Shown here one piece after another: positions 1-64,000 of a DNA stretch of 64,000 bases (position 1 is the stretch's first letter; every line of letters begins with the position of its first letter). This stretch comes from Siphonodentalium dalli (taxonomy: Eukaryota > Mollusca > Scaphopoda > Gadilida > Siphonodentaliidae): positions 4,884,976 through 4,948,975 of the forward strand of contig CP136069.1 in assembly GCA_032622095.1 (NCBI GenBank), in the 5' to 3' direction. The notes under the pieces were generated by a model, which was given only the letters and a program-made list of their open reading frames with translations, was not told the origin of the DNA and did no database searches. The translations under genes were made by a program, and so were the position numbers.

Positions 1-389
1 GTAGAGACAAAGATTACTAACGCCACAGACAGGGGTGAAACCAGTGTATGAATTTGGGAACCTATTATAGGTTATATATATTCTATATTAACCAATATTA
101 AGTGTAAATTTTTTCAACTATTTATTTAAAGCAATATGTAAGTTGATGTGGAAGAATGTGGCATATTTTCCAAGAGAAGCTGTCGTTCTTCCCATTTGAG
201 CAACAAGTTAGCGGAACTGATATATTACTAAGTAAAATCACCCCTGGTTAAATGGTGCTGCTAATTTGCTATGATGTTGGTGGGTCCTGCTGAATTGATA
301 TAAGGCAAACTGATGCTGTTAAGTAAAAGTACTTTTATGTTTTCTAATGTTGTCATTTTTTAGGTTTTATTCTCAAGGAGACGCCTTTA

Positions 390-503
390 TACATTAATGC
401 CCTAAATAATCGACTCCTTAACCACAGTGGAATTATGGGTAATTTTTCAGGATTAAGTCGGAAATCTGGCTTGTTGGCATTCATCGGAAAGCTCTCACTC
501 TTA
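390..503. mobile_element. family E half element
   Basis: The left arm only of the E palindrome, from ACATTAATGCCCTAAATAAT to the central GGAAAGCTCTC. The other arm is missing. Confidence 0.65.
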
Positions 504-1208
504 TATCCGAACATAACGAGTTGGAGATCCTCTATATCGAGTGCAGCCATTATGAAAATATTTTAAAATAGACATGTTCTTGAATGTTTCATACAGACAC
601 TGGATTTTTATCAAATCGATTGGATTATCCAAACGCCGTAAAATTTCCAACTTTAGAAAACATAACGGTACTTTTTCATGATAGCATCAGTTTGACCTAC
701 AAGCATCATAGCCATTCAGCGTGACACTTAACAACCAGGGGTGAAAAATTAAAAATGTTGAACTGCATGCAACAAAACAAAGCTTTATGAGTCATTTTAC
801 GGCACAAACATGTTATCAATAACACTATGCCTCATTACGGCACAAACATGTTATCAATAACACTAGGCCTCATTTTGAAAACTCAAATTCATTATGCGTG
901 AAAATAACACCTGAAAGATCGGATAAAAGCAGAAATTTATGGTGATATATAGCATAGTTGTCATGGAAATCATGTAAAAATAGACTGACAAAACTGTTAG
1001 AATCTTGAGATCTCTCAGAGTAATAAAAATATATGTCCTCAATGGGGTGTGGTTATATATATCTTCATTAGCATGTGGATTGTGGATAGATATATCTTCA
1101 TTAGCATGTGGATTGTGGATAAAACTGAGATGTCGAGTTATATTTGGTAATATATTGATTCGAGAAAATGTTAAATCTTTGCGTGCCACAGCCAACCAAA
1201 TGGGCACG
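504..1208. other. AT-rich flank with two short duplications
   Basis: Downstream of the gene. It contains a direct duplication of about 36 bp (about 796-873, ACGGCACAAACATGTTATC) and another of about 33 bp (about 1054-1121, CTTCATTAGCATGTGGATTG). No gene or known element was recognised. Confidence 0.6.
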
Positions 1209-1295
1209 TAACCCTTTAGAGTGCCCCACATAGACTGCAACAGACGACACACAGTAGTGCATGCTTCCATCTGTGTGAGGCTCCCTGTGGGTTAA
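1209..1295 (+). mobile_element. family C MITE
   Basis: A short element running from AACCCTTTAGAG to CTCCCTGTGGGTTAA. The left TTAA is altered to GTAA. Its body GACTGCAACAGACGACAC recurs in every C copy. Confidence 0.6.
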
Positions 1296-1324
1296 ACTTT
1301 AAACTTTATATATCACCTCAGTTA

Positions 1325-1412
1325 TTAACCCTTTAGAGAGCCCCACATAGACTGTAGCAGACCACACTCCATAGTGTATGCTTCCATCTGTGTGAGGCTC
1401 CCTGTGGGTTAA
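1325..1412 (+). mobile_element. family C MITE, intact ends
   Basis: TTAACCCTTTAGAGAGCCCC to CCCTGTGGGTTAA, 88 bp including TTAA at both ends. It stands about 116 bp from the previous copy in the same direction with a similar spacer, so the pair looks like a tandem duplication. Confidence 0.7.
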
Positions 1413-1441
1413 ACAATAAAATGTATATATTGCCTCGGTTA

Positions 1442-1690
1442 TTATCCCTTTCAATACGGAAGCTGCGCTGGTGCAGCTTTAAAGATCCTGTGCCAGTGCA
1501 TACTCATATATGCGAGTCTCCCATAGGGAGCCTCACATATATAACAGAATGCACTGGCTTACAAGGTCAAGCTAAATATTGTTAGTCCAATGTATTCTCT
1601 TATATATGGGAGGCTCCCTATGGGAGACTCGCATATATAAGAGAATGCATTGCCACAGGGTTTTCGCAAAAATTCAGGAACCCTGAACAG
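1442..1690 (+). mobile_element. family D MITE, eroded
   Basis: It carries two D hairpins, with tips CTCCCATAGGGAG and CTCCCTATGGGAG, separated by GGCTTACAAGGTCAAG. The left end is TTATCCCTTTCAA; the right end is unclear. Confidence 0.6.
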
Positions 1691-2058
1691 TTTCAACCAA
1701 GACGACTGTTTGAAAGTTAAAAATTTCTCGTTTTAGCTGCTATTATTAAGGAAAAATATCTTTACCCGACACTCAACCGATTCAGTAGCGAGCGGCTAAC
1801 ATTAATAAAGCAACCAGAAACATTTTTATGCAATGTAAAAGAGCGAAGTCTGCCAATAGTTGAGGTGAAACAAGTAGTTTTTTGTCATTAACTTTCGTGC
1901 CTCAACTGTAGTGTAACAAAGTAAGGCTTGATTTGTGTTTTGAAATTAAGTGTCATGTGCACAGGGGCTTGTCGTAAATTAAATGAGTAAAATATATTAA
2001 TGAAAACAGTCAAAATTTAAAATAAACACGCCACTTTAACAAATGCATCGCTACTGCT

Positions 2059-2483
2059 TTAACCCTTTGAGTGGCAGGTCCGATTTTTGTATCAACCCAT
2101 ATACCCTGTGCCAATGCATTCTCTTATATATGCGAGTCGACCATAGGTCGCCTCGCATATATAAGAGAATGCATTGGCCTAACAATTTTTCATCATTTGT
2201 TATTATTTTTTACAATTTTTTACAATTTTAATAATTGTTTCTTATATTCTTTAACAGACTTATTTTGTAGGTTTAGTGCCAAGGAATCTTACGTTTTTCA
2301 TGGGCATCAAAATTATTACTATGAATACTTGGTGTTAGTTTTGAATTATAACATCCCCTATAGCATGCTTAAGCATACTAAAAAAAATTCAACCAAAAAA
2401 AAAAAAAAATCTAAATTTTTTTTTTTTTTTACAGAACGTAAATTAGGGCCGATGAGATCGGCCCGTGGCACTCAAAGGGTTAA
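2059..2483 (+). mobile_element. family B MITE, long form
   Basis: TTAACCCTTTGAGTGGCAGG to GGCACTCAAAGGGTTAA, 425 bp, with TTAA on both sides. The left part holds one copy of the shared hairpin (2106-2171). The right part has AT-rich filler with poly-A/poly-T, then GGGCCGATGAGATCGGCCC. The ends and target fit piggyBac-like elements. No transposase is present. Confidence 0.8.
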
Positions 2484-2546
2484 AGCATTTGTTAAAGTGG
2501 CTTTTTAGTTTAGTTTTCAGTTTATATTTTTGTATTTATATATTTT

Positions 2547-2591
2547 ACTTGTTTTCTAAAGGAGCCACAGCGGCTCCTTTAGAAAACAAGT
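2547..2591. repeat. perfect 20-bp stem hairpin
   Basis: ACTTGTTTTCTAAAGGAGCC, loop ACAGC, then the exact reverse complement. It lies just past the gene's likely 3' end, in the right arm of element M. The stem is perfect but I have no function for it. Confidence 0.8.
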
Positions 2592-2828
2592 CATGTGCAC
2601 AGACTGATGTAGCAGGTTACTAGCACACAGACACCGCTATCATAGATCTTATAAATTTAACCTGTCATCACTTAGTCACATTTCAGCATAGCAGTACAAA
2701 TCATATAAATTTAAACAAATTTAAGACAATATTTTTCCTTTTTTCTTCATTTTGTTTTTCGATGAATATCCTGATATATTCAATTCATTCGATCACAAAT
2801 CTTTTTAATTAGTTGCCGATGGTTGTTT

Positions 2829-2834
2829 TTTATT
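2829..2834 (-). promoter_or_regulatory. candidate polyadenylation signal of the NPDC1-like gene
   Basis: AATAAA on the minus strand, about 240 nt past the stop codon. It sits in one of two copies of CAACTAATNAAAA next to a repeated CAACCATCGG motif. The position is plausible but nothing else supports it, and AATAAA is common in AT-rich DNA. Confidence 0.3.
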
Positions 2835-3073
2835 AGTTGCCGATGGTTGCTGCTCACCACTAAATGAGCTGAAACTGAGCGATATTTGTTTCCACGGAAA
2901 CCGTCCGATTTAATAAACCCGTCATGAACTGAGAAATTGAACACATGTAGACCCAACAACGTAAGATAATAATAAATATCTATCACATCTGTCAACAAAT
3001 AAAACAACAACAGTGTCGTCATAGAAACGGAATCAACATCGTCATAGAAACAGTCAAATCCATTGATGAGCGT

Positions 3074-3163
3074 TCACTCTGCCTCCTTCTTTTCGATTGG
3101 CGGATCGGCCGAGACAGGCGTCTCCTCGTTGAACATCGGATTGCTAACGACCATCTCTCCTGT
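3074..3163 (-). CDS. NPDC1: NPDC1-like, last coding exon
   Basis: This exon encodes the C-terminal 29 residues and the stop. Read on the minus strand it starts with Thr-Gly-Glu-Met, contains SNPMFNEE and ends in EKKEAE. TGEM followed by an NP(M/L)F motif matches the end of vertebrate NPDC1 (TGEMEVRNPLF), recalled from the family. The acceptor is a pyrimidine-rich TTTCAG at 3166-3164, and the junction with the previous exon is phase 0 (GLAP/TGEM). The stop TGA lies at 3076-3074. The tail beyond NPMF is acidic and lysine-rich and shorter than the proline-rich mammalian tail. NPDC1 is a single-pass protein of neuronal vesicles and membranes, and this part faces the cytoplasm. The frame, splice site and motif agree, so I am confident. 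Confidence 0.9.
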   Translation of the reverse strand, partial: TGEMVVSNPMFNEETPVSADPPIEKKEAE

Positions 3164-3279
3164 CTGAAATGGAAAAAATAGAATGAATTTAAAGCCATAC
3201 ACAGTATTTGAAATTTCAAATTCTGAAGTTTTTAGTACTATTTGAAGAACATTCAAAACAAGCCTGAGTCTAGTGTGTC

Positions 3280-3365
3280 TAACCCTTAGAGAGCCCCACA
3301 TAGACTGGAGCAGACGACACTCCACAGTGCATGCTTCTATCTGTGTGAGGCTCCCTGTGGGTTAA
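3280..3365 (+). mobile_element. family C MITE
   Basis: CTAACCCTTAGAGAGCCCCA to CTCCCTGTGGGTTAA. It sits after AGTCTAGTGTGTCT, a sequence that also precedes the C copies at 58.3, 58.7 and 58.9 kb, so the C element moved or was duplicated with that flank. Confidence 0.65.
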
Positions 3366-3434
3366 ACATTAAACATTTTCAGTGAGGTTTGAGATGGATG
3401 TCTAACATTACTGACTGAGCCTGATTTTATTGTT

Positions 3435-3770
3435 GCTGTCATTTGCAGAATGAGGTCCCCCAGAGGGTGAATCTAGTGACGCTATCCCGCATATTCACCA
3501 AATTCACCTTCTTGTGACATCATTCTGCTATGGGAGACATGGGCTCAGATTGAAGTTCCTAAATGGTGAATATTGCAATGTACACCCATTGGGAACCTCG
3601 ATTATGCAATGTGTCATCTATGTGAAGAAGTTTCTATAGAAATTTGATAATAAAGAAACTTTCCAAATAAAGATGGGGCCTAAGCAGAATGAGGTCCCCA
3701 GAGGGTGAATTTAGTTATGCTATCCCTCTGGGGTCCTCATTCTGCAAATGACAGACACACTAAACTCGGA
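3435..3770. mobile_element. family F palindromic element
   Basis: Begins at GTCATTTGCAGAATGAGG and ends at CCTCATTCTGCAAATGAC plus ACACTAAACTC. It has the inner F sequence (ACACCCATTGGGAACCTCG, GATAATAAAGAAAC) and a second CAGAATGAGGTCCCC before the end. The target duplication is not clear, so the superfamily is unknown. Confidence 0.65.
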
Positions 3771-3902
3771 CTTGATTCAAAGTCAGACACAGAAACATAG
3801 TCAGTTCGTTTAGTGTATGACCATTTCACTATATATTTGCATTCCTGTATGGGGGACCATGGGGGGTTCAAAATAGTTTGATAATTTGATAAAGCCTGCA
3901 CA

Positions 3903-4301
3903 TTAACCCTTTACCCAACAAAACGGCCAAAACGCCCAAATAAAGCTTCAACAGCCTAAAATATCTTCGGTCTGTCTCAATAACACCATACAAATATGGA
4001 TATCATTGGAACCGGTTCATTGACCACATTGTGATGGTTACAGTTGTGCCCTGTGCCAATGCATTCTCTTATATATGCGAGTCGACCATAGGTCGCCTCG
4101 CATATATAAGAGAATGCATTGGCCTAAAAAAAATCTTTTTTTAACACTTTTTACCATTTTTTCTTACATTCTTTAACAATTTTATAATTTTTAATGTGTT
4201 AAGCCAATGCATTCTCTTATATATGCGAGGTGACCTATTGTTGACTCGCATATATAAGAGAATGCATTGGCACAGGGCCATTCTGTTGGGTAAAGGGTTA
4301 A
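3903..4301 (+). mobile_element. family A MITE (type copy)
   Basis: 399 bp with TTAA at both ends and TTAACCCTTTACCCAACA / TGTTGGGTAAAGGGTTAA termini. The left arm has AAAGCTTCAACAGCC and ACCACATTGTGATGG. Two hairpins follow (about 4055-4122 and 4203-4272), each with stem CAATGCATTCTCTTATATAT. A TTCTTACATTCTTTAACAAT spacer lies between them. No coding capacity. The ends and TTAA target suggest a piggyBac-like source. Confidence 0.85.
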
Positions 4302-4302
4302 G

Positions 4303-4656
4303 AGTTATTAATGCTGAAGGGGTCACTCTCACCAAAAAAAGTGCTGAAGGGTACACAGGATTTGAAAATGTGCTGAAGGGTACACAGGGTTTGAAATGTC
4401 ATTCTAAATGACGTTTAGTTCTCGTATCTGCCATGATTTATGTTAGAGAATAATTGTTTACGTTCCAATGAACATTAAAAAAATTAACTGAAAACAAACT
4501 GCTAATGGGCACCAGACATTCAGAAACACAGTTTAAGTAACGATGTTAGTGGCGATCACAAACCCTGTGTACCCTTCAGCACATTTTCAAACCCTGTGTA
4601 CCCTTCAGCACTTTTTTTGGTGAGAGTGACCTCTTCAGCGTTATTAATATCACTAC
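4303..4656. mobile_element. family P palindromic element
   Basis: Arms at 4307-4401 and 4562-4655 are near-perfect inverted copies. Each contains GGTCACTCTCACC and two copies of GTGCTGAAGGGTACACAGGG. The loop is about 160 bp of unique sequence. It lies directly between an A element and an E element. Confidence 0.6.
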
Positions 4657-4669
4657 CCTCTCCCCTTGG

Positions 4670-4887
4670 AACAGTAATGCTCTAATTAATCGACTCCTTA
4701 ACCAGAGCAGAATTATGGGTAACTTTTCAGGATTTAGTCGGAAATATGGCTTGTTGCCATTCATCGGAAACTCTCTCAACGAGAGCTTTCCAATGAATGG
4801 CAACAAGCCATATTTCCGACTAAATCCTGAAAAGTTACCCATAATTCTGCTCTGGTTAAGGAGTCGATTAATTAGAGCATTACTGTA
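4670..4887. mobile_element. family E palindromic MITE
   Basis: An almost complete palindrome, ACAGTAATGCTCTAATTAAT to GCATTACTGTA, with centre at CTCTCAACGAGAG. The ends CAGTAATG plus a TA target fit pogo/Tc1-mariner-type MITEs. The arms carry CCTTAACC, a built-in TTAA. Confidence 0.85.
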
Positions 4888-4986
4888 CGTTCTGTTCACG
4901 AAAATCCACAGTTATTGGGCAACAAAACGAGCTTGACCATAGCTGGATGGCTTATATGAAGCCCTAATGTGCTATCCCAACAGACA

Positions 4987-5119
4987 CACCTTGAAATAGT
5001 GTATCTGTCATTTGCAGGATGAGGTTCCCAGAGGGTGAATTTAGTTATGCTGTCCTGCACGGCAGGTTAACATCACAAAATTCACCTTCTGGGAACTATA
5101 TTCTGCTGAGACCTCATGG
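4987..5119. mobile_element. family F short element
   Basis: CACCTTGAAATAGTGTATCT then GTCATTTGCAGGATGAGG, the central CTGCACGGCAG, and a right arm ending CTATATTCTGCTGAGACC. The outer right end is missing; an E half element follows at once. Confidence 0.55.
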
Positions 5120-5214
5120 CCGAGAGCTCTCCGATGAATGGCAACAAGCCATATTTCCGACTAAATCCTGAAAAATTACCCATAATTATGTTGATTATTT
5201 AGGGCATTACTGTA
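5120..5214. mobile_element. family E half element
   Basis: The right arm only, from GAGAGCTCTCCGATGAATGG to GGGCATTACTGTA. Confidence 0.65.
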
Positions 5215-5450
5215 GTCTGATCCAGATGTGCCTACAGCCATAATGTAAAGAATGGTGTGTACACTTGGTGGGTCCAGGTACTAGTATGTTCACTTGGGAG
5301 ATTTTTTTTTAATGGGTGCATCCCCCCCCCCAAATTACTATAGTTCTCCAATAATAACATTTTGTGAGTTGAAATCATTGTTATAGTGGTGTATAAAACT
5401 GTTACAGTGATTTGCCAAAAACAGTAAGTTCAAATATTTTAGTCTGATTT

Positions 5451-5570
5451 TCATCGGAAAACTGAGAGCTTTCCAATGAATGGCAACAATCCATATTTCC
5501 GACTAAATCCTGAAAAATTACCCATAATTCTGCTGTGGTTAAGAAGTCGATTATTTAGAGCATTACTGTA
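5451..5570. mobile_element. family E half element near the donor site
   Basis: The right arm plus a little of the centre (CATCGGAAAACTGAGAGC), ending CATTACTGTA. It ends 24 bp from the edge of the NPDC1 acidic exon, on that exon's donor side. Confidence 0.7.
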
Positions 5571-5593
5571 GTTGCAGACATTAAAATACTTAC

Positions 5594-5693
5594 CGGAGCG
5601 AGTCCTGGGCACTCGTACACTGTGTAGTCGCCCTCATCGTTCTCTTCGTCGGATTCATCCTCTGATGCATCATGTTTCATTTCACCAGTCGCC
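5594..5693 (-). CDS. NPDC1: NPDC1-like, acidic cytoplasmic exon
   Basis: A 100-nt exon encoding 33 residues plus one base of a split Lys codon. It has an acidic stretch (SEDESDEENDEGD) followed by YTVYECPGLAP. The same order, an acidic cluster then YECPGLAP, is the hallmark of the NPDC1 family C-terminus. The acceptor is TTACTAG ending at 5694, and the donor is CCG/GTAAGT at 5593. The incoming junction is phase 2 (AA/G, Lys) and the outgoing one is phase 0. The acidic region corresponds to the SSDEENEDGDF part of human NPDC1 as I recall it. Family E palindromes lie close on both sides, one ending 24 bp beyond the donor, but the exon is clean. Confidence 0.93.
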
Positions 5694-5831
5694 CTAGTAA
5701 CGGAGAAAAGATTTAAAAAATAAAAATTGCTTGATAAATTGATACTTAGGTCACACTATGTCTTTAATAGACCAAGAAAATTAGACCCTAAAACAAATTT
5801 ATAGGAATATTTTAAATTCAACAATTTCTAT

Positions 5832-6034
5832 TACAGTAATGCCCTAAATAATCGACTCCTTAGCCACAGCAGAATTATGGGTAATTTTTCAGGATTTAAT
5901 CGGAAATATCGCTTGTTGCCATTCATCGGAAAGCACTCATTTCGAGCTTTCCGATGAATGGCAACAAGCCATATTTCCGACTAAATCCTGAAAAAATTAC
6001 CCATAATTCAGAAGTTGATTATTTAGGGCATTTC
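5832..6034. mobile_element. family E palindromic MITE
   Basis: TACAGTAATGCCCTAAATAA to GGGCATTTCTAT. The right arm lost about 14 bp around the CTGTGGTTAA segment and the last bases changed. Confidence 0.8.
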
Positions 6035-6059
6035 TATCATACCAAGGCCTAAGAATATG

Positions 6060-6495
6060 GTGCGGGACATTTGCAGAATGAGGTCCCCAGAGGGTGAATT
6101 TAGTGATGCTACCCCGCACAATGAGCTAGTTTAACTAAATTCACTCTCTGGGGACCTTATTCTGCTTATGCCTCATCTTCTCTGGAAAGTATTGTTATTA
6201 TTAAATTCATAAAAAGTATTTTAGTTTCTTTAGAAAACTTCTTCACAAAGGTTATTTTACTTTTTCAGTTTCTCGATATGCCCAAATTGGCAGACGACAC
6301 ATTGCCAAATTGAGGTGCCCAATGGGTGCACATCACAATATTTACCATCCGAGTCTATGTCTCCCATAGCTCAGATGAGGCAATAAATAAATAATGAGGC
6401 CCCAAGAGGATGAATTTGGTGATGCTAGCCCGCTATGCTGAGTAGCATCATTAAACTCACCCTCCGGGGACCTCATTTTGCAAATGTTAGGCACT
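6060..6495. mobile_element. family F composite element
   Basis: Two short F palindromes (about 6066-6170 and 6390-6490) flank the F inner region (GAAAGTATTGTTATTATT, AGGTGCCCAATGGGTG). The tips are TACCCCGCACAATG and CTAGCCCGCTATGC. The layout equals the long F form seen at 19.1 and 22.8 kb. Confidence 0.6.
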
Positions 6496-6564
6496 ATATT
6501 GATAAAACCTACAATCAGGGCGAGTTATTTTAGGGTTCCAACTTTTATTTGTAATAGTTTCGCA

Positions 6565-6660
6565 TTAACCCTTTCATGCGTTGGTGCAGCATTAAAGATC
6601 ATTCTTTTATATATGTGAGTCTCCCATAGGGAGCCTCGCATATACATATAAGAGAATGTA
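6565..6660 (+). mobile_element. family D MITE, truncated
   Basis: TTAACCCTTTCATGCGTTGG plus one hairpin with tip CTCCCATAGGGAG. It breaks off after AGAGAATGTA. Confidence 0.6.
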
Positions 6661-6888
6661 AAAAAGAACAAACCCTTCGTCATCGTGGAGGAATAACCCC
6701 ATGTTCAGGTATACAAGGCAAATAAGAGCATCGCTAGGACGTGGCAAAATATGTCCGTGGTAATTCCAACATGAAAGTGTCAATGACACTGTAGCTCAAC
6801 TTGGAAAGGGAATAATTTAATGTATTACAGTCAATGGAGCGATTAGGAATGTGGAAAGTTGAATGTCTAATACTAGTTTATAGACATG

Positions 6889-8230
6889 AAGAGAAAAGTA
6901 AAATCCAAGATGGCTGCTGGCGGCCATGTTTTCGGCCGATTGACCCCAAAATGAGTCGTTCCCATCTACATGTCATTGTTAACATCCATGACAAATTTTA
7001 TGACGATCAGACGAACAGTACGACCTGTGGCCCGTGCTATTGGATAAAATTTTGAAATCCAAGATGGCCGCTGGCAGCCATGTTTTTTGTCCGAATGACT
7101 CCAAAATGACTCGTTCCCATTTACATTCCAATTTCAACAGCCATGACAAATTTTATGATGATCAGACTAAAGGTACGACCTGTAGCCCGTGCTAAAGGAT
7201 TTAGTCATACAAAGAGTAAAATCCAAGATGGCTGCTGGCGGCCATGTTTTTTGGCCGAATGACCCCAAAATGACTCGTTCCCATCTACATGTCATTAACA
7301 TTCATGACAAATTTTATGATGATCAGACTAAATGTACGACCTGTAGCCCGTGCTAAAGGATTTAGTCATACAAAGAGTAAAATCCAAGATGGCTGCTGGC
7401 AGCCATGTTTTTTGACCGAATGACCCCAAAATGACTCGTTCCCATCTAGATGTCATTATTAACATTCATGACAAATTTTATGATGATCAGACTAAAGGTA
7501 CGACCTGTAGCACGTGCTTCAGGATTTAGTCATACAAAGAGTAAAATCCAAGATGGCTGCTGGCAGCCATGTTTTTCGACCGAATGACCCAAAAATGAGT
7601 CGTTCCCATCTACATGTCAATATTAACATCCACGACAAATTTTATGACGATCAGACGAACAGTACGACCTGTGGCCCGTGCTAATGGATAAAATTTTGAA
7701 ATCCAAGATGGCCACTGGCAGCCATGTTTTTTGTCCGAATGACCCCAAAATGACTCGTTCCCATTTACATTCCAATTTCAACAGCCATGACAAATTTTAT
7801 GATGATCAGACTAAAGGTACGACCTGTAGCCCGTGCTAAAGGATTTAGTCATACAAAGAGTAAAATCCAAGATGGCTGCTGGCGGCCATGTTTTTTTGCC
7901 GAATGACCCCAAAATGACTCGTTCCCATCTACATGTCATTGTTAACATCCATGACAAATTTTATGAAGATCAGACTAAAAGTAGGACCTGTAGCCCGTGC
8001 TAAAGGATTTAGTCATACAAATTACTCGTCCCATCTACATGTCAATATTAACACCCATGACAAATTTCATGATGATCAGACAAACAGTACGGCCTGTAGC
8101 CCGTGCTAATGGATTGAATTTTGAAATCCAAGATGGTCGCTGGCGGCCATGTTTTTTTTCCGAATGACCCCAAAATTAATCATTCTGGTCTGAATGTTCA
8201 TAATGATCCGACCAAAGGTACGACCTGTAG
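6889..8230 (+). repeat. family H tandem repeat, 8 units of about 160 bp
   Basis: Units start at AAATCCAAGATGGC near 6902, 7063, 7220, 7380, 7545, 7701, 7864 and 8125. Each continues with GGCAGCCATGTTTT, CCCCAAAATGACTCGTTCCC, ATGACAAATTTTATGATGAT and GTACGACCTGTAGCCCGTGC. Phrases of this type are common in molluscan low-copy repeats. The open frames inside are not genes. Confidence 0.75.
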
Positions 8231-8470
8231 CCTGCATTGTTGACACACGCACACACGGACGACAAAGCCATGGCAATAGCTCAAACTTTACAAAGTAAAG
8301 TTGAGCTAAAAAGGCTATAACTCTGGTGAAAAATGGCGGGCAGAAACAAATTCGAACTGGACCTGTAATTTGTGCTAGTAAACTCACATACCAAATTTCA
8401 TTCCATTCAGTTCAGAATTATTTAAGTTATCACCCAGAAACGAAAAAAAAAAGTTAATTGACAGACGTAA
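8231..8470 (+). mobile_element. family K repeat (mollusc-type, possibly SINE-like)
   Basis: GACAAAGCCATGGCAATAGC, a small GCTCAAACTTT...AAAGTTGAGC hairpin, GGCTATAACTCTGG, GTAAACTCACATACCAAATT and ACGGACGAACAGAC-type text. It is the 3' continuation of the H array. A related copy is at 13.2 kb. Origin uncertain. Confidence 0.5.
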
Positions 8471-8483
8471 GGACGAACAGACA

Positions 8484-8600
8484 TAAATAATGTCTCCATA
8501 GGGTGAATTTGGTGATGCTAGCCTGCTGTGTTGGGTGGCATCACTAAATTCACCCTCTGGGGACATCATTCTGCAAATGACAGACACGCTATTTCAAAGC
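8484..8600. mobile_element. family F short element
   Basis: AATGTCTCCATAGGGTGAAT to the right arm CATTCTGCAAATGACAGACA then CTATTTCAAAGCTC. The left outer arm is missing. Confidence 0.6.
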
Positions 8601-8908
8601 TCACTGCTATTTAGCATGTCTACAGTAATATTGGTAAATTGCATGTACGAGGATTGTTAAACACGCAATCGCATTCGAATCAAATAGGGAAACCATTTAT
8701 TCTTTTAAAAAAAACAGTTTCTCATTAGCTATGATTACCATTTCTCTGTTCTCATCAAACCATGGGTTTACAGATTATTGATTATATTTGGCCCCGGGAT
8801 TCCGTACTCTTTGAGAAGCTCTGTAAAAGTCCTGTTTGTCGCCATTTCCAATTTCATAAACGATAACTTGTGAAATATACACATACATTTATGCTTCAAT
8901 ATATCCCC

Positions 8909-9308
8909 TTAACCCTTTACCCAACAAAACGGCCAAAACCGGCCAAATAAAGCTTCAACAGCCTAAATTATCTTCGGTCTGTCTCAATAGAACCATATAA
9001 ATATGGATATCATTGGAACCGGCTCCTTGACCACATTGTGATAGTTACAGTTATACCCTGTGCCAATGCATTCTCTTATATATGCGAGTCGACCATAGGT
9101 CGCCTCGCATATATAAGAGAATGCATTGGCCTAAAAAAAATCTTTTTTTAACACTTTTTACCATTTTTTCTTACAATCTTTAACAATTTTATAATTTTTA
9201 ATGTGTTAAGCCAATGCATTCTCTTATATATGCGAGGCGACCTATGGTCGACTCGCATATATAAGAGAATGCATTGGCACAGGGCCCTTCTGTTGGGTAA
9301 AGGGTTAA
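8909..9308 (+). mobile_element. family A MITE, 400 bp
   Basis: Complete, with both TTAA ends and both hairpins (about 9060-9130 and 9210-9279). Its right TTAA is also the left TTAA of the next element. Confidence 0.88.
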
Positions 9309-9793
9309 CCCTTTCAGTGCCAGGTCCGATTTTTGTATCAACCCATATACCTGTTATACCCTGTGCCAATGCATTCTCTTATATATGCGAGTCGACCATA
9401 GGTCGCCTTGCATATATAAGAGAATGCATTGGCCTAACAATTTTTCATCATTTGTTATTATTTTATACAATTTTTTACAATTTTAATAATTTTTTCTTAT
9501 ATTCTTTAATAACAGACTTATTTTGTAGGGAATTTTACATTTTTCATGGGCATCAAAATTATTACTATAAATACTTGGTGATAGTTTTGAGTTATAACAT
9601 GCCCCTAAGGTTTTAACCAGTTTGTTTTTAAATTCGCTATAGCATGCTTAAGCATACCCAAAAAAAATTCAACCCAAAAAAAAAAAAAATAGAATTTTTT
9701 TTTTTTTTTTTTAAGTTTTTAATTTTTTAGGGCCGATTTTACAGACCGTAAATTAGGGCTGATGAGATCGGCCCCTGGCACTGAAAGAGTTAA
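9305..9793 (+). mobile_element. family B MITE, longest form
   Basis: TTAACCCTTTCAGTGCCAGG to GGCACTGAAAGAGTTAA, 489 bp. It keeps the inner TAGCATGCTTAAGCATA inverted repeat, homopolymer runs and the GGGCCGATTTTACAGACCG segment that shorter copies lack. It ends 30 bp from the NPDC1 juxtamembrane exon, on the donor side. Confidence 0.85.
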
Positions 9794-9822
9794 GAAAATT
9801 ACTGCTTGAGATGTGTACTCAC

Positions 9823-9987
9823 TTCTCCATAGCGATCATCTGCTGCTTCTGATGCTGGTAGTGGTACATCTGAGCACTCTGGGCCAGCTTTCTGTCTCCG
9901 GGCGAGGGGACTTTGTCCTTGGCGGGGCCGGTCACGCCGTAAGCAGGGTACTCAACGTCGCTGTTGGCTTTCACATTCTTCTGGAGT
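9823..9987 (-). CDS. NPDC1: NPDC1-like, juxtamembrane cytoplasmic exon
   Basis: A 165-nt exon encoding 54 complete codons between split Lys codons. It begins LQKNVKANSDVEYPAYG, continues with SPGDRKLAQSAQMYHYQHQ and ends QQMIAME. Vertebrate NPDC1 has SPGDQRLAQSAEMYHYQHQ at the same place, a near-identical signature. The acceptor TTTATTTGCAG ends at 9988, and the donor is GAGAA/GTGAGT at 9822. The 5' junction with the transmembrane exon (TAC AA / A CTC) restores Lys, giving W-Y-K-L-Q, comparable to the C-R-L-Q of the human protein. It is much richer in G and C than the surrounding intron. Nothing in it is broken. Confidence 0.95.
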
Positions 9988-10044
9988 CTGCAAATAAAAG
10001 ATACAAAATCAATAAAAGAGGGTTTAATTTTCCAGACTTTAATG

Positions 10045-10256
10045 TTATTTGCATGAACTCACTTCATGTGAACCCACTTGAAATGAACCCACTTCACATG
10101 AACCCACTTCATGTGAACCCACTTCACACAAACCTACTTAACATGAACATACTTCATGTGAACCTACTTCAAGTGAACCCACTTCACATGAACCTACTTC
10201 ACATGAACCCACTTCACATGGACCCACTTCACATAAACCCACTTCACATAATAATA
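10045..10256 (+). repeat. 15-bp minisatellite
   Basis: About 14 units of ACTTCACATGAACCC and variants, starting roughly 60 bp upstream of the acceptor of the 9823-9987 exon. The long open frame here is only the repeat read in phase. Confidence 0.85.
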
Positions 10257-10270
10257 TAGATATCAGACAT

Positions 10271-10437
10271 TACAGTAATGCTCTAAGTAATCGATCATTT
10301 AACCACAGCAGAATTATGGGTAACTCAGTGAGAGCTTTCCGATGAATGGCAACAAGCGATATTTCTGACTAAATCCTGAAAAATTACCCATAATTTTGCT
10401 GTGGTTGAGGAGTCGATTATTTGGGGCATTACTGTAT
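10271..10437. mobile_element. family E MITE, deleted left arm
   Basis: TACAGTAATGCTCTAAGTAA to GGGGCATTACTGTA. The left arm jumps from GGGTAAC to the central GTGAGAGC. Confidence 0.8.
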
Positions 10438-10731
10438 CCCGACCATTTTGGACCAAACAGTATTGTGTGAAAAATCCTTACGACATAATTTTTTAAGCCA
10501 TTTTGCTTTTATCCTTATTGGATTTCTAAAAGGCCTTTTGGTCAACCTACCAGTGCATTACTCTGACTTTGTCATTCTGACAGGAGTGGCACCAAGGGAG
10601 GGGCCAGGGGATACAACTGTCGGGGAGGTCTGAAATCGTTGGGGGGGATCCTGGCACCACCCCTGCATTCTAGTGTGCTAGGTGGGGGGTAACTTACACT
10701 GGCAGACATGCTACCTGGTCAGGCACCCATT

Positions 10732-11345
10732 TACAGTAATGCCCTAATTAATCAACTGCTTAACCACAGAAGAATTATGGGTAACTTTTCAGGATTTAGT
10801 CGGAAATACCAGGCTTGTTGCCATTCATCGGAAAGCTCTCCCCGAGAGCTTTCCGATGAATGGCAACAAGCCATATTTCCGCCTAAATCCTGAAAAGTTA
10901 CCCATAATTCTTCTGTGGTTAACCCTTTACCCAACAAACCGGCCAAAACCGGCCAAATAAAGCTTCAACAGCCTAAAATATCTTCGGTCTGTTTCAATAG
11001 AACCATACAAATATGGATATCATTGGAACCGGCTCCTTGACCACATTGTGATAGTTACAGTTAGCCCTGTGCCAATGCATTCTCTTATATATGCGAGTCG
11101 ACCATAGGTCGCCTCGCATATATAAGAGAATGCATTGGCCTAAAAAAAAACTTTTTTTAACACTTTTTACAATTTTTTCTAACATTCTTTAACAATTTTA
11201 TAATTTTTAATGTGTTAAGCCAATGCATTCTCTTATATATGCGAGGCGACCTATGGTCGACTCGCATATATAAGAGAATGCATTGGCACAGGGCCCTTCT
11301 GTTGGGTAAAGGGTTAAGCAGTTGATTAATTAGGGCATTACTGTA
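10732..11345. mobile_element. family E MITE interrupted by a family A element
   Basis: E starts TACAGTAATGCCCTAATTAA and ends GGGCATTACTGTA. The A element sits exactly in the CTGTGGTTAAGCAG of the right arm, with TTAA on both sides. Without the insert E is about 219 bp. Confidence 0.9.
10919..11317 (+). mobile_element. family A MITE nested in E
   Basis: 399 bp, complete, with CCGGCCAAAACCGGCC near the left end and both hairpins. The host TTAA is duplicated, giving direct evidence of the target site. Confidence 0.92.
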
Positions 11346-12509
11346 CCTGTGTATGGTTACACATAAAAACCCAAGCCCTTTAAATAGGGAATTGTCAATA
11401 AAAGAACAGCTGTACAAAAGATAAGACGTTTCCATTGACATTTCTCCGGATGTCGTGCGGTTTTATCTAAATATTGACACAAGAAGCTCAATGCCAAATC
11501 TGAAGATGAGTGTGCCGCAGGAATCCATAGTGAAGATTTATATTATTTACTCAAGTCGGAGACAATACTCGACAAATCCGGAATAACGACCAACATATGT
11601 TTGCGAAGGAATTGCAGAGGAAAAACATTTCTCTTTGGATCACGTTACTGCTATAGATATTTTGTACCCAATTACGCTTTGTGAGATTTAAGTCGATAAG
11701 GAAACAATACCAGATCGTGTAAGGTTCTAGTTCGTCATTATAACCATTACACTTCCAGGAAGTAGGATCTTTTTAGTATAAAATATGATTCACATCATAT
11801 CAAGCCATATTAGGGCGATAGATAAGGTCTACATGGGGAGGGAGGGGAAGGATTTGGTGGGAGGGAGGGGAAAGGTTTGGTGGGGAGGGTGAGGGTTTGG
11901 TGAGAGGGAGGGTTATGGTTTGGTGGGAGGGAGAGATTTAGTCGAGCTGTTTTCCGAGTCTAGTAGAAATTTAGTAGAGCCTCTTTAGAAGGGGAATAAG
12001 CTCTGGTTTGCGGATATGTATAAGAATGAAACACAGACTGTTGCGTAGAGCGTGTTCCGTGTCCAGTAGAAGATTTTCCGTGTAGATGTTCCGGGTTAGA
12101 AGAAGTGTACAAATCTTGAGGAATTAGTCGTTTTAATTTGTACATGGATAAACAGATGTAACAGCAGCAACAATATATATATACACATAACATCTGTCTA
12201 GCATATAATGACCCCGCCGGACCGCATAGCATGCAGCCCGACGGGTAAACTTGTCCGACAGCAATCTTCCAAATTCTGAATCTCTCTAGTGTTTTCTATA
12301 TCCTCCCTACCCAAAATTACCGTAGCTTTTTATATTTTATTCGATACAGTTCGCGATTGGTTATAACTGGTGTGATTTCGTTACCAATCCGTTACCCGTT
12401 GTTACAACATAGGTGATTGCGTAACTACAAATATGTAGAGAAAGCCGCTAACAATATATTCCCATGAATTATTTGTTTCGATAATCTGGGGGGCGATTTA
12501 TTAACTCTG
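11346..12509. other. mostly unique intron sequence with one G-rich cluster
   Basis: No gene recognised. At 11830-11945 there are repeats of GGGAGGGAGGGGAAGG and TTTGGTGGG. From 11450 to 11830 and 11946 to 12509 I see nothing I can name. Confidence 0.5.
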
Positions 12510-12650
12510 ACAGAGAACTGGTTTGGTGGGAGGGAGGGGAAGGATTTGGTGAGAGGGAGGGGAAAGGTTTGGTGGGGAGGATGAGGGTGAGGGTTTGGTG
12601 GGGAGGATGAGGGTTTGGTGGGGGATGGTGAGGGTTTGGTGGGAGGAACA
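12510..12650 (+). repeat. G-rich degenerate repeat
   Basis: Repeats of TTTGGTGGGGAGGATGAGGG, matching the 11830-11945 cluster. It could form G-quadruplexes on the plus strand. Confidence 0.7.
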
Positions 12651-12724
12651 TGAATTGGTAAAACATAGAATTCTCTTAGAACTTCTCTTTTTGAAGGAAT
12701 AAAGCACAAAACTTTACAGGGGAG

Positions 12725-13125
12725 GGTTGGGTGGCTGGGTGCACAGGGCTGGGTGGGTGCACAGGGCTGGGTGGGTGCATGGGACTGGGTGGGTGCACAG
12801 GGCTGGGTGGGTGCACAGGGCTGGGTGGGTGCATGGGACTGGGTGGGTGCATGGGACTGGGTGGGTGCACAGGGCTGGGTGGGTGCACAGGGCTGGGTGG
12901 GTGCACAGGGCTGGGTGGGTGCATGGGACTGGGTGAATGGGTGCATGGGGCTGTGTGGGGGGTGCATGGGGCTGTGTGGGGGGTGCATGGGTCTGGGTGG
13001 GTGATGCGTACATTGGGCTGGGTGGGGGTTGCATGGGGCTGGGTGGGGGTTGCATGTGGCTGGGTGGGGGTGCATGGGGCTAGGTAGGGAGGAGGTGCAT
13101 GGGGCTGGGGGGCATGGGGCTGGTT
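12725..13125 (+). repeat. 19-bp G-rich minisatellite
   Basis: Unit GCTGGGTGGGTGCACAGGG and a variant with GCATGGGACT; about 11 regular units, then wider, degenerate ones. The GGG runs are spaced for G-quadruplex formation on the plus (template) strand. The 216-residue Pro/His frame on the minus strand is an artefact. Confidence 0.9.
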
Positions 13126-13194
13126 CAGGAAATGCTCATATAAAGATATTGATCGGCATTATTCCCATTATACATACAGGAAGTGAGATATCTT

Positions 13195-13435
13195 TAGTCC
13201 ATAAACAAAAGCATCGGTAGGGCGTGGCAAGATACGCCTGTTGTAATTTCAACAAAGGCCATAACTCTGCTGAAAATTGACGGGAAGAACCCAAATTCAA
13301 AATGACCTGTATTTTGGGCTTATAAACTCACATACAAAATTTCAATCCATTCAGTTTATTTAAAGTTATCATCCAGAAACGAACAAATCGAACAGACAGA
13401 CTGATGAACGGACAGACCAATAATATGATACGTTC
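13195..13435 (+). mobile_element. family K repeat copy
   Basis: AAAGCATCGGTAGGGCGTGG, GGCCATAACTCTGCTG, ATAAACTCACATAC and ACGGACAGACC. Matches 8300-8470, and its first part matches a fragment at 6725-6770. Confidence 0.5.
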
Positions 13436-13544
13436 GCATATAAAAACATGATTCATACCTTATCAGGCCATATTAGGGCGATAGAGAGGGTAAATTTATA
13501 AGGTAAGGATTTTTGTAGGAAGGGGGTATATACTAGCTCACAAA

Positions 13545-13905
13545 TATACCCCAGCGTGAGATAGGGGCAGTATGGGACAGGGGCAGTATGGTATAGTGGC
13601 AGTGTGGGATAGGGGGCAGTGTGGGGTAGGGGCAGTGTGGTTTAGGGGCAGTGTGGGATAGGGGGCAGTGTGGGGTAGGATATGGGCAGTGTGGGATATG
13701 ATCAGTGTGGGATATGGGCAGTGTGGGATAGGGGGCAGTGTGGGATAGGGGCAGTGTGGGATAGGGGCAGTGTGGGGTAGGATATGGGCAGTGTGGGATA
13801 GGGGCAGTGTGGGATAGGAGCAGTGTGGGATAGGGGCAGTATGGGATAGGGGCAGTGTGGGATAGGGCAGTGTGGGATAGGGGCAGTGTGGGATAGGGGC
13901 AGTGT
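13545..13905 (+). repeat. 17-bp G-rich minisatellite
   Basis: About 20 units of GGATAGGGGCAGTGTG, some with extra G or a GGATATGGGCAGTGTG variant. The open frames across it are not genes. Confidence 0.9.
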
Positions 13906-14397
13906 ATTTCAGTATTTTTCATAGAAAACTTGTGCTATTCAGGAAAATATTTTCACAAAAGTATGTTTTTGGCTATAATCTTGTGATTAAATTTTTAAGA
14001 AATAACTTTGTGTTTTTATAACTTTTGTAAAGTTAATATATAACCATCAACATTGGAGACAAATTTACAAGACTACAAGATATGTCTTAAATATGGCATA
14101 ATACGGATGGACAGACAGATGGACATAATACAGTTTGATGCTAAGAGTTATTGACATAAATGTTTTATCGCTAGTGAAAACACCTGAGAATTCTTCACGA
14201 GGATAGATAGGAATGCCGAATCAATAAACCAATCCCCATAAGAACTGAGATACTTGTTGTTTCCACCTCGTAGAATCTCCTTCTAGACGATATTGACATA
14301 AATGTCTCATCCCCAATGAATTCATATGAGTGGGCTGCAATGATACGATACGTTTGTCAGGATTCAAATCCCAATACTTTGTCAATGACAGCGGTAT
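13906..14397. other. unique AT-rich intron sequence
   Basis: No gene, element or clear repeat seen. Confidence 0.5.
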
Positions 14398-14512
14398 GAT
14401 AACGATCACGATATACTGAATCGGTGCATGTCCAGCTCAAATCTCATGTCCCTGCATGACAAACATAATTTAGTGTAAACAATATTTTATTTTCTAAAAT
14501 AACATTCAACTT
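14398..14512 (+). repeat. left copy of a 115-bp direct duplication
   Basis: ACGATCACGATATACTGAAT through AACAATATTTTATTTTC. The matching copy is at 15117-15230, and family G lies between them. Confidence 0.8.
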
Positions 14513-14531
14513 ATACATTGACATATACAAC

Positions 14532-15117
14532 CAAGGCTCAAATTTTATTTTATTTTCACTGACTGTCAAAATGACAGGCACCAAATGGATGGTGTTGGTC
14601 ATTTCAAAATGATGCCAGTCAAATTTTCAGATGTACTGTATGAGACAGTATTTAAATTTCCAATCGACTTATTATTCGTCGATGATGCACACATTCTAGT
14701 GAGTGTCCAATCGCCACCCAGGAAAAACCCAAGTTATTTTTTTTTTCAAAAGTTCAAAAACTTACATCGATTAATAAATACACATGCAATTCACAAACGA
14801 CATAATTATATTAAATTAGAATTGATATGAAATTAAAAAAGTACAATTTTTTACTTTCAATGTCCGATTTGGGCAGTAGTGGCTCCTTGGACAGATACAG
14901 ATTGTTTAAAAATTTGCATTGGAGAAAATGTCCGACAGATACAGAAGTGCACTGGACAATGACTGACAGATACAGAAGTGCACTGGACAATGTCCGACAG
15001 ACACAGAAGTGCACTGGACAATGTCCGACAGATACAGAAGTGCACTGGACAATGACGGTGACAGATACAAAAGTGCACTGGACAATGACCGTGACAGGCC
15101 ACTTATTTTGAGCCTTG
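14532..15117. mobile_element. family G element
   Basis: Ends CAAGGCTCAAAT and TTATTTTGAGCCTTG are inverted copies. Inside are GACTGTCAAAATGACAGGCA, GCCACCCAGGAAAAACCC and a 28-30-bp tandem repeat. A second, rearranged copy is at 48.3-49.1 kb. Open frames in both are short and not convincing. Family unknown. Confidence 0.6.
14931..15097 (+). repeat. 28-30-bp tandem repeat inside family G
   Basis: About 6 units of ACAGATACAGAAGTGCACTG plus GACAATGTCCG or GACAATGAC. The G copy at 48.3 kb has one unit, so this array grew locally. Confidence 0.85.
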
Positions 15118-15230
15118 ATAACGATCACGATCACGATATACTGAATCGGTGCATGTCCAGCTCAAATATCATGTCCCTGACAAAATTTATATAAACAATA
15201 TTTTATTTTCCAACGTAACATTCCAATCTC
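15117..15230 (+). repeat. right copy of a 115-bp direct duplication
   Basis: Matches 14398-14512 with an extra CACGAT and a loss of a few bases near CCCTGACAAAATT. Confidence 0.8.
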
Positions 15231-15817
15231 CACCAGAGCACCAGTCATACTTCCTTTCTGACTCTGTCCCCGGCTGGGTACTAGTCTCTGTTTCTATATT
15301 TAGCATGGAGTTTTCCAGCAAAAATGCGAAACCCGATCGCTCCAAAGTCAAATTTTCTATGTGCTTTGAGAACAATTCCCAATTTCCCACACTAAAACAT
15401 AATGACATAATTCGCAAGCTATTCGTCAAAATTGCAGCAAATTAGAACTCTTGTGTTTGACGTGCTGTGCGAGTTGTGACAATGTGTGTTTATAGACTTT
15501 TCTGTTGATAAAATAATCAAACAACCAAATCACACCATTTCGCAATATAGTTCTTTGGTTTTAGAGGGTCTTTCCAAACTTAAGGTATGAATTTACACAA
15601 TGTTTTCTCGATGTTTCCTTAATAAGGGTAGCATGATGCTCTACGCTTAGTATATATCTTAATATCGCCACCAAATGTGGGTAAAATGTCGCCGGTAGCA
15701 GCGGTCTTGCCGAGTCATCAAGGGAGGTAAACCCTGCATGGAGTTTGATAACATTCAGCATATATACTACACATGTTCAACACAGGGATAAGACAACAAG
15801 CCTGAAAGGCTTTTAAT
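15231..15817. other. unique intron sequence
   Basis: No gene or repeat recognised. A 98-codon open frame at 15149-15445 overlaps the duplication edge and shows no family signature. Confidence 0.45.
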
Positions 15818-16080
15818 AAACCTTTCAGTGCCAAGGGCCGATCTCATGCAATTCGTCCCTAATTTACGGTCTGTAAAATCGGCCATAAATTTTTTTTTTT
15901 TTAAATTATATTTTTTTTGGGTTCAATTTTTTTTGGGTATGCTTAAGCATGCTATAGCGAATTTAAAAACAAACTGGATAAAACCTTAGGGGCATGTTAT
16001 AACTCAAAACTATCACCAAGTATTCATAGAAATAATTTTGATGCCCATGAAAAATGTAAGATTCCCTGGCACTAAACCTA
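15818..16080 (-). mobile_element. family B element, partial
   Basis: AAACCTTTCAGTGCCAAGGG, then the long-form interior (TTAAGCATGCTATAGC, GGGCATGTTATAACTC). It stops after CTGGCACTAAACCTAC, where the next B element begins. Confidence 0.65.
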
Positions 16081-16093
16081 CTAAATATACCTG

Positions 16094-16349
16094 TTAACCC
16101 TTTGAGTGCCAGGGGCCGATCTCATCGGCCCTAAACCTACAAAATAAGTCTGTTAAAGAATATAAGAAAAAATTATTAAAATTTAAAAAAATTGTAAAAA
16201 AAATAATAACAAATGATGAAAAATTATTAGGCCAATGCATTCTCTTATATATGCGAGGCGACCTATGGTCGACTCGCATATATAAGAGAATGCATTGGCA
16301 CAGGGTATATGGGTTGATTCAAAAATCGACCTGGCACTCAAAGGGTTAA
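16094..16349 (-). mobile_element. family B MITE, short form
   Basis: TTAACCCTTTGAGTGCCAGG to CTGGCACTCAAAGGGTTAA, 256 bp, both TTAA present, one hairpin at about 16229-16300. Confidence 0.87.
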
Positions 16350-16888
16350 ACTTATGACACAAAAAATTAACAAAATATTCACGGTCAGCATGCGCAGGAC
16401 ATATCTTGATGTAAACAGTATTTATTCCATATAATTCAAATACAGTGTATGTAACAAAAACGATATAAGTCATGAATATAGGTTTATGGGGGTCGTTTCC
16501 GATTACGTATGAATAAGCCGACACTGTGAGAATGATAACATAATATTAGGTAATTGTGTTCATACTAATTTTAGAAGATCGTTGTTGGTATATATGCTAC
16601 TCAGCTACTCACATTGTGGGCTGGATCGATAGATATATCAAAATGAGATTATTTTTTTTAATGGACTAATAGAAAGATATTGATTGAAAATAGATTTAGT
16701 ATAGCGGAACGAAGTATAGATCAGTATAGACAAGAGTGTGAGGTGACATATCAAACGTTTGTGAGTCTGATATGCAGTATAGGGAGGGGAGGTGGGTGCT
16801 TTTAATTTCTGCACTAATTTTGTGTTCTGACCTAGCATAACATATCTAAGCACTGGAGAGTAATAGACTGTTGATTTCAAACTCAATA
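16350..16888. other. unique intron sequence
   Basis: Nothing recognised. Confidence 0.45.
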
Positions 16889-17245
16889 TTAACCCTTTAC
16901 CCAACAGAACGGCCCTGTGCCAATGCATTCTCTTATATATGCGAGTCGACCATAGGCTTAACACATTAAAAATTATAAAATTGTTAAAGAATGTAAGAAA
17001 AAATGGTAAAAAGTGTTTTTTAGGCCAATGCATTCTCTTATATATGCGAGGCGACCTATGGTCGACTCGCATATATAAGAGAATGCATTGGCACAGGGCA
17101 TAACTGTAACTATCACAATGTGGTCAAGGAGCCGGTTCCAATGATATCCATATGTGTATGGTTCTATTGAGACAGACCGAAGATATTTTAGGCTGTTGAA
17201 GCTTTATTTGGCCGGTTTTGGCCGTTTTGTTGGGTAAAGGGTTAA
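16889..17245 (-). mobile_element. family A MITE, one hairpin halved
   Basis: Complete TTAA ends, 357 bp. The first hairpin lost its second strand (GTCGACCATAGGCTTAACAC). The second hairpin is intact. It shares TTAA 17242-17245 with the next A copy. Confidence 0.85.
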
Positions 17246-17642
17246 CCCTTTACCCAACAAACCGGCCAAAACCGGCCAAATAAAGCTTCAACAGCCTAAA
17301 ATATCTTCGGTCTGTCTCAATAGAACCATACAAATATGGATATCATTGGAACCGGCTCATTGACCACATTGTGATAGTTACAGTTATGCCCTGTGCCAAT
17401 GCATTCTCTTATATATGCGAGTCGACCATAGGTCGCCTCGCATATATAAGAGAATGCATCGGCCTAACAAAAAACTTTTTTTTAACACTTTTTACCATTT
17501 TTTCTTACATTCTTTAACAATTTTATAATTTTTAATGTATTTAGCCAATGCATTCTCTTATATATGCGAGGCGACCTATGGTCGACTCGCATATATAAGA
17601 GAATGCATTGGCACAGGGCCCTTCTATTGGGTAAAGGGTTAA
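17242..17642 (+). mobile_element. family A MITE
   Basis: 401 bp, complete, placed head to head with the preceding minus-strand copy. Confidence 0.88.
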
Positions 17643-17789
17643 TCGATAAAAAACCCACCTTTTGTACAAAACTCATACTTATCTAAAAACTCAACTTATC
17701 TAATGTTAATCTGTCCAAATATATCGCATATTTGAATACATAAACAAAACAATTATAACTGTTATATAAATAATAAAGAAATAATTCCA

Positions 17790-17935
17790 ATGGATAGACA
17801 AAAACAATCTTAATATATGGATACAGATAAAAACATTTGTAATTTACAATCTTAATGTATGGATACAGATAAAAACATTTGTAATTTACAATCTTAATGT
17901 ATGGATACAGATAAAAACATTTGTAATTTACAAAT
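17790..17935 (+). repeat. 42-bp tandem repeat, about 3 units
   Basis: Unit contains AATCTTAATGTATGGATACA and GATAAAAACATTTGTAATTT. Confidence 0.85.
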
Positions 17936-18394
17936 ACAAAACAATTGTAACTTACGGACAGTCTTTTCTATGGTGAAGGGCCGTTTCCATTTGTGCTTGA
18001 AGCACGATATTGTTGTCTGAATATCACAGAGTCATGCCACAATGTAGGAAAATACTCAGCGAGTCGGCTGTTCCCACAGTAAATAATCGTAATACAGGCA
18101 AACTACCAGCCCCCAGGAAAATCTCTCCCACCTACACACACAGACACTCCCACCTACACACACAGACAGAGCAATAGGATGTTTTCATACAGTCCTCAGA
18201 GTAGCAGACTATGTTAACGTCGTGTAAAGCGAGGAACCATGATGACGTAAGCACGCATCATCTGATGTCGGAGGTAATTATCGTCTCCCATCTCCGCCAT
18301 TCGGTACTGCTTTTAGGACTCCAAATGTCTTATAATCATATTAGGGCGTTGAGTCAAATGTCTTATAACCATATTAGGGCATCGAGTCAAAATA
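17936..18394. other. unique intron sequence with two small duplications
   Basis: CACCTACACACACAGACA occurs twice near 18130-18170. AAATGTCTTATAATCATATT occurs twice near 18320-18380. Confidence 0.5.
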
Positions 18395-18590
18395 AATCAA
18401 TCACAGTCGTTAGGAACCAAGCCTTGAAATAGTGTGTCTGTCATTTGCAGAATGAGGTCCCCAGAGGGTGAATTTAGTGATGCTACCCCCGCATAGCGGG
18501 CTAGCATCACCAAATTCACCATCTGGGGACCTCATTCTGCAAATGACAGACACACTATTTCAAGGCTTGGTTGTAACGAATCAATCAGAA
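18395..18590. mobile_element. family F short palindrome with palindromic flanks
   Basis: AAGCCTTGAAATAGTGTGTC to GACACACTATTTCAAGGCTT around the tip CCCCGCATAGCGGGC. The flanks (AATCAATCACAGTCG and CGAATCAATC) also mirror each other loosely. Confidence 0.75.
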
Positions 18591-18654
18591 TGTCGGAAGG
18601 ACGGCGAGAATAATGATTTGTCCAGTATTCCTTTGTCTCCCAATGGACAGTGTT

Positions 18655-18800
18655 ACGGGAGACCAGTCTCGAGGGAGATGTGTAATATAATTCTCTGTGT
18701 AGGGATAGCTGCTATGGGAGACCAGTCTCGAGGGAGATGTGTAATATAATTCTCTGTGTAGGGATAGCTGCTATGGGAGACTAGTCTAAAGGGATATGTG
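18655..18800 (+). repeat. 59-bp tandem repeat, about 2.5 units
   Basis: Unit GGGAGACCAGTCTCGAGGGA, GATGTGTAATATAATTCTCT, GTGTAGGGATAGCTGCTAT; the last unit is divergent. Confidence 0.85.
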
Positions 18801-19114
18801 GAAGATACATTCTCCATGTTAACATGATCTATATATATAAAAGAGGAGGGTACCTTGGCGGATGTAATATTGACATTAGATTTTCAATTTTTTTATTTTA
18901 AAACAAATTAAATTAAATTTTTTTTGTAATTCTATTTTGTTTAATTGAAATTCAATCTAAAAAAAACAACAATATTTTTTTTTTTTTAAATATCAAAATC
19001 ATTAAACGGTCAAAATATGTTGCCACCAACGAATAATGGCTTGTCTAAGTATCAAAATGTGTGCGAAGTGCACAAAGGGGCCTGTGGCCCTTAACACACA
19101 AAGGGGAGCCGCTG
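18801..19114. other. very AT-rich unique stretch
   Basis: Long T and A runs at 18885-18990. No gene or element seen. Confidence 0.5.
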
Positions 19115-19472
19115 TTTCCAGGACTGCAAATAGTGTGCCTGTCATTTGCAGAATGAGGTCCCCAGAGGCTGAATTTAGGCTAGTGTCAACAAATTCACCC
19201 TCTGGGGACCTCATTCTGGTTATGCCTCATCTTTTGGGAAGTATCTATAGTCTCAAATTAACATTGTTACTTTTTCCCTTCTGGGCAGTTTCTCTACCCC
19301 CTCATTTGCAGAAGATAAAATGTATAATCGAGGTGACTAATGGGTGAACATCACCAACTTCAACTGGAGAACTTCAATCTGATCCTAGGTCTCCCAAAGT
19401 AGTTGAGTCACTAAATTCACCCTCTGGGAACCTCATTCTGCAAATGACAGGCACACTATTTGCAGGCTTGGC
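19115..19472. mobile_element. family F long element
   Basis: Opens with ACTGCAAATAGTGTGCCTGT and closes with GGCACACTATTTGCAGGCTT. The interior carries GGAAGTATCTATAGTCTCAA, GCAGAAGATAAAATG and TCGAGGTGACTAATGGGTGA, the standard F interior. Confidence 0.7.
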
Positions 19473-19766
19473 TGTTTTCGGCTGGTATAATCATATTAGC
19501 CTTAGGGTCATGACACTTCAATATCACAGGCCTCTATTGTTCCTGGTCCATGGGCAGCATGTCCGGTAATATGCTGACTGAGGGTGTGGAGTCAAAACAA
19601 ATCAATCAACGGCATATATGTTATTCCTCGTGGGTGGGAAGCATTATGTCCGTGGGCAGGAAGTATGTCCGTTGGATCTGATCAATCTGAATGTCAAAGG
19701 TCACATCAAATTATTTGTCTGGTGTTCCATTATCCCTGTCCAAGAAATAATGACTCTTGTGAGATC

Positions 19767-19923
19767 TACAGTAATGCTCTAAGTAATCGACTTCTTAACC
19801 ACAGCAGAATTATGGGTAGAGCTTTCCGATGAGTGGCAACAAGCCATATTTCTGACTAAATCCTGAAAAGTTACCCATAATTCTGCTGTGGTTAAGGAGT
19901 CGATTATTTAGGGCATTATTGTA
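19767..19923. mobile_element. family E MITE, deleted left arm
   Basis: TACAGTAATGCTCTAAGTAA to GGGCATTATTGTA. The left arm jumps from GGGTA to GAGCTTTCCGATGAG. Confidence 0.8.
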
Positions 19924-19940
19924 TATGCTACTTTAGTTGT

Positions 19941-20208
19941 TTAACTCTTCAATGATGGAGCCACTCTTGTGTAGCATTAAAGAGCATGTGCCAGTGCATT
20001 CTCTTATATATGTGTCTCCCATAGGGAGCCTCGCATATAATAGAGAATGCACTGGCTTACAAGGCCAAGGTATATATTGTTAGGCCAATGCATTCACTTA
20101 TATATGTTAGGCTCTCTATGGGAGACTCGCATATACATGTATATAAGAGAATGCATTGGCACAGTTTTTTCACAAAATTTCAGGAAGCTCCCGCCATGGA
20201 AGGGTTAA
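19941..20208 (+). mobile_element. family D MITE, near complete
   Basis: TTAACTCTTCAATGATGG to GCCATGGAAGGGTTAA, 268 bp, with two hairpins (tips GTCTCCCATAGGGAGCC and GGCTCTCTATGGGAGACTC). Good evidence that D also uses TTAA. Confidence 0.75.
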
Positions 20209-20221
20209 ACTGCCCTTATGG

Positions 20222-20360
20222 AGCCCCTCACATATGTGAGCAGAGAAAGGAAATGAGGGTGAATTTAATGATGCTTGCCCACTATGTCAGAGAGCGTCAC
20301 TAAATTCACCCTCTGAGGACCTCATTCTGCAAATGACAGATGCACTAAACTCAGGCTTGA
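20222..20360. mobile_element. family F short element
   Basis: AGGGTGAATTTAATGATGCT to CATTCTGCAAATGACAGATG then CACTAAACTCAGGCTT. The left end merges with CCCTCACATATGTGAGCAG. Confidence 0.6.
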
Positions 20361-21273
20361 GTACAAATGAGTAGTGATGAAATATATTAGAAATAAACTG
20401 CAGGGTATACACTAACCATTGTAGCGTATTGAGTACACAAGTCTTTAGATGCCACGATGGCGCTCCTCATGATGGTACAATTCATGCAGTAATCAATCAC
20501 AATTTGATGGGAACTGTGAGAAGACAATCTCGCTACATGGTTGGTTGTAGATTCTTGCTGTGATGGAGACATAGATTGAATTCTCCTGCTGCGTTTTTGT
20601 TTTCAGAGAAATGAATTAATTTTCATTGCAATTGCATTTATGAAATCTCGATGCTGGAGTTCTCAGGGAATATTAGCGAAGACTTTAGGGAATGTTTGGT
20701 GAAAAGGTGCACAGAGTTTAATCACAGGAGCAGCCCTCATAATTAGCAATGACGAATCCGCATTTGAAAAAAATAAACTGGGACATGTGCATGGCAAAGG
20801 GTTGCCGTAGCGGATTGCCGAAGCCAAACAATCTGAATTGAGAGGGCTGCAAGAATAACCTTGAGAATGCACAATATGTGACAGATTTCCCCACAAAGTT
20901 TTTCATGCCTAATTCCTAATGAATCAAGAAATTTCAAGCTTAATCAGCATAAGTAAACAAAAGAGAATATTTCTTACAAGTTGATGAATTTGATAGGTGA
21001 TCTGTCGGGAGAGTATACCAAGTAAACCCCACCCCACCTCCTCTCCCCTCCCCTCCCCTCCCCTCATTCAAACCTTCAAAAACAAAATTTGGTGTACAAA
21101 AATCGATAAATCAGTGATGTTAGATGTGATTTTTCCTGATCAGTTGTGAAGGATCCCTCATTAGGTTATGAGACTGTCCCCCAAATCAGATGCCTGCGGA
21201 TAAAAACAAGCTTCTTCAGAAGCAAACGAGGAGACGTCAGCGGGCGGGAGTAAATCATATTGATCAGTCCTTA
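20361..21273. other. unique intron sequence
   Basis: Mostly non-repetitive. A CCCCT run is at 21027-21065. A 61-codon minus-strand frame at 20387-20572 is bounded by weak splice-like signals, but the protein is unfamiliar, so I do not call an exon. Confidence 0.45.
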
Positions 21274-21453
21274 TACAGTAATGCCCTAAATAATCAACTC
21301 CTTAACCACAGCAGAATTATGGGTAACTTTTCAGGATTTAGTCGGCGAGAGCTTTCTGATGAATGGCAACAAGCCATATTTCCGACTAAATCCTGAAAAG
21401 TTACCCATAATTCTGCTGTGGTTAAGGAGTCGATTATTTAGGGCATTACTGTA
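21274..21453. mobile_element. family E MITE, shortened centre
   Basis: TACAGTAATGCCCTAAATAA to GGGCATTACTGTA with TA on both sides. The left arm lost the segment between TAGTCGG and CGAGAGC. Confidence 0.85.
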
Positions 21454-21714
21454 TGTGCGTGGTGTTCTTGTTTTATACTTCATTTCAATTATAAAAGATA
21501 AATTGAATCCATGTCGCAAACATTTTCCAAAATTTTCATTAGCAGATAGTGTATCACACCCATGCAGATGACTATCTCATATTCATAGCATTTTATCTGT
21601 TGTTGTGTCATTTTGAAACATTACTCTGTCAAATTAGCTATGCTGATCACTCTCAGCCCCAGCTCTAAGTGTTTATATGGCTTGGTTTAGAGGGCAGCCC
21701 ATATAAACACCCCC

Positions 21715-21841
21715 TTAATCGTTTCATGTGAGATGGGCTGGTGCAGCATGGTCTCCCATAGAGAGACTCGCATACAAGAGAATGCATTGGCACAGGGTTT
21801 TCATAAAATTTCAAGAAGCTCCTGTCATGTGAGGGTTTTAA
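21715..21841 (+). mobile_element. family D MITE, reduced to one hairpin
   Basis: TTAATCGTTTCATGTGAG to CCTGTCATGTGAGGGTTTTA; one degraded hairpin with AGAGAATGCATTGGCACAGG. Confidence 0.6.
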
Positions 21842-22085
21842 CCTTTTCTTTACTAAATGCTCGAGTTCTCTTAAGAACTGTTCATCAAGGCCAATTGTTG
21901 AACTTATTATCTGAACATTTCCCACCAAAGTATAAAGTCCTTCTGAACTTGTGTTATCTATCATCTACTAACATTTTCTCAAAACCCCTCCAAATGAATA
22001 ATAGATCAATCCAATGTATACTTTTATAACTGAATGGGAGAATCGATTTGTAAATAAAGGTTTAAATATGATAAAAGTAAGAGGT

Positions 22086-22540
22086 TACGGTAATACCCTA
22101 AATAATCGACTCCTTAACCACAGCAGAATTATGGGTAATTTTTCAGGATTTAGTCGGAAATATGGCTTGTTGTCATTCATCGGAAAGCTCTCACTGAGAG
22201 CTTTCCGATGAATGGCAACAATCCATATTTCCGACTAAATCCTGAAAAGTTACCCATAATTCTGCTGTGGTTAACCCTTTGAGTGCCAGGTCGATTTTTG
22301 TATCAACCCATATACCCTGTGCCAATGCATTCTCTTATATATGCGAGTCGACCATAGGTCGCCTCGCATATATAAGAGAATGCATTGGCCTAACAATTTT
22401 TTTTTTTTTTACAATTTTTTACAATTTTAATAATTTATTCTTATATTCTTTAACAGACTTATTTTGTAGGTTTAGGGCCGATGAGATCGGCCCCTGGCAC
22501 TCAAAAGGTTAAGGAGTCGATTATTTAGGGCATTACTGCA
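22086..22540. mobile_element. family E MITE interrupted by a family B element
   Basis: E starts TACGGTAATACCCTAAATAA and ends GGGCATTACTGCA. The B element sits in the right-arm GTGGTTAAGGAG site, with TTAA duplicated. Confidence 0.9.
22271..22512 (+). mobile_element. family B MITE, short form, nested in E
   Basis: 242 bp, TTAACCCTTTGAGTGCCAGG to GGCACTCAAAAGGTTAA, one hairpin, GGGCCGATGAGATCGGCCCC near the right end. Confidence 0.9.
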
Positions 22541-22837
22541 CTTAGTTTAATTTGACACTTGAACACACTGAGTAGCTTCAAGTCTATGTGCCGTGTATTC
22601 ATGCTTGGGTGATGGATTTTATCTTAGAGCTTGGTACAGATCGATATAACACCCAGGAGAGGCACTTAACCTTTTTCAAGTAATCCAGATGACAATGAAA
22701 ATATAGATTTAGTCCTTCAGTTTCTATATAATGTATACAATGACGCCAACGCCATAACAAACACACAAACGCTACTGTTTGTCTCCATATTTGACTGAAA
22801 ACATTTTCTCCCACACCAACGCTGAGACCAAGTCTGC
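22541..22837. other. unique intron sequence
   Basis: Nothing recognised. Confidence 0.45.
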
Positions 22838-24275
22838 AACTAGTGTGTCTGTCATTTGCAGAATGAGGTCCACAGAGGGTGAATTTAGTAGCACTATCCA
22901 GCATAGTGGCCTAGTATCACTAAATTCACCCTCATGGGACCTCATTCTGCATGGCCTCATCTGCTATGTGAGACATTGACTCAACTCAGATTGAAGTTCC
23001 CAAATGGTGAATATTGTGATGTACACCCATTGGGAACCTCGATTATGCAATGTGTCGTCTGTCAATTTGGGGATATAGAGAAACTAACAAAAAACTAGAG
23101 GTGTGACTGTCCCAATGGACTAAGGATACCCCCCCCCCCATGTTTTTAAAATACTAAGATGTTTCACATGTCAGTAAACATTTAGTTAAAATAATAAAAT
23201 AACAGTTCCCATTGCAGTTGCACAACCCTAACCCTAATCTTAAATGTTCTACATCAAAAAGGGGAATAACTCCACCAAAAAAAAAGTCGGACAGACATCA
23301 TAATCGCAGGTGCACAGGTTCCAATATCAGTGCCAAGATTAAAAAACATTGACCTAAAAATGTAGGAATAAAAGCTCGGACAAAATTATGCATGTTGCAA
23401 AAAACATTCTGTCGAAAAAGGGAGGATAACTCCACCAAAAAATGTCGGATAGACATCATAATCGCAGGTGCACAGGTTCCCTAATGGTACTAAATATCTG
23501 TGCCAATTTCACGAAAATTGATAAAAAAAACGACTGAGAAAAACTCCGGACAAATTTGTGTAGCCGGACGGACGACGGACGGACAAGCTGATTGTAGTAT
23601 ACCCCCCTAACTTCGTATAAAAAGAAATAGAATCGATAGTTTCTATAGAAATTTGAAAATAAAAAACTTTCCAGAGTAGATTAGGCCTGAGCAGAATGAG
23701 GTCCCCAGAAGGTGAATTTAGTGGTGCTACCCGCTATGTAAGATTGATAACATTATGATATGGTGAATTTAGTGGTGCTACCCGCTATGTAAGATTGATA
23801 ACATTATGAAATGACCTAGCAGCTGAAACCAAGCCTGAATATAGTGTGTCAGTCATTTGCAGAATGAGGTCCCCAGAGGGTGAATTTAGTGATGCTATCC
23901 TGCACAGCGGACTAGCCATCACCAAATTCACCCTCTTTGGATCTCATTCTGCTTTAGGCCTCATCTTCTGGGAAGTATCTATAGTTTCAAATTAACATTG
24001 TTTTTAGTTACTTTTTCCTTTCAGGGAAGTTTCTATATCCCTTATTTTGCAGAAGATAAAATGGGCAATCGAGGTTACTAATGGGTGAATATCACCTTCA
24101 AATGGGGAAATTCAATCTGATTCTCGGTCTACCATAGCATTTGAGGCCTAAGCAAAATGAAGTTCCCAGAGGGTGAATTTTTTTATGCTAGCCTGCCTTG
24201 CGGAATATAGCATCATTAGATTCACCCTCTGGGGACCTCATTCTGCAAATGACAGACACACTATTTGCAGGCTTG
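22838..24275. mobile_element. family F long, composite region
   Basis: Several F palindromes in a row (22855-22955, 23690-23745, 23845-23960, 24140-24255) joined by F interior sequence. It opens with AACTAGTGTGTCTGTCATTT and closes with GACACACTATTTGCAGGCTT. A foreign repeat lies at 23090-23630. A 52-bp direct duplication is at 23710-23813. Confidence 0.6.
23090..23630 (+). mobile_element. unclassified repeat nested in F
   Basis: Two related halves, each with GGATAACTCCACCAAAAA, ACATCATAATCGCAGGTGCA and CAGGTTCC. Ends in GGACGGACGACGGACGGAC and GTATACCCCCCTAAC. This text is typical of dispersed repeats in lophotrochozoans. Class unknown. Confidence 0.5.
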
Positions 24276-24430
24276 ACTCAGACTAATAATTCAGGTAGAA
24301 TAAAGTCAAATGTATCAAGGGAAAAAAAGTGAAGATATATCCAGTGAGGTAACTGGAGTCTAGAGATAATGTCAAGTGACGTCTTCTATGAACAAGTCAA
24401 GTGGGGTGTAAGTGATGCTTTCCAATCACG

Positions 24431-24708
24431 TTCAAAGAACAAACCGATACGATCAATACGTTATACGATCAATACGTTATACGATCAATACGTTATACGA
24501 TCAATACGTTATACGATCAATACGTTATACGGGTTTCTTCACTGATTCGAGTGGCACTATAAGAACCTAGTGCTTTCTTCCCAGCTTTTTAGTGCAGTAT
24601 TTACAGTAATGCCCTAAACAATCGACTCCTTAATCAGAGCAGAATTATGGGTAACTTTTCAGGATTTATTCGGAAATATGGCTTTATTACGATTCATCGG
24701 AAAGCTCT
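24431..24708 (+). repeat. inverted duplication, left copy
   Basis: GAACAAACCGATACGATCAA, CGAGTGGCACTATAAG, TTCTTCCCAGCTTTTTAGTG and half of an E element. Matches 30357-30573 in reverse orientation. Confidence 0.85.
24445..24533 (+). repeat. 16-bp tandem repeat
   Basis: Five to six units of ACGATCAATACGTTAT. The inverted copy near 30.55 kb has one unit. Confidence 0.9.
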
Positions 24709-24760
24709 CACCCATAATTCTGCTCTGATTAAGGAGTCGATTATTTAGGGCATTACTTTA
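24602..24760. mobile_element. family E MITE, short right arm
   Basis: TACAGTAATGCCCTAAACAA to GGGCATTACTTTA. Its left arm has the rare variant TTTATTACGATTCATCGG shared with the 30.3-kb copy. Confidence 0.85.
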
Positions 24761-25028
24761 CATGTACAGATATTCGTGCAGATAACTGCTCCCCTGTGTC
24801 AGTGTGTTCATAAACCAGTAATAACAACGATGAATTGTGATTGTTAGCTACAACGATAACGCTCCGGCAGTTTTGAGAATACATGGACCCAAATATTTTT
24901 TTTATGACTTTCCTGAAGCTAAATTTATATTGAATAATGATATAAATATATAAACTTTAAAATTGTAGTCAGCCTCTCCCTATATCCAGACTAACTGCTA
25001 ATCGTTCTGATAGGTTAAAGGCAAGTAT

Positions 25029-25053
25029 ACAGTAACGCCCTAAATAATCCTTA
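25029..25053 (+). mobile_element. family E left-end fragment
   Basis: GTATACAGTAACGCCCTAAATAATCC, cut by the start of the 51-bp array. Confidence 0.5.
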
Positions 25054-25057
25054 ACTT

Positions 25058-27243
25058 CAGCCACCTCAGATATGGGGACATCATACTGTGATGATCTTAC
25101 TCACGAACCAACCACCTCAGATACGGGGACATCATACTGTGATGATCTTACTCACGAACCAACCACCTCAGATACGGGGGACATCATACTGTGATGATCT
25201 TACTCACGAACCAACCACCTCAGATACGGGGACATCATACTGAGATGATCTTACTCACGAACCAACCACCTCGGATACGGGGGACATCATACTGTGATGA
25301 TCTTACTCACGAACCAGCCACCTCAGATACGGGGGACATCATACTGAGATGATCTTACTCACGAACCAACCACCTCAGATACGGGGACATCATACTGTGA
25401 TGATCTTACTCACGAACCAACCACCTCAGATACGGGGACATCATACTGAGATGATCTTACTCACGAACCAACCACCTCGGATACGGGGGACATCATACTG
25501 TGATGATCTTACTCACGAACCAACCACCTCAGATACGGGGACATCATACTGAGATGATCTTACTCACGAACCAACCACCTCGGATACGGGGGACATCATA
25601 CTGTGATGATCTTACTCACGAACCAACCACCTCAGATACGGGGACATCATACTGAGATGATCTTACTCACGAACCAACCACCTCAGATACGGGGGACATC
25701 ATACTGTGATGATCTTACTCACGAACCAACCACCTCAGATACGGGGGACATTATACTGTGATGATCTTACTCACGAACCAACCACCTCGGATACGGGGGA
25801 CATCATACTGTGATGATCTTACTCACGAACCAACCACCTCAGATACGGGGGACATTATACTGTGATGATCTTACTCATGAACCAACCACCTCGGATACGG
25901 GGGACATCATACTGTGATGATCTTACTCACTAACCAACCACCTCAGATACGGGGACATCATACTGTGATGATCTTACTCACGAACCAACCACCTCAGATA
26001 CGGGGACATCATACTGAGATGATCTTACTCACGAACCAACCACCTCGGATACGGGGGACATCATACTGTGACGATCTTACTCACGAACCAACCACCTCGG
26101 ATACGGGGGACATCATACTGAGATGATCTTACTCACGAACCAACCACCTCAGATACGGGGACATCATACTGTGATGATCTTACTCACGAACCAACCACCT
26201 CAGATACGGGGACATCATACTGAGATGATCTTACTCACGAACCAACCACCTCGGATACGGGGGACATCATACTGTGACGATCTTACTCACGAACCAACCA
26301 CCTCGGATACGGGGGACATCATACTGAGATGATCTTACTCACGAACCAACCACCTCAGATACGGGGACATCATACTGTGATGATCTTACTCACGAACCAA
26401 CCACCTCAGATACAGGGACATCATACTGTGATGATCTTACTCACGAACCAACCACCTCAGATACGGGGACATCATACTGTGATGATCTTACTCACGAACC
26501 AACCACCTCGGATACGGGGACATCATACTGTGATGATCTTACTCACGAACCAACCACCTCAGATACAGGGACATCATACTGTGATGATCTTACTCACGAA
26601 CCAACCACCTCAGATACGGGGACATCATACTGTGATGATCTTACTCACGAACCAACCACCTCGGATACGGGGGACATCATACTGAGATGATCTTACTCAC
26701 GAACCAACCACCTCAGATACGGGGACATCATACTGTGATGATCTTACTCACGAACCAACCACCTCAGATACGGGGACATCATACTGTGATGATCTTACTC
26801 ACGAACCAACCACCTCAGATACGGGGACATCATACTGTGATGATCTTACTCACGAACCAGCCACCTCAGATACGGGGGACATCATACTGAGATGATCTTA
26901 CTCACGAACCAACCACCTCAGATACGGGGGACATCATACTGTGATGATCTTACTCACGAACCAACCACCTCGGATACGGGGGACATCATACTGAGATGAT
27001 CTTACTCACGAACCAACCACCTCAGATACGGGGGACATCATACTGAGATGATCTTACTCACGAACCAACCACCTCAGATACGGGGGACATCATACTGAGA
27101 TGATCTTACTCACGAACCAACCACCTCAGATACGGGGACATCATACTGTGATGATCTTACTCACGAACCAACCACCTCAGATACGGGGACATCATACTGA
27201 GATGATCTTACTCACGAACCAACCACCTCGGATACAGGGGACA
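25058..27243 (+). repeat. 51/52-bp satellite, about 42 units
   Basis: Unit GATCTTACTCACGAACCAAC, CACCTCAGATACGGGG, ACATCATACTGTGAT. Units vary at TCAGATA/TCGGATA, TGTGATG/TGAGATG and four or five G. The 51-bp units keep a 17-residue open frame (DDLTHEPTTSDTGDIIL) and the 52-bp units break it. Not a gene and not CRISPR: no spacers. Confidence 0.95.
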
Positions 27244-27345
27244 TTAGGGTTAGAGTTAGGCTCTGGATATCATTAGGTTATCTAGAGCCTAACCCTAACC
27301 CCAATGGCATGTAGAGCCTAACCCTAACACTAACCCTTATGGTAT
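27243..27345. repeat. short telomere-like tract
   Basis: TTAGGGTTAGAGTTAGG, then CCTAACCCTAACCCC and CCTAACCCTAACACTAACCC. AGAGCCTAACCCTAAC occurs twice. It may be chance or an interstitial remnant. Confidence 0.4.
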
Positions 27346-27417
27346 CTACAGCCTAAGTGCTGTTTTACAATCAGGTTTAAGGCACAAATAATGCGTTCAA
27401 TACCTTATATGACATTC

Positions 27418-28640
27418 TTAAAGGGGTACTGTACACTGATTCCGGCCATTTATGGGACTATCTCCTTTTATACTCTACAGAATATAAACAACAAATAAAT
27501 TAATTAGAGCCATGGATGGTAATTATAATTAAATGAATTTATGACTGGAGTCATAAATTAATTTTCATTATAATTACCATGTTGTTTGCATGCTGTTTTA
27601 CAATCAGGTTTAAGGCACAGATAATGCGTTCAATACCTTATATGACATTCTTAAAGTGGTACTGTGCACTGATTCCGGCAATTTAAGGGACTCTCTCCTT
27701 TTATACTCTACAGAATATATGCAACACATAACCAAATTAGAGCCATGGATGGTAATTATATAAGAAATGAACGGCAGTTTCAATGTGGTCAAGGGGTTCA
27801 TGCGGAGTTTGCTGATTTTTTACCACGTTAAATCCGCCGTTTATTATTTATATTTATATACCTACGCTCTTTAAAACACTTCTCCAAATATGTCCGTTAT
27901 TTTGTCAAAAACACTTTATCAAATATCTCCATTATTTCGTTTATAAAAATAATTTCCTATTTCTATATTTCGCTCTATATTTCACCCTATTTCGCGATTT
28001 CGCTGTATTTTCCTATTTCGATTTTTCGTGCTATTTCGTTATTTCGCTGTAATTTTATATTTCGCTTTTTCGTTGTATTTCATATTTCGATAATTCGCTA
28101 TATTTGACATATTATGGGATATGGGATTATATGATAACCAACATTCTGATAGTCAATCGAACATCTCGTGCCACCCGTGCTCGCGATTAGATGCCACTAG
28201 CCATCCAATCGTGAACTTCGATTACATATTGTTTGTTATCAAATCCTTGGCGTATTGGCTGACTAGATACTCAAGCAGTCGGTAATGTCCGATTTCCGGG
28301 ACCAATGTGTTCATAAACCTATGAACGACATTGAAAGTGATGTCACGTTACGTTCATAGGTTTATGAATGCATTGAATAAGGGGGCGTGTCTACCGTAAT
28401 GCTATGGGGAAATCGGAAGAGATATCAGGTGTATGTAAATATAATTAAATGAATTTAATGACTGGAGTCATAAATTAATTTTCATTATAATTACCATGTT
28501 GTTTACATCGTTCAGAGAGCATGAGTGTATTTTTCACTAATCCATTGCTCAAATTCACTCATTTCTTGCATATCTTCTGTTGAGTATAAAAGGAGATGGT
28601 TCCATAAATGACAGGATTTAGGGTACAGTCCCCTTTTAAG
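27418..28640. mobile_element. family I element, TTAA-flanked
   Basis: TTAAAGGGGTACTGTACACT with TATGGGACTATCTCCTTTTA at the left; TAAAAGGAGATGGTTCCATA and GGGTACAGTCCCCTTTTAA at the right, an inverted pair. The left end is duplicated (27595-27760). The interior is AT-rich with TATTTCG-like repeats (27,930-28,100). No transposase is visible. Confidence 0.55.
28312..28377. repeat. inverted repeat inside family I
   Basis: GTTCATAAACCTATGAACG and CGTTCATAGGTTTATGAA pair around a 27-bp loop. Confidence 0.75.
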
Positions 28641-28737
28641 GATTTGAGTGTCATGATAAGAGCTTATTGCCTTCTTCACAGCTTTATAAACCGAAGGACG
28701 ACAATTACAATCTGGTCACTATCTCTGCAACAACAAA

Positions 28738-28842
28738 GTCTGTGTCTGGATGTTTTAATCCATGTCTGGATGTTTTAATCCATGTCTCGATGTTTTAATC
28801 AATGTCTCAATGTTTTAATCCATGTCTCAATGTTTTAATCCA
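28738..28842 (+). repeat. 20-bp tandem repeat, 5 units
   Basis: Unit GTCTGGATGTTTTAATCCAT, later GTCTCAATGTTTTAATCCAT. Confidence 0.9.
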
Positions 28843-29483
28843 TAATTTATAAATAAATTTTAATTTTTTTTCCATTTTTTTTCATATATTTTTCTTAATT
28901 TATCAGATAATTTGTCAGAAATATTTTGAATGAATTTGTTTAGTGTTTTTTATGAGTATTTTTATATAATTAATGGATTGTTGAGTATTTTGAACATAAC
29001 ACAGACATCAATCATCTGGAATAAACAGGTAAACTTCACTGGAGTTTGTGAAAATTAGTCTTTTACCTGAAGTATCTATTCATTATTCCAGATTCAAAGA
29101 TTTCGCCAAGATCCATATCGATCTGATCACAAGAAAAGTTAATGAAGAAATTTTGATCCAAGTCTCGCATATTCAATGAAATACTGATGTGATCTAAGAA
29201 ACGCTCTCAAGAAATGTCCACCTTGGTGTCACAAATACAGTAACCTCATAGTACCACCATAATACTATGTATACAGAATTTCACAACAACAAGTGTCCAA
29301 CTCCATGATGTGACAATGTTGACGAATTACAAACATTATGTAATAATTGGAGATAACTAATCAACAAGAGGCTAATTAAACAAAACAGTGTTTGATGAGT
29401 AGAGGGGTGATATATCAGAGCAGATAATGACTTAGATAACAAGAGAGAGATGGATGAATAGGTCTGATAAACGAGAGAGATTA
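28843..29483. other. unique AT-rich intron sequence
   Basis: Nothing recognised. Confidence 0.5.
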
Positions 29484-29700
29484 TACAGTAATGCCCTAAG
29501 TAATCGACTCCCTAACGACAGCAGAATTATGGGTAACTTTTCAGGATTTAGTCGGAAATATGGCTTGTTGCCATTCATCGGAAAGCTCTCCCCGAGAGCT
29601 TTCCAATGAATTGCAACAAGCCATATTTCCGACTAAATCCTGAAAAGTTACCCATAATTCTGCTGTCGTTAGGGAGTCGATTACTTAGGGCATTATAGTA
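29484..29700. mobile_element. family E MITE, complete
   Basis: 217 bp, TACAGTAATGCCCTAAGTAA to GGGCATTATAGTA, centre CTCTCCCCGAGAG. The usual CCTTAACC is changed to CCCTAACG in both arms, so this copy has lost the TTAA sites symmetrically. Confidence 0.88.
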
Positions 29701-30200
29701 CAGTACACTGTCCCATACAGCTCTGTAGCATCTGTGTCTGTTGATTTGTTTGTGTGTTAGGACTGATATAGGAGAGAGATTATATAGTACTCTGTCCCAT
29801 ACATATCAGTGTCTGTTGTTTGTTTGTGTGTTAGGACTGATACAGTAGAGAGATTACATAGTACTCTGTCCCATACATATCAGTGTCTGTTGGTTTCTTT
29901 GTGTGCTTGGAGGGATATTCTCAAATTGTTTGTCCACAGGTTTTAGAGATATCAAGTTTCTAAAAATCAAGGGAGAAGTCAAATGTTCAAGATTGGAAAT
30001 TATTCCCTCAGGCCAGAAACAAATTGAATTGATCATACATGTAGCAGAGATGAGGTGAATGGACCAATACCACTGTCAAAGGCAACCATGGGGTTACAGC
30101 TATGTGTGATGTTCTGTGTCTGTTGGTCTGTTTGTGTGTAACAGTGTTTGTATTAAATGGATATTGTCACTTTGAGTGTCTACAGTTTAATGTTTGTATC
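29701..30200 (+). repeat. degenerate repeats of about 90 bp
   Basis: AGTACTCTGTCCCATACATA, CAGTGTCTGTTGTTTG and GTGTGTTAGGACTGATA recur near 29700, 29785, 29860 and 30105. Confidence 0.6.
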
Positions 30201-30251
30201 AAGTTTCTCAAACCAAATTAAAATGAAAATGGTGAAGATCGGATTAGAAAG

Positions 30252-30469
30252 TACAGTAATGCTCTAAATAATCGACTCCTTAACCACAGCAGAATTATGG
30301 GTAACTTTTCAGGATTTAGTCGGAAATATGGCTTGTTGCCATTCATCGGAAAGCTCTCAGTGAGAGCTTTCCGATGAATCGTAATAAAGCCATATTTCCG
30401 AATAAATCCTGAAAAGTTACCCATAATTCTGCTCTGATTAAGGAGTCGATTGTTTAGGGCATTACTGTA
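30252..30469. mobile_element. family E MITE, arms of different origin
   Basis: 218 bp, TACAGTAATGCTCTAAATAA to GGGCATTACTGTA. The left arm is canonical (GGCTTGTTGCCATTCATCGG). The right arm has the TCGTAATAAAGCC variant of the 24.6-kb copy. Confidence 0.88.
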
Positions 30470-30573
30470 AATACTGCACTAAAAAGCTGGGAAGAAAGCA
30501 CTAGACTCTTATGCCACTCGAATCAGTGAACAAACCCGTATAACGTATTGATCGTATCGGTTTGTTCTTCTCA
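30357..30573 (-). repeat. inverted duplication, right copy
   Basis: The reverse complement matches 24431-24708 from half an E element through AGCTGGGAAGAAAGCACTAG to ACGTATTGATCGTATCGG. Confidence 0.85.
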
Positions 30574-30664
30574 GGGTGACATCAGGGTCACGCAGGCCTT
30601 TAAAACCATCCATTTTTGTGAGTTGATTCACAAGTTTGAGGGTAGAAGAATCAAAATCAAATCC

Positions 30665-33600
30665 TGATGGTGTATCACTCATTCCATGTTAAATCCTGAT
30701 AATGCCACAAGTTGGTTGGGAGAGGGGTATGGTGTATCACTCATTCCATGTTAAATCCTGGTTATGCCACAAGTTGGTTGGGAATGGGGTATGGTGTATC
30801 ACTCATTCCATGTTAAATCCTGATAATGCCACAAGTTGGTTGTGAGGGGGGTATAGTGTATCTCTCATTCCATGTTAAATCCTGGTTATGCCACAAGTTG
30901 GTTGGGAATGGGGTATGGTGTATCACTCGTTCCATGTTAAATCCTGATTATGCCACAAGTTGGTCGGGAGGGGGGTATGGTGTATCACTCATTCCATGTT
31001 AAATCCTGGTTATGCCACAAGTTGGTTGGGAATGGGGTATGGTGTATCACTCATTCCATGTTAAATCCTGATAATGCCACAAGTTGGTTGGGAGAGGGGT
31101 ATGGTGTATCACTCATTCCATGTTAAATCCTGATAATGCCACAAGTTGGTTGGGAGAGGGGTATGGTGTATCACTCATTCCATGTTAAATCCTGATAATG
31201 CCACAAGTTGGTTGGGAGAGGGGTATGGTGTATCACTCATTCCATGTTAAATCCTGATAATGCCACAAGTTGGTTGGGAGAGGGGTATGGTGTATCACTC
31301 ATTCCATGTTAAATCCTGATAATGCCACAAGTTGGTTGGGAGGGGGGTATGGTGTATCACTCATTCCATGTTAAATCCTGATAATGCCACAAGTTGGTTG
31401 GGAGAGGGGTATGGTGTATCACTCATTCCATGTTAAATCCTGATAATGCCACAAGTTGGTTGGGAGAGTGGTATGGTGTATCACTCATTCCATGTTAAAT
31501 CCTGATAATGCCACAAGTTGGTTGGGAGAGGGGTATGGTGTATCACTCATTCCATGTTAAATCCTGATAATGCCACAAGTTGGTTGGGAGAGGGGTATGG
31601 TGTATCACTCATTCCATGTTAAATCCTGGTTATGCCACAAGTTGGTTGGGAATGGGGTATGGTGTATCACTCATTCCATGTTAAATCCTGATTGTGCCAC
31701 AAGTTGGTTGGGAATGGGGTATGGTGTATCACTCATTCCATGTTAAATCCTGATTATGCCACAAGTTGGTTGGGAATGGGGTATGGTGTATCACTCATTC
31801 CATGTTAAATCCTGATTATGCCACAAGTTGGTTGGGAATGGGGTATGGTGTATCACTCATTCCATGTTAAATCCTGATAATGCCACAAGTTGGTTGGGAA
31901 TGGGGTATGGTGTATCACTCATTCCCATGTTAAATCCTGATTATGCCACAAGTTGGTTGGGAGAGGGGTATGGTGTATCACTCATTCCATGTTAAATCCT
32001 GATTATGCTACAAGTTGGTCGGGAGGGGGGTATGGTGTATCACTCATTCCATGTTAAATCCTGATAATGCCACAAGTTGGTTGGGAGGGGGGTATGGTGT
32101 ATCACTCATTCCATGTTAAATCCTAATTATGCCACAAGTTGGTTGGGAGAGGGGTATGGTGTATCACTCATTCCATGTTAAATCCTGATTATGCCACAAG
32201 TTGGTTGGGAGGGGGGTAGGTGTATCACTCATTCCATGTTAAATCCTAATTATGCCACAAGTTGGTTGGGAGAGGGGTATGGTGTATCACTCATTCCATG
32301 TTAAATCCTGATTATGCCACAAGTTGGTTGGGAGGGGGGTAGGTGTATCACTCATTCCATGTTAAATCCTGATAATGCCACAAGTTGGTTGGGAGGGGGG
32401 TATGGTGTATCACTCATTCCATGTTAAATCCTAATTATGCCACAAGTTGGTTGGGAGAGGGGTATGGTGTATCACTCATTCCATGTTAAATCCTGATTAT
32501 GCCACAAGTTGGTTGGGAGGGGGGTAGGTGTATCACTCATTCCATGTTAAATCCTAATTATGCCACAAGTTGGTTGGGAGAGGGGTATGGTGTATCACTC
32601 ATTCCATGTTAAATCCTGATTATGCCACAAGTTGGTTGGGAGGGGGGTAGGTGTATCACTCATTCCATGTTAAATCCTAATTATGCCACAAGTTGGTTGG
32701 GAGAGGGGTATGGTGTATCACTCATTCCATGTTAAATCCTAATTATGCCACAAGTTGGTTGGGAGAGGGGTATGGTGTATCACTCATTCCATGTTAAATC
32801 CTGATTATGCCACAAGTTGGTTGGGAGGGGGGTATGGTGTATCACTCATTCCATGTTAAATCCTGATTATGCCACAAGTTGGTTGGGAGGGGGGTAGGTG
32901 TATCACTCATTCCATGTTAAATCCTGATTATGCCACAAGTTGGTTGGGAGGGGGGTATGGTGTATCACTCATTCCATGTTAAATCCTGATTATGCCACAA
33001 GTTGGTTGGGAGGGGGGTAGGTGTATCACTCATTCCATGTTAAATCCTAATTATGCCACAAGTTGGTTGGGAGGGGGGTATGGTGTATCACTCATTCCAT
33101 GTTAAATCCTAATTATGCCACAAGTTGGTTGGGAGGGGGGTATGGTGTATCACTCATTCCATGTTAAATCCTGATTATGCCACAAGTTGGTTGGGAGGGG
33201 GGTATGGTGTATCACTCATTCCATGTTAAATCCTAATTATGCCACAAGTTGGTTGGGAGGGGGGTATGGTGTATCACTCATTCCATGTTAAATCCTGATA
33301 ATGCCACAAGTTGGTTGGGAGGGGGGTAGGTGTATCACTCATTCCATGTTAAATCCTAATTATGCCACAAGTTGGTTGGGAGGGGGGTATGGTGTATCAC
33401 TCATTCCATGTTAAATCCTGATTATGCCACAAGTTGGTTGGGAGGGGGGTAGGTGTATCACTCATTCCATGTTAAATCCTAATTATGCCACAAGTTGGTC
33501 GGGAGGGGGGTATGGTGTATCACTCATTCCATGTTAAATCCTGATTATGCCACAAGTTGGTTGGGAGGGGGGTATGGTGTATCACTCATTCCATGTTAAA

Positions 33601-33718
33601 TCCTGATTATGCCACAAGTTGGTTGGGAGGGGGGTAGGTGTATCACTCATTCCATGTTAAATCCTGATTATGCCACAAGTTGGTTGGGAATGGGGTATGG
33701 TGTATCACTCGTTCCATG
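30665..33718 (+). repeat. about 62-bp satellite, about 49 units
   Basis: Unit TGGTGTATCACTCATTCCAT, GTTAAATCCTGATTATGCCA, CAAGTTGGTTGGGAGGGG. Variants (GATAATG, GATTATG, AATTATG; GAATGGGG, GAGAGGGG, GAGGGGGG; GTATGG or GTAGG) form blocks and, after 32.1 kb, a two-unit period. Confidence 0.95.
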
Positions 33719-33978
33719 TTAGAGATGTTTTGAAGGGCATCCCCTGGGAATTAAGTTTTGAAAATTCAATGCATTGAGTCAATTTCTTAACAGTAATATC
33801 TTACTTTCAAATATTTAAAAAAGTTTACCCTCCCCCTGTACCTTCAGTCAAATGAGTTGATGTGAATGTGACAGGAATGAAGAATTTACTGCACATGTAT
33901 GTATAGCTTTCAATTTTGAAATATTTACTGTTGGCCAATTGAAAAAAAAAACACCCTGGCCTAATACATGTAGCTGCT

Positions 33979-34236
33979 TGCAAGCCTTGAAATAGTGTGT
34001 CTGTCATTTGCAGAATGAGGTCCCCAGAGGGTGAATTTAGTGATGCTACCCCGCATAGCGGGCTAGCAACACCAAATTCACCCTCTGGAGACCTCATTCT
34101 GCTTACAGCTCAGCAGAATGAGGTTCCCAGAGGGTGAATTTGGTGATGCTAGCCCGCTATGCGGGGTAGCATCACTAAATTCACCCTCTGGGAACCTCAT
34201 TCTGCAAATGACAGACACACTATTTCAGGGCTTGGC
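33979..34236. mobile_element. family F double palindrome
   Basis: CAAGCCTTGAAATAGTGTGT to ACACACTATTTCAGGGCTTG, built of two F hairpins (tips CCCCGCATAGCGGGC and GCCCGCTATGCGGGG) meeting at TTCTGCTTACAGCTCAGCAG. Same layout as 41921-42262. Confidence 0.8.
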
Positions 34237-34769
34237 TACTTGTATATGATATCTTTATATAACAAAGCAGAGATACATGTATGTTTGCGAGAATCAAACT
34301 TGATTCTGATTCTCATGTTTAACTTTGCGAGAATCATTTGCGAGAATCAATTCTGATTCTCTTACAAATTTTAAGCCCTCAGGGTGACATCGTGTGACAT
34401 GCCTCAAGCAGGTGATAAATCTATCCACTAAAGATTCATTTTAAATGTGACCAAACGATATAAGCCATAATGATTAACAATACAATAATAATTAATCTGT
34501 GAAGTACTTAATTAGATACAACAATCTTGAATTTATGAGTACATGTATCGATAGTCTCAAATTAACATTGTTTTTAGTTACTTTTTCAGTTTCTATATCC
34601 CCTAATTTGCAGAAGATAAAATGCGTAATCGAAAAGTCAGTTCTCCCTATTAGATTAGGCCAAAAAAATAATACCTGTGTTTCGGGTTTCATAGTCTAAA
34701 ATAATTAGGGTAGGAAGGTAGGGATTTTTTTATTATTCTGAATTCCATTGGATCATGGACAATACAATC
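34237..34769. other. intron sequence with an F interior fragment
   Basis: 34549-34632 matches the F interior (AGTCTCAAATTAACATTG, GCAGAAGATAAAATG). CGAGAATCA-type words repeat at 34290-34365. Otherwise nothing recognised. Confidence 0.5.
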
Positions 34770-34975
34770 TACAGTAATGCTCTAATTAATCGACTCCTTA
34801 AACACAGCAGAATTATGCGTAACTTTTCAGGATTTAGTCGGAAATATGGCGTGTTGCCATTCTCTGTGAGAGCTTTCCGATGAATGTCAACAAGCCATAT
34901 TTCCGACTAAATCCTGAAAAGTTACCCATAATTCTTCTGTGGTTAAGGAGGCGATTATTTAGGGCATTATGTGTA
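34770..34975. mobile_element. family E MITE
   Basis: TACAGTAATGCTCTAATTAA to GGGCATTATGTGTA; small deletion at the centre. Confidence 0.82.
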
Positions 34976-35289
34976 TTTGGCACTATTGAGGTCAAATTTT
35001 TTTTATTTCATTTCCCTTGGTTCGTAAATAGTATGGTTATAAATAACAAAGTCATGTAAATAAATATGGTACTTCGCTTCACTCCCCTCTTTCACTTTTG
35101 CCAATGTATGGTATAGTCAATACCAATTAACTTGACAAATGTTCTTTCTTTCTTCATTCTCTCCCTCTACCCCCTCTTAGAACAGTAGATTTTCGGATCT
35201 AACATGTTATCCCCATCTGCTAAATTTAACCTAAATGTATATGTTATCTATTCTGAAACCAAGGATAACTTTCTTATTCCGAGGAAAAG

Positions 35290-35314
35290 ATTTAATTATT
35301 TAGAGCATTACTGT
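35290..35314. mobile_element. family E right-end fragment
   Basis: ATTATTTAGAGCATTACTGTA only. Confidence 0.55.
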
Positions 35315-35369
35315 AATTACTCTCTAACATAATATTTCTGTGATCCAATAAATATTATGCAGTTTTATA

Positions 35370-35705
35370 GTTTTCTTACATTCTTTAACATTCTTTAACA
35401 ATTTTTATCATTTTTATAATTTTTTCTTTATATTCTTTACCAATTTTTATCATTTTTTATAATTTTTGCTTAATCTATAACAATTTGTGATAATTTTTTC
35501 TTATATTCTTTAACAATTTTATAATTTTTTTCGAACATTCTTTAACAATTTTATCATTATTTATCATTTTTTCTTACATTCTATAACAATTCTTTTTATT
35601 TTCTGATATTCTTTAACATTTTTTTCATTTTTATCATTTTTTCTTAAAGTCTTTAACAATTTTTATCATCTTTTCTTACATTCTTCAATTTTTTTTATTA
35701 TAAAC
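35370..35705 (+). repeat. degenerate AT-rich repeat like the A spacer
   Basis: About a dozen copies of TTCTTACATTCTTTAACAAT / TTTTATCATTTTT, which is the sequence between the two hairpins of family A. A complete A element starts 220 bp further on. Confidence 0.7.
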
Positions 35706-35923
35706 AGTAAATACACAATTAAAACATTAAATAAACTTCTAATATGCTGTATTGAAATATGCATACCGGTATATGAGAGAGAATTAAGTCACTTCTCTCT
35801 GTGATATTTTCTGCAATTTTACAATCTCCAGAGAGCTGCTAACTGGAAGTAACGTGTCAATTTCAAAATAAAACGGACACTCCACCAGAATTTGGCTCAT
35901 TGCTATAGAAAATACAGAAAAAA

Positions 35924-36334
35924 TTAACCCTTTACCCAACAAACCGGCCAAAAACGCCCAAATAAAGCTTCAACAGCCTAAAATATCTTCGGTCTGTCTC
36001 AATAACACCATACAAATATGGATATCATTGGAACCGGTTCATTGACCACATTGTGATGGTTACAGTTATGCCCTGTGCCAATGCATTCTCTTATATATGC
36101 GAGTCGACCATAGGTCGCCTCGCATATATAAGAGAATGCATTGGCCTAAAAAAAAAAAATTCTTACATTTTTTAACAATTTTTATAATATTTTTCTACAT
36201 TCTTTAACAATTTTATCATTTTTAATATGTGTTAAGCCAATGCATTCTCTTATATATGCGAGGCGACCTATGGTGGACTCGCATATATAAGAGTATGCAT
36301 TGGCACAGGGCCGTTCTGTTGGGTAAAGGGTTAA
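35924..36334 (+). mobile_element. family A MITE
   Basis: 411 bp with both TTAA. The spacer is slightly longer, and the second hairpin has two mismatches (TGGTGGACTC, AGAGTATGC). Confidence 0.87.
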
Positions 36335-36929
36335 ATGACATAATCATTGACCTGCGTACTTATGGTTGCCCCTTGCCCTCGGTTATTGCAGTGCCCCTGC
36401 GCCTAATGACAGCTAGGAATAACTTTCATGTTGCTGACAGCCACCTAATAACCACCCAGAAATAACTTTCATGTTGCCGACGCTATGCAATGAATAACAA
36501 TTTAGGATTAACAAGCTCCAAATCAGCAAGAATCAATTTGGAGTGGAAACGGAGGGTTTCAATTTGTTTAAAAATTTTGATCGAAACACGTGAAATTCAT
36601 TCCGTTTATTGGAAGAATCAATATACTAATCTGTATGCTTGTCGTTCATGATCGATTCCATCTCCGGGACAGTGCAGGAGTGACATGTGTGCGTGACACG
36701 ACACAATAGATATGTAACAGCTAGAATTATACACACATCCGAGGGGTATCATTATATTCAGGGTATCATTATATACAGGTATCAGTATATACTGCCTAAT
36801 AGTTCAGCTGTAAGCACAAATTGATTCAGATATGTCTGCGTCACTCAATCGTCCTTGAGGGTGGCGACGATATTAGATATATGATATGTTAAAAAGATAT
36901 CAGCATGGTTTCCCATAGAATTCAATGCA
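36335..36929. other. unique intron sequence
   Basis: AATAACTTTCATGTTGC occurs twice (36418-36476) and GGTATCA(T/G)TATATA three times near 36750. No gene seen. Confidence 0.5.
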
Positions 36930-37146
36930 TACAGTAATGCCCTAAGTGATCGACCTCTTAACCACAGCAGAATTATGGGTAACTTTTCAGGATTTAGTCG
37001 GAAATATGGCTTGTTGCCATTCACTGGAAAGTTCTCAGCGAGAGCTTTCCGATGAATGGCAAAAAGCCATATATCCGACTAAATCCTGAAAAGTTACCCA
37101 TAATTCTGCTGTGGTTAAGAGGTCAATTACTTAGGGCATTACTGTA
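36930..37146. mobile_element. family E MITE, complete
   Basis: 217 bp, TACAGTAATGCCCTAAGTGA to GGGCATTACTGTA with TA on both sides. Confidence 0.88.
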
Positions 37147-37234
37147 TCTCAACGGAACATGAGAATTCCAAAATTACATGAATGTCCACTAAAATTTATT
37201 CCAACCTATCTGTCACTCAAATGCTCATAAGGAT

Positions 37235-37655
37235 CGGAACGATCATGGAACAAAAGGGTCGGGACAATAACGGATATGTGTAGAATATCAGCATGGTCTC
37301 CCATATAATGTAAGGCATATCTCTCCGTAACATGAGGGTCGGGACAATAACGGATATGTGTAGAATATCAGCATGGTCTCCCATATAATGTAAGGCATAT
37401 CTCTCCGTAACATGAGGGTCGGGACGACAACGGATATATGTAGAATATCAGCATGGTCTCCCATATATAATGTAATGCATATCTCTCCGTAACATGAGGG
37501 TCGGGACGAAAACGGATATGTGTAGAATATAAGCATGGTCTCCCATATAATGTAGTACATATCTCTCCGAAATATGAGTGTTGGGACGACAACGGATATA
37601 TGTAGAATATCAGCATGGTCTCCCATAGAATTTAAGAGATATCTTAAGCCTTTCT
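37235..37655 (+). repeat. about 80-bp tandem repeat, about 5 units
   Basis: Unit with ATCAGCATGGTCTCCCATAT, AATGTAAGGCATATCTCTCC, GTAACATGAGGGTCGGGAC and AACGGATATGTGTAGAAT. Phase makes a repetitive open frame on the minus strand; not a gene. Confidence 0.88.
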
Positions 37656-37935
37656 TCACTGGAGCTTCCTGTGGGTTAAACATTAAACAATATTATAGGT
37701 TTATATATCTCCTCGGTTATTATCCCTTCCAGTAAGGCTCCCTGTGGGTTAAACATTAAACTGTATTATAAGTTTAAATATCTCATCGGTTATTAACCCT
37801 TCCAGTGAGGCTCCCTGTGGGTTAAATATTAAACTTTATTATAAGTTTAAATATCTCCTCGGTTATTAACCCTTCCAGTGTGAGGCTCACTGTGGGTTAA
37901 ACATTAAACTTTATTATAGGTTTATATATCTCCTC
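37656..37935 (+). repeat. about 80-bp tandem repeat made from a C-element end
   Basis: Four units of GAGGCTCCCTGTGGGTTAAA, CATTAAACTTTATTATA, GGTTTATATATCTCC and TCGGTTATTAACCCTTCC. The unit joins a C right end to the next left TTAACCC. Confidence 0.8.
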
Positions 37936-38192
37936 TCCCTTCCATGACGGGAGCTGCGCTGGTGAGCCTTTAAGATCCTGTGCCATTGTATTCTCTTATA
38001 TGCAACTCTCCCATATGGAGCCTTGCATATATAAAAGAATATGCTGGCTTACAACGTCACAGTAAATATTGTTAGGCCACTGTATTCTCTAATATATGCA
38101 TGGCTCCCAATAGGAGACTCGCATATATAAGAGAATGCATTAGCACAGGGATTTTGCAAAATTTCCGGAAGCTTCAGTCATAGAAGAGTTAA
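37936..38192 (+). mobile_element. family D MITE
   Basis: CCTTCCATGACGGGAGCTGC to CAGTCATAGAAGAGTTAA, two eroded hairpins, spacer TGGCTTACAACGTCA. Confidence 0.7.
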
Positions 38193-38333
38193 TGGAACAT
38201 GGGATATCATACACTGTCTCGTACAATTCATCTTGGAGAAACTTTATTATACATAAGGGCCTCCTGACAATAATGGGATATGTTAAAAATATCAGCAAAC
38301 CAGCAATTCAATCCACATCTCATCAGAACATGC

Positions 38334-40265
38334 AAGCCTTGAAATAGTGTGTCTGTCAGTTGCAGATTGAGGTCCCCATAGGGTGAATTTAGTGATGCTA
38401 TCCCGCACGGTGGGCTAGTGTCACCAAATTCATACACTGGGAACCTCATTCTTATTAGGCCTTGACAACTGCTAAGGGAGACCAAGGATCATAAGATTAA
38501 AGTTCCCCATTTGAAGTTGCTGATGTTCACCCATTATATAATTAGTCATCTCGATTATATAAGTTGCCGATGTTCACCCATTATATAATTAGTCATCTCG
38601 ATTATATAAGTTGCTGATGTTCACCCATTATATAATTAGTCATCTCGATTATATAAGTTGCCGATGTTCACCCATTATATAATTAGTCATCTCGATTATA
38701 TAAGTTACTGATGTTCACCCATTATATAATTAGTCATCTCGATTATATAAGTTGCTGATGTTCACCCATTATATAATTAGTCATCTCTATTATATAAGTT
38801 GCTGATGTTCACCCATTATATAATTAGTCATCTCGATTATATAAGTTGCGGATGTTCACCCATTATATAATTAGTCATCTCGATTATATAAGTTGCTGAT
38901 GTTCACCCATTATATAATTAGTCATCTCGATTATATAAGTTGCTGATGTTCACCCATTATATAATTAGTCATCTCTATTATATAAGTTGCTGATGTTCAC
39001 CCATTATATAATTAGTCATCTCGATTATATAAGTTGCTGATGTTCACCCATTATATAATTAGTCATCTCTATTATATAAGTTGCTGATGTTCACCCATTA
39101 TATAATTAGTCATCTCGATTATATAAGTTACTGATGTTTGATGTTCACCCATTATATAATTAGTCATCTCGATTATATAAGTTACTGATGTTCACCCATT
39201 ATATAATTAGTCATCTCGATTATATAAGTTGCTGATGTTCACCCATTATATAATTAGTCATCTCGATTATATAAGTTGCTGATGTTCACCCATTATATAA
39301 TTAGTCTTCTCGATTATATAAGTTGCTGATGTTCACCCATTATATAATTAGTCATCTCGATTATATCAGTTGCTGATATTCACCCATTATATAATTAGTC
39401 ATCTCTATTATATAAGTTACTGATGTTCACCCATTATATAATTAGTCATCTCGATTATATAAGTTACTGATGTTCACCCATTATATAATTAGTCATCTCG
39501 ATTATATAAGTTGCTGATGTTCACCCATTATATAATTAGTCATCTCGATTATATAAGTTGATGTTCACCCATTATATAATTAGTCATCTCGATTATATAA
39601 GTTGATGTTCACCCATTATATAATTAGTCATCTCGATTATATAAGTTGCTGATGTTCACCCATTATATAATTAGTCATCTCTATTATATAAGTTGCTGAT
39701 GTTCACCCATTATATAATTAGTCATCTCGATTATATAAGTTACTGATGTTTGATGTTCACCCATTATATAATTAGTCATCTCGATTATATAAGTTACTGA
39801 TGTTCACCCATTATATAATTAGTCATCTCGATTATATAAGTTGCTGATGTTCACCCATTATATAATTAGTCATCTCGATTATATAAGTTGCTGATGTTCA
39901 CCCATTATATAATTAGTCATCTCGATTATATAAGTTGCTGATGTTCACCCATTATATAATTAGTCATCTCGATTATATAAGTTGCTGATGTTCACCCATT
40001 ATATAATTAGTCATCTCGATTATATAAGTTGCTGATGTTCACCCATTATATAATTAGTCATCTCGATTATATAAGTTGCTGATGTTCACCCATTATATAA
40101 TTAGTCATCTCGATTATATAAGTTGCTGATTATTATGCAAATTAGGGGATATAGAGACTGAATAGAAGGGAAAAAGTAACTAAAAACAATGTTAATTTGA
40201 GACTATAGATACTTCCCAGAAGATGAGGCCTAAGCAGAATGAGGTCCCCTGGTGTAAATTTGGTG
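38334..40265. mobile_element. family F element swollen by an internal satellite
   Basis: Opens AAGCCTTGAAATAGTGTGTC and has the F hairpin (38360-38460) and interior. It is then filled by the 47-bp array, and continues with the F interior in order (CAAATTAGGGGATATAGAGA, CTATAGATACTTCCCAGAAG, GCAGAATGAGGTCCCC). Confidence 0.75.
38517..40129 (+). repeat. 47-bp satellite, about 34 units
   Basis: Unit GTTGCTGATGTTCACCCATT, ATATAATTAGTCATCTCGAT, TATATAA. A few units are 44 bp or carry an extra TGATGTT. The unit derives from the F interior. Confidence 0.95.
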
Positions 40266-40373
40266 ATGTTAGCCCACTGTGTATTCAGGGCAACATAGAC
40301 ATGTCCTAACTACATTCCATGGAACATATCTAAGTACACTAAATTCCATTCTAGAAAATTCAGAATTAAAAAA

Positions 40374-40903
40374 ATATTCAATACCACAGCTGAATACCAT
40401 GTATTAAATATTCAATACCACAGCTGAATACCATGTATTAAATATTCAATACCACAGCTGAATACCATGTATTAAATATTCAATACCACAGCTGAATACC
40501 ATGTATTAAATATTCAATACCACAGCTGAATACCATGTATTAAATATTCAATACCACAGCTGAATACCATGTATTAAATATTCAATACCACAGCTGAATA
40601 CCATGTATTAAATATTCAATACCACAGCTGAATACCATGTATTAAATATTCAATACCACAGCTGAATACCATGTATTAAATATTATAAATACCACAGCTG
40701 AATACCATGTATTAAATATTCAATACCACAGCTGAATACCATGTATTAAATATTATAAATACCACAGCTGAATACCATGTATTAAATATTCAATACCACA
40801 GCTGAATACCAAATGTATTAAATATATAAATACCACAGCTGAATACCATGTATTAAATATTCAATACCACAGCTGAATACCAAATGTATTAAATATTATA
40901 AAA
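40374..40903 (+). repeat. 34-bp AT-rich satellite, about 16 units
   Basis: Unit TATTCAATACCACAGCTGAA, TACCATGTATTAAA. Late units carry ATATTATAAATACC variants. Confidence 0.95.
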
Positions 40904-40989
40904 CGTGATCGGAATAAATTACAACTTCAGCAAGCAGTGCAAATATTACTGATGTTCAAGATTATTCAAGGTCTCACTCACCGCACAGC

Positions 40990-41010
40990 ACCCCCCCCCC
41001 CCCCCCCCCA
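40990..41010 (+). repeat. poly-C run
   Basis: About 20 C after CACAGCA, with GTTCAAG(A/G)TTATTCAAGGTC on both sides, so it sits in a short duplication. Confidence 0.9.
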
Positions 41011-41044
41011 CGTTCAAGGTTATTCAAGGTCCCACTCACCCCAC

Positions 41045-41743
41045 CAGGGTTGCCTACCGATACCGGTTCTGATGTCGATTAACGACGGTTCTCGGCACTG
41101 ATTGTTGATTTCTATTAATATACCTCTTTACGAATATAAAGGGTTAATTTAGCAGCTCATCATAACGCCAAACACAACTGCGATGGGTTAATGTGATATC
41201 GTCAGCAATTTTAAACATCAAAGGCACAGTATGCCTCTCTATGACAAGTTTCAGACACAGAGTGTACATGTATTTGACTATTTTCTCTCAAAATCTATTC
41301 CAAATTTTTGAACTAGCCAACTAAAATTAGGCTTACTGGAAAGGACTTTGGTTTCATTGGGTGACATCATATATGAAATTACAACATTCAAGGAATATGG
41401 CCGATTAGTGAGTTCTCTAATTAATTACCACACAAATAATATGGTGTACCGTGTATCCATACAAGCCAACAATGTTAGCCGGCCCAGTAGTCAAACATAC
41501 ATGTCTACATTCGTTCCACTCTGTATTCCGTCTTTTTAAAAAATCCTCCCTTTGCGACTTGCGGAAAATCGCCGCAGATAACAACTTAACAAATAATTGA
41601 TGATGGAACCCTACGAAACCGAAGTTATTTGCAGTATAAAAGTCCACTCAATGAGTACCGATACCGACCCGGTTTGACGTACTGAAGATCAGTACGGAAC
41701 TGGTACCGAAAGTTGTGGTACCGTCGGTACTTTGGAAACCCTG
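41045..41743. mobile_element. non-autonomous hAT-like element
   Basis: 699 bp from CAGGGTTGCCTACCGATACC to GGTACTTTGGAAACCCTG. The 8-bp target duplication is CACCCCAC / CACGCCAC (one difference). Both ends have ACCGATACCG-type repeats. Terminal CAGGG and 8-bp duplications are typical of hAT. No transposase; the open frames are short. Confidence 0.82.
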
Positions 41744-41920
41744 CACGCCACAGCACCCCCTCCCCTCAGCATCTCCTTTACCCACAGCACCCCCTCCCCC
41801 CACAGCACCTTACTCCCCCTCCCTCAACAGCAATTCAAGTAATTTCAAGACTCTGAATGGTATTTTGTCAATTTCAAGTCCATTCCATGTTTTTTAAGAT
41901 CCACACGGGAACACTGCCCA

Positions 41921-42262
41921 GTGCTCTGTACGTGGCATAGCTAAGATTTATCAAATTGAACTCCCAAGCCTTGAAATAGGGTGTCTGTCATTTGCAGAAT
42001 GAGGTCCCCAGAGGGTGAATTTAGTGATGCTACCCCGCATAGCGGGCTAGCATCACCAAATTCACCCTCTGGGAACCTCATTCTGCTGAGGTGTAAGCAG
42101 AACGAGGTCCCCAGAGGGTGAATTTGGTGATGCTAGCCCGCTATGTGGGGTAGCATCACTAAATTCACCCTCTGGGGACCTCATTCTGCAAATGACAGAC
42201 ACCCTATTTCAAGGCTTGGGAGTTCAATTTGATAAATCTTAGCTATGCCACGTACAGAGCAC
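41921..42262. mobile_element. 342-bp near-perfect palindrome of family F with host flanks
   Basis: Two F hairpins back to back (tips CCCCGCATAGCGGGC and GCCCGCTATGTGGGG), and beyond them 48 bp per side, GTGCTCTGTACGTGGCATAG to CTATGCCACGTACAGAGCAC, also mirrored. Confidence 0.88.
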
Positions 42263-43010
42263 TCCCCCCATTCATCATTAGTGTAAACATATTTTTATTT
42301 CCAAATCCAAACATAATACACAAATGACATAAATATACAACATATAAGAGATAATGTATGGAAATGAGGATCAGACAACAAGCCCGAGGGCTTATATGAA
42401 GTCTTCTCCTCTTTGGCGACATGCCCCTTCCCCAATAAGTGAGGGAGGGGTATCGATCAGACGGGAAATAATAGAAATAATATTTTTTAAAGGAGAAGTA
42501 ACTAAGTTTAAGTTGGGATGGACACAGCGGGAAGATAGTGTTAGGGATAGCAGGAGGCAGAGAGAGAGAGAGAGAGAGAAGAGAGAGAGAGAATGAGAGG
42601 GAGAGGGAGAAAGTAGAGGGGACAGAGTTTTCAATAATTTAGTTGCTGCGTGATGAAAATTATGCTCGTAGTAATATGCATGCGTCAGGCTCCATTCATC
42701 ATTCTCCAGTAAGAGCCACCAAACAGATATTACCGTCTCTAATGAAATGTCTCATCCAATTGACTTTAGCCTCGGCCCGATTTCACTTGGTGACAGCATT
42801 GTATTGGGTTGCGTGGGCGTCAAAGCGAAATCCATGGATTTACGGTATCCTGAACTAAACGTTTTCCATTTGCTCAGATTCAACCAATTATCTGTGGGCC
42901 TGGTGTTGGAATGATAACATAGTGATGATGTCATTGTATGGCTGGCGGTGATCATTTCCTCTCAATCAATCTGGAATCTCGTGATTTATCTGTCTCTTCT
43001 TAGTGGCATC
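42263..43010. other. intron sequence with a GA-rich tract
   Basis: (GA)n at about 42555-42612. No gene recognised elsewhere. Confidence 0.55.
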
Positions 43011-43033
43011 TTACAGGGACGTAACTAGAATTC

Positions 43034-43418
43034 TTAACCCTTTACCCAACAGAACGGCCCTGTGCCAATGCATTCTCTTATATATGCGAGTCGACCATAG
43101 GTCGCCTCGCATATATAAGAGAATGCATTGGCTTAACACATATTAATTGTTAACAAATGTAAGAAAAAATTATAATTTTTTTTTAGGCCAATGCATTCTC
43201 TTATATATGCGAGGCGACCTATGGTCGACTCGCATATATAAGAGAATGCATTGGCACAGGGCATAACTGTAACTATCACAATGTGGTCAAGGAGCCGATT
43301 CCAATGATACCCATATTTGTATGGTTCTATTGAGACAGACCGAAGATATTTTAGGCTGTTGAAGCTTTATTTGGCCGGTTTTGGCCAGTTTTGGCCGGTT
43401 TGTTGGGTAAAGGGTTAA
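43034..43418 (-). mobile_element. family A MITE with a known empty site
   Basis: 385 bp, both TTAA. The right arm has an extra GGCCAGTTTT unit. Its flanks match an uninterrupted copy at 45426-45475. Confidence 0.92.
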
Positions 43419-43742
43419 ATGGGAGGGAGCGATTTTCACACTCTAATCTGCTCTAATTTCCTATTTCCAAAATTTGGATCAACATGCAGATGGATAATAA
43501 AAATGTCATTATACAATGTTGTGTACAGTACATGTATGTGTTTTCTTGTTTTGGTCCAGGTTGTGGTGAAAAGTCATATTGGACTCGACGCGTAATGCAT
43601 CTCATCTAATTAAATCATACCATGAATCTCTACTCTGGCTAACGCCCGTAGAGATCAAATTCCATCCAGTACAAAACCTGGGAACTTTTTGAAGTTTTGA
43701 CAGGTAACATTAGAAAATCAAAAAAATAACACTGGGAATATT

Positions 43743-43868
43743 ATTAGTTATCTTCGGCAACATCGGGGGTATATGGAGATTTAATACCTGGATGTCGATT
43801 TTGAAAAAAAAGAGACATCCAGGTATAAATATCTCCATGTACCCCACGATGTTGCCGGAGATAATGAT
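43743..43868. repeat. inverted repeat, about 58-bp arms
   Basis: GGCAACATCGGGGGTATATG with ATACCTGGATGTC, mirrored after TTTTGAAAAAAAA. Two further copies of CATATACCCCCGATGTTT lie at 44050-44095. Confidence 0.75.
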
Positions 43869-44216
43869 TTTGTCCCCACAACAATAACCATGTTTCCTTA
43901 ATTTAAGTGTGTTTTCATAGTTTTTCCGATTAATTCATACCAATAAGAATAATTCAATAGCTGACCTAAGGATCCGGCGTCAGGTGACGTCAAATTTGGC
44001 GTGCAAGAGCAACGTCACGATTGGTGGAAACTGCTAGTTCAAGGGTCATTCATATACCCCCGATGTTTCACGTGCTCATATACCCCCGATGTTTGGCGCA
44101 CGTTCTCTTATACCCCGCTGTCAAGGGTGACGGGGGACATGGTTATTTAAACGTGGCGTTGTAGCCAATCAGATTGCGTGTTACAACCGAATGTGGGGAC
44201 AAATTTTTTTGTTATT

Positions 44217-44352
44217 ACCTGTTCCTTAATAATGTACTTCACTGTAGGTGGAGGTCCTTAATAATGTACTTCACTGTAGGTGGAGGTCCTTAATAATGTA
44301 CTTCACTGTAGGTGGAGGTCCTTAATAATGTACTTCACTGTAGGTGGAGGTT
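44217..44352 (+). repeat. 34-bp tandem repeat, 4 units
   Basis: Unit TCCTTAATAATGTACTTCAC, TGTAGGTGGAGG. Confidence 0.92.
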
Positions 44353-44639
44353 CCAACTCAAAATTGCTTGATTTAAGTGGCTTTGTGAGCGCATACAATT
44401 ATGGAATTTCTCCTGGGTAATTAGTTCAATGTTTATTGCGATATAAGCTCCCAAAAGTCACAGAAAAACATGCAGTCTCGAGCTGCGACCACCCCTTAAT
44501 GTGATGCATATGATTGAGGAACGATACAAATATATTTATTCCCTGCCTTGTTTGTTCAATTATAAAAAGTTCCCTGTCAGAACGGGTCAGAACATCAAAA
44601 AGTACCCAGGTTTTGTACAGGTGGAATATGATCTCTACG

Positions 44640-45115
44640 GGTGTTAGCCAGAGTAGAGATTCATGGCATGATCTACTGATAACCTGTATGGTGCCCCTCA
44701 CAGACATGAACAGACGACACTCAGTAATAGATCCTTATAAATTCTGTGTGGGGCTCTCTATGGGCGTTAGCCAGAGTAGAGATCCATGGCATGATCTACT
44801 GATGACCGTATGGTGCCCCTCACAGACACGAGCAGACGACACTCAGTTATATATCCTTCTATCTGTGTGGGGCTCTCTATGGGAGATCCATGGCATGATC
44901 TACTGATGACAGTATGGTGCCCCTCACAGACACGAGCAGACGACACTCAGTAATATATATCCTTCTATCTGTGTGGGGCTCTCTATGGGAGATCCATGGC
45001 ATGATCTACTGATAACCCGTATGGTACCCCTCACAGACACGAGCAGACGACACTCAGTAATAGATCCTTCTATCTGTGTGGGGCTCTCTATGGGAGATCC
45101 ATGGCATGATCTATT
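44640..45115 (+). repeat. about 110-bp tandem repeat around a C element, 4-5 units
   Basis: Unit GATCCATGGCATGATCTACT, GATGACCGTATGGTGCCCCT, CACAGACACGAGCAGACGAC, then CTTCTATCTGTGTGGGGCTC, TCTATGGGA. The core is a family C body with both TTAACCC ends lost. Confidence 0.85.
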
Positions 45116-45425
45116 TGTCCAATATGACTTTTAAACCACAACCTGGACTCATAGATGTACATGTACAAGAAAAACACATAATGTACACAACATTGTATAA
45201 TAAGTTTATAACTTCGTGAAAGTCCACAAAATGATGGTTTCTTCTGAATTCAGCCTGGGAGAATAATGACGCCCCTACAATATGTGAAGAATCAGGCAAT
45301 TTAACCCACGGTAGCCTCAAACAGATGGAATCAAGCACTACAGAATGTTGTCTGCTCCAGTCTATATGTGGGGCTCTCTATGGGATCAGACAATATTTCA
45401 AGGCTTGTTTCTACCCTGGCAAATA

Positions 45426-45475
45426 CAGGGACGTAGCTAGAATTTTTGAATGGGAGGGAGCGATTTCACACTCCG
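45426..45475 (+). repeat. paralogous empty site of the 43034 A insertion
   Basis: CAGGGACGTAGCTAGAATTT, TTGAATGGGAGGGAGCGATT. Identical in outline to the flanks at 43014-43033 and 43419-43440. CAGGGACGTAGCTAG resembles a hAT terminus. Confidence 0.8.
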
Positions 45476-45875
45476 AAGATTTTAATTTACCATCAGTTTA
45501 TTTAAAGACATATTAAGTACTTGTTCGATTGCGTGAAACTGATAATATCGTATGCGGGGGCTATGACAACAGGAGTGATGTAAGATTCTACTAACATCGC
45601 AGAAAATCTGAAGAAATTCGACCGTACCACTCCGTCAAAAACATCGTCTGAACAACGCTCAATTGTAAATATTTATTATACTCGATTCGGGATGCATCTA
45701 TCGACGATAAACTAACGAAAATGATTTCACCATAGAGAGTCACTGCATTTAATTAGTATATAAGAATGACCTTGTGTGTTGTCTATTTGGATATAATATT
45801 TCTAAAAATTACTACTTTGAACAAGATTATTCTCCATTTCTATTTGATCACCCTACCGGGGTGTTTCACATCACT
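45476..45875. other. unique intron sequence
   Basis: Nothing recognised. Confidence 0.45.
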
Positions 45876-46104
45876 TTAACCCTTTGAGTGCCAGGTCGAT
45901 TTTTGTATCAACCCATATACCCTGTGCCAATGCATTCTCTTATATATGCGAGTCGACCATAGGTCGCCTCGCATATATAAGAGAATGCATTGGCCTAACA
46001 TTTTTTTTTTTCACAATTTTAATAATTTATTCTTATATTCTTCAACAGACTTATTTTGTAGGTTTAGGGCCGATGAGATCGGCCCCTGGCACTCAAAGGG
46101 TTAA
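45876..46104 (+). mobile_element. family B MITE, short form
   Basis: 229 bp with both TTAA, one hairpin (45927-45993), GGGCCGATGAGATCGGCCCC near the end. Almost the same internal deletion as the 22.3-kb copy. Confidence 0.9.
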
Positions 46105-46199
46105 ACACGCCTAAAATATTTGAAGAATCAGGCCATTGTATTAGCAATGAAAATTGCAATAGGACTCAGCTGCAGGACTAGGGTGATTTCAACCCCAAA

Positions 46200-46332
46200 T
46201 ACAGTAATGCTCTAAATAATCGACCGAGAGATTTCCGATGAATGGCAAGAAGCCATATTTCTGACTAAATCCTGAAAAGTTACCCATAATTCTGCTGTGG
46301 TTAAGGTGTCGATTATTTAGAGCATTACTGTA
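46200..46332. mobile_element. family E MITE, left arm mostly lost
   Basis: TACAGTAATGCTCTAAATAA, 5 bp more, then the centre CGAGAGATTTCCG and a full right arm to GCATTACTGTA. Confidence 0.78.
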
Positions 46333-46559
46333 ACTTCATTGGTGTCATGGCTCCTGTTTATAACATATAATGATTTCATAAATTTTTCGGGTGCATGCCC
46401 ATTTGTGACGCGATGCTGTGGCAACATAACAGTCACATGTGGAGTACAGCCATATTTCTGATCCGATCAAACAATAGTTTTTTTTCTTTCTCCTAATACT
46501 TTTCAACATTGTTCGCTCAGTATTAATAGTCCAGACGAAGTCGGGCACATCAGCTAGTA

Positions 46560-46765
46560 CATTCTATCTTCCGAAAATTAGGGTATATAGAAACAGGCGG
46601 GAACAAGCAACTAAATGTTAATTTGAGTCTATATATAGAAACTTCCCAGAAGATGAGGCCTCAGTAGAACGAGGTTCCCAGAAGGTGAATTTAAGTGATT
46701 CTAGCATCAGTAAATTCACCCTCGGGGGACCTCAATCTACAGACACACTATTTGAAGGCTTGTAA
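46560..46765. mobile_element. family F partial element
   Basis: F interior reversed (CTATATATAGAAACTTCCCA, GAAGATGAGGCC), then a small hairpin and GACACACTATTTGAAGGCTT. Confidence 0.6.
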
Positions 46766-47168
46766 CAGATGGTACTGAGATCCCTGATCGAGACAATCCT
46801 TAAGAGATATCTAGATGTCTGATCCTCCCATTATCCCATCAAATGAACTCATGATTTGTCATGGACACCTGTCGACGACACAGGTAAAATACTTCTAATA
46901 ATAGCTCGTTAAATATGGCACATGTAAAATACCTGTTTACGATCAGTCGATAAAATCAACAGCCGTTCGAACATGCGTCATATTATCTGATTTGAACTAT
47001 ACAGAGAAGGGGGGCGGGGCATGAAAAATATGCATCAAATTATCTGTTTTGAACTACACAAACAGAGATGTAGTGGGGGTGGGGGGTGGGTATGAAAAAC
47101 ATGCCCCCTTTTCTTGAAGTTGTGCCCTTTGCACTTTCTTGTTAACAAGTTTAGATTGTAAGTACTCC
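46766..47168. other. unique intron sequence
   Basis: TTATCTG(A/T)TTTGAACTA occurs twice near 46980-47060; otherwise nothing seen. Confidence 0.45.
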
Positions 47169-47277
47169 CTGGGAGCTTTCCGATGAATGGCAACAAGCGA
47201 TATTTCTGACTAAATCCTTAAAAGTTACCCATAATTCTGCTGTGGTTAAGGAGTTGATTACTTAGGGCATTACTGTA
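47169..47277. mobile_element. family E half element
   Basis: Right arm from GGGAGCTTTCCGATGAATGG to GGGCATTACTGTA. Confidence 0.7.
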
Positions 47278-47366
47278 TCTAATTTATATATACGTTATCA
47301 TTGACATAGCCCTCTACAGTAGGGATGCGGACCAGACCGGACTGCTAGTGATGGTTCCATTACAAG

Positions 47367-47498
47367 CCATATTTTCATTGGAAAGCTGAGAGCTTTACGA
47401 TGAATGCATGGCAACAAGCCATATTTCCGACTAAATCCTGAAAAGTTACCCGTAATTCTGCTGTGGTTAAGGAGTCGATTATTTATATCATTACTGTA
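47367..47498. mobile_element. family E half element
   Basis: A short piece of the left arm (CATTGGAAAGCTGAGAGC) and a full right arm ending ATCATTACTGTA. Confidence 0.7.
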
Positions 47499-47594
47499 TG
47501 CTGTTTGCTTTGCTCAGTTTTGTATATTTCAGTATTTATTCTCGTAACTAAAGAACATGATTTTTCTTGACTTTTTACACCCCCCCTTTATTAT

Positions 47595-47933
47595 TTAACC
47601 CTTCATGACTGAAGCTTCCTGTAGGGAGCCCCATACAGGTGGCAGCTTGTATTGCTGAGTGTCGTCTGCTCACATCTGTGAGGGGCTCCATAAGGGTAGT
47701 TTAACGCTTCCATGACTGGAGCTTCCAGAAATTTTGCGAAAACCCTGTGCTAATGCATTCTCCCAATGGGAGCCTACATACATTGACCTAACAATATTTA
47801 CCTTGACCTTGTAAGCAAGTGCATTCTCTTATATATGCGAGGCTCCCTATGGGAGACTCACATATATAAGAGAATGCTCTGGCACATGATCTTTAATGCT
47901 GCACCAGCGCAGCTCCCGTCATTAAAGGGTTAA
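47595..47933 (+). mobile_element. family D MITE with C-like sequence inside
   Basis: TTAACCCTTCATGACTGAAG to CCCGTCATTAAAGGGTTAA. The left part contains GAGTGTCGTCTGCTCACATC and TGTGAGGGGCTCC, which is C body in reverse. Two hairpins follow. Confidence 0.75.
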
Positions 47934-48271
47934 GGTACCCTTGATAATGAGATTATATAATCGGATCTAAGAGTCGTAACAATTCCTGGACTTGTGCACT
48001 ATTTTAGACCAATAAGCTGAGCGACTCTGACATGACAACAGTTAATTAAATTATGCTGTCACATCAAAGAGAGTTATGTCAATTATCGATAGATCAAATG
48101 TTCGGACCCCAGACACATGATGTATTTGCTTGGTGCTTGAGATCAGTACAAGAGAACTCTATTTATTCCAGTAAATGCCAAAAAGGAGTGGTTCTTTGCT
48201 CAGAGGGATCGCCACAGGGTTAATTGGAACTGAGGATCATATCGGTGATGTTTTTACTTTTTTGAACATAT

Positions 48272-49130
48272 ACAAGGCTCAAAGTGGCCAGTCAAGGTCA
48301 TTGTCTGACGAAAAATAGGTTATTTCCAGTGCACTTCTGTATCTGTCGGACATTTTGTCAAATGCAAATTTTTAAACAATCTGTATCTGTTTGGATCCAA
48401 GGAGCAACTACTGGCCAAATAGGACATTGAAAGTAAAAAATAGTTCTTTTTTAATTTCAGAGTAATATAATTATGTTGTTTGAGAATTGCGTGTGTCTTT
48501 ATTAATCGACATAAAGTTGGGTTTTTCCTGGGTGGCAATTGGACGCTCACTAAAATATTTACATCATTATACAGTTATCGCATTGTTTCGAGATTGACAC
48601 GAGGAATTGTCAACCCGAGGAAGTCAATATTCACCAAGGCCGTAGGCCGAGGTGAATATTGATTTCCAAGGGCTGACAATTCCTCGTGTCAACCAAGAAA
48701 CAATGCGATAACTGTTTTATTATATGAAACGCGCTTTGATTGGACAAGACATTGTGACGTTGAACGTCGCTGGGAAAATCCTATCTATTTTCAGGTCTGA
48801 TAATAAGTTATGTTAACCCCCTGCAGTATCTGACTTCACTCAGAACTGTTATTAACTGTTATTGTTTAATGAGGTGAACATTGTTAGACATCTCGATTTT
48901 TTCGTTATGTTTTAACATAAGAATTGGGAAAGAAACTTATGATCATATAATAATGACAAATAATGAGTTGATTGGAATTTAAATATTGTCTCATACAGAC
49001 TGATACAGTACATCTTAAAATTTGACAGGCACCATATTTAAATGACCAAAACCATCCATTTGATTCCTCACCGTTCCTGTCATTTTGAGTCAGTAAAAAA
49101 TAATTTATGTTTAGCCTTGAACATATATAC
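48272..49130. mobile_element. family G element, rearranged second copy
   Basis: Starts CAAGGCTCAAAGTGGCC, contains GTGCACTTCTGTATCTGTCG and AGCAACTACTGGCCAAATAG (reverse of the 14.9-kb copy), then hairpin L, and ends GACAGGCACC...TTTAGCCTTG. Confidence 0.5.
48569..48719. mobile_element. family L palindrome
   Basis: ACAGTTATCGCATTGTTTC and TTGACACGAGGAATTGTCA mirrored around GGCCGTAGGCC, 151 bp. A whole-element palindrome nested in G. Confidence 0.75.
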
Positions 49131-49344
49131 ACCTTTATTAAGACTATACAAACATACATTATACTTTCCTCTCCTACTGAAACAAACACATATACTATTT
49201 TAAATTTCTAAATTTATACAGTTATTTGGTCCTTTGCATACGGTCTAAATTACTTACTAAAATACAAATTCAAGAAAAATCATGTTCTTTAGTTACAAGA
49301 ATAAATACTGAAATAGACAAAACTGTGCAAAGTAAGCAGCACAT

Positions 49345-49487
49345 AGTAATGATATAAATAATCGACTCCTTAACCACAGCAGAATTATGGGTAATTTTTC
49401 AGGATTTAGTCGGAAATATGGCTTGTTGTCATTCATCGGAAAGCTCTCAGTTAGAGCTTTCCGATGAATGGCACCAAGCCATATTTA
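49345..49487. mobile_element. family E MITE, right arm cut
   Basis: TAATGATATAAATAATCGAC through the centre CTCTCAGTTAGAG to CCAAGCCATATTT. A loose right end GATTATTTAGGGCATTACTG reappears at 49864-49885. Confidence 0.7.
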
Positions 49488-49545
49488 AGACCACATATAG
49501 AAGCCATAATAAGACCACACGTAACTAATATACGTTATGAAGCCA

Positions 49546-50290
49546 CCAAAATTTGTGTAACAGGAGTGCCTATAGCTATTTTATATGTTCATAGCTGTTT
49601 TTTTCTACAAGGCAGTAATTGATATTAAACTGATATCTTGATATTGTTTTGGACCATGATCACCGCTATTTCTACTGTACATCATCTGAGTGAATACACT
49701 GACAGGAAAGGGGAACGGAAAGGGGAACAACTATCAGAATAAGATTTCCAGTACGATCCCCACAAACAAAACTTCCACATACACCCATCCCCTCCCCAGT
49801 GCCTTGTGTGATCAACACCAGTATCACTGTGAGTACATATATGCAGGTATGTGATAATGAATCGATTATTTAGGGCATTACTGTAGTTATAAGATTTCAA
49901 GAGACAGTTTACAAGCCTAATAGCTTAACCATCCAGAGTAGTATGCGATTTTATTCCTAAAGTGAGATGTGAACGAATGTTTAGTGAAAAGTCAGTTGAG
50001 AGAAAAAATAACCTTCGCAACTCAATATCAACAAGGATCAAAAGAATCTTTCAATAATTTTCGATGTCTTCTTGACCCAGACACAGCACGCGAAACAAAA
50101 TTGATATGTGAATTTATTGCATGCTCTCTAGACTGACAGGGTCCTCCACAGATGTTTCACCTATTATAGTCAATTTATAGTCACCAAATATATGATTTCT
50201 TTCTCAGATGTATATTGTATATATATTATGTTACGACAGACACCATTGTTTTATGGTTTGTTTTAATAAATCTTATCTTATCTTATCTTA
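49546..50290 (+). mobile_element. possible retroposon with (TTATC)n tail
   Basis: The tail AATAAATCTTATCTTATC at 50266-50290 is followed by AATATACGTTATGAAGCCA, which also stands just before 49546, a possible 19-bp target duplication. No reverse transcriptase motif was seen in the roughly 745 bp between. It could be a 5'-truncated LINE or a SINE; the E end inside argues for caution. Confidence 0.4.
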
Positions 50291-50440
50291 TCAATATACG
50301 TTATGAAGCCATATGGGTTTTTCCTGGGTGGGAAAATATCATATGCTATTCAGACCTATAATTGAAGATCTAGAGAAAACTTGAAAACATAAGATTTATC
50401 TCATTTCTGATGATATCCTTTTTACACTATAATACTCATT

Positions 50441-51010
50441 TACACCTAAGTAATCGACTCCTTAACCCTTTACCCAACAAAACGCCCAGAAAAATAGCCC
50501 AAATGAAGCTGCAACAGCCTAAATTATCTTCTCTTGGGTCTGTCTCAATAGAACCATACAAATATGGATATCATTGGAACAGGCTCATTGACCACATTGT
50601 GATAGTTACAGTTATGCCCTGTGCCAATGCATTCTCTTATATATGCGAGTCGACCATAGGTCGCCTTGCATATATAAGAGAATGCATTGGCCTAAACAAA
50701 ATTCATTTTTTAACACTTTTTACCATTTTTTCTTACATTCTTTAACAATTTTATAATCTTTTCTTACATTTTTAAACAAATTTTATAATATTTTTCTACA
50801 TTCTTTGACAATTTTATCATTTTTAATATGTGTTAAGCCAATGCATTCTCTTATATATGCGAGGCGACCTATGGCCGCTTTGTTGGGTAAAGGGTTAAAC
50901 ACAGCAGAATTATGGGTAACTTTTCAGGATTTTGTCGGAAATATGGCTTGTTGCCATTCATCGGAAAGCTCTTAGTGTGGTTAACTTAGATTACTTAGGG
51001 CATTACTGTA
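50441..51010. mobile_element. family E MITE interrupted by a family A element
   Basis: The left end is eroded (ACACCTAAGTAATCGACTCC). A inserts at the left-arm CCTTAA. E resumes ACACAGCAGAATTATGGG and ends GGGCATTACTGTA with most of the right arm gone. Confidence 0.82.
50462..50898 (+). mobile_element. family A MITE, second hairpin cut
   Basis: 437 bp with both TTAA. The spacer is lengthened by an extra TTCTTACATTTTTAAACAAA block. The last hairpin has only its first strand (GCGAGGCGACCTATGGCCGC). Confidence 0.87.
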
Positions 51011-51056
51011 CATGTAAGTCCAAAGAACACATGTCACCCCACAAAGTTATCAGAGC

Positions 51057-51438
51057 ATGTCTGAGTTTAGTGTGCCTGTCATTTGCAGAATGGGGTCCCC
51101 AGAGGGTGAATTTAATGAAGCTATCCTGCACAGTGGGCTAGCATCACTAAATTCACCCTCTGGGGACCTCATTAGGCCACATCTTCTCTGCCAAGTTTCT
51201 TTATTATCAAATTTCTATAGAAACTTCTTGGCATTGATTCTATTTCTTTTTTAGTTTAGTTTCTCTATATCCCCAAATTCACAGACAACACAATGGGTGT
51301 ACATCACAATATTCACCATTTGGAAACTTTAATCTGAATCTATGTCTCCCATAGCAGATGAGGCCATGCAGAATGAGGTCCACAGAGGATGAATTTGGTG
51401 ATGCTAGCCCACTATGCAAATGACAGGCACACTAAACT
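51057..51438. mobile_element. family F long element
   Basis: TGTCTGAGTTTAGTGTGCCT opens and CAGGCACACTAAACTTG closes. F hairpin at 51080-51175, interior CTTTATTATCAAATTTC and CACAATGGGTGTACATC. Confidence 0.68.
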
Positions 51439-51470
51439 TGTACAGTAATGCCATAAATAAGTAACAGCAG
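51439..51470. mobile_element. family E left-end fragment
   Basis: GTACAGTAATGCCATAAATA, nothing more. Confidence 0.5.
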
Positions 51471-51471
51471 A

Positions 51472-51640
51472 TTTTCTTACGAAAACTACCTTACCTGACA
51501 ACCACTATAGAATTACCCCCCTTGGCGCGATTTCAACTCGCCCGCTTCCGAATGCGACTTTTAGTCGCAACCGCCGAGATTTACGAACAAGGAAGCGGTA
51601 AACGGTATCCCATTCAGAATCCTTTTTGGCGCAGAAAACC
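51472..51640 (-). mobile_element. family N element, partial
   Basis: TTTTCTTACGAAAACTACCT, TACCTGACAACCACTATAG, then the GC-rich core TTCCGAATGCGACTTTTAGT, GAACAAGGAAGCGGTAAACG. Reverse copy of 57300-57470. Confidence 0.65.
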
Positions 51641-54600
51641 TAACAAGGATTTTTCACTGGCTCTTATAAAAGTTTTTTTTGAGGGTCTTTGAGACTCTCA
51701 GAGCTTTTAATTCAGAGTCGGAGAGTAGTATAACACATACCAGAAACGTATATTTAAGATTAGATCGAAATCCGACGAAAACGAAGATGTATAGAATCAA
51801 CTTGATATGCTTAAAGTTGAGAAATTTCTTCCGAAATATTCGACGATGGTGTCAAAATCAGAGACAAGAAGAAGAATCGTGATTACACACGATGGATTGA
51901 ACGATTAAGAAGGTGTCAGCTCTGTTGATGAGCACCGCCCTTCAAATGTCGAGAATATGAATGCCAATAGTATGGCGCAAAATATTATTCTGACAGTGGT
52001 CAGTGACACACTGACAGTACTCAGGAATGAGTACACAGACTGATTACAGATTACACAATTTACAGTACAGTTACTGTTGAAAAAGAATCAGGTGTAACTA
52101 ATTGGAACTGCCATGCATCTGAACCCATGACACTGAAAGCACTGACTGAACAAACTACGGTAGCAGATTTCCCAGTGAATGGAGTAACAAATGTTCTTCG
52201 ATAAAATGAAGGTCATTGACTGGACGGTTACCACTACCAGTATACTATATGCTCGTACCGGTATGTGCAAGGCTGTATCTTATATACCGTAGCAGTTAAG
52301 AGACAATTTCGCTATATCTACCGTACCTGCTTGTAACACCAATATCAGTTTGTTCCTGAACTTTGTTCCTACTTTTTCGAAGGAAAATTAAGAAACAGAT
52401 GCAGATCTGTACATATATGATGGACCAGCGTGTTCAACAACATGTTCAACAGCATGTGAAAAGAGTTCCTAAACATCCAAGTGCTATGCAGCGAATATGT
52501 GGACACAGTGTTATAAACAGTGTTCCAGTTTAATACAGACACTTACCAGTACAATCCTAAAACGTCAGGAGTGGACTCCGGGAGGGCATACCTGGTATAC
52601 ATGTGCATATACATAATTACATGTTAACATGTAGATATTACAATCTAGCCCGGCTACTATCAACATGATTGGGTAAGTATGATTGAGAAATTGGTTCTGG
52701 AGATACCGTTTGGACAACGACAATGAAAGGCTGTCACTTTTCTACTAGCTTTTCAGTAGAAACATTTCCTCTCGTAATACAAGGAAAGTTCAAATTGGAG
52801 AACCTCCAATTTTGTGCATTTTTAATCTATAACTCTTTGGTTAAAACTGAAGACAATAGAAATTATACAGACAATGCGAAACGGCTGGTAATTCTGGTAA
52901 ATCTATTTTTAGATTGGGATTTTCCAGTTTTGCTGTCAACTCATAACTTACTAGTATATATCAGTTGGCCACTGTCTGGTTTTAAATTTTACTAGTCAAT
53001 CAGTATCTCAGGAACGAATACTTTTTTATATATGTTTTATATACGGTATATTGTATGGACAAATTTTTGTCTGCATTACATCTACATTGTATATCATAAA
53101 TCAGAAGAAAATTACCACTCTAACATGTTATAGTACAAATCATAATATCTTTAGTATCACCAAACAGTTTGACTATAGGGTCAATTTTGTTGATGCTTAT
53201 TCCAGCTACCGTAGCACTAATTATGCTTCTATATTAAATAGCATTGCATTGGTTCCAGTGTTCTATTCAATTACCGGTACCAAATAGTCTGGTATTATAG
53301 TGGTATATTAATTAAATGCACTAAAGACTGTAAATACCATGAAATTTTTCACTATTTGGAGTTTTTGGAAGATATGGTACTTTTCACTTAGGAAATAGAT
53401 TTCCTTTTTCATTAAAATTAGGCCAGAATATGACGTTAGTGACTCCAAATACCATCATATTATATTTTCATCTTCAAAATTTAGTTTGCATTATGGTTCA
53501 CTTCTGGTTAAATAACTTCCTGGAAACTACTGGGCTGGTAATTCTTTTAAATCTATTTTTAGATTGGGAATTTCCAGTTTCATTTTCAATTCATTTCCTA
53601 TTGTGGCCTTCCTTATGGAACAGGATTTTCTAACATTAGGGTACTATGAAAGAGACATCAAACAACATCCACCCTTAGTGGAACATGGGTTCACATCTGT
53701 CAATATTTATGCCTTAATTGGGCTTTGGTTTATACAAGTATGAACGATCTTGACACTATAGTGGTTGGGGTCAAAGTTCAATGCTTAAATAACTAGAGGT
53801 CACCATGTGTGATTCAGATAGGAGGGAATTTTAACTGATAATTTCACTTCTATTCAGGCTTAAGACTATGTGCATACAAAACCCGTTTGGGATGTGTACT
53901 CATCTATAATTATTCATATTACCAGTGCATGTTTTGTGCTGTGGGAAAAAAAAAAATAAATAAATATATAATAATAATTTATATACCTGTAGGAAGGAAT
54001 AAAATAATAATAAATACAGCACAAAGATGCTTATACAGGGTATATACTGGTGCTATTGATGGGTCGATCTCTTCATCCACAAGAGATATATCAAACATGC
54101 ATCAGATCAGACATCTCAATTGTGATGTGTACCATATATGAACAAGCAAAAGGGAAACACTTTAAATCTACACTACATGTACGGTATGCATGAAACTTAG
54201 GAAGTACATGTACTCACAACATAATGCACAATGTAGAACAAATACAAATGTTCTTGTTGATTATCCAAGCAAATACTTTGAGAAACAATGCGGGAGTTGA
54301 ATCAACAAATAGGGTTATCCCCTTATTCCCCTACTAGTAGTAAATCTCGTTACATTCTACCTGAACAAGGTAATGAGATATTTATTATTTTTGGCTTCCA
54401 AAATCAGCAAGCTCTTCAATAGACAACATTTGGGCTAGTTGCGTATATTGTTCCCCAGAGGATTTTTATTCCAAAAATACTGATACATACAATGTACCGT
54501 ATACTGTTACCATATGACAGTGACACAATATCATTAATGACACATATTTTCAAATTGCACTTTGTGGCCCTAACAAATCAGAAGTTGGTAGATTACCAGT

Positions 54601-56011
54601 ATATATGGCATACCGTAGATACCAATAATAGCTATATATTTCGATGCAACACAAGCAATGTACAACACCAATATATATAACAGTTAACTGCTTATGTTTT
54701 TTCGAACCAACGTACTTGTACTGTTAAAAACAGAGTAACTTCATAAAGGGCTACAAAATAATTGTCAACATTATGGAGAACATGTCAACACGCACAAATA
54801 TTACCGGTATCTTTACAATTTCTGTAGATTTATATTGGTGCAAGCCGCAAGGTTACTTTTCTGCATGTTAATATTAATTATGTCATGTGCATTACATGTC
54901 GGTTCACATGTATCAGGGTCCATTTCTGTTTTTGCTCCCTCCACAGAAATGATATTAAATAAAAGTGTACATGTTCAGAAGTAACTGGACACATATGACA
55001 ATTTAAGGTACCAACAGTCTGTTACTTGGACAAATCACCAAAAAAAACAAACATTGGTGCATCTTTCCACACATTGGCACACAGGCAATAAATATGATCA
55101 CAGGGATCTTGATCTTATTTTCCATTCTATGAATATATGTGGGCTAATATGTTTCCAAAGGTGGACAAGTTACAGTCCTTGTAATTGGCCACAGCAATAA
55201 GCAATGGCCAATTCTATATGAAACGCAGTGGCAACATTTGTAATCTAACAGGCCACAGCATTAAATTTGCTGTGGGACAATTTCCTAATTTAGAGGGTTG
55301 CAAGAAACTTTTGCATTGTGGCTGTGGGACAACATACATGGAAGTGTAAGACTCTTAAAGAAGGGTGTTAATGCAATTGAAGAAAACCACATTAATGATT
55401 TAACTTGGAACTAATTTTTTTTTAAAGATTATGATTGGCTAAACAAATTTAGTCAATGCAAGATAAGAAGACAGAAGGGTAACATTCATTTAACATGGAC
55501 TAGCCTACAGTATAGCATTTCACACATAAACCCAGTTACTCTGTAGTGGTCCAGGCCATCACAGAACTAACTATTAGTTCCCAGAAGGGTATTTACGATT
55601 AAATGACAGAACCATTAGACAAGTACATGTAAAGTGAGCAAAACAAGATATATTGTTTAAACCAATAAATAAAACTCATACTAGTACACATGCAAGGGTA
55701 TTTCTTGGACAATTTTTATGGATTGTTCATAGAAAGGTGACCTTATAAATGTCTTCTGAGTCAGACAATGGGCAGCAACATTAAAGGCACATTCAATGAG
55801 AACAGTGGGTCTATTATCCGGTCTTTTCTAATTGCTTCTTTATAAGAATACCTTTGACTATGCTGACTGGAGCTACAGCTGTAGCCATCAAATTGGGTGA
55901 ATTGTTATTTGAGAGGCATCAATGCCTGATTGCCTCTGTATGTCTATCATTATGGAATCCTAGATTGGCGAGTTTCATATGGAAACAAGTGTAAGGTTCA
56001 CAGAAGGAGTA
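51641..56011. other. repeat-poor AT-rich intron block
   Basis: The longest stretch without MITEs. A 50-bp word (AAATCTATTTTTAGATTGGG) occurs at 52885-52935 and 53534-53584. Open frames of 60-90 codons show no family signature and no paired splice sites I trust. CATGTACATGTA-type words are common. Confidence 0.5.
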
Positions 56012-56019
56012 CATGTAAA

Positions 56020-56901
56020 CAGGGACCAGCCTAGACCAGATTTTCAGGGCGAAATGACTTCGCACTACTATAAAAATAAGGCGAAGTGGCCGTTCTATAG
56101 GGCGAAGTGAGTCTACAACATTTAAATTGATCAGTACTACGACAGGAGTCGCTATAGAACGAAAATAGGAGAGATGAAATATGTCAATTAAACTTATGAA
56201 ACAATGGTTGAAATATGGAGTCATTATGTTCACTTCATGACCCTAATAACTATTAATAATACCCAAACATAATTGTGAGAGGATAGCAGCATTTTATATC
56301 GTAATTGTGAGAGAATGACAGGATTTTATTTCATATTTTTCGGGTTTTTAAAAATGCCAACAATATTTATCAAACAGAAACGAAACGAAATCATGAACAC
56401 TTTTACTGCGCTCTGTTAGTAATCCCGTTCGAAATTTTAATATGCTTCACAAATGAATTTGTTTTAAAATTTCTTTAACCAAACTCCATAGAGGGAGTGA
56501 TGAATTGACACATTGTGAGAGGTGTGAGTTGTAATCTTCTTGTAAGGTGTGGTAATCACGGTAATCTAAAAATAACAACAACCAGATTAACACTTGAGGC
56601 CCAACGATGTTTTCACAGCTGCCAGTAATCAGACTCCGTTGTCAACATGCTTCCAGATTGGAGCATTACAGGTGTTAATTGTTTTATAACACCATGATAC
56701 ACCCTGATAGTGGAGTATTGTGTGCAATCACAGTTGACAGTTGTAAATTATCATAAATTATTTGGGGCATTTTGCCGAATTTCGTCAGTCAACTTTGGAA
56801 TTTTTAGGGCGACTTGAACTTCGCCCGACTGCAAAAATAAGGCGAAGCGGACGGCGCTAGGGCGAAGAAGTCGCCCACGTCGCCCTCTCGGCTGGTCCCT
56901 G
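56020..56901. mobile_element. non-autonomous hAT-like element, perfect target duplication
   Basis: 882 bp from CAGGGACCAGCC to GGCTGGTCCCTG with CATGTAAA repeated exactly on both sides (56012-56019, 56902-56909). Subterminal GGGCGAAGT / AAGGCGAAG(T/C)GG words occur in clusters at both ends. No transposase. Confidence 0.88.
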
Positions 56902-57179
56902 CATGTAAATGTTGTGTATACCGTACATGTAGGTATATAGACAAATTTACATGCAAAGGAAATACATTAGATGTATTAGTAGAATATATACTTGGATATA
57001 CTAGTATATATGGTATTATGTAAATATATACCGTGCATGAGTATATATATATATATGGGAAACAGAACTTTTGATATGAATCAGATGTATCGGGTCGAAG
57101 GCTATAATCCTCAGACCTTCCAACACTCTGTGATGTGTCACATCATCAATCCAGAGGAACAGCTCTGAAATCAATAGTA

Positions 57180-57510
57180 ATTCTATAGTGGTTGTCAGGT
57201 AAGGTAGTTTTCGTAAGAAAATTACAAGATTTGGACACAAGTCCAAATTTTCATAGAAAACTATACTTACCTGACAACCACGTTCCCACCCACCTCCCAT
57301 TGATGATGTTTCTTGAGGTTTTCTGCGCCTCAAGGAATTTGAATGGGATACCGTTTACCGCTTCCTTGTTCGTAAATCTCGGCGGTTGCGACTAAAAGTC
57401 GCATTCGGAAGCGGGCGAGTTGAAATCGCGCCAAGGGGGGTAATTCTATAGTGGTTGTCAGGTAAGTATAGTTTTCAATGAAAATTTGGACTTGTGTCCA
57501 AATCTTGTAA
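57180..57510. mobile_element. family N element, with 60-bp inverted ends
   Basis: 57222-57281 and 57451-57510 are inverted copies (TTACAAGATTTGGACACAAG, TATACTTACCTGACAACCAC). The core is GC-rich (CTCGGCGGTTGCGACTAAAA). An extra N end sits at 57180-57221. Each inverted end contains TGTCAGGTAAGTATAG, a donor consensus. Confidence 0.65.
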
Positions 57511-57512
57511 AT

Positions 57513-57685
57513 GTTTGGTAATTTTTCAGGATTTAGTCGGAAATGTGGCTTGTTGCCATTCATCGGATAGCTCTCAGTGAGAGCTTTCCGATGAATGGCA
57601 ACAAGCCACATTTCCGACTAAATCCTTAAAAATTACCCATAATTCTGCTGTGGTTAAGGAGTCGATTGTTTAGAGCATTACTGTA
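57513..57685. mobile_element. family E MITE, left end lost
   Basis: From GGTAATTTTTCAGGATTTAG through CTCTCAGTGAGAG to GAGCATTACTGTA. Abuts the N element, which probably replaced its left end. Confidence 0.75.
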
Positions 57686-58164
57686 CATGTTGTGCAGCCA
57701 TCACAAAATGGTCTGAGTTTCTTTAACTGTTGTTTACCAGTGTCCATGGCAACAATTTAAAAGTAGCTTCTTTTCCCCCGAATACATGCTAAAATGATCT
57801 CATTTATGATGATAGCCTTTTTATACATAATTCACTCATGAAATGTCCATAGAACCAATATGACCCCACGACGGTCATGAGTGGGACAAAAAAAACATTA
57901 GATGGAACATAAAATCAAGAATCGATCACTCAACGTCAGTCACCAGAGAGACTGATAACCTCACGCAGAAACATCAAATCAGGCAGCCATCATCGGCAGG
58001 CAGACGTTATAACGCTGCGTAGAAATCACTAATCTAATCACGTACAACAAGCGTGTCCCCAAATGGGAACTAATGGGCAAGATGAAGTCAATTTATAACA
58101 CCTACTGTCTAACCCTTACTTATAACACATAATCCAACCACCACAGCAATGTTTAACCATCAAT
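57686..58164. other. unique intron sequence
   Basis: TGATCTCATTTATGATGATA resembles 50396-50425. Nothing else recognised. Confidence 0.45.
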
Positions 58165-58243
58165 TTACCATTAGAGAGCCCCACATACATGTAGACACTC
58201 TGTAGTGCATGATTCCATGTGTGGGAGGCTCCCTGTGGGTTAA
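58165..58243 (+). mobile_element. family C MITE, internally short
   Basis: CCATTAGAGAGCCCCACATA to CTCCCTGTGGGTTAA; GGAGCAGAC is missing. Confidence 0.6.
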
Positions 58244-58295
58244 AACCTGCTATATCAGTGAGGTACATTACTGACCAAGTCTGGATATAGTGTGT

Positions 58296-58388
58296 CTAAC
58301 CCATAGAGAGCCCCACATACATGTAGACTGGAGCAGACGACACTCTGTAGTGCATGCTTCCATGTGTGGGAGGCTCCATGTGGGTTAA
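58296..58388 (+). mobile_element. family C MITE
   Basis: CTAACCCATAGAGAGCCCCA to CTCCATGTGGGTTAA, preceded by the usual ATATAGTGTGTCT. Confidence 0.68.
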
Positions 58389-58395
58389 AATCTGC

Positions 58396-58650
58396 TACAG
58401 TAATGCCCTAAATAATCGACTCCTTAACCACAGCAGAATTATGGGTAACTTTTCAGGATTTTGTCGGAAATATGGCGTGTTGCCATTCATTGGAAAGCCC
58501 TATTCAGTATTCGTCGGTATCATGATCGCGGACACTACTCACTGAGAGCTTTCCGATGAATGGCAACATGTCATATTTCCGACTAAATCCAGAAAAGTTA
58601 CCCATAATTCTGCTGTGGTGAAGGAGTCCATTATTTAGAGCATTACTGTA
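58396..58650. mobile_element. family E MITE with enlarged centre
   Basis: TACAGTAATGCCCTAAATAA to GAGCATTACTGTA, 255 bp; about 40 bp (TCAGTATTCGTCGG, TGATCGCGGACAC) are added at the tip. Confidence 0.82.
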
Positions 58651-58709
58651 CATAAGTGAGATTTGAGATGGATGTCTTACATCAAGGACCAAGTCTGAAT
58701 ATAGTGTGT

Positions 58710-58930
58710 CTAACCCATAGAGAGCCCCACATAGACTGGAGCAGATGACACCATGTAGTGCATGCTCCCATCTGTGTGGGGCTCCCTGTGGGTTAAATAT
58801 TAAACTTTATCAGTGAGGTTTGAGATGGATGTCTTACATTAAGGACCAAGTCTGAATATAGTGTGTCTAACCCATAGAGAGCCCCACATGAACTGGAGCA
58901 GACGACACTCTATAGTACATGCCTCCATCT
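58710..58930 (+). repeat. tandem C elements with common flank
   Basis: A full C (58710-58796) and a truncated one (58867-58930), both preceded by GAGATGGATGTCTTACAT and CAAGTCTGAATATAGTGTGT: a unit of about 150 bp. Confidence 0.7.
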
Positions 58931-59045
58931 GACCCCAAAATGACTTGTTCCCATCTATATGTCAATGTGATCAGCTATGACAAATTTCATAATGATCCGA
59001 CCAAAGGTACGACTTGTAGTCCTTGTAATGGAATTTGTTGACAGA
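58931..59045 (+). repeat. family H fragment
   Basis: GACCCCAAAATGACTTGTTC through GTACGACTTGTAGTCCTTG and ACAGACACACGGAGG. Confidence 0.65.
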
Positions 59046-59084
59046 CACACGGAGGATGGATATCAACCCAGATAACCCCAGAAG

Positions 59085-59262
59085 ATGATGCCTAAGCAGA
59101 ATGAGGTCCCCAGAGGATAAATTTGGTGATAGTAGCCCGCTGTATACACATTATATCCAGGTTTGATGCATATAATAGCCCATTGTGCGGGATAGCGTCA
59201 CTAAATTAACCCTCTGGAGCCCTCATTCTGCTAATGACAGGCACACTAAACTCAGGCTTAGT
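59085..59262. mobile_element. family F short element
   Basis: GATGATGCCTAAGCAGAATG to CTAATGACAGGCACACTAAA; about 30 bp (TACACATTATATCCAGG) are added at the tip. Confidence 0.62.
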
Positions 59263-59309
59263 CAGTAATGTAAGACATCCATCTCAAACCTCAATGAAAA
59301 GATTAATGT

Positions 59310-59382
59310 TTAACCCACAGGGCGCCTCACACAGATGGAAGATGTTGTCTGCTCCAGTCTATGTGGGGCTCTCTAAGGGTTA
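59310..59382 (-). mobile_element. family C MITE, inverted
   Basis: TTAACCCACAGGGCGCCTCA to GTGGGGCTCTCTAAGGGTTA. Its flank CATCTCAAACCTCA is the reverse of the flank at 58.7 kb. Confidence 0.66.
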
Positions 59383-59449
59383 GGCACCATCTTAACACTT
59401 AACACCATCCCGACATAACTTCAGTCCCCCGCAGTCAATGCACTCTATT

Positions 59450-59849
59450 TTAACCCTTTACCCAACAAACCGGCCAAATCCAGCCAAATAAAGCTTCAAC
59501 AGCCTAAATTATCTTGGGTCTGTCTCAATAAAACCATACAAATATGGATATCATTGGAACCGGCTCATTGACCACATTGTGATGGTTACAGTTATGCCCT
59601 GTGCCAATGCATTCTCTTATATATGCGAGTCGACCATAGGTCGCCTCGCATATATAAGAGAATGCATTGGCCTAAAAAAAATATTTTTTTAACACTTTTT
59701 ACCATTTTTTCTTACATTCTTTAACAATTTTATAATTTTTAATGTGTTAAGCCAATGCATTCTCTTATATATGCGAGGCGACCTATGGTCGACTCGCATA
59801 TATAAGAGAATGCATTGGCACAGGGCCCTTCTGTTGGGTAAAGGGTTAA
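59450..59849 (+). mobile_element. family A MITE, complete
   Basis: 400 bp with both TTAA and both hairpins. Confidence 0.9.
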
Positions 59850-60007
59850 TGCATGCTTGTTATTTATGATTAAAAATATTCACATGTTCCACCCACGACG
59901 ACAGATTTTTGACAAGAAAGACGATCCTCTGTCCTTTTCTGATGGAAGCTTTTATAAGGATTGAATCTGTTTACGCTCAAAGTTAGAAAACAAGCCACAG
60001 TGGGTCT

Positions 60008-60425
60008 TGAAATGTCATTTGCAGAATGAGGTCCTCAGAGGGTGAATTTAGTGATGCTATTTTGCATGGTGGGCTAGCATCACCAAATTCACCCTCTGGG
60101 AACCTCATTCTGCTTAGGCCTCAACTGCTATGGGAGACCTAGGATTAGATTGAAGTTTCCCCGGTCGAAGTTGTTCACCCGTTAGTCACATCGATTATGC
60201 ATTTAAATATCTTCTTCAAATTAGGGGATATAGAAACTGAACACAAGGGAAAATATAACTAAAAACAATTAATTTTGAGACTAATAGATACTTCCCAGAA
60301 GATGAGGCCTAAGCAGAATGAGGTCCCCAGAGGGTGAATTTAGTGATACTATCCCACATGGTGGGCTAGCATCACCATATCCCCCCTCATTCTGCTTAGG
60401 CCTCAACTGCTATGGCGACCTAGGA
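60008..60425. mobile_element. family F long element
   Basis: GTCATTTGCAGAATGAGGTC, hairpin, CTCAACTGCTATGGGAGACC, the F interior, a second hairpin and CCTCATTCTGCTTAGGCCTC. Confidence 0.65.
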
Positions 60426-60467
60426 TCTGGGAATAAATCTAGAGATTTTTTGGGTACACCTGTTTTC

Positions 60468-60490
60468 GGGGGGGGGGGGGGGGGGGGGGG
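60468..60490 (+). repeat. poly-G run
   Basis: About 22 G in a row; assembly length here is unreliable. Confidence 0.9.
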
Positions 60491-60769
60491 ATATTCCTGT
60501 ATAATTTGTTGTGATGACATAATTTTTTCTGATAACAATTGAACATGCAACTAAAGGTTCAATTTCAACTGCAAATTTATTATTTATTGAGTATATTGTT
60601 GAATTAAGTAATTAAGCCTTGAATAAGTAGAAAATTCAAGTTGCTAAAATACTATCCACTAGGAATTTTAGGACATTCAGGCTTCTAGAGTTTGGGCACC
60701 CAAATCTGTAACAGGTATCGAAACAGCCCTAGATATTTGTCGGTAGGATCAGATCGAAGTTTCCATCAG
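60491..60769. other. unique intron sequence
   Basis: Nothing recognised. Confidence 0.45.
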
Positions 60770-60988
60770 ACACATCGATTGTGCATTTTATCTTCTGAAA
60801 ATTAGGGGATAAAGTAACTGAAACCAATGTTAACTCCTGAGACTATAGATACTTCCCAGAAGATGAGGCCTAAGCAGAGGGTGAATTTAGTGATGCTAGC
60901 CAGCTGTTCGTGCAAGATAGCATCACCAAATTAACCCTCTGGGGACCTCATTCTGCAAATGACAGACACACCAATCAAAGGCTTGGGG
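60770..60988. mobile_element. family F partial element
   Basis: F interior (TTATCTTCTGAAAATTAGGG, CTATAGATACTTCCCAGAAG), then one hairpin and CATTCTGCAAATGACAGACA. Confidence 0.62.
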
Positions 60989-60999
60989 TTGATTGTGCA

Positions 61000-61137
61000 A
61001 TCGTGTGTGATATAAGAGAATACATTGGCCTAAAAATATTTAGGTTCCCTATGGGAAACTAGCATATATAAGATAATGCACTGGCACAGGGTGTTTAATG
61101 TTGCAGCAGTGCAGCTCTCATCATTAACCCTTTCAGA
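61000..61137 (+). mobile_element. family D fragment
   Basis: ATATAAGAGAATACATTGGC, hairpin tip GGTTCCCTATGGGAAAC, GCAGTGCAGCTCTCATCATT, running into the TTAA of the next element. Confidence 0.6.
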
Positions 61138-61345
61138 GCCAAGTCCGATTTTTGTATCAACCCATATTTCCTTGATCATTTATCATTTTTCAAATTTAAT
61201 GATTATAGTAATGTGATACATTGATGGAAAAAGCTCTTAGAGAACTTTCCATCAATGTATCACATTATTATAATCAATCAATTTGAAAAATAATCAAGGA
61301 AATATGGGTTGATACAAAAATCGGACTTGGCACTGAAAGGGTTAA
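61134..61345. mobile_element. family B variant with a different hairpin core
   Basis: TTAACCCTTTCAGAGCCAAG to CTTGGCACTGAAAGGGTTAA, 212 bp, nearly palindromic throughout (ATTGATGGAAAAAGC / AGAACTTTCCATCAAT at the tip). It keeps the B ends and GATTTTTGTATCAACCC but lacks the shared GCATTCTCTTATATATGC stem. Confidence 0.85.
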
Positions 61346-61373
61346 AGAGTTAAGCTACCACAAATCAACTTAC

Positions 61374-61440
61374 TTGTACCAGCAAACTCCAGCCATGAGC
61401 AAGCCGACCAGTCCAGCCACACTGCATGCTGCAACGATAC
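61374..61440 (-). CDS. NPDC1: NPDC1-like, transmembrane exon
   Basis: A 67-nt exon encoding the transmembrane helix: 21 complete codons from IVAACSVAG through LVGLLMAGVCWY, between a split Gly and a split Lys. All residues up to the final Trp-Tyr suit a single membrane span, and the position matches the LVLILAFCVAGAAAL helix of vertebrate NPDC1. The donor AA/GTAAGTTG is strong, and the acceptor TTTTACAG ends at 61441. The incoming phase is 1 and the outgoing phase is 2. The first 28 nt of this exon, together with the intron end, are the unit of the adjacent 63-bp tandem array. The signal peptide and ectodomain exons were not found and should lie beyond 64000. Confidence 0.88.
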
Positions 61441-63440
61441 CTGTAAAATATAATCGATTATACATGAGATGTTACCCAGCCACACTGCATGCTGCAACGA
61501 TACCTGTAAAATATAATCGATTATACATGAGATGTTATCCAGCCACACTGCATGCTGCAACGATACCTGTAAAATATAATCGATTATACATGAGATGTTA
61601 TCCAGCCACACTGCATGCTGCAACGATACCTGTAAAATATAATCGATTATACATGAGATGTTATCCAGCCACACTGAATGCTGCAACGATACCTGTAAAA
61701 TATAATCGATTATACATGAGATGTTATCCAGCCACACTGCATGCTGCAACGATACCTGTAAAATATAATCGATTATACATGAGATGTTATCCAGCCACAC
61801 TGCATGCTGCAACGATACCTGTAAAATATAATCGATTATACATGAGATGTTATCCAGCCACACTGCATGCTGCAACGATACCTGTAAAATATAATCGATT
61901 ATACATGAGATGTTACCCAGCCACACTGAATGCTGCAACGATACCTGTAAAATATAATCGATTATACATGAGATGTTATCCAGCCACACTGCATGCTGCA
62001 ACGATACCTGTAAAATATAATCGATTATACATGAGATGTTATCCAGCCACACTGCATGCTGCAACGATACCTGTAAAATATAATCGATTATACATGAGAT
62101 GTTATCCAGCCACACTGCATGCTGCAACGATACCTGTAAAATATAATCGATTATACATGAGATGTTACTAAAGCCACACTGCATGCTGCAACGATACCTG
62201 TAAAATATAATCGATTATACATGAGATGTTACCCAGCCACACTGCATGCTGCAACGATACCTGTAAAATATAATCGATTATACATGAGATGTTACTAAAG
62301 CCACACTGAATGCTCCATGATACCTGTAAAATATAATCGATTATAAATGAGATGTTACCCAGCCACACTGCATGCTGCAACGATACCTGTAAAATATAAT
62401 CGATTATACATGAGATGTTATCCAGCCACACTGCATGCTGCAACGATACCTGTAAAATATAATCGATTATACATGAGATGTTATCCAGCCACACTGAATG
62501 CTGCAACGATAGCTGTAAGATATAATCAATTAGCAATAAGATGTTACCCAGCCACGTTGCGATGATACCTGAAAAATATAATCGATTATAGATGAAATGT
62601 TATCCAGCCACACTGCATGCTGCAACGATACCTGTAAAATATAATCGATTATACATGAGATGTTACCCAGCCACACTTCATGCTGCGATGATACCTGTAA
62701 AATATAATCGATTATACATGAGATGTTATCCAGCCACACTGCATGCTGCGATGATACCTGTAAAATATAATCGATTATAGATGAAATGTTATCCAGCCAC
62801 ACTGCATGCTGCAACGATACCTGTAAAATATAATCGATTATACATGAGATGTTACCCAGCCACACTGCATGCTGCAACGATACCTGTAAAATATAATCGA
62901 TTATACATGAGATGTTATCCAGCCACACTGCATGCTGCAACGATACCTGTAAAATATAATCGATTATAAATGAGATGTTATCCAGCCACACTGCATGCTG
63001 CGATGATACCTGTAAAATATAATCGATTATACATGAGATGTTATCCAGCCACACTGCATGCTGCAACGATACCTGTAAAATATAATCGATTATACATGAG
63101 ATGTTACCCAGCAACACTGCATGCTGCTACGACACCAGTAAAATATAATCGATTATAGATGAAATGTTATCCAGCCATATGATCGATTATAAATGAGATG
63201 TTAGCCAGCCACGTTGCGATGATACCTGTAAAATATAATCGATTATAGATGAAATGTTATCCAGCCATATGATCGATTATAAATGAGATGTTAGCCAGCC
63301 ACGTTGCGATGATACCTGTAAAATATAATCGATTATAGATGAAATATTATCCAGCAACGTTGCGACAATACCTGTAAAATAAAATCAATTATAAATGAGA
63401 TATTGCCAAGCCACATACAATGATACCTGTAAAATATAAT
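61410..63440 (-). repeat. 63-bp satellite made of the NPDC1 acceptor and exon start
   Basis: In gene sense the unit is ATAACATCTCATGTATAATC, GATTATATTTTACAG, GTATCGTTGCAGCATGCAGT, GTGGCTGG. About 26 regular units run to about 63170; divergent and shortened units continue to about 63440. One break at about 62168 adds 3 bp, and a few units are internally deleted. The 280- and 195-residue open frames are this repeat read in a non-gene phase. Confidence 0.95.
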
Positions 63441-63629
63441 CGATTAGAACTGAGATGATAACCATTCACAACGCATTTTGCGACTGTACTAGTATCTGTA
63501 AAACATACCGGTATTATCACCGGTCCATATTCGCCATATTTGAACTTAGCCCTGTTGCTCAATTTAGTGTGTGTTTTATGAATTAATGTGAATTAATGTT
63601 TCTAAAGTTTGGCCATTCCACATTCATCA

Positions 63630-63987
63630 TTAACCCTTTACCCAACAAACCGGCCAAAACCGGCCAAATAAAGCTTCAACAGCCTAAAATATCTTCGGTC
63701 TGTCTCAATAGAACCATACAAATATGGATATCATTGGAACCGGCTCCTTGACCACATTGTGATAGTTACAGTTATGCCCTGTGCCAATGCATTCTCTTAT
63801 ATATGCGAGTCGACCATAGGTCGCCTCGCATATATAAGAGAATGCATTCTTACATTCTTTAACAATTTTATAATTTTTAATGTGTTAAGCCAATGCATTC
63901 TCTTATATATGCGAGGTGACCTATGGTCGACTCGCATATATAAGAGAATGCATTGGCACAGGGCCCTTCTGTTGGGTAAAGGGTTAA
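63630..63987 (+). mobile_element. family A MITE, spacer deleted
   Basis: 358 bp with both TTAA. The first hairpin runs directly into TTCTTACATTCTTTAACAAT after GAATGCA, so part of the spacer is gone. It lies in the NPDC1 intron upstream of the transmembrane exon. Confidence 0.87.
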
Positions 63988-64000
63988 TTAGCTGCCTCCA

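What the first reader, a model, noticed from the sequence alone, without database searches (positions are those of the whole stretch)
61374..63440. Satellite built from a splice acceptor: about 28 decoy 3' splice sites before the NPDC1 transmembrane exon
Each 63-bp unit holds the intron end (ATTATATTTTACAG) and the first 28 nt of the transmembrane exon. The transcript meets all the decoys before the true acceptor at 61441. In the gene's phase a decoy reads I-V-A-A-C-S-V-A-G and then TAA, from GCTGGATAAC or GCTGGGTAAC. Use of any decoy would therefore remove the membrane helix and stop translation, giving a soluble ectodomain or a decayed message. 63 is divisible by 3, so the phase is the same in every unit.
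Basis: partly seen in the sequence, partly recalled or inferred. Interest (0 to 1): 0.88.

Follow-up and report, generated by a model that had tools for sequence, protein, structure and literature searches.

The report
Repeat array copying an exon's edge
In what looks like a mollusc's NPDC1 gene, a short stretch spanning the edge of the membrane-anchor exon is repeated head to tail some thirty times in the intron before it, a known type of repeat (mirage minisatellite) whose effect on splicing has not been tested here.

Summary
The array is real. On the minus strand, 32 copies of a 3' splice-site unit (mostly 63 bp) lie directly upstream of the NPDC1 transmembrane exon (61374-61440); 29 keep AG|GT and 27 are exact over a 16-base acceptor core. 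The upstream exon was found outside the window; its last base joins in phase across a 42,465-nt intron. The copied exon start is recognisable in NPDC1 relatives, and genome searches matched the array only here, so the exon is the likely source. Divergence rises with distance from the exon. Read from the upstream exon, 32 of 32 decoys meet a stop. This architecture matches the 'mirage' minisatellites of amphioxus, where RT-PCR suggested regular splicing despite repeated AG/GT signals. Tandem arrays of 500 bp or more fill 21% of the 203-kb region examined. Nothing here shows that decoys are used: no transcript of this species was found, and decoy AG|GT shows no clear extra conservation. Verdict: observation confirmed with corrections; decoy function unproven; new member of a known kind, apparently in a mollusc.

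The parts
61374..61440 (-). NPDC1 transmembrane exon, 67 nt, phase 1 start (G|GT); GIVAACSVAGLVGLLMAGVCWYK
61441..61474 (-). true 3' splice site region: TAAC (possible branch point) to ACAG, identical to array consensus
   Evidence: branch point is inference
61412..63177 (-). 63-bp tandem array, about 28 copies, each carrying the intron end plus first 28 nt of the exon; the 11 decoys nearest the exon differ from consensus by 0-2 positions
63178..63460 (-). distal, diverged part of the array (55-90 bp spacing, exon part shortened)
63461..63530 (-). most decayed copy, acceptor-like site at 63495 (ACAG|AT)
   Evidence: homology of its exon part judged by eye
9823..9987 (-). next NPDC1 coding exon (LQKNVKANSDVEYPAYGVTGP...IAME)
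5594..5693 (-). NPDC1 coding exon (ATGEMKHDASEDESDEENDEGDYTVYECPGLAP)
3074..3163 (-). last NPDC1 coding exon (TGEMVVSNPMFNEETPVSADPPIEKKEAE, stop)

Best explanation
A locus-specific minisatellite of the 'mirage' type: a 63-bp segment straddling the intron/exon boundary was tandemly duplicated into the intron and amplified about thirty-fold, with the youngest copies next to the exon and decayed ones at the far end (anatomy shown; direction of copying and growth inferred). Intact units repeat a whole acceptor (TAAC about 31 nt before the end of ACAG|GT; branch point inferred). Most likely the real acceptor still makes the bulk of NPDC1 mRNA, because it defines a normal 67-nt exon with the nearby donor, while the nearest decoys leak some 130/193/256-nt exons whose early stop sends the message to decay. 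That splicing outcome is inferred, not shown.
For: Array anatomy. The exon start is recognisable in relatives: majority IVAACSVAG over 18 aligned sequences, 9 of 9 identical in Patella P0001. Array DNA matched only this locus in the 2.23-Gb genome (13 of 13 hits; 7 of 7; the search skips very common words). Divergence rises with distance: Spearman 0.63 over 32 decoys, p 1.3e-4; 0.58 over 31, p 5.5e-4, counting substitutions only and leaving out the decayed copy 63495. Decoy exonic codons drift: 7 of 9 changes nonsynonymous in 23 regular units, 9 irregular ones left out. Region rich in arrays: 42,463 of 202,801 bases. Same architecture in amphioxus BflGb6, with RT-PCR suggesting regular splicing.
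Against: No transcript, raw read or sister-species DNA could be examined, so array length, its presence in raw reads and the splicing outcome are untested. The nearest decoys would define exons of ordinary size, so leakage could be larger than assumed. The true site's pyrimidine tract is weaker than those of the other three exons (10 of 17 against 13, 13 and 15 of 17). The exon start is not uniformly conserved: IVAACSVAG is exact in only 1 of 17 relatives, and three gastropods (P0064, P0055, P0077) differ strongly. Homogenisation of the exon by the array is not excluded.
Confidence: 0.75

Rival explanations
1. Decoy attenuator: decoys compete effectively with the true acceptor, so that most transcripts stop within the helix, giving a decayed message or a truncated ectodomain; unit number sets the NPDC1 level.
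For: Most decoys carry the same or nearly the same 34 intronic nt as the true site, and 32 of 32 lead to a stop.
Against: No RNA evidence; no decoy-terminated protein found (4 candidates, none at E 0.1 or better); decoy AG|GT not clearly conserved; amphioxus mirages spliced regularly; exon definition should favour the true site and a few neighbours (inference).
Confidence: 0.15
2. Dual-specific / recursive splicing array: each AG|GT can act as acceptor and then as donor, so a transcript that enters at a decoy can be re-spliced to a later AG without leaving a scar.
For: 29 of 32 decoys keep AG|GT; tandem arrays of dual-specific sites are used in human UBC, and such repeat expansions are argued to be less harmful because they can be spliced out (PMC10809524: abstract, sections 7 and 9).
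Against: The regenerated donor TAG|GTATCG is weak: -0.73 against 4.49 for the native donor on a human matrix that I recalled from memory; 63 nt would be a very short intron (general knowledge).
Confidence: 0.06
3. Transcription-factor site array: most units carry the palindrome ATAATCGATTAT, which resembles (from recall) CUT/ONECUT sites; [quoted passage not shown] elegans (PMC10515288, passages).
For: 29 copies of ATAATCGATTAT and 30 of AATCGATT in the array.
Against: No enrichment outside the array: 4 AATCGATT found, 5.4 expected in the rest of the 203-kb region. The palindrome comes along with any amplification of the unit. The review has no passage with the motif letters searched for.
Confidence: 0.04

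Closest known systems
Mirage minisatellites of amphioxus (Adh3; globins BflGb6, BflGb9); PMC3087553 passages seen; the original Canestro 2002 paper is not held
   Same: Tandem repeats span an exon-intron boundary; BflGb6 repeats the intron 3' end plus the 5' part of the exon; many units keep AG/GT; cluster boundary escapes homogenisation.
   Different: Here apparently a mollusc, mostly 63-bp units, 32 extra copies against 6 and 3 in the two BflGb6 haplotypes; splicing and length variation not measured.
Human UBC and other repeat genes with dual-specific splice sites (PMC10809524; abstract, sections 7 and 9)
   Same: Tandem AG|GT sites at regular spacing, unit length a multiple of three.
   Different: UBC units are coding and in frame; here each unit brings a stop and lies in an intron.
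Interferon-induced minisatellite giving multiple splice donors (1995 NAR paper; only its title seen, in a reference list; gene name 6-16/IFI6 from recall and listings 22, 27)
   Same: A minisatellite that multiplies a splice site.
   Different: Donor rather than acceptor (by its title).
[quoted passage not shown] PMC4974935 passages)
   Same: Duplicated segment brings splice signals with it; the potato case copied an intron-exon structure with branch site, tract and 3' site.
   Different: No evidence here that a new intron or exon is used.

Membership tests
Mirage minisatellite | Tandem repeats that span an exon-intron boundary | tested here: met
Mirage minisatellite | Many units retain AG/GT splice signals | tested here: met
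   29 of 32 decoys
Mirage minisatellite | Homogenised interior with a divergent cluster boundary | tested here: met
   (divergent at the distal edge only; the exon-side edge is homogeneous)
Mirage minisatellite | Length instability between alleles | not testable with these tools
   one assembly only
Mirage minisatellite | Regular mRNA splicing is maintained | not testable with these tools
   no transcripts found
Dual-specific splice site array (UBC-like) | AG|GT at each unit | tested here: met
   29 of 32 decoys
Dual-specific splice site array (UBC-like) | Sites used as both donor and acceptor | not testable with these tools
   donor strength poor on a recalled matrix
Recursive splice site | Strong regenerated donor after the AG | tested here: inconclusive
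   GTATCG, -0.73 against native 4.49 on a recalled human matrix
NPDC1 gene family | PF06809 match | tested here: met
   E 1.2e-18; homologues

The most novel reading that the evidence does not exclude
The array is a length-tunable attenuator of a conserved neuronal membrane protein: entry at one of 29 AG|GT decoy acceptors, with or without scarless re-splicing, sets how much full-length NPDC1 is made, and unit number varies between individuals.
Probability: 0.08. Interest if true: 0.75.

Novelty: new member of a known kind. Interest (0 to 1): 0.4.

Why it matters
It appears to take mirage minisatellites, which the paper seen here calls possibly general in cephalochordates, to another phylum, and it supplies a clean natural test of how the spliceosome chooses among dozens of near-identical acceptors. 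If decoys are ignored, that measures exon definition; if they are used, unit number is a heritable dial on a neuronal gene. It also offers raw material for intron gain.

Tried and rejected
RNA structure across the exon and first three decoys as a masking device: no better than shuffles, z 0.12, 101 of 200 shuffles as good. Rfam: 0 matches at gathering scores in the window. Array as part of a dispersed mobile element: no copies elsewhere found (very common words are skipped). Selection on decoy splice signals, in 8 diverged units that I chose: AG|GT 2 of 32 cells changed, TAAC 4 of 32, other intron positions 22 of 224, exon +3 to +10 13 of 58; no clear constraint against the intron, fewer changes than the exon part. 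Intronic against exonic substitution in 23 regular units (0.008 against 0.019 per site) leans towards a constrained intron part but was not relied on, because shared variants are not independent. CUT/ONECUT enrichment outside the array: none. Own-species transcript or decoy-terminated protein: none (in one search the best of 120 listed relatives is 85% identical). The first regex scans for upstream exons failed; the scan with the predicted FI-G junction succeeded. Whether the genome has another NPDC1 gene is unknown, because that search did not complete. Paper searches: 13, 22, 23, 27, 32, 46, 47, 48, 63, 64; open-licence papers only. Papers opened but not used: PMC4039745 (abstract and outline), PMC3039753 (passages).

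Full report
What is there. On the minus strand the exon at 61374-61440 reads GIVAACSVAGLVGLLMAGVCWYK (first and last codons completed by the neighbouring exons) and, with the next coding exon at 9823-9987, matches Pfam NPDC1 (E 1.2e-18). Two further coding exons lie at 5594-5693 and 3074-3163; all four have AG/GT borders or the stop where expected. A search with the C-terminal 140 residues gave 1816 proteins at E up to 0.001, of which the best 120 were listed; the best named relative is from Patella vulgata at 85% identity, and the named hits near the top are molluscs. The genome is therefore most likely a mollusc's; it is held without a name (2.23 Gb in 9 contigs). The upstream exon lies outside the window: its last base is window-equivalent 103906 (G000:C9:4988881), in ...GNALGSDAIFI-G|GTATGT. 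That base completes a glycine codon with the GT that opens the transmembrane exon, as in relative P0002 (FIGIVAACS). The intron is 61441-103905, 42,465 nt. Exons further upstream were not found.

The array. Upstream of the exon, in the intron, the 34 intronic nt before the acceptor plus the first 28 nt of the exon are repeated. TRF gives 28.1 copies of 63 bp at 61412-63177. Recognisable acceptor-like sites number 32 upstream of the true one; 29 keep AG|GT and 27 are exact over ATTATATTTTACAGGT (28 matches with the true one, 0 in 100 shuffles). Spacing is 63 for most, 64 at 62133/62197, and 55, 56, 69 or 90 in diverged or distal parts. Counting gap columns, the 11 decoys next to the exon differ from the consensus by 0.4 positions on average, the middle 10 by 5.0, the distal 11 by 12.7 (Spearman 0.63, p 1.3e-4). 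Counting substitutions only and leaving out the badly aligned copy 63495, the means are 0.4, 3.4 and 4.5 (Spearman 0.58, p 5.5e-4, 31 decoys). Some diverged units carry a shortened exon part, and several carry ATCATC in place of ATCGTT.

Origin. Over 18 aligned sequences (the query and 17 relatives that I chose from the 120 listed, molluscs with a nemertean, an annelid and a brachiopod) the majority reads IVAACSVAGLVGLIMAGVCWYKL. The nine residues IVAACSVAG are exact in 1 of 17 relatives, five share AACSVAG, and three gastropods differ strongly there. The exon is thus recognisably an old part of NPDC1, while the array matched nothing elsewhere in the genome. The natural reading is that the exon edge was copied into the intron; later conversion of the exon by the array remains possible. 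In 23 regular units 7 of 9 codon changes are nonsynonymous (shared variants counted once per unit). Tandem arrays are common here: 13 arrays of 500 bp or more fill 42,463 of 202,801 bases, so an array that overlaps an exon edge somewhere is not in itself surprising.

Consequences if a decoy were used. In the upstream exon's phase, 32 of 32 decoys meet a stop: 23 after ...SVAG, the rest elsewhere (which assumes no further splicing before the donor at 61373). In most units the stop TAA is the same TAA as in the likely branch-point motif of the next unit (inference). The product would keep the hydrophobic stretch AIFIGIVAACSVAG, so 'soluble ectodomain' is uncertain; with three coding exons downstream, decay of the message is the likelier outcome (general knowledge).

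Are decoys used? Not known. Most decoys and the true site share the same intronic signals, so strength alone does not separate them. Exon definition would favour the 67-nt true exon and a few neighbours of 130, 193 and 256 nt (lengths; preference is inference). The true site's pyrimidine content is lower than that of the other three acceptors (10 of 17 against 13, 13 and 15 of 17). Decoy AG|GT changed in 2 of 32 cells of 8 chosen diverged units, other intron positions in 22 of 224, the near exon part in 13 of 58: no clear sign of selection, though less change than in the exon part. Re-splicing from a decoy would leave no scar, but the regenerated donor is poor on a recalled human matrix (-0.73 against 4.49). 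RNA folding is unremarkable. No protein of this species, whole or decoy-terminated, was found.

Known precedent. Amphioxus genes carry tandem duplications of exon-intron boundaries called mirages. [quoted passage not shown] many but not all units contain AG/GT; Adh3 data and globin RT-PCR suggested no interference with regular splicing; the authors propose them as a source of new introns (PMC3087553, passages). Related ideas are the Rogers AGGT duplication model (PMC4974935, passages), dual-specific splice sites in UBC (PMC10809524, abstract and two sections) and a minisatellite that multiplies donors in an interferon-induced transcript (title only). I saw no report of a mollusc case in searches, but these did not ask for molluscs and cover open-licence papers only.

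Verdict. Observation sound, with corrections; regulatory reading unproven and weakened by the amphioxus precedent; new member of a known kind, worth a simple long-read cDNA test.

Noticed in passing
window 10052-10249: A 15-bp tandem array (13 copies) ends about 65 bases upstream of the next NPDC1 exon's acceptor (9987); it does not include the boundary.
   Followed up: partly
window 61121-61348 and 63629-63988: Inverted repeats with TTAACCCTTT-type ends flank the exon and array on both sides, like miniature inverted-repeat elements.
   Followed up: no
window 25061-27244, 30667-33721, 38514-40130, 40372-40897: Other long minisatellites (51, 62, 47 and 34 bp units) in the following NPDC1 intron; a search for copies of one of them elsewhere did not complete.
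   Followed up: no
window-equivalent 72213-89590 (L022 to L024): A 17.4-kb array of a 134-bp unit (about 130 copies, 98% matches) lies in the same 42-kb intron, upstream of the 63-bp array.
   Followed up: no
window units at 63009, 62757, 62694: These units read IIAA rather than IVAA in the exon part, the state seen in Octopus P0039; they may record an older exon sequence.
   Followed up: no
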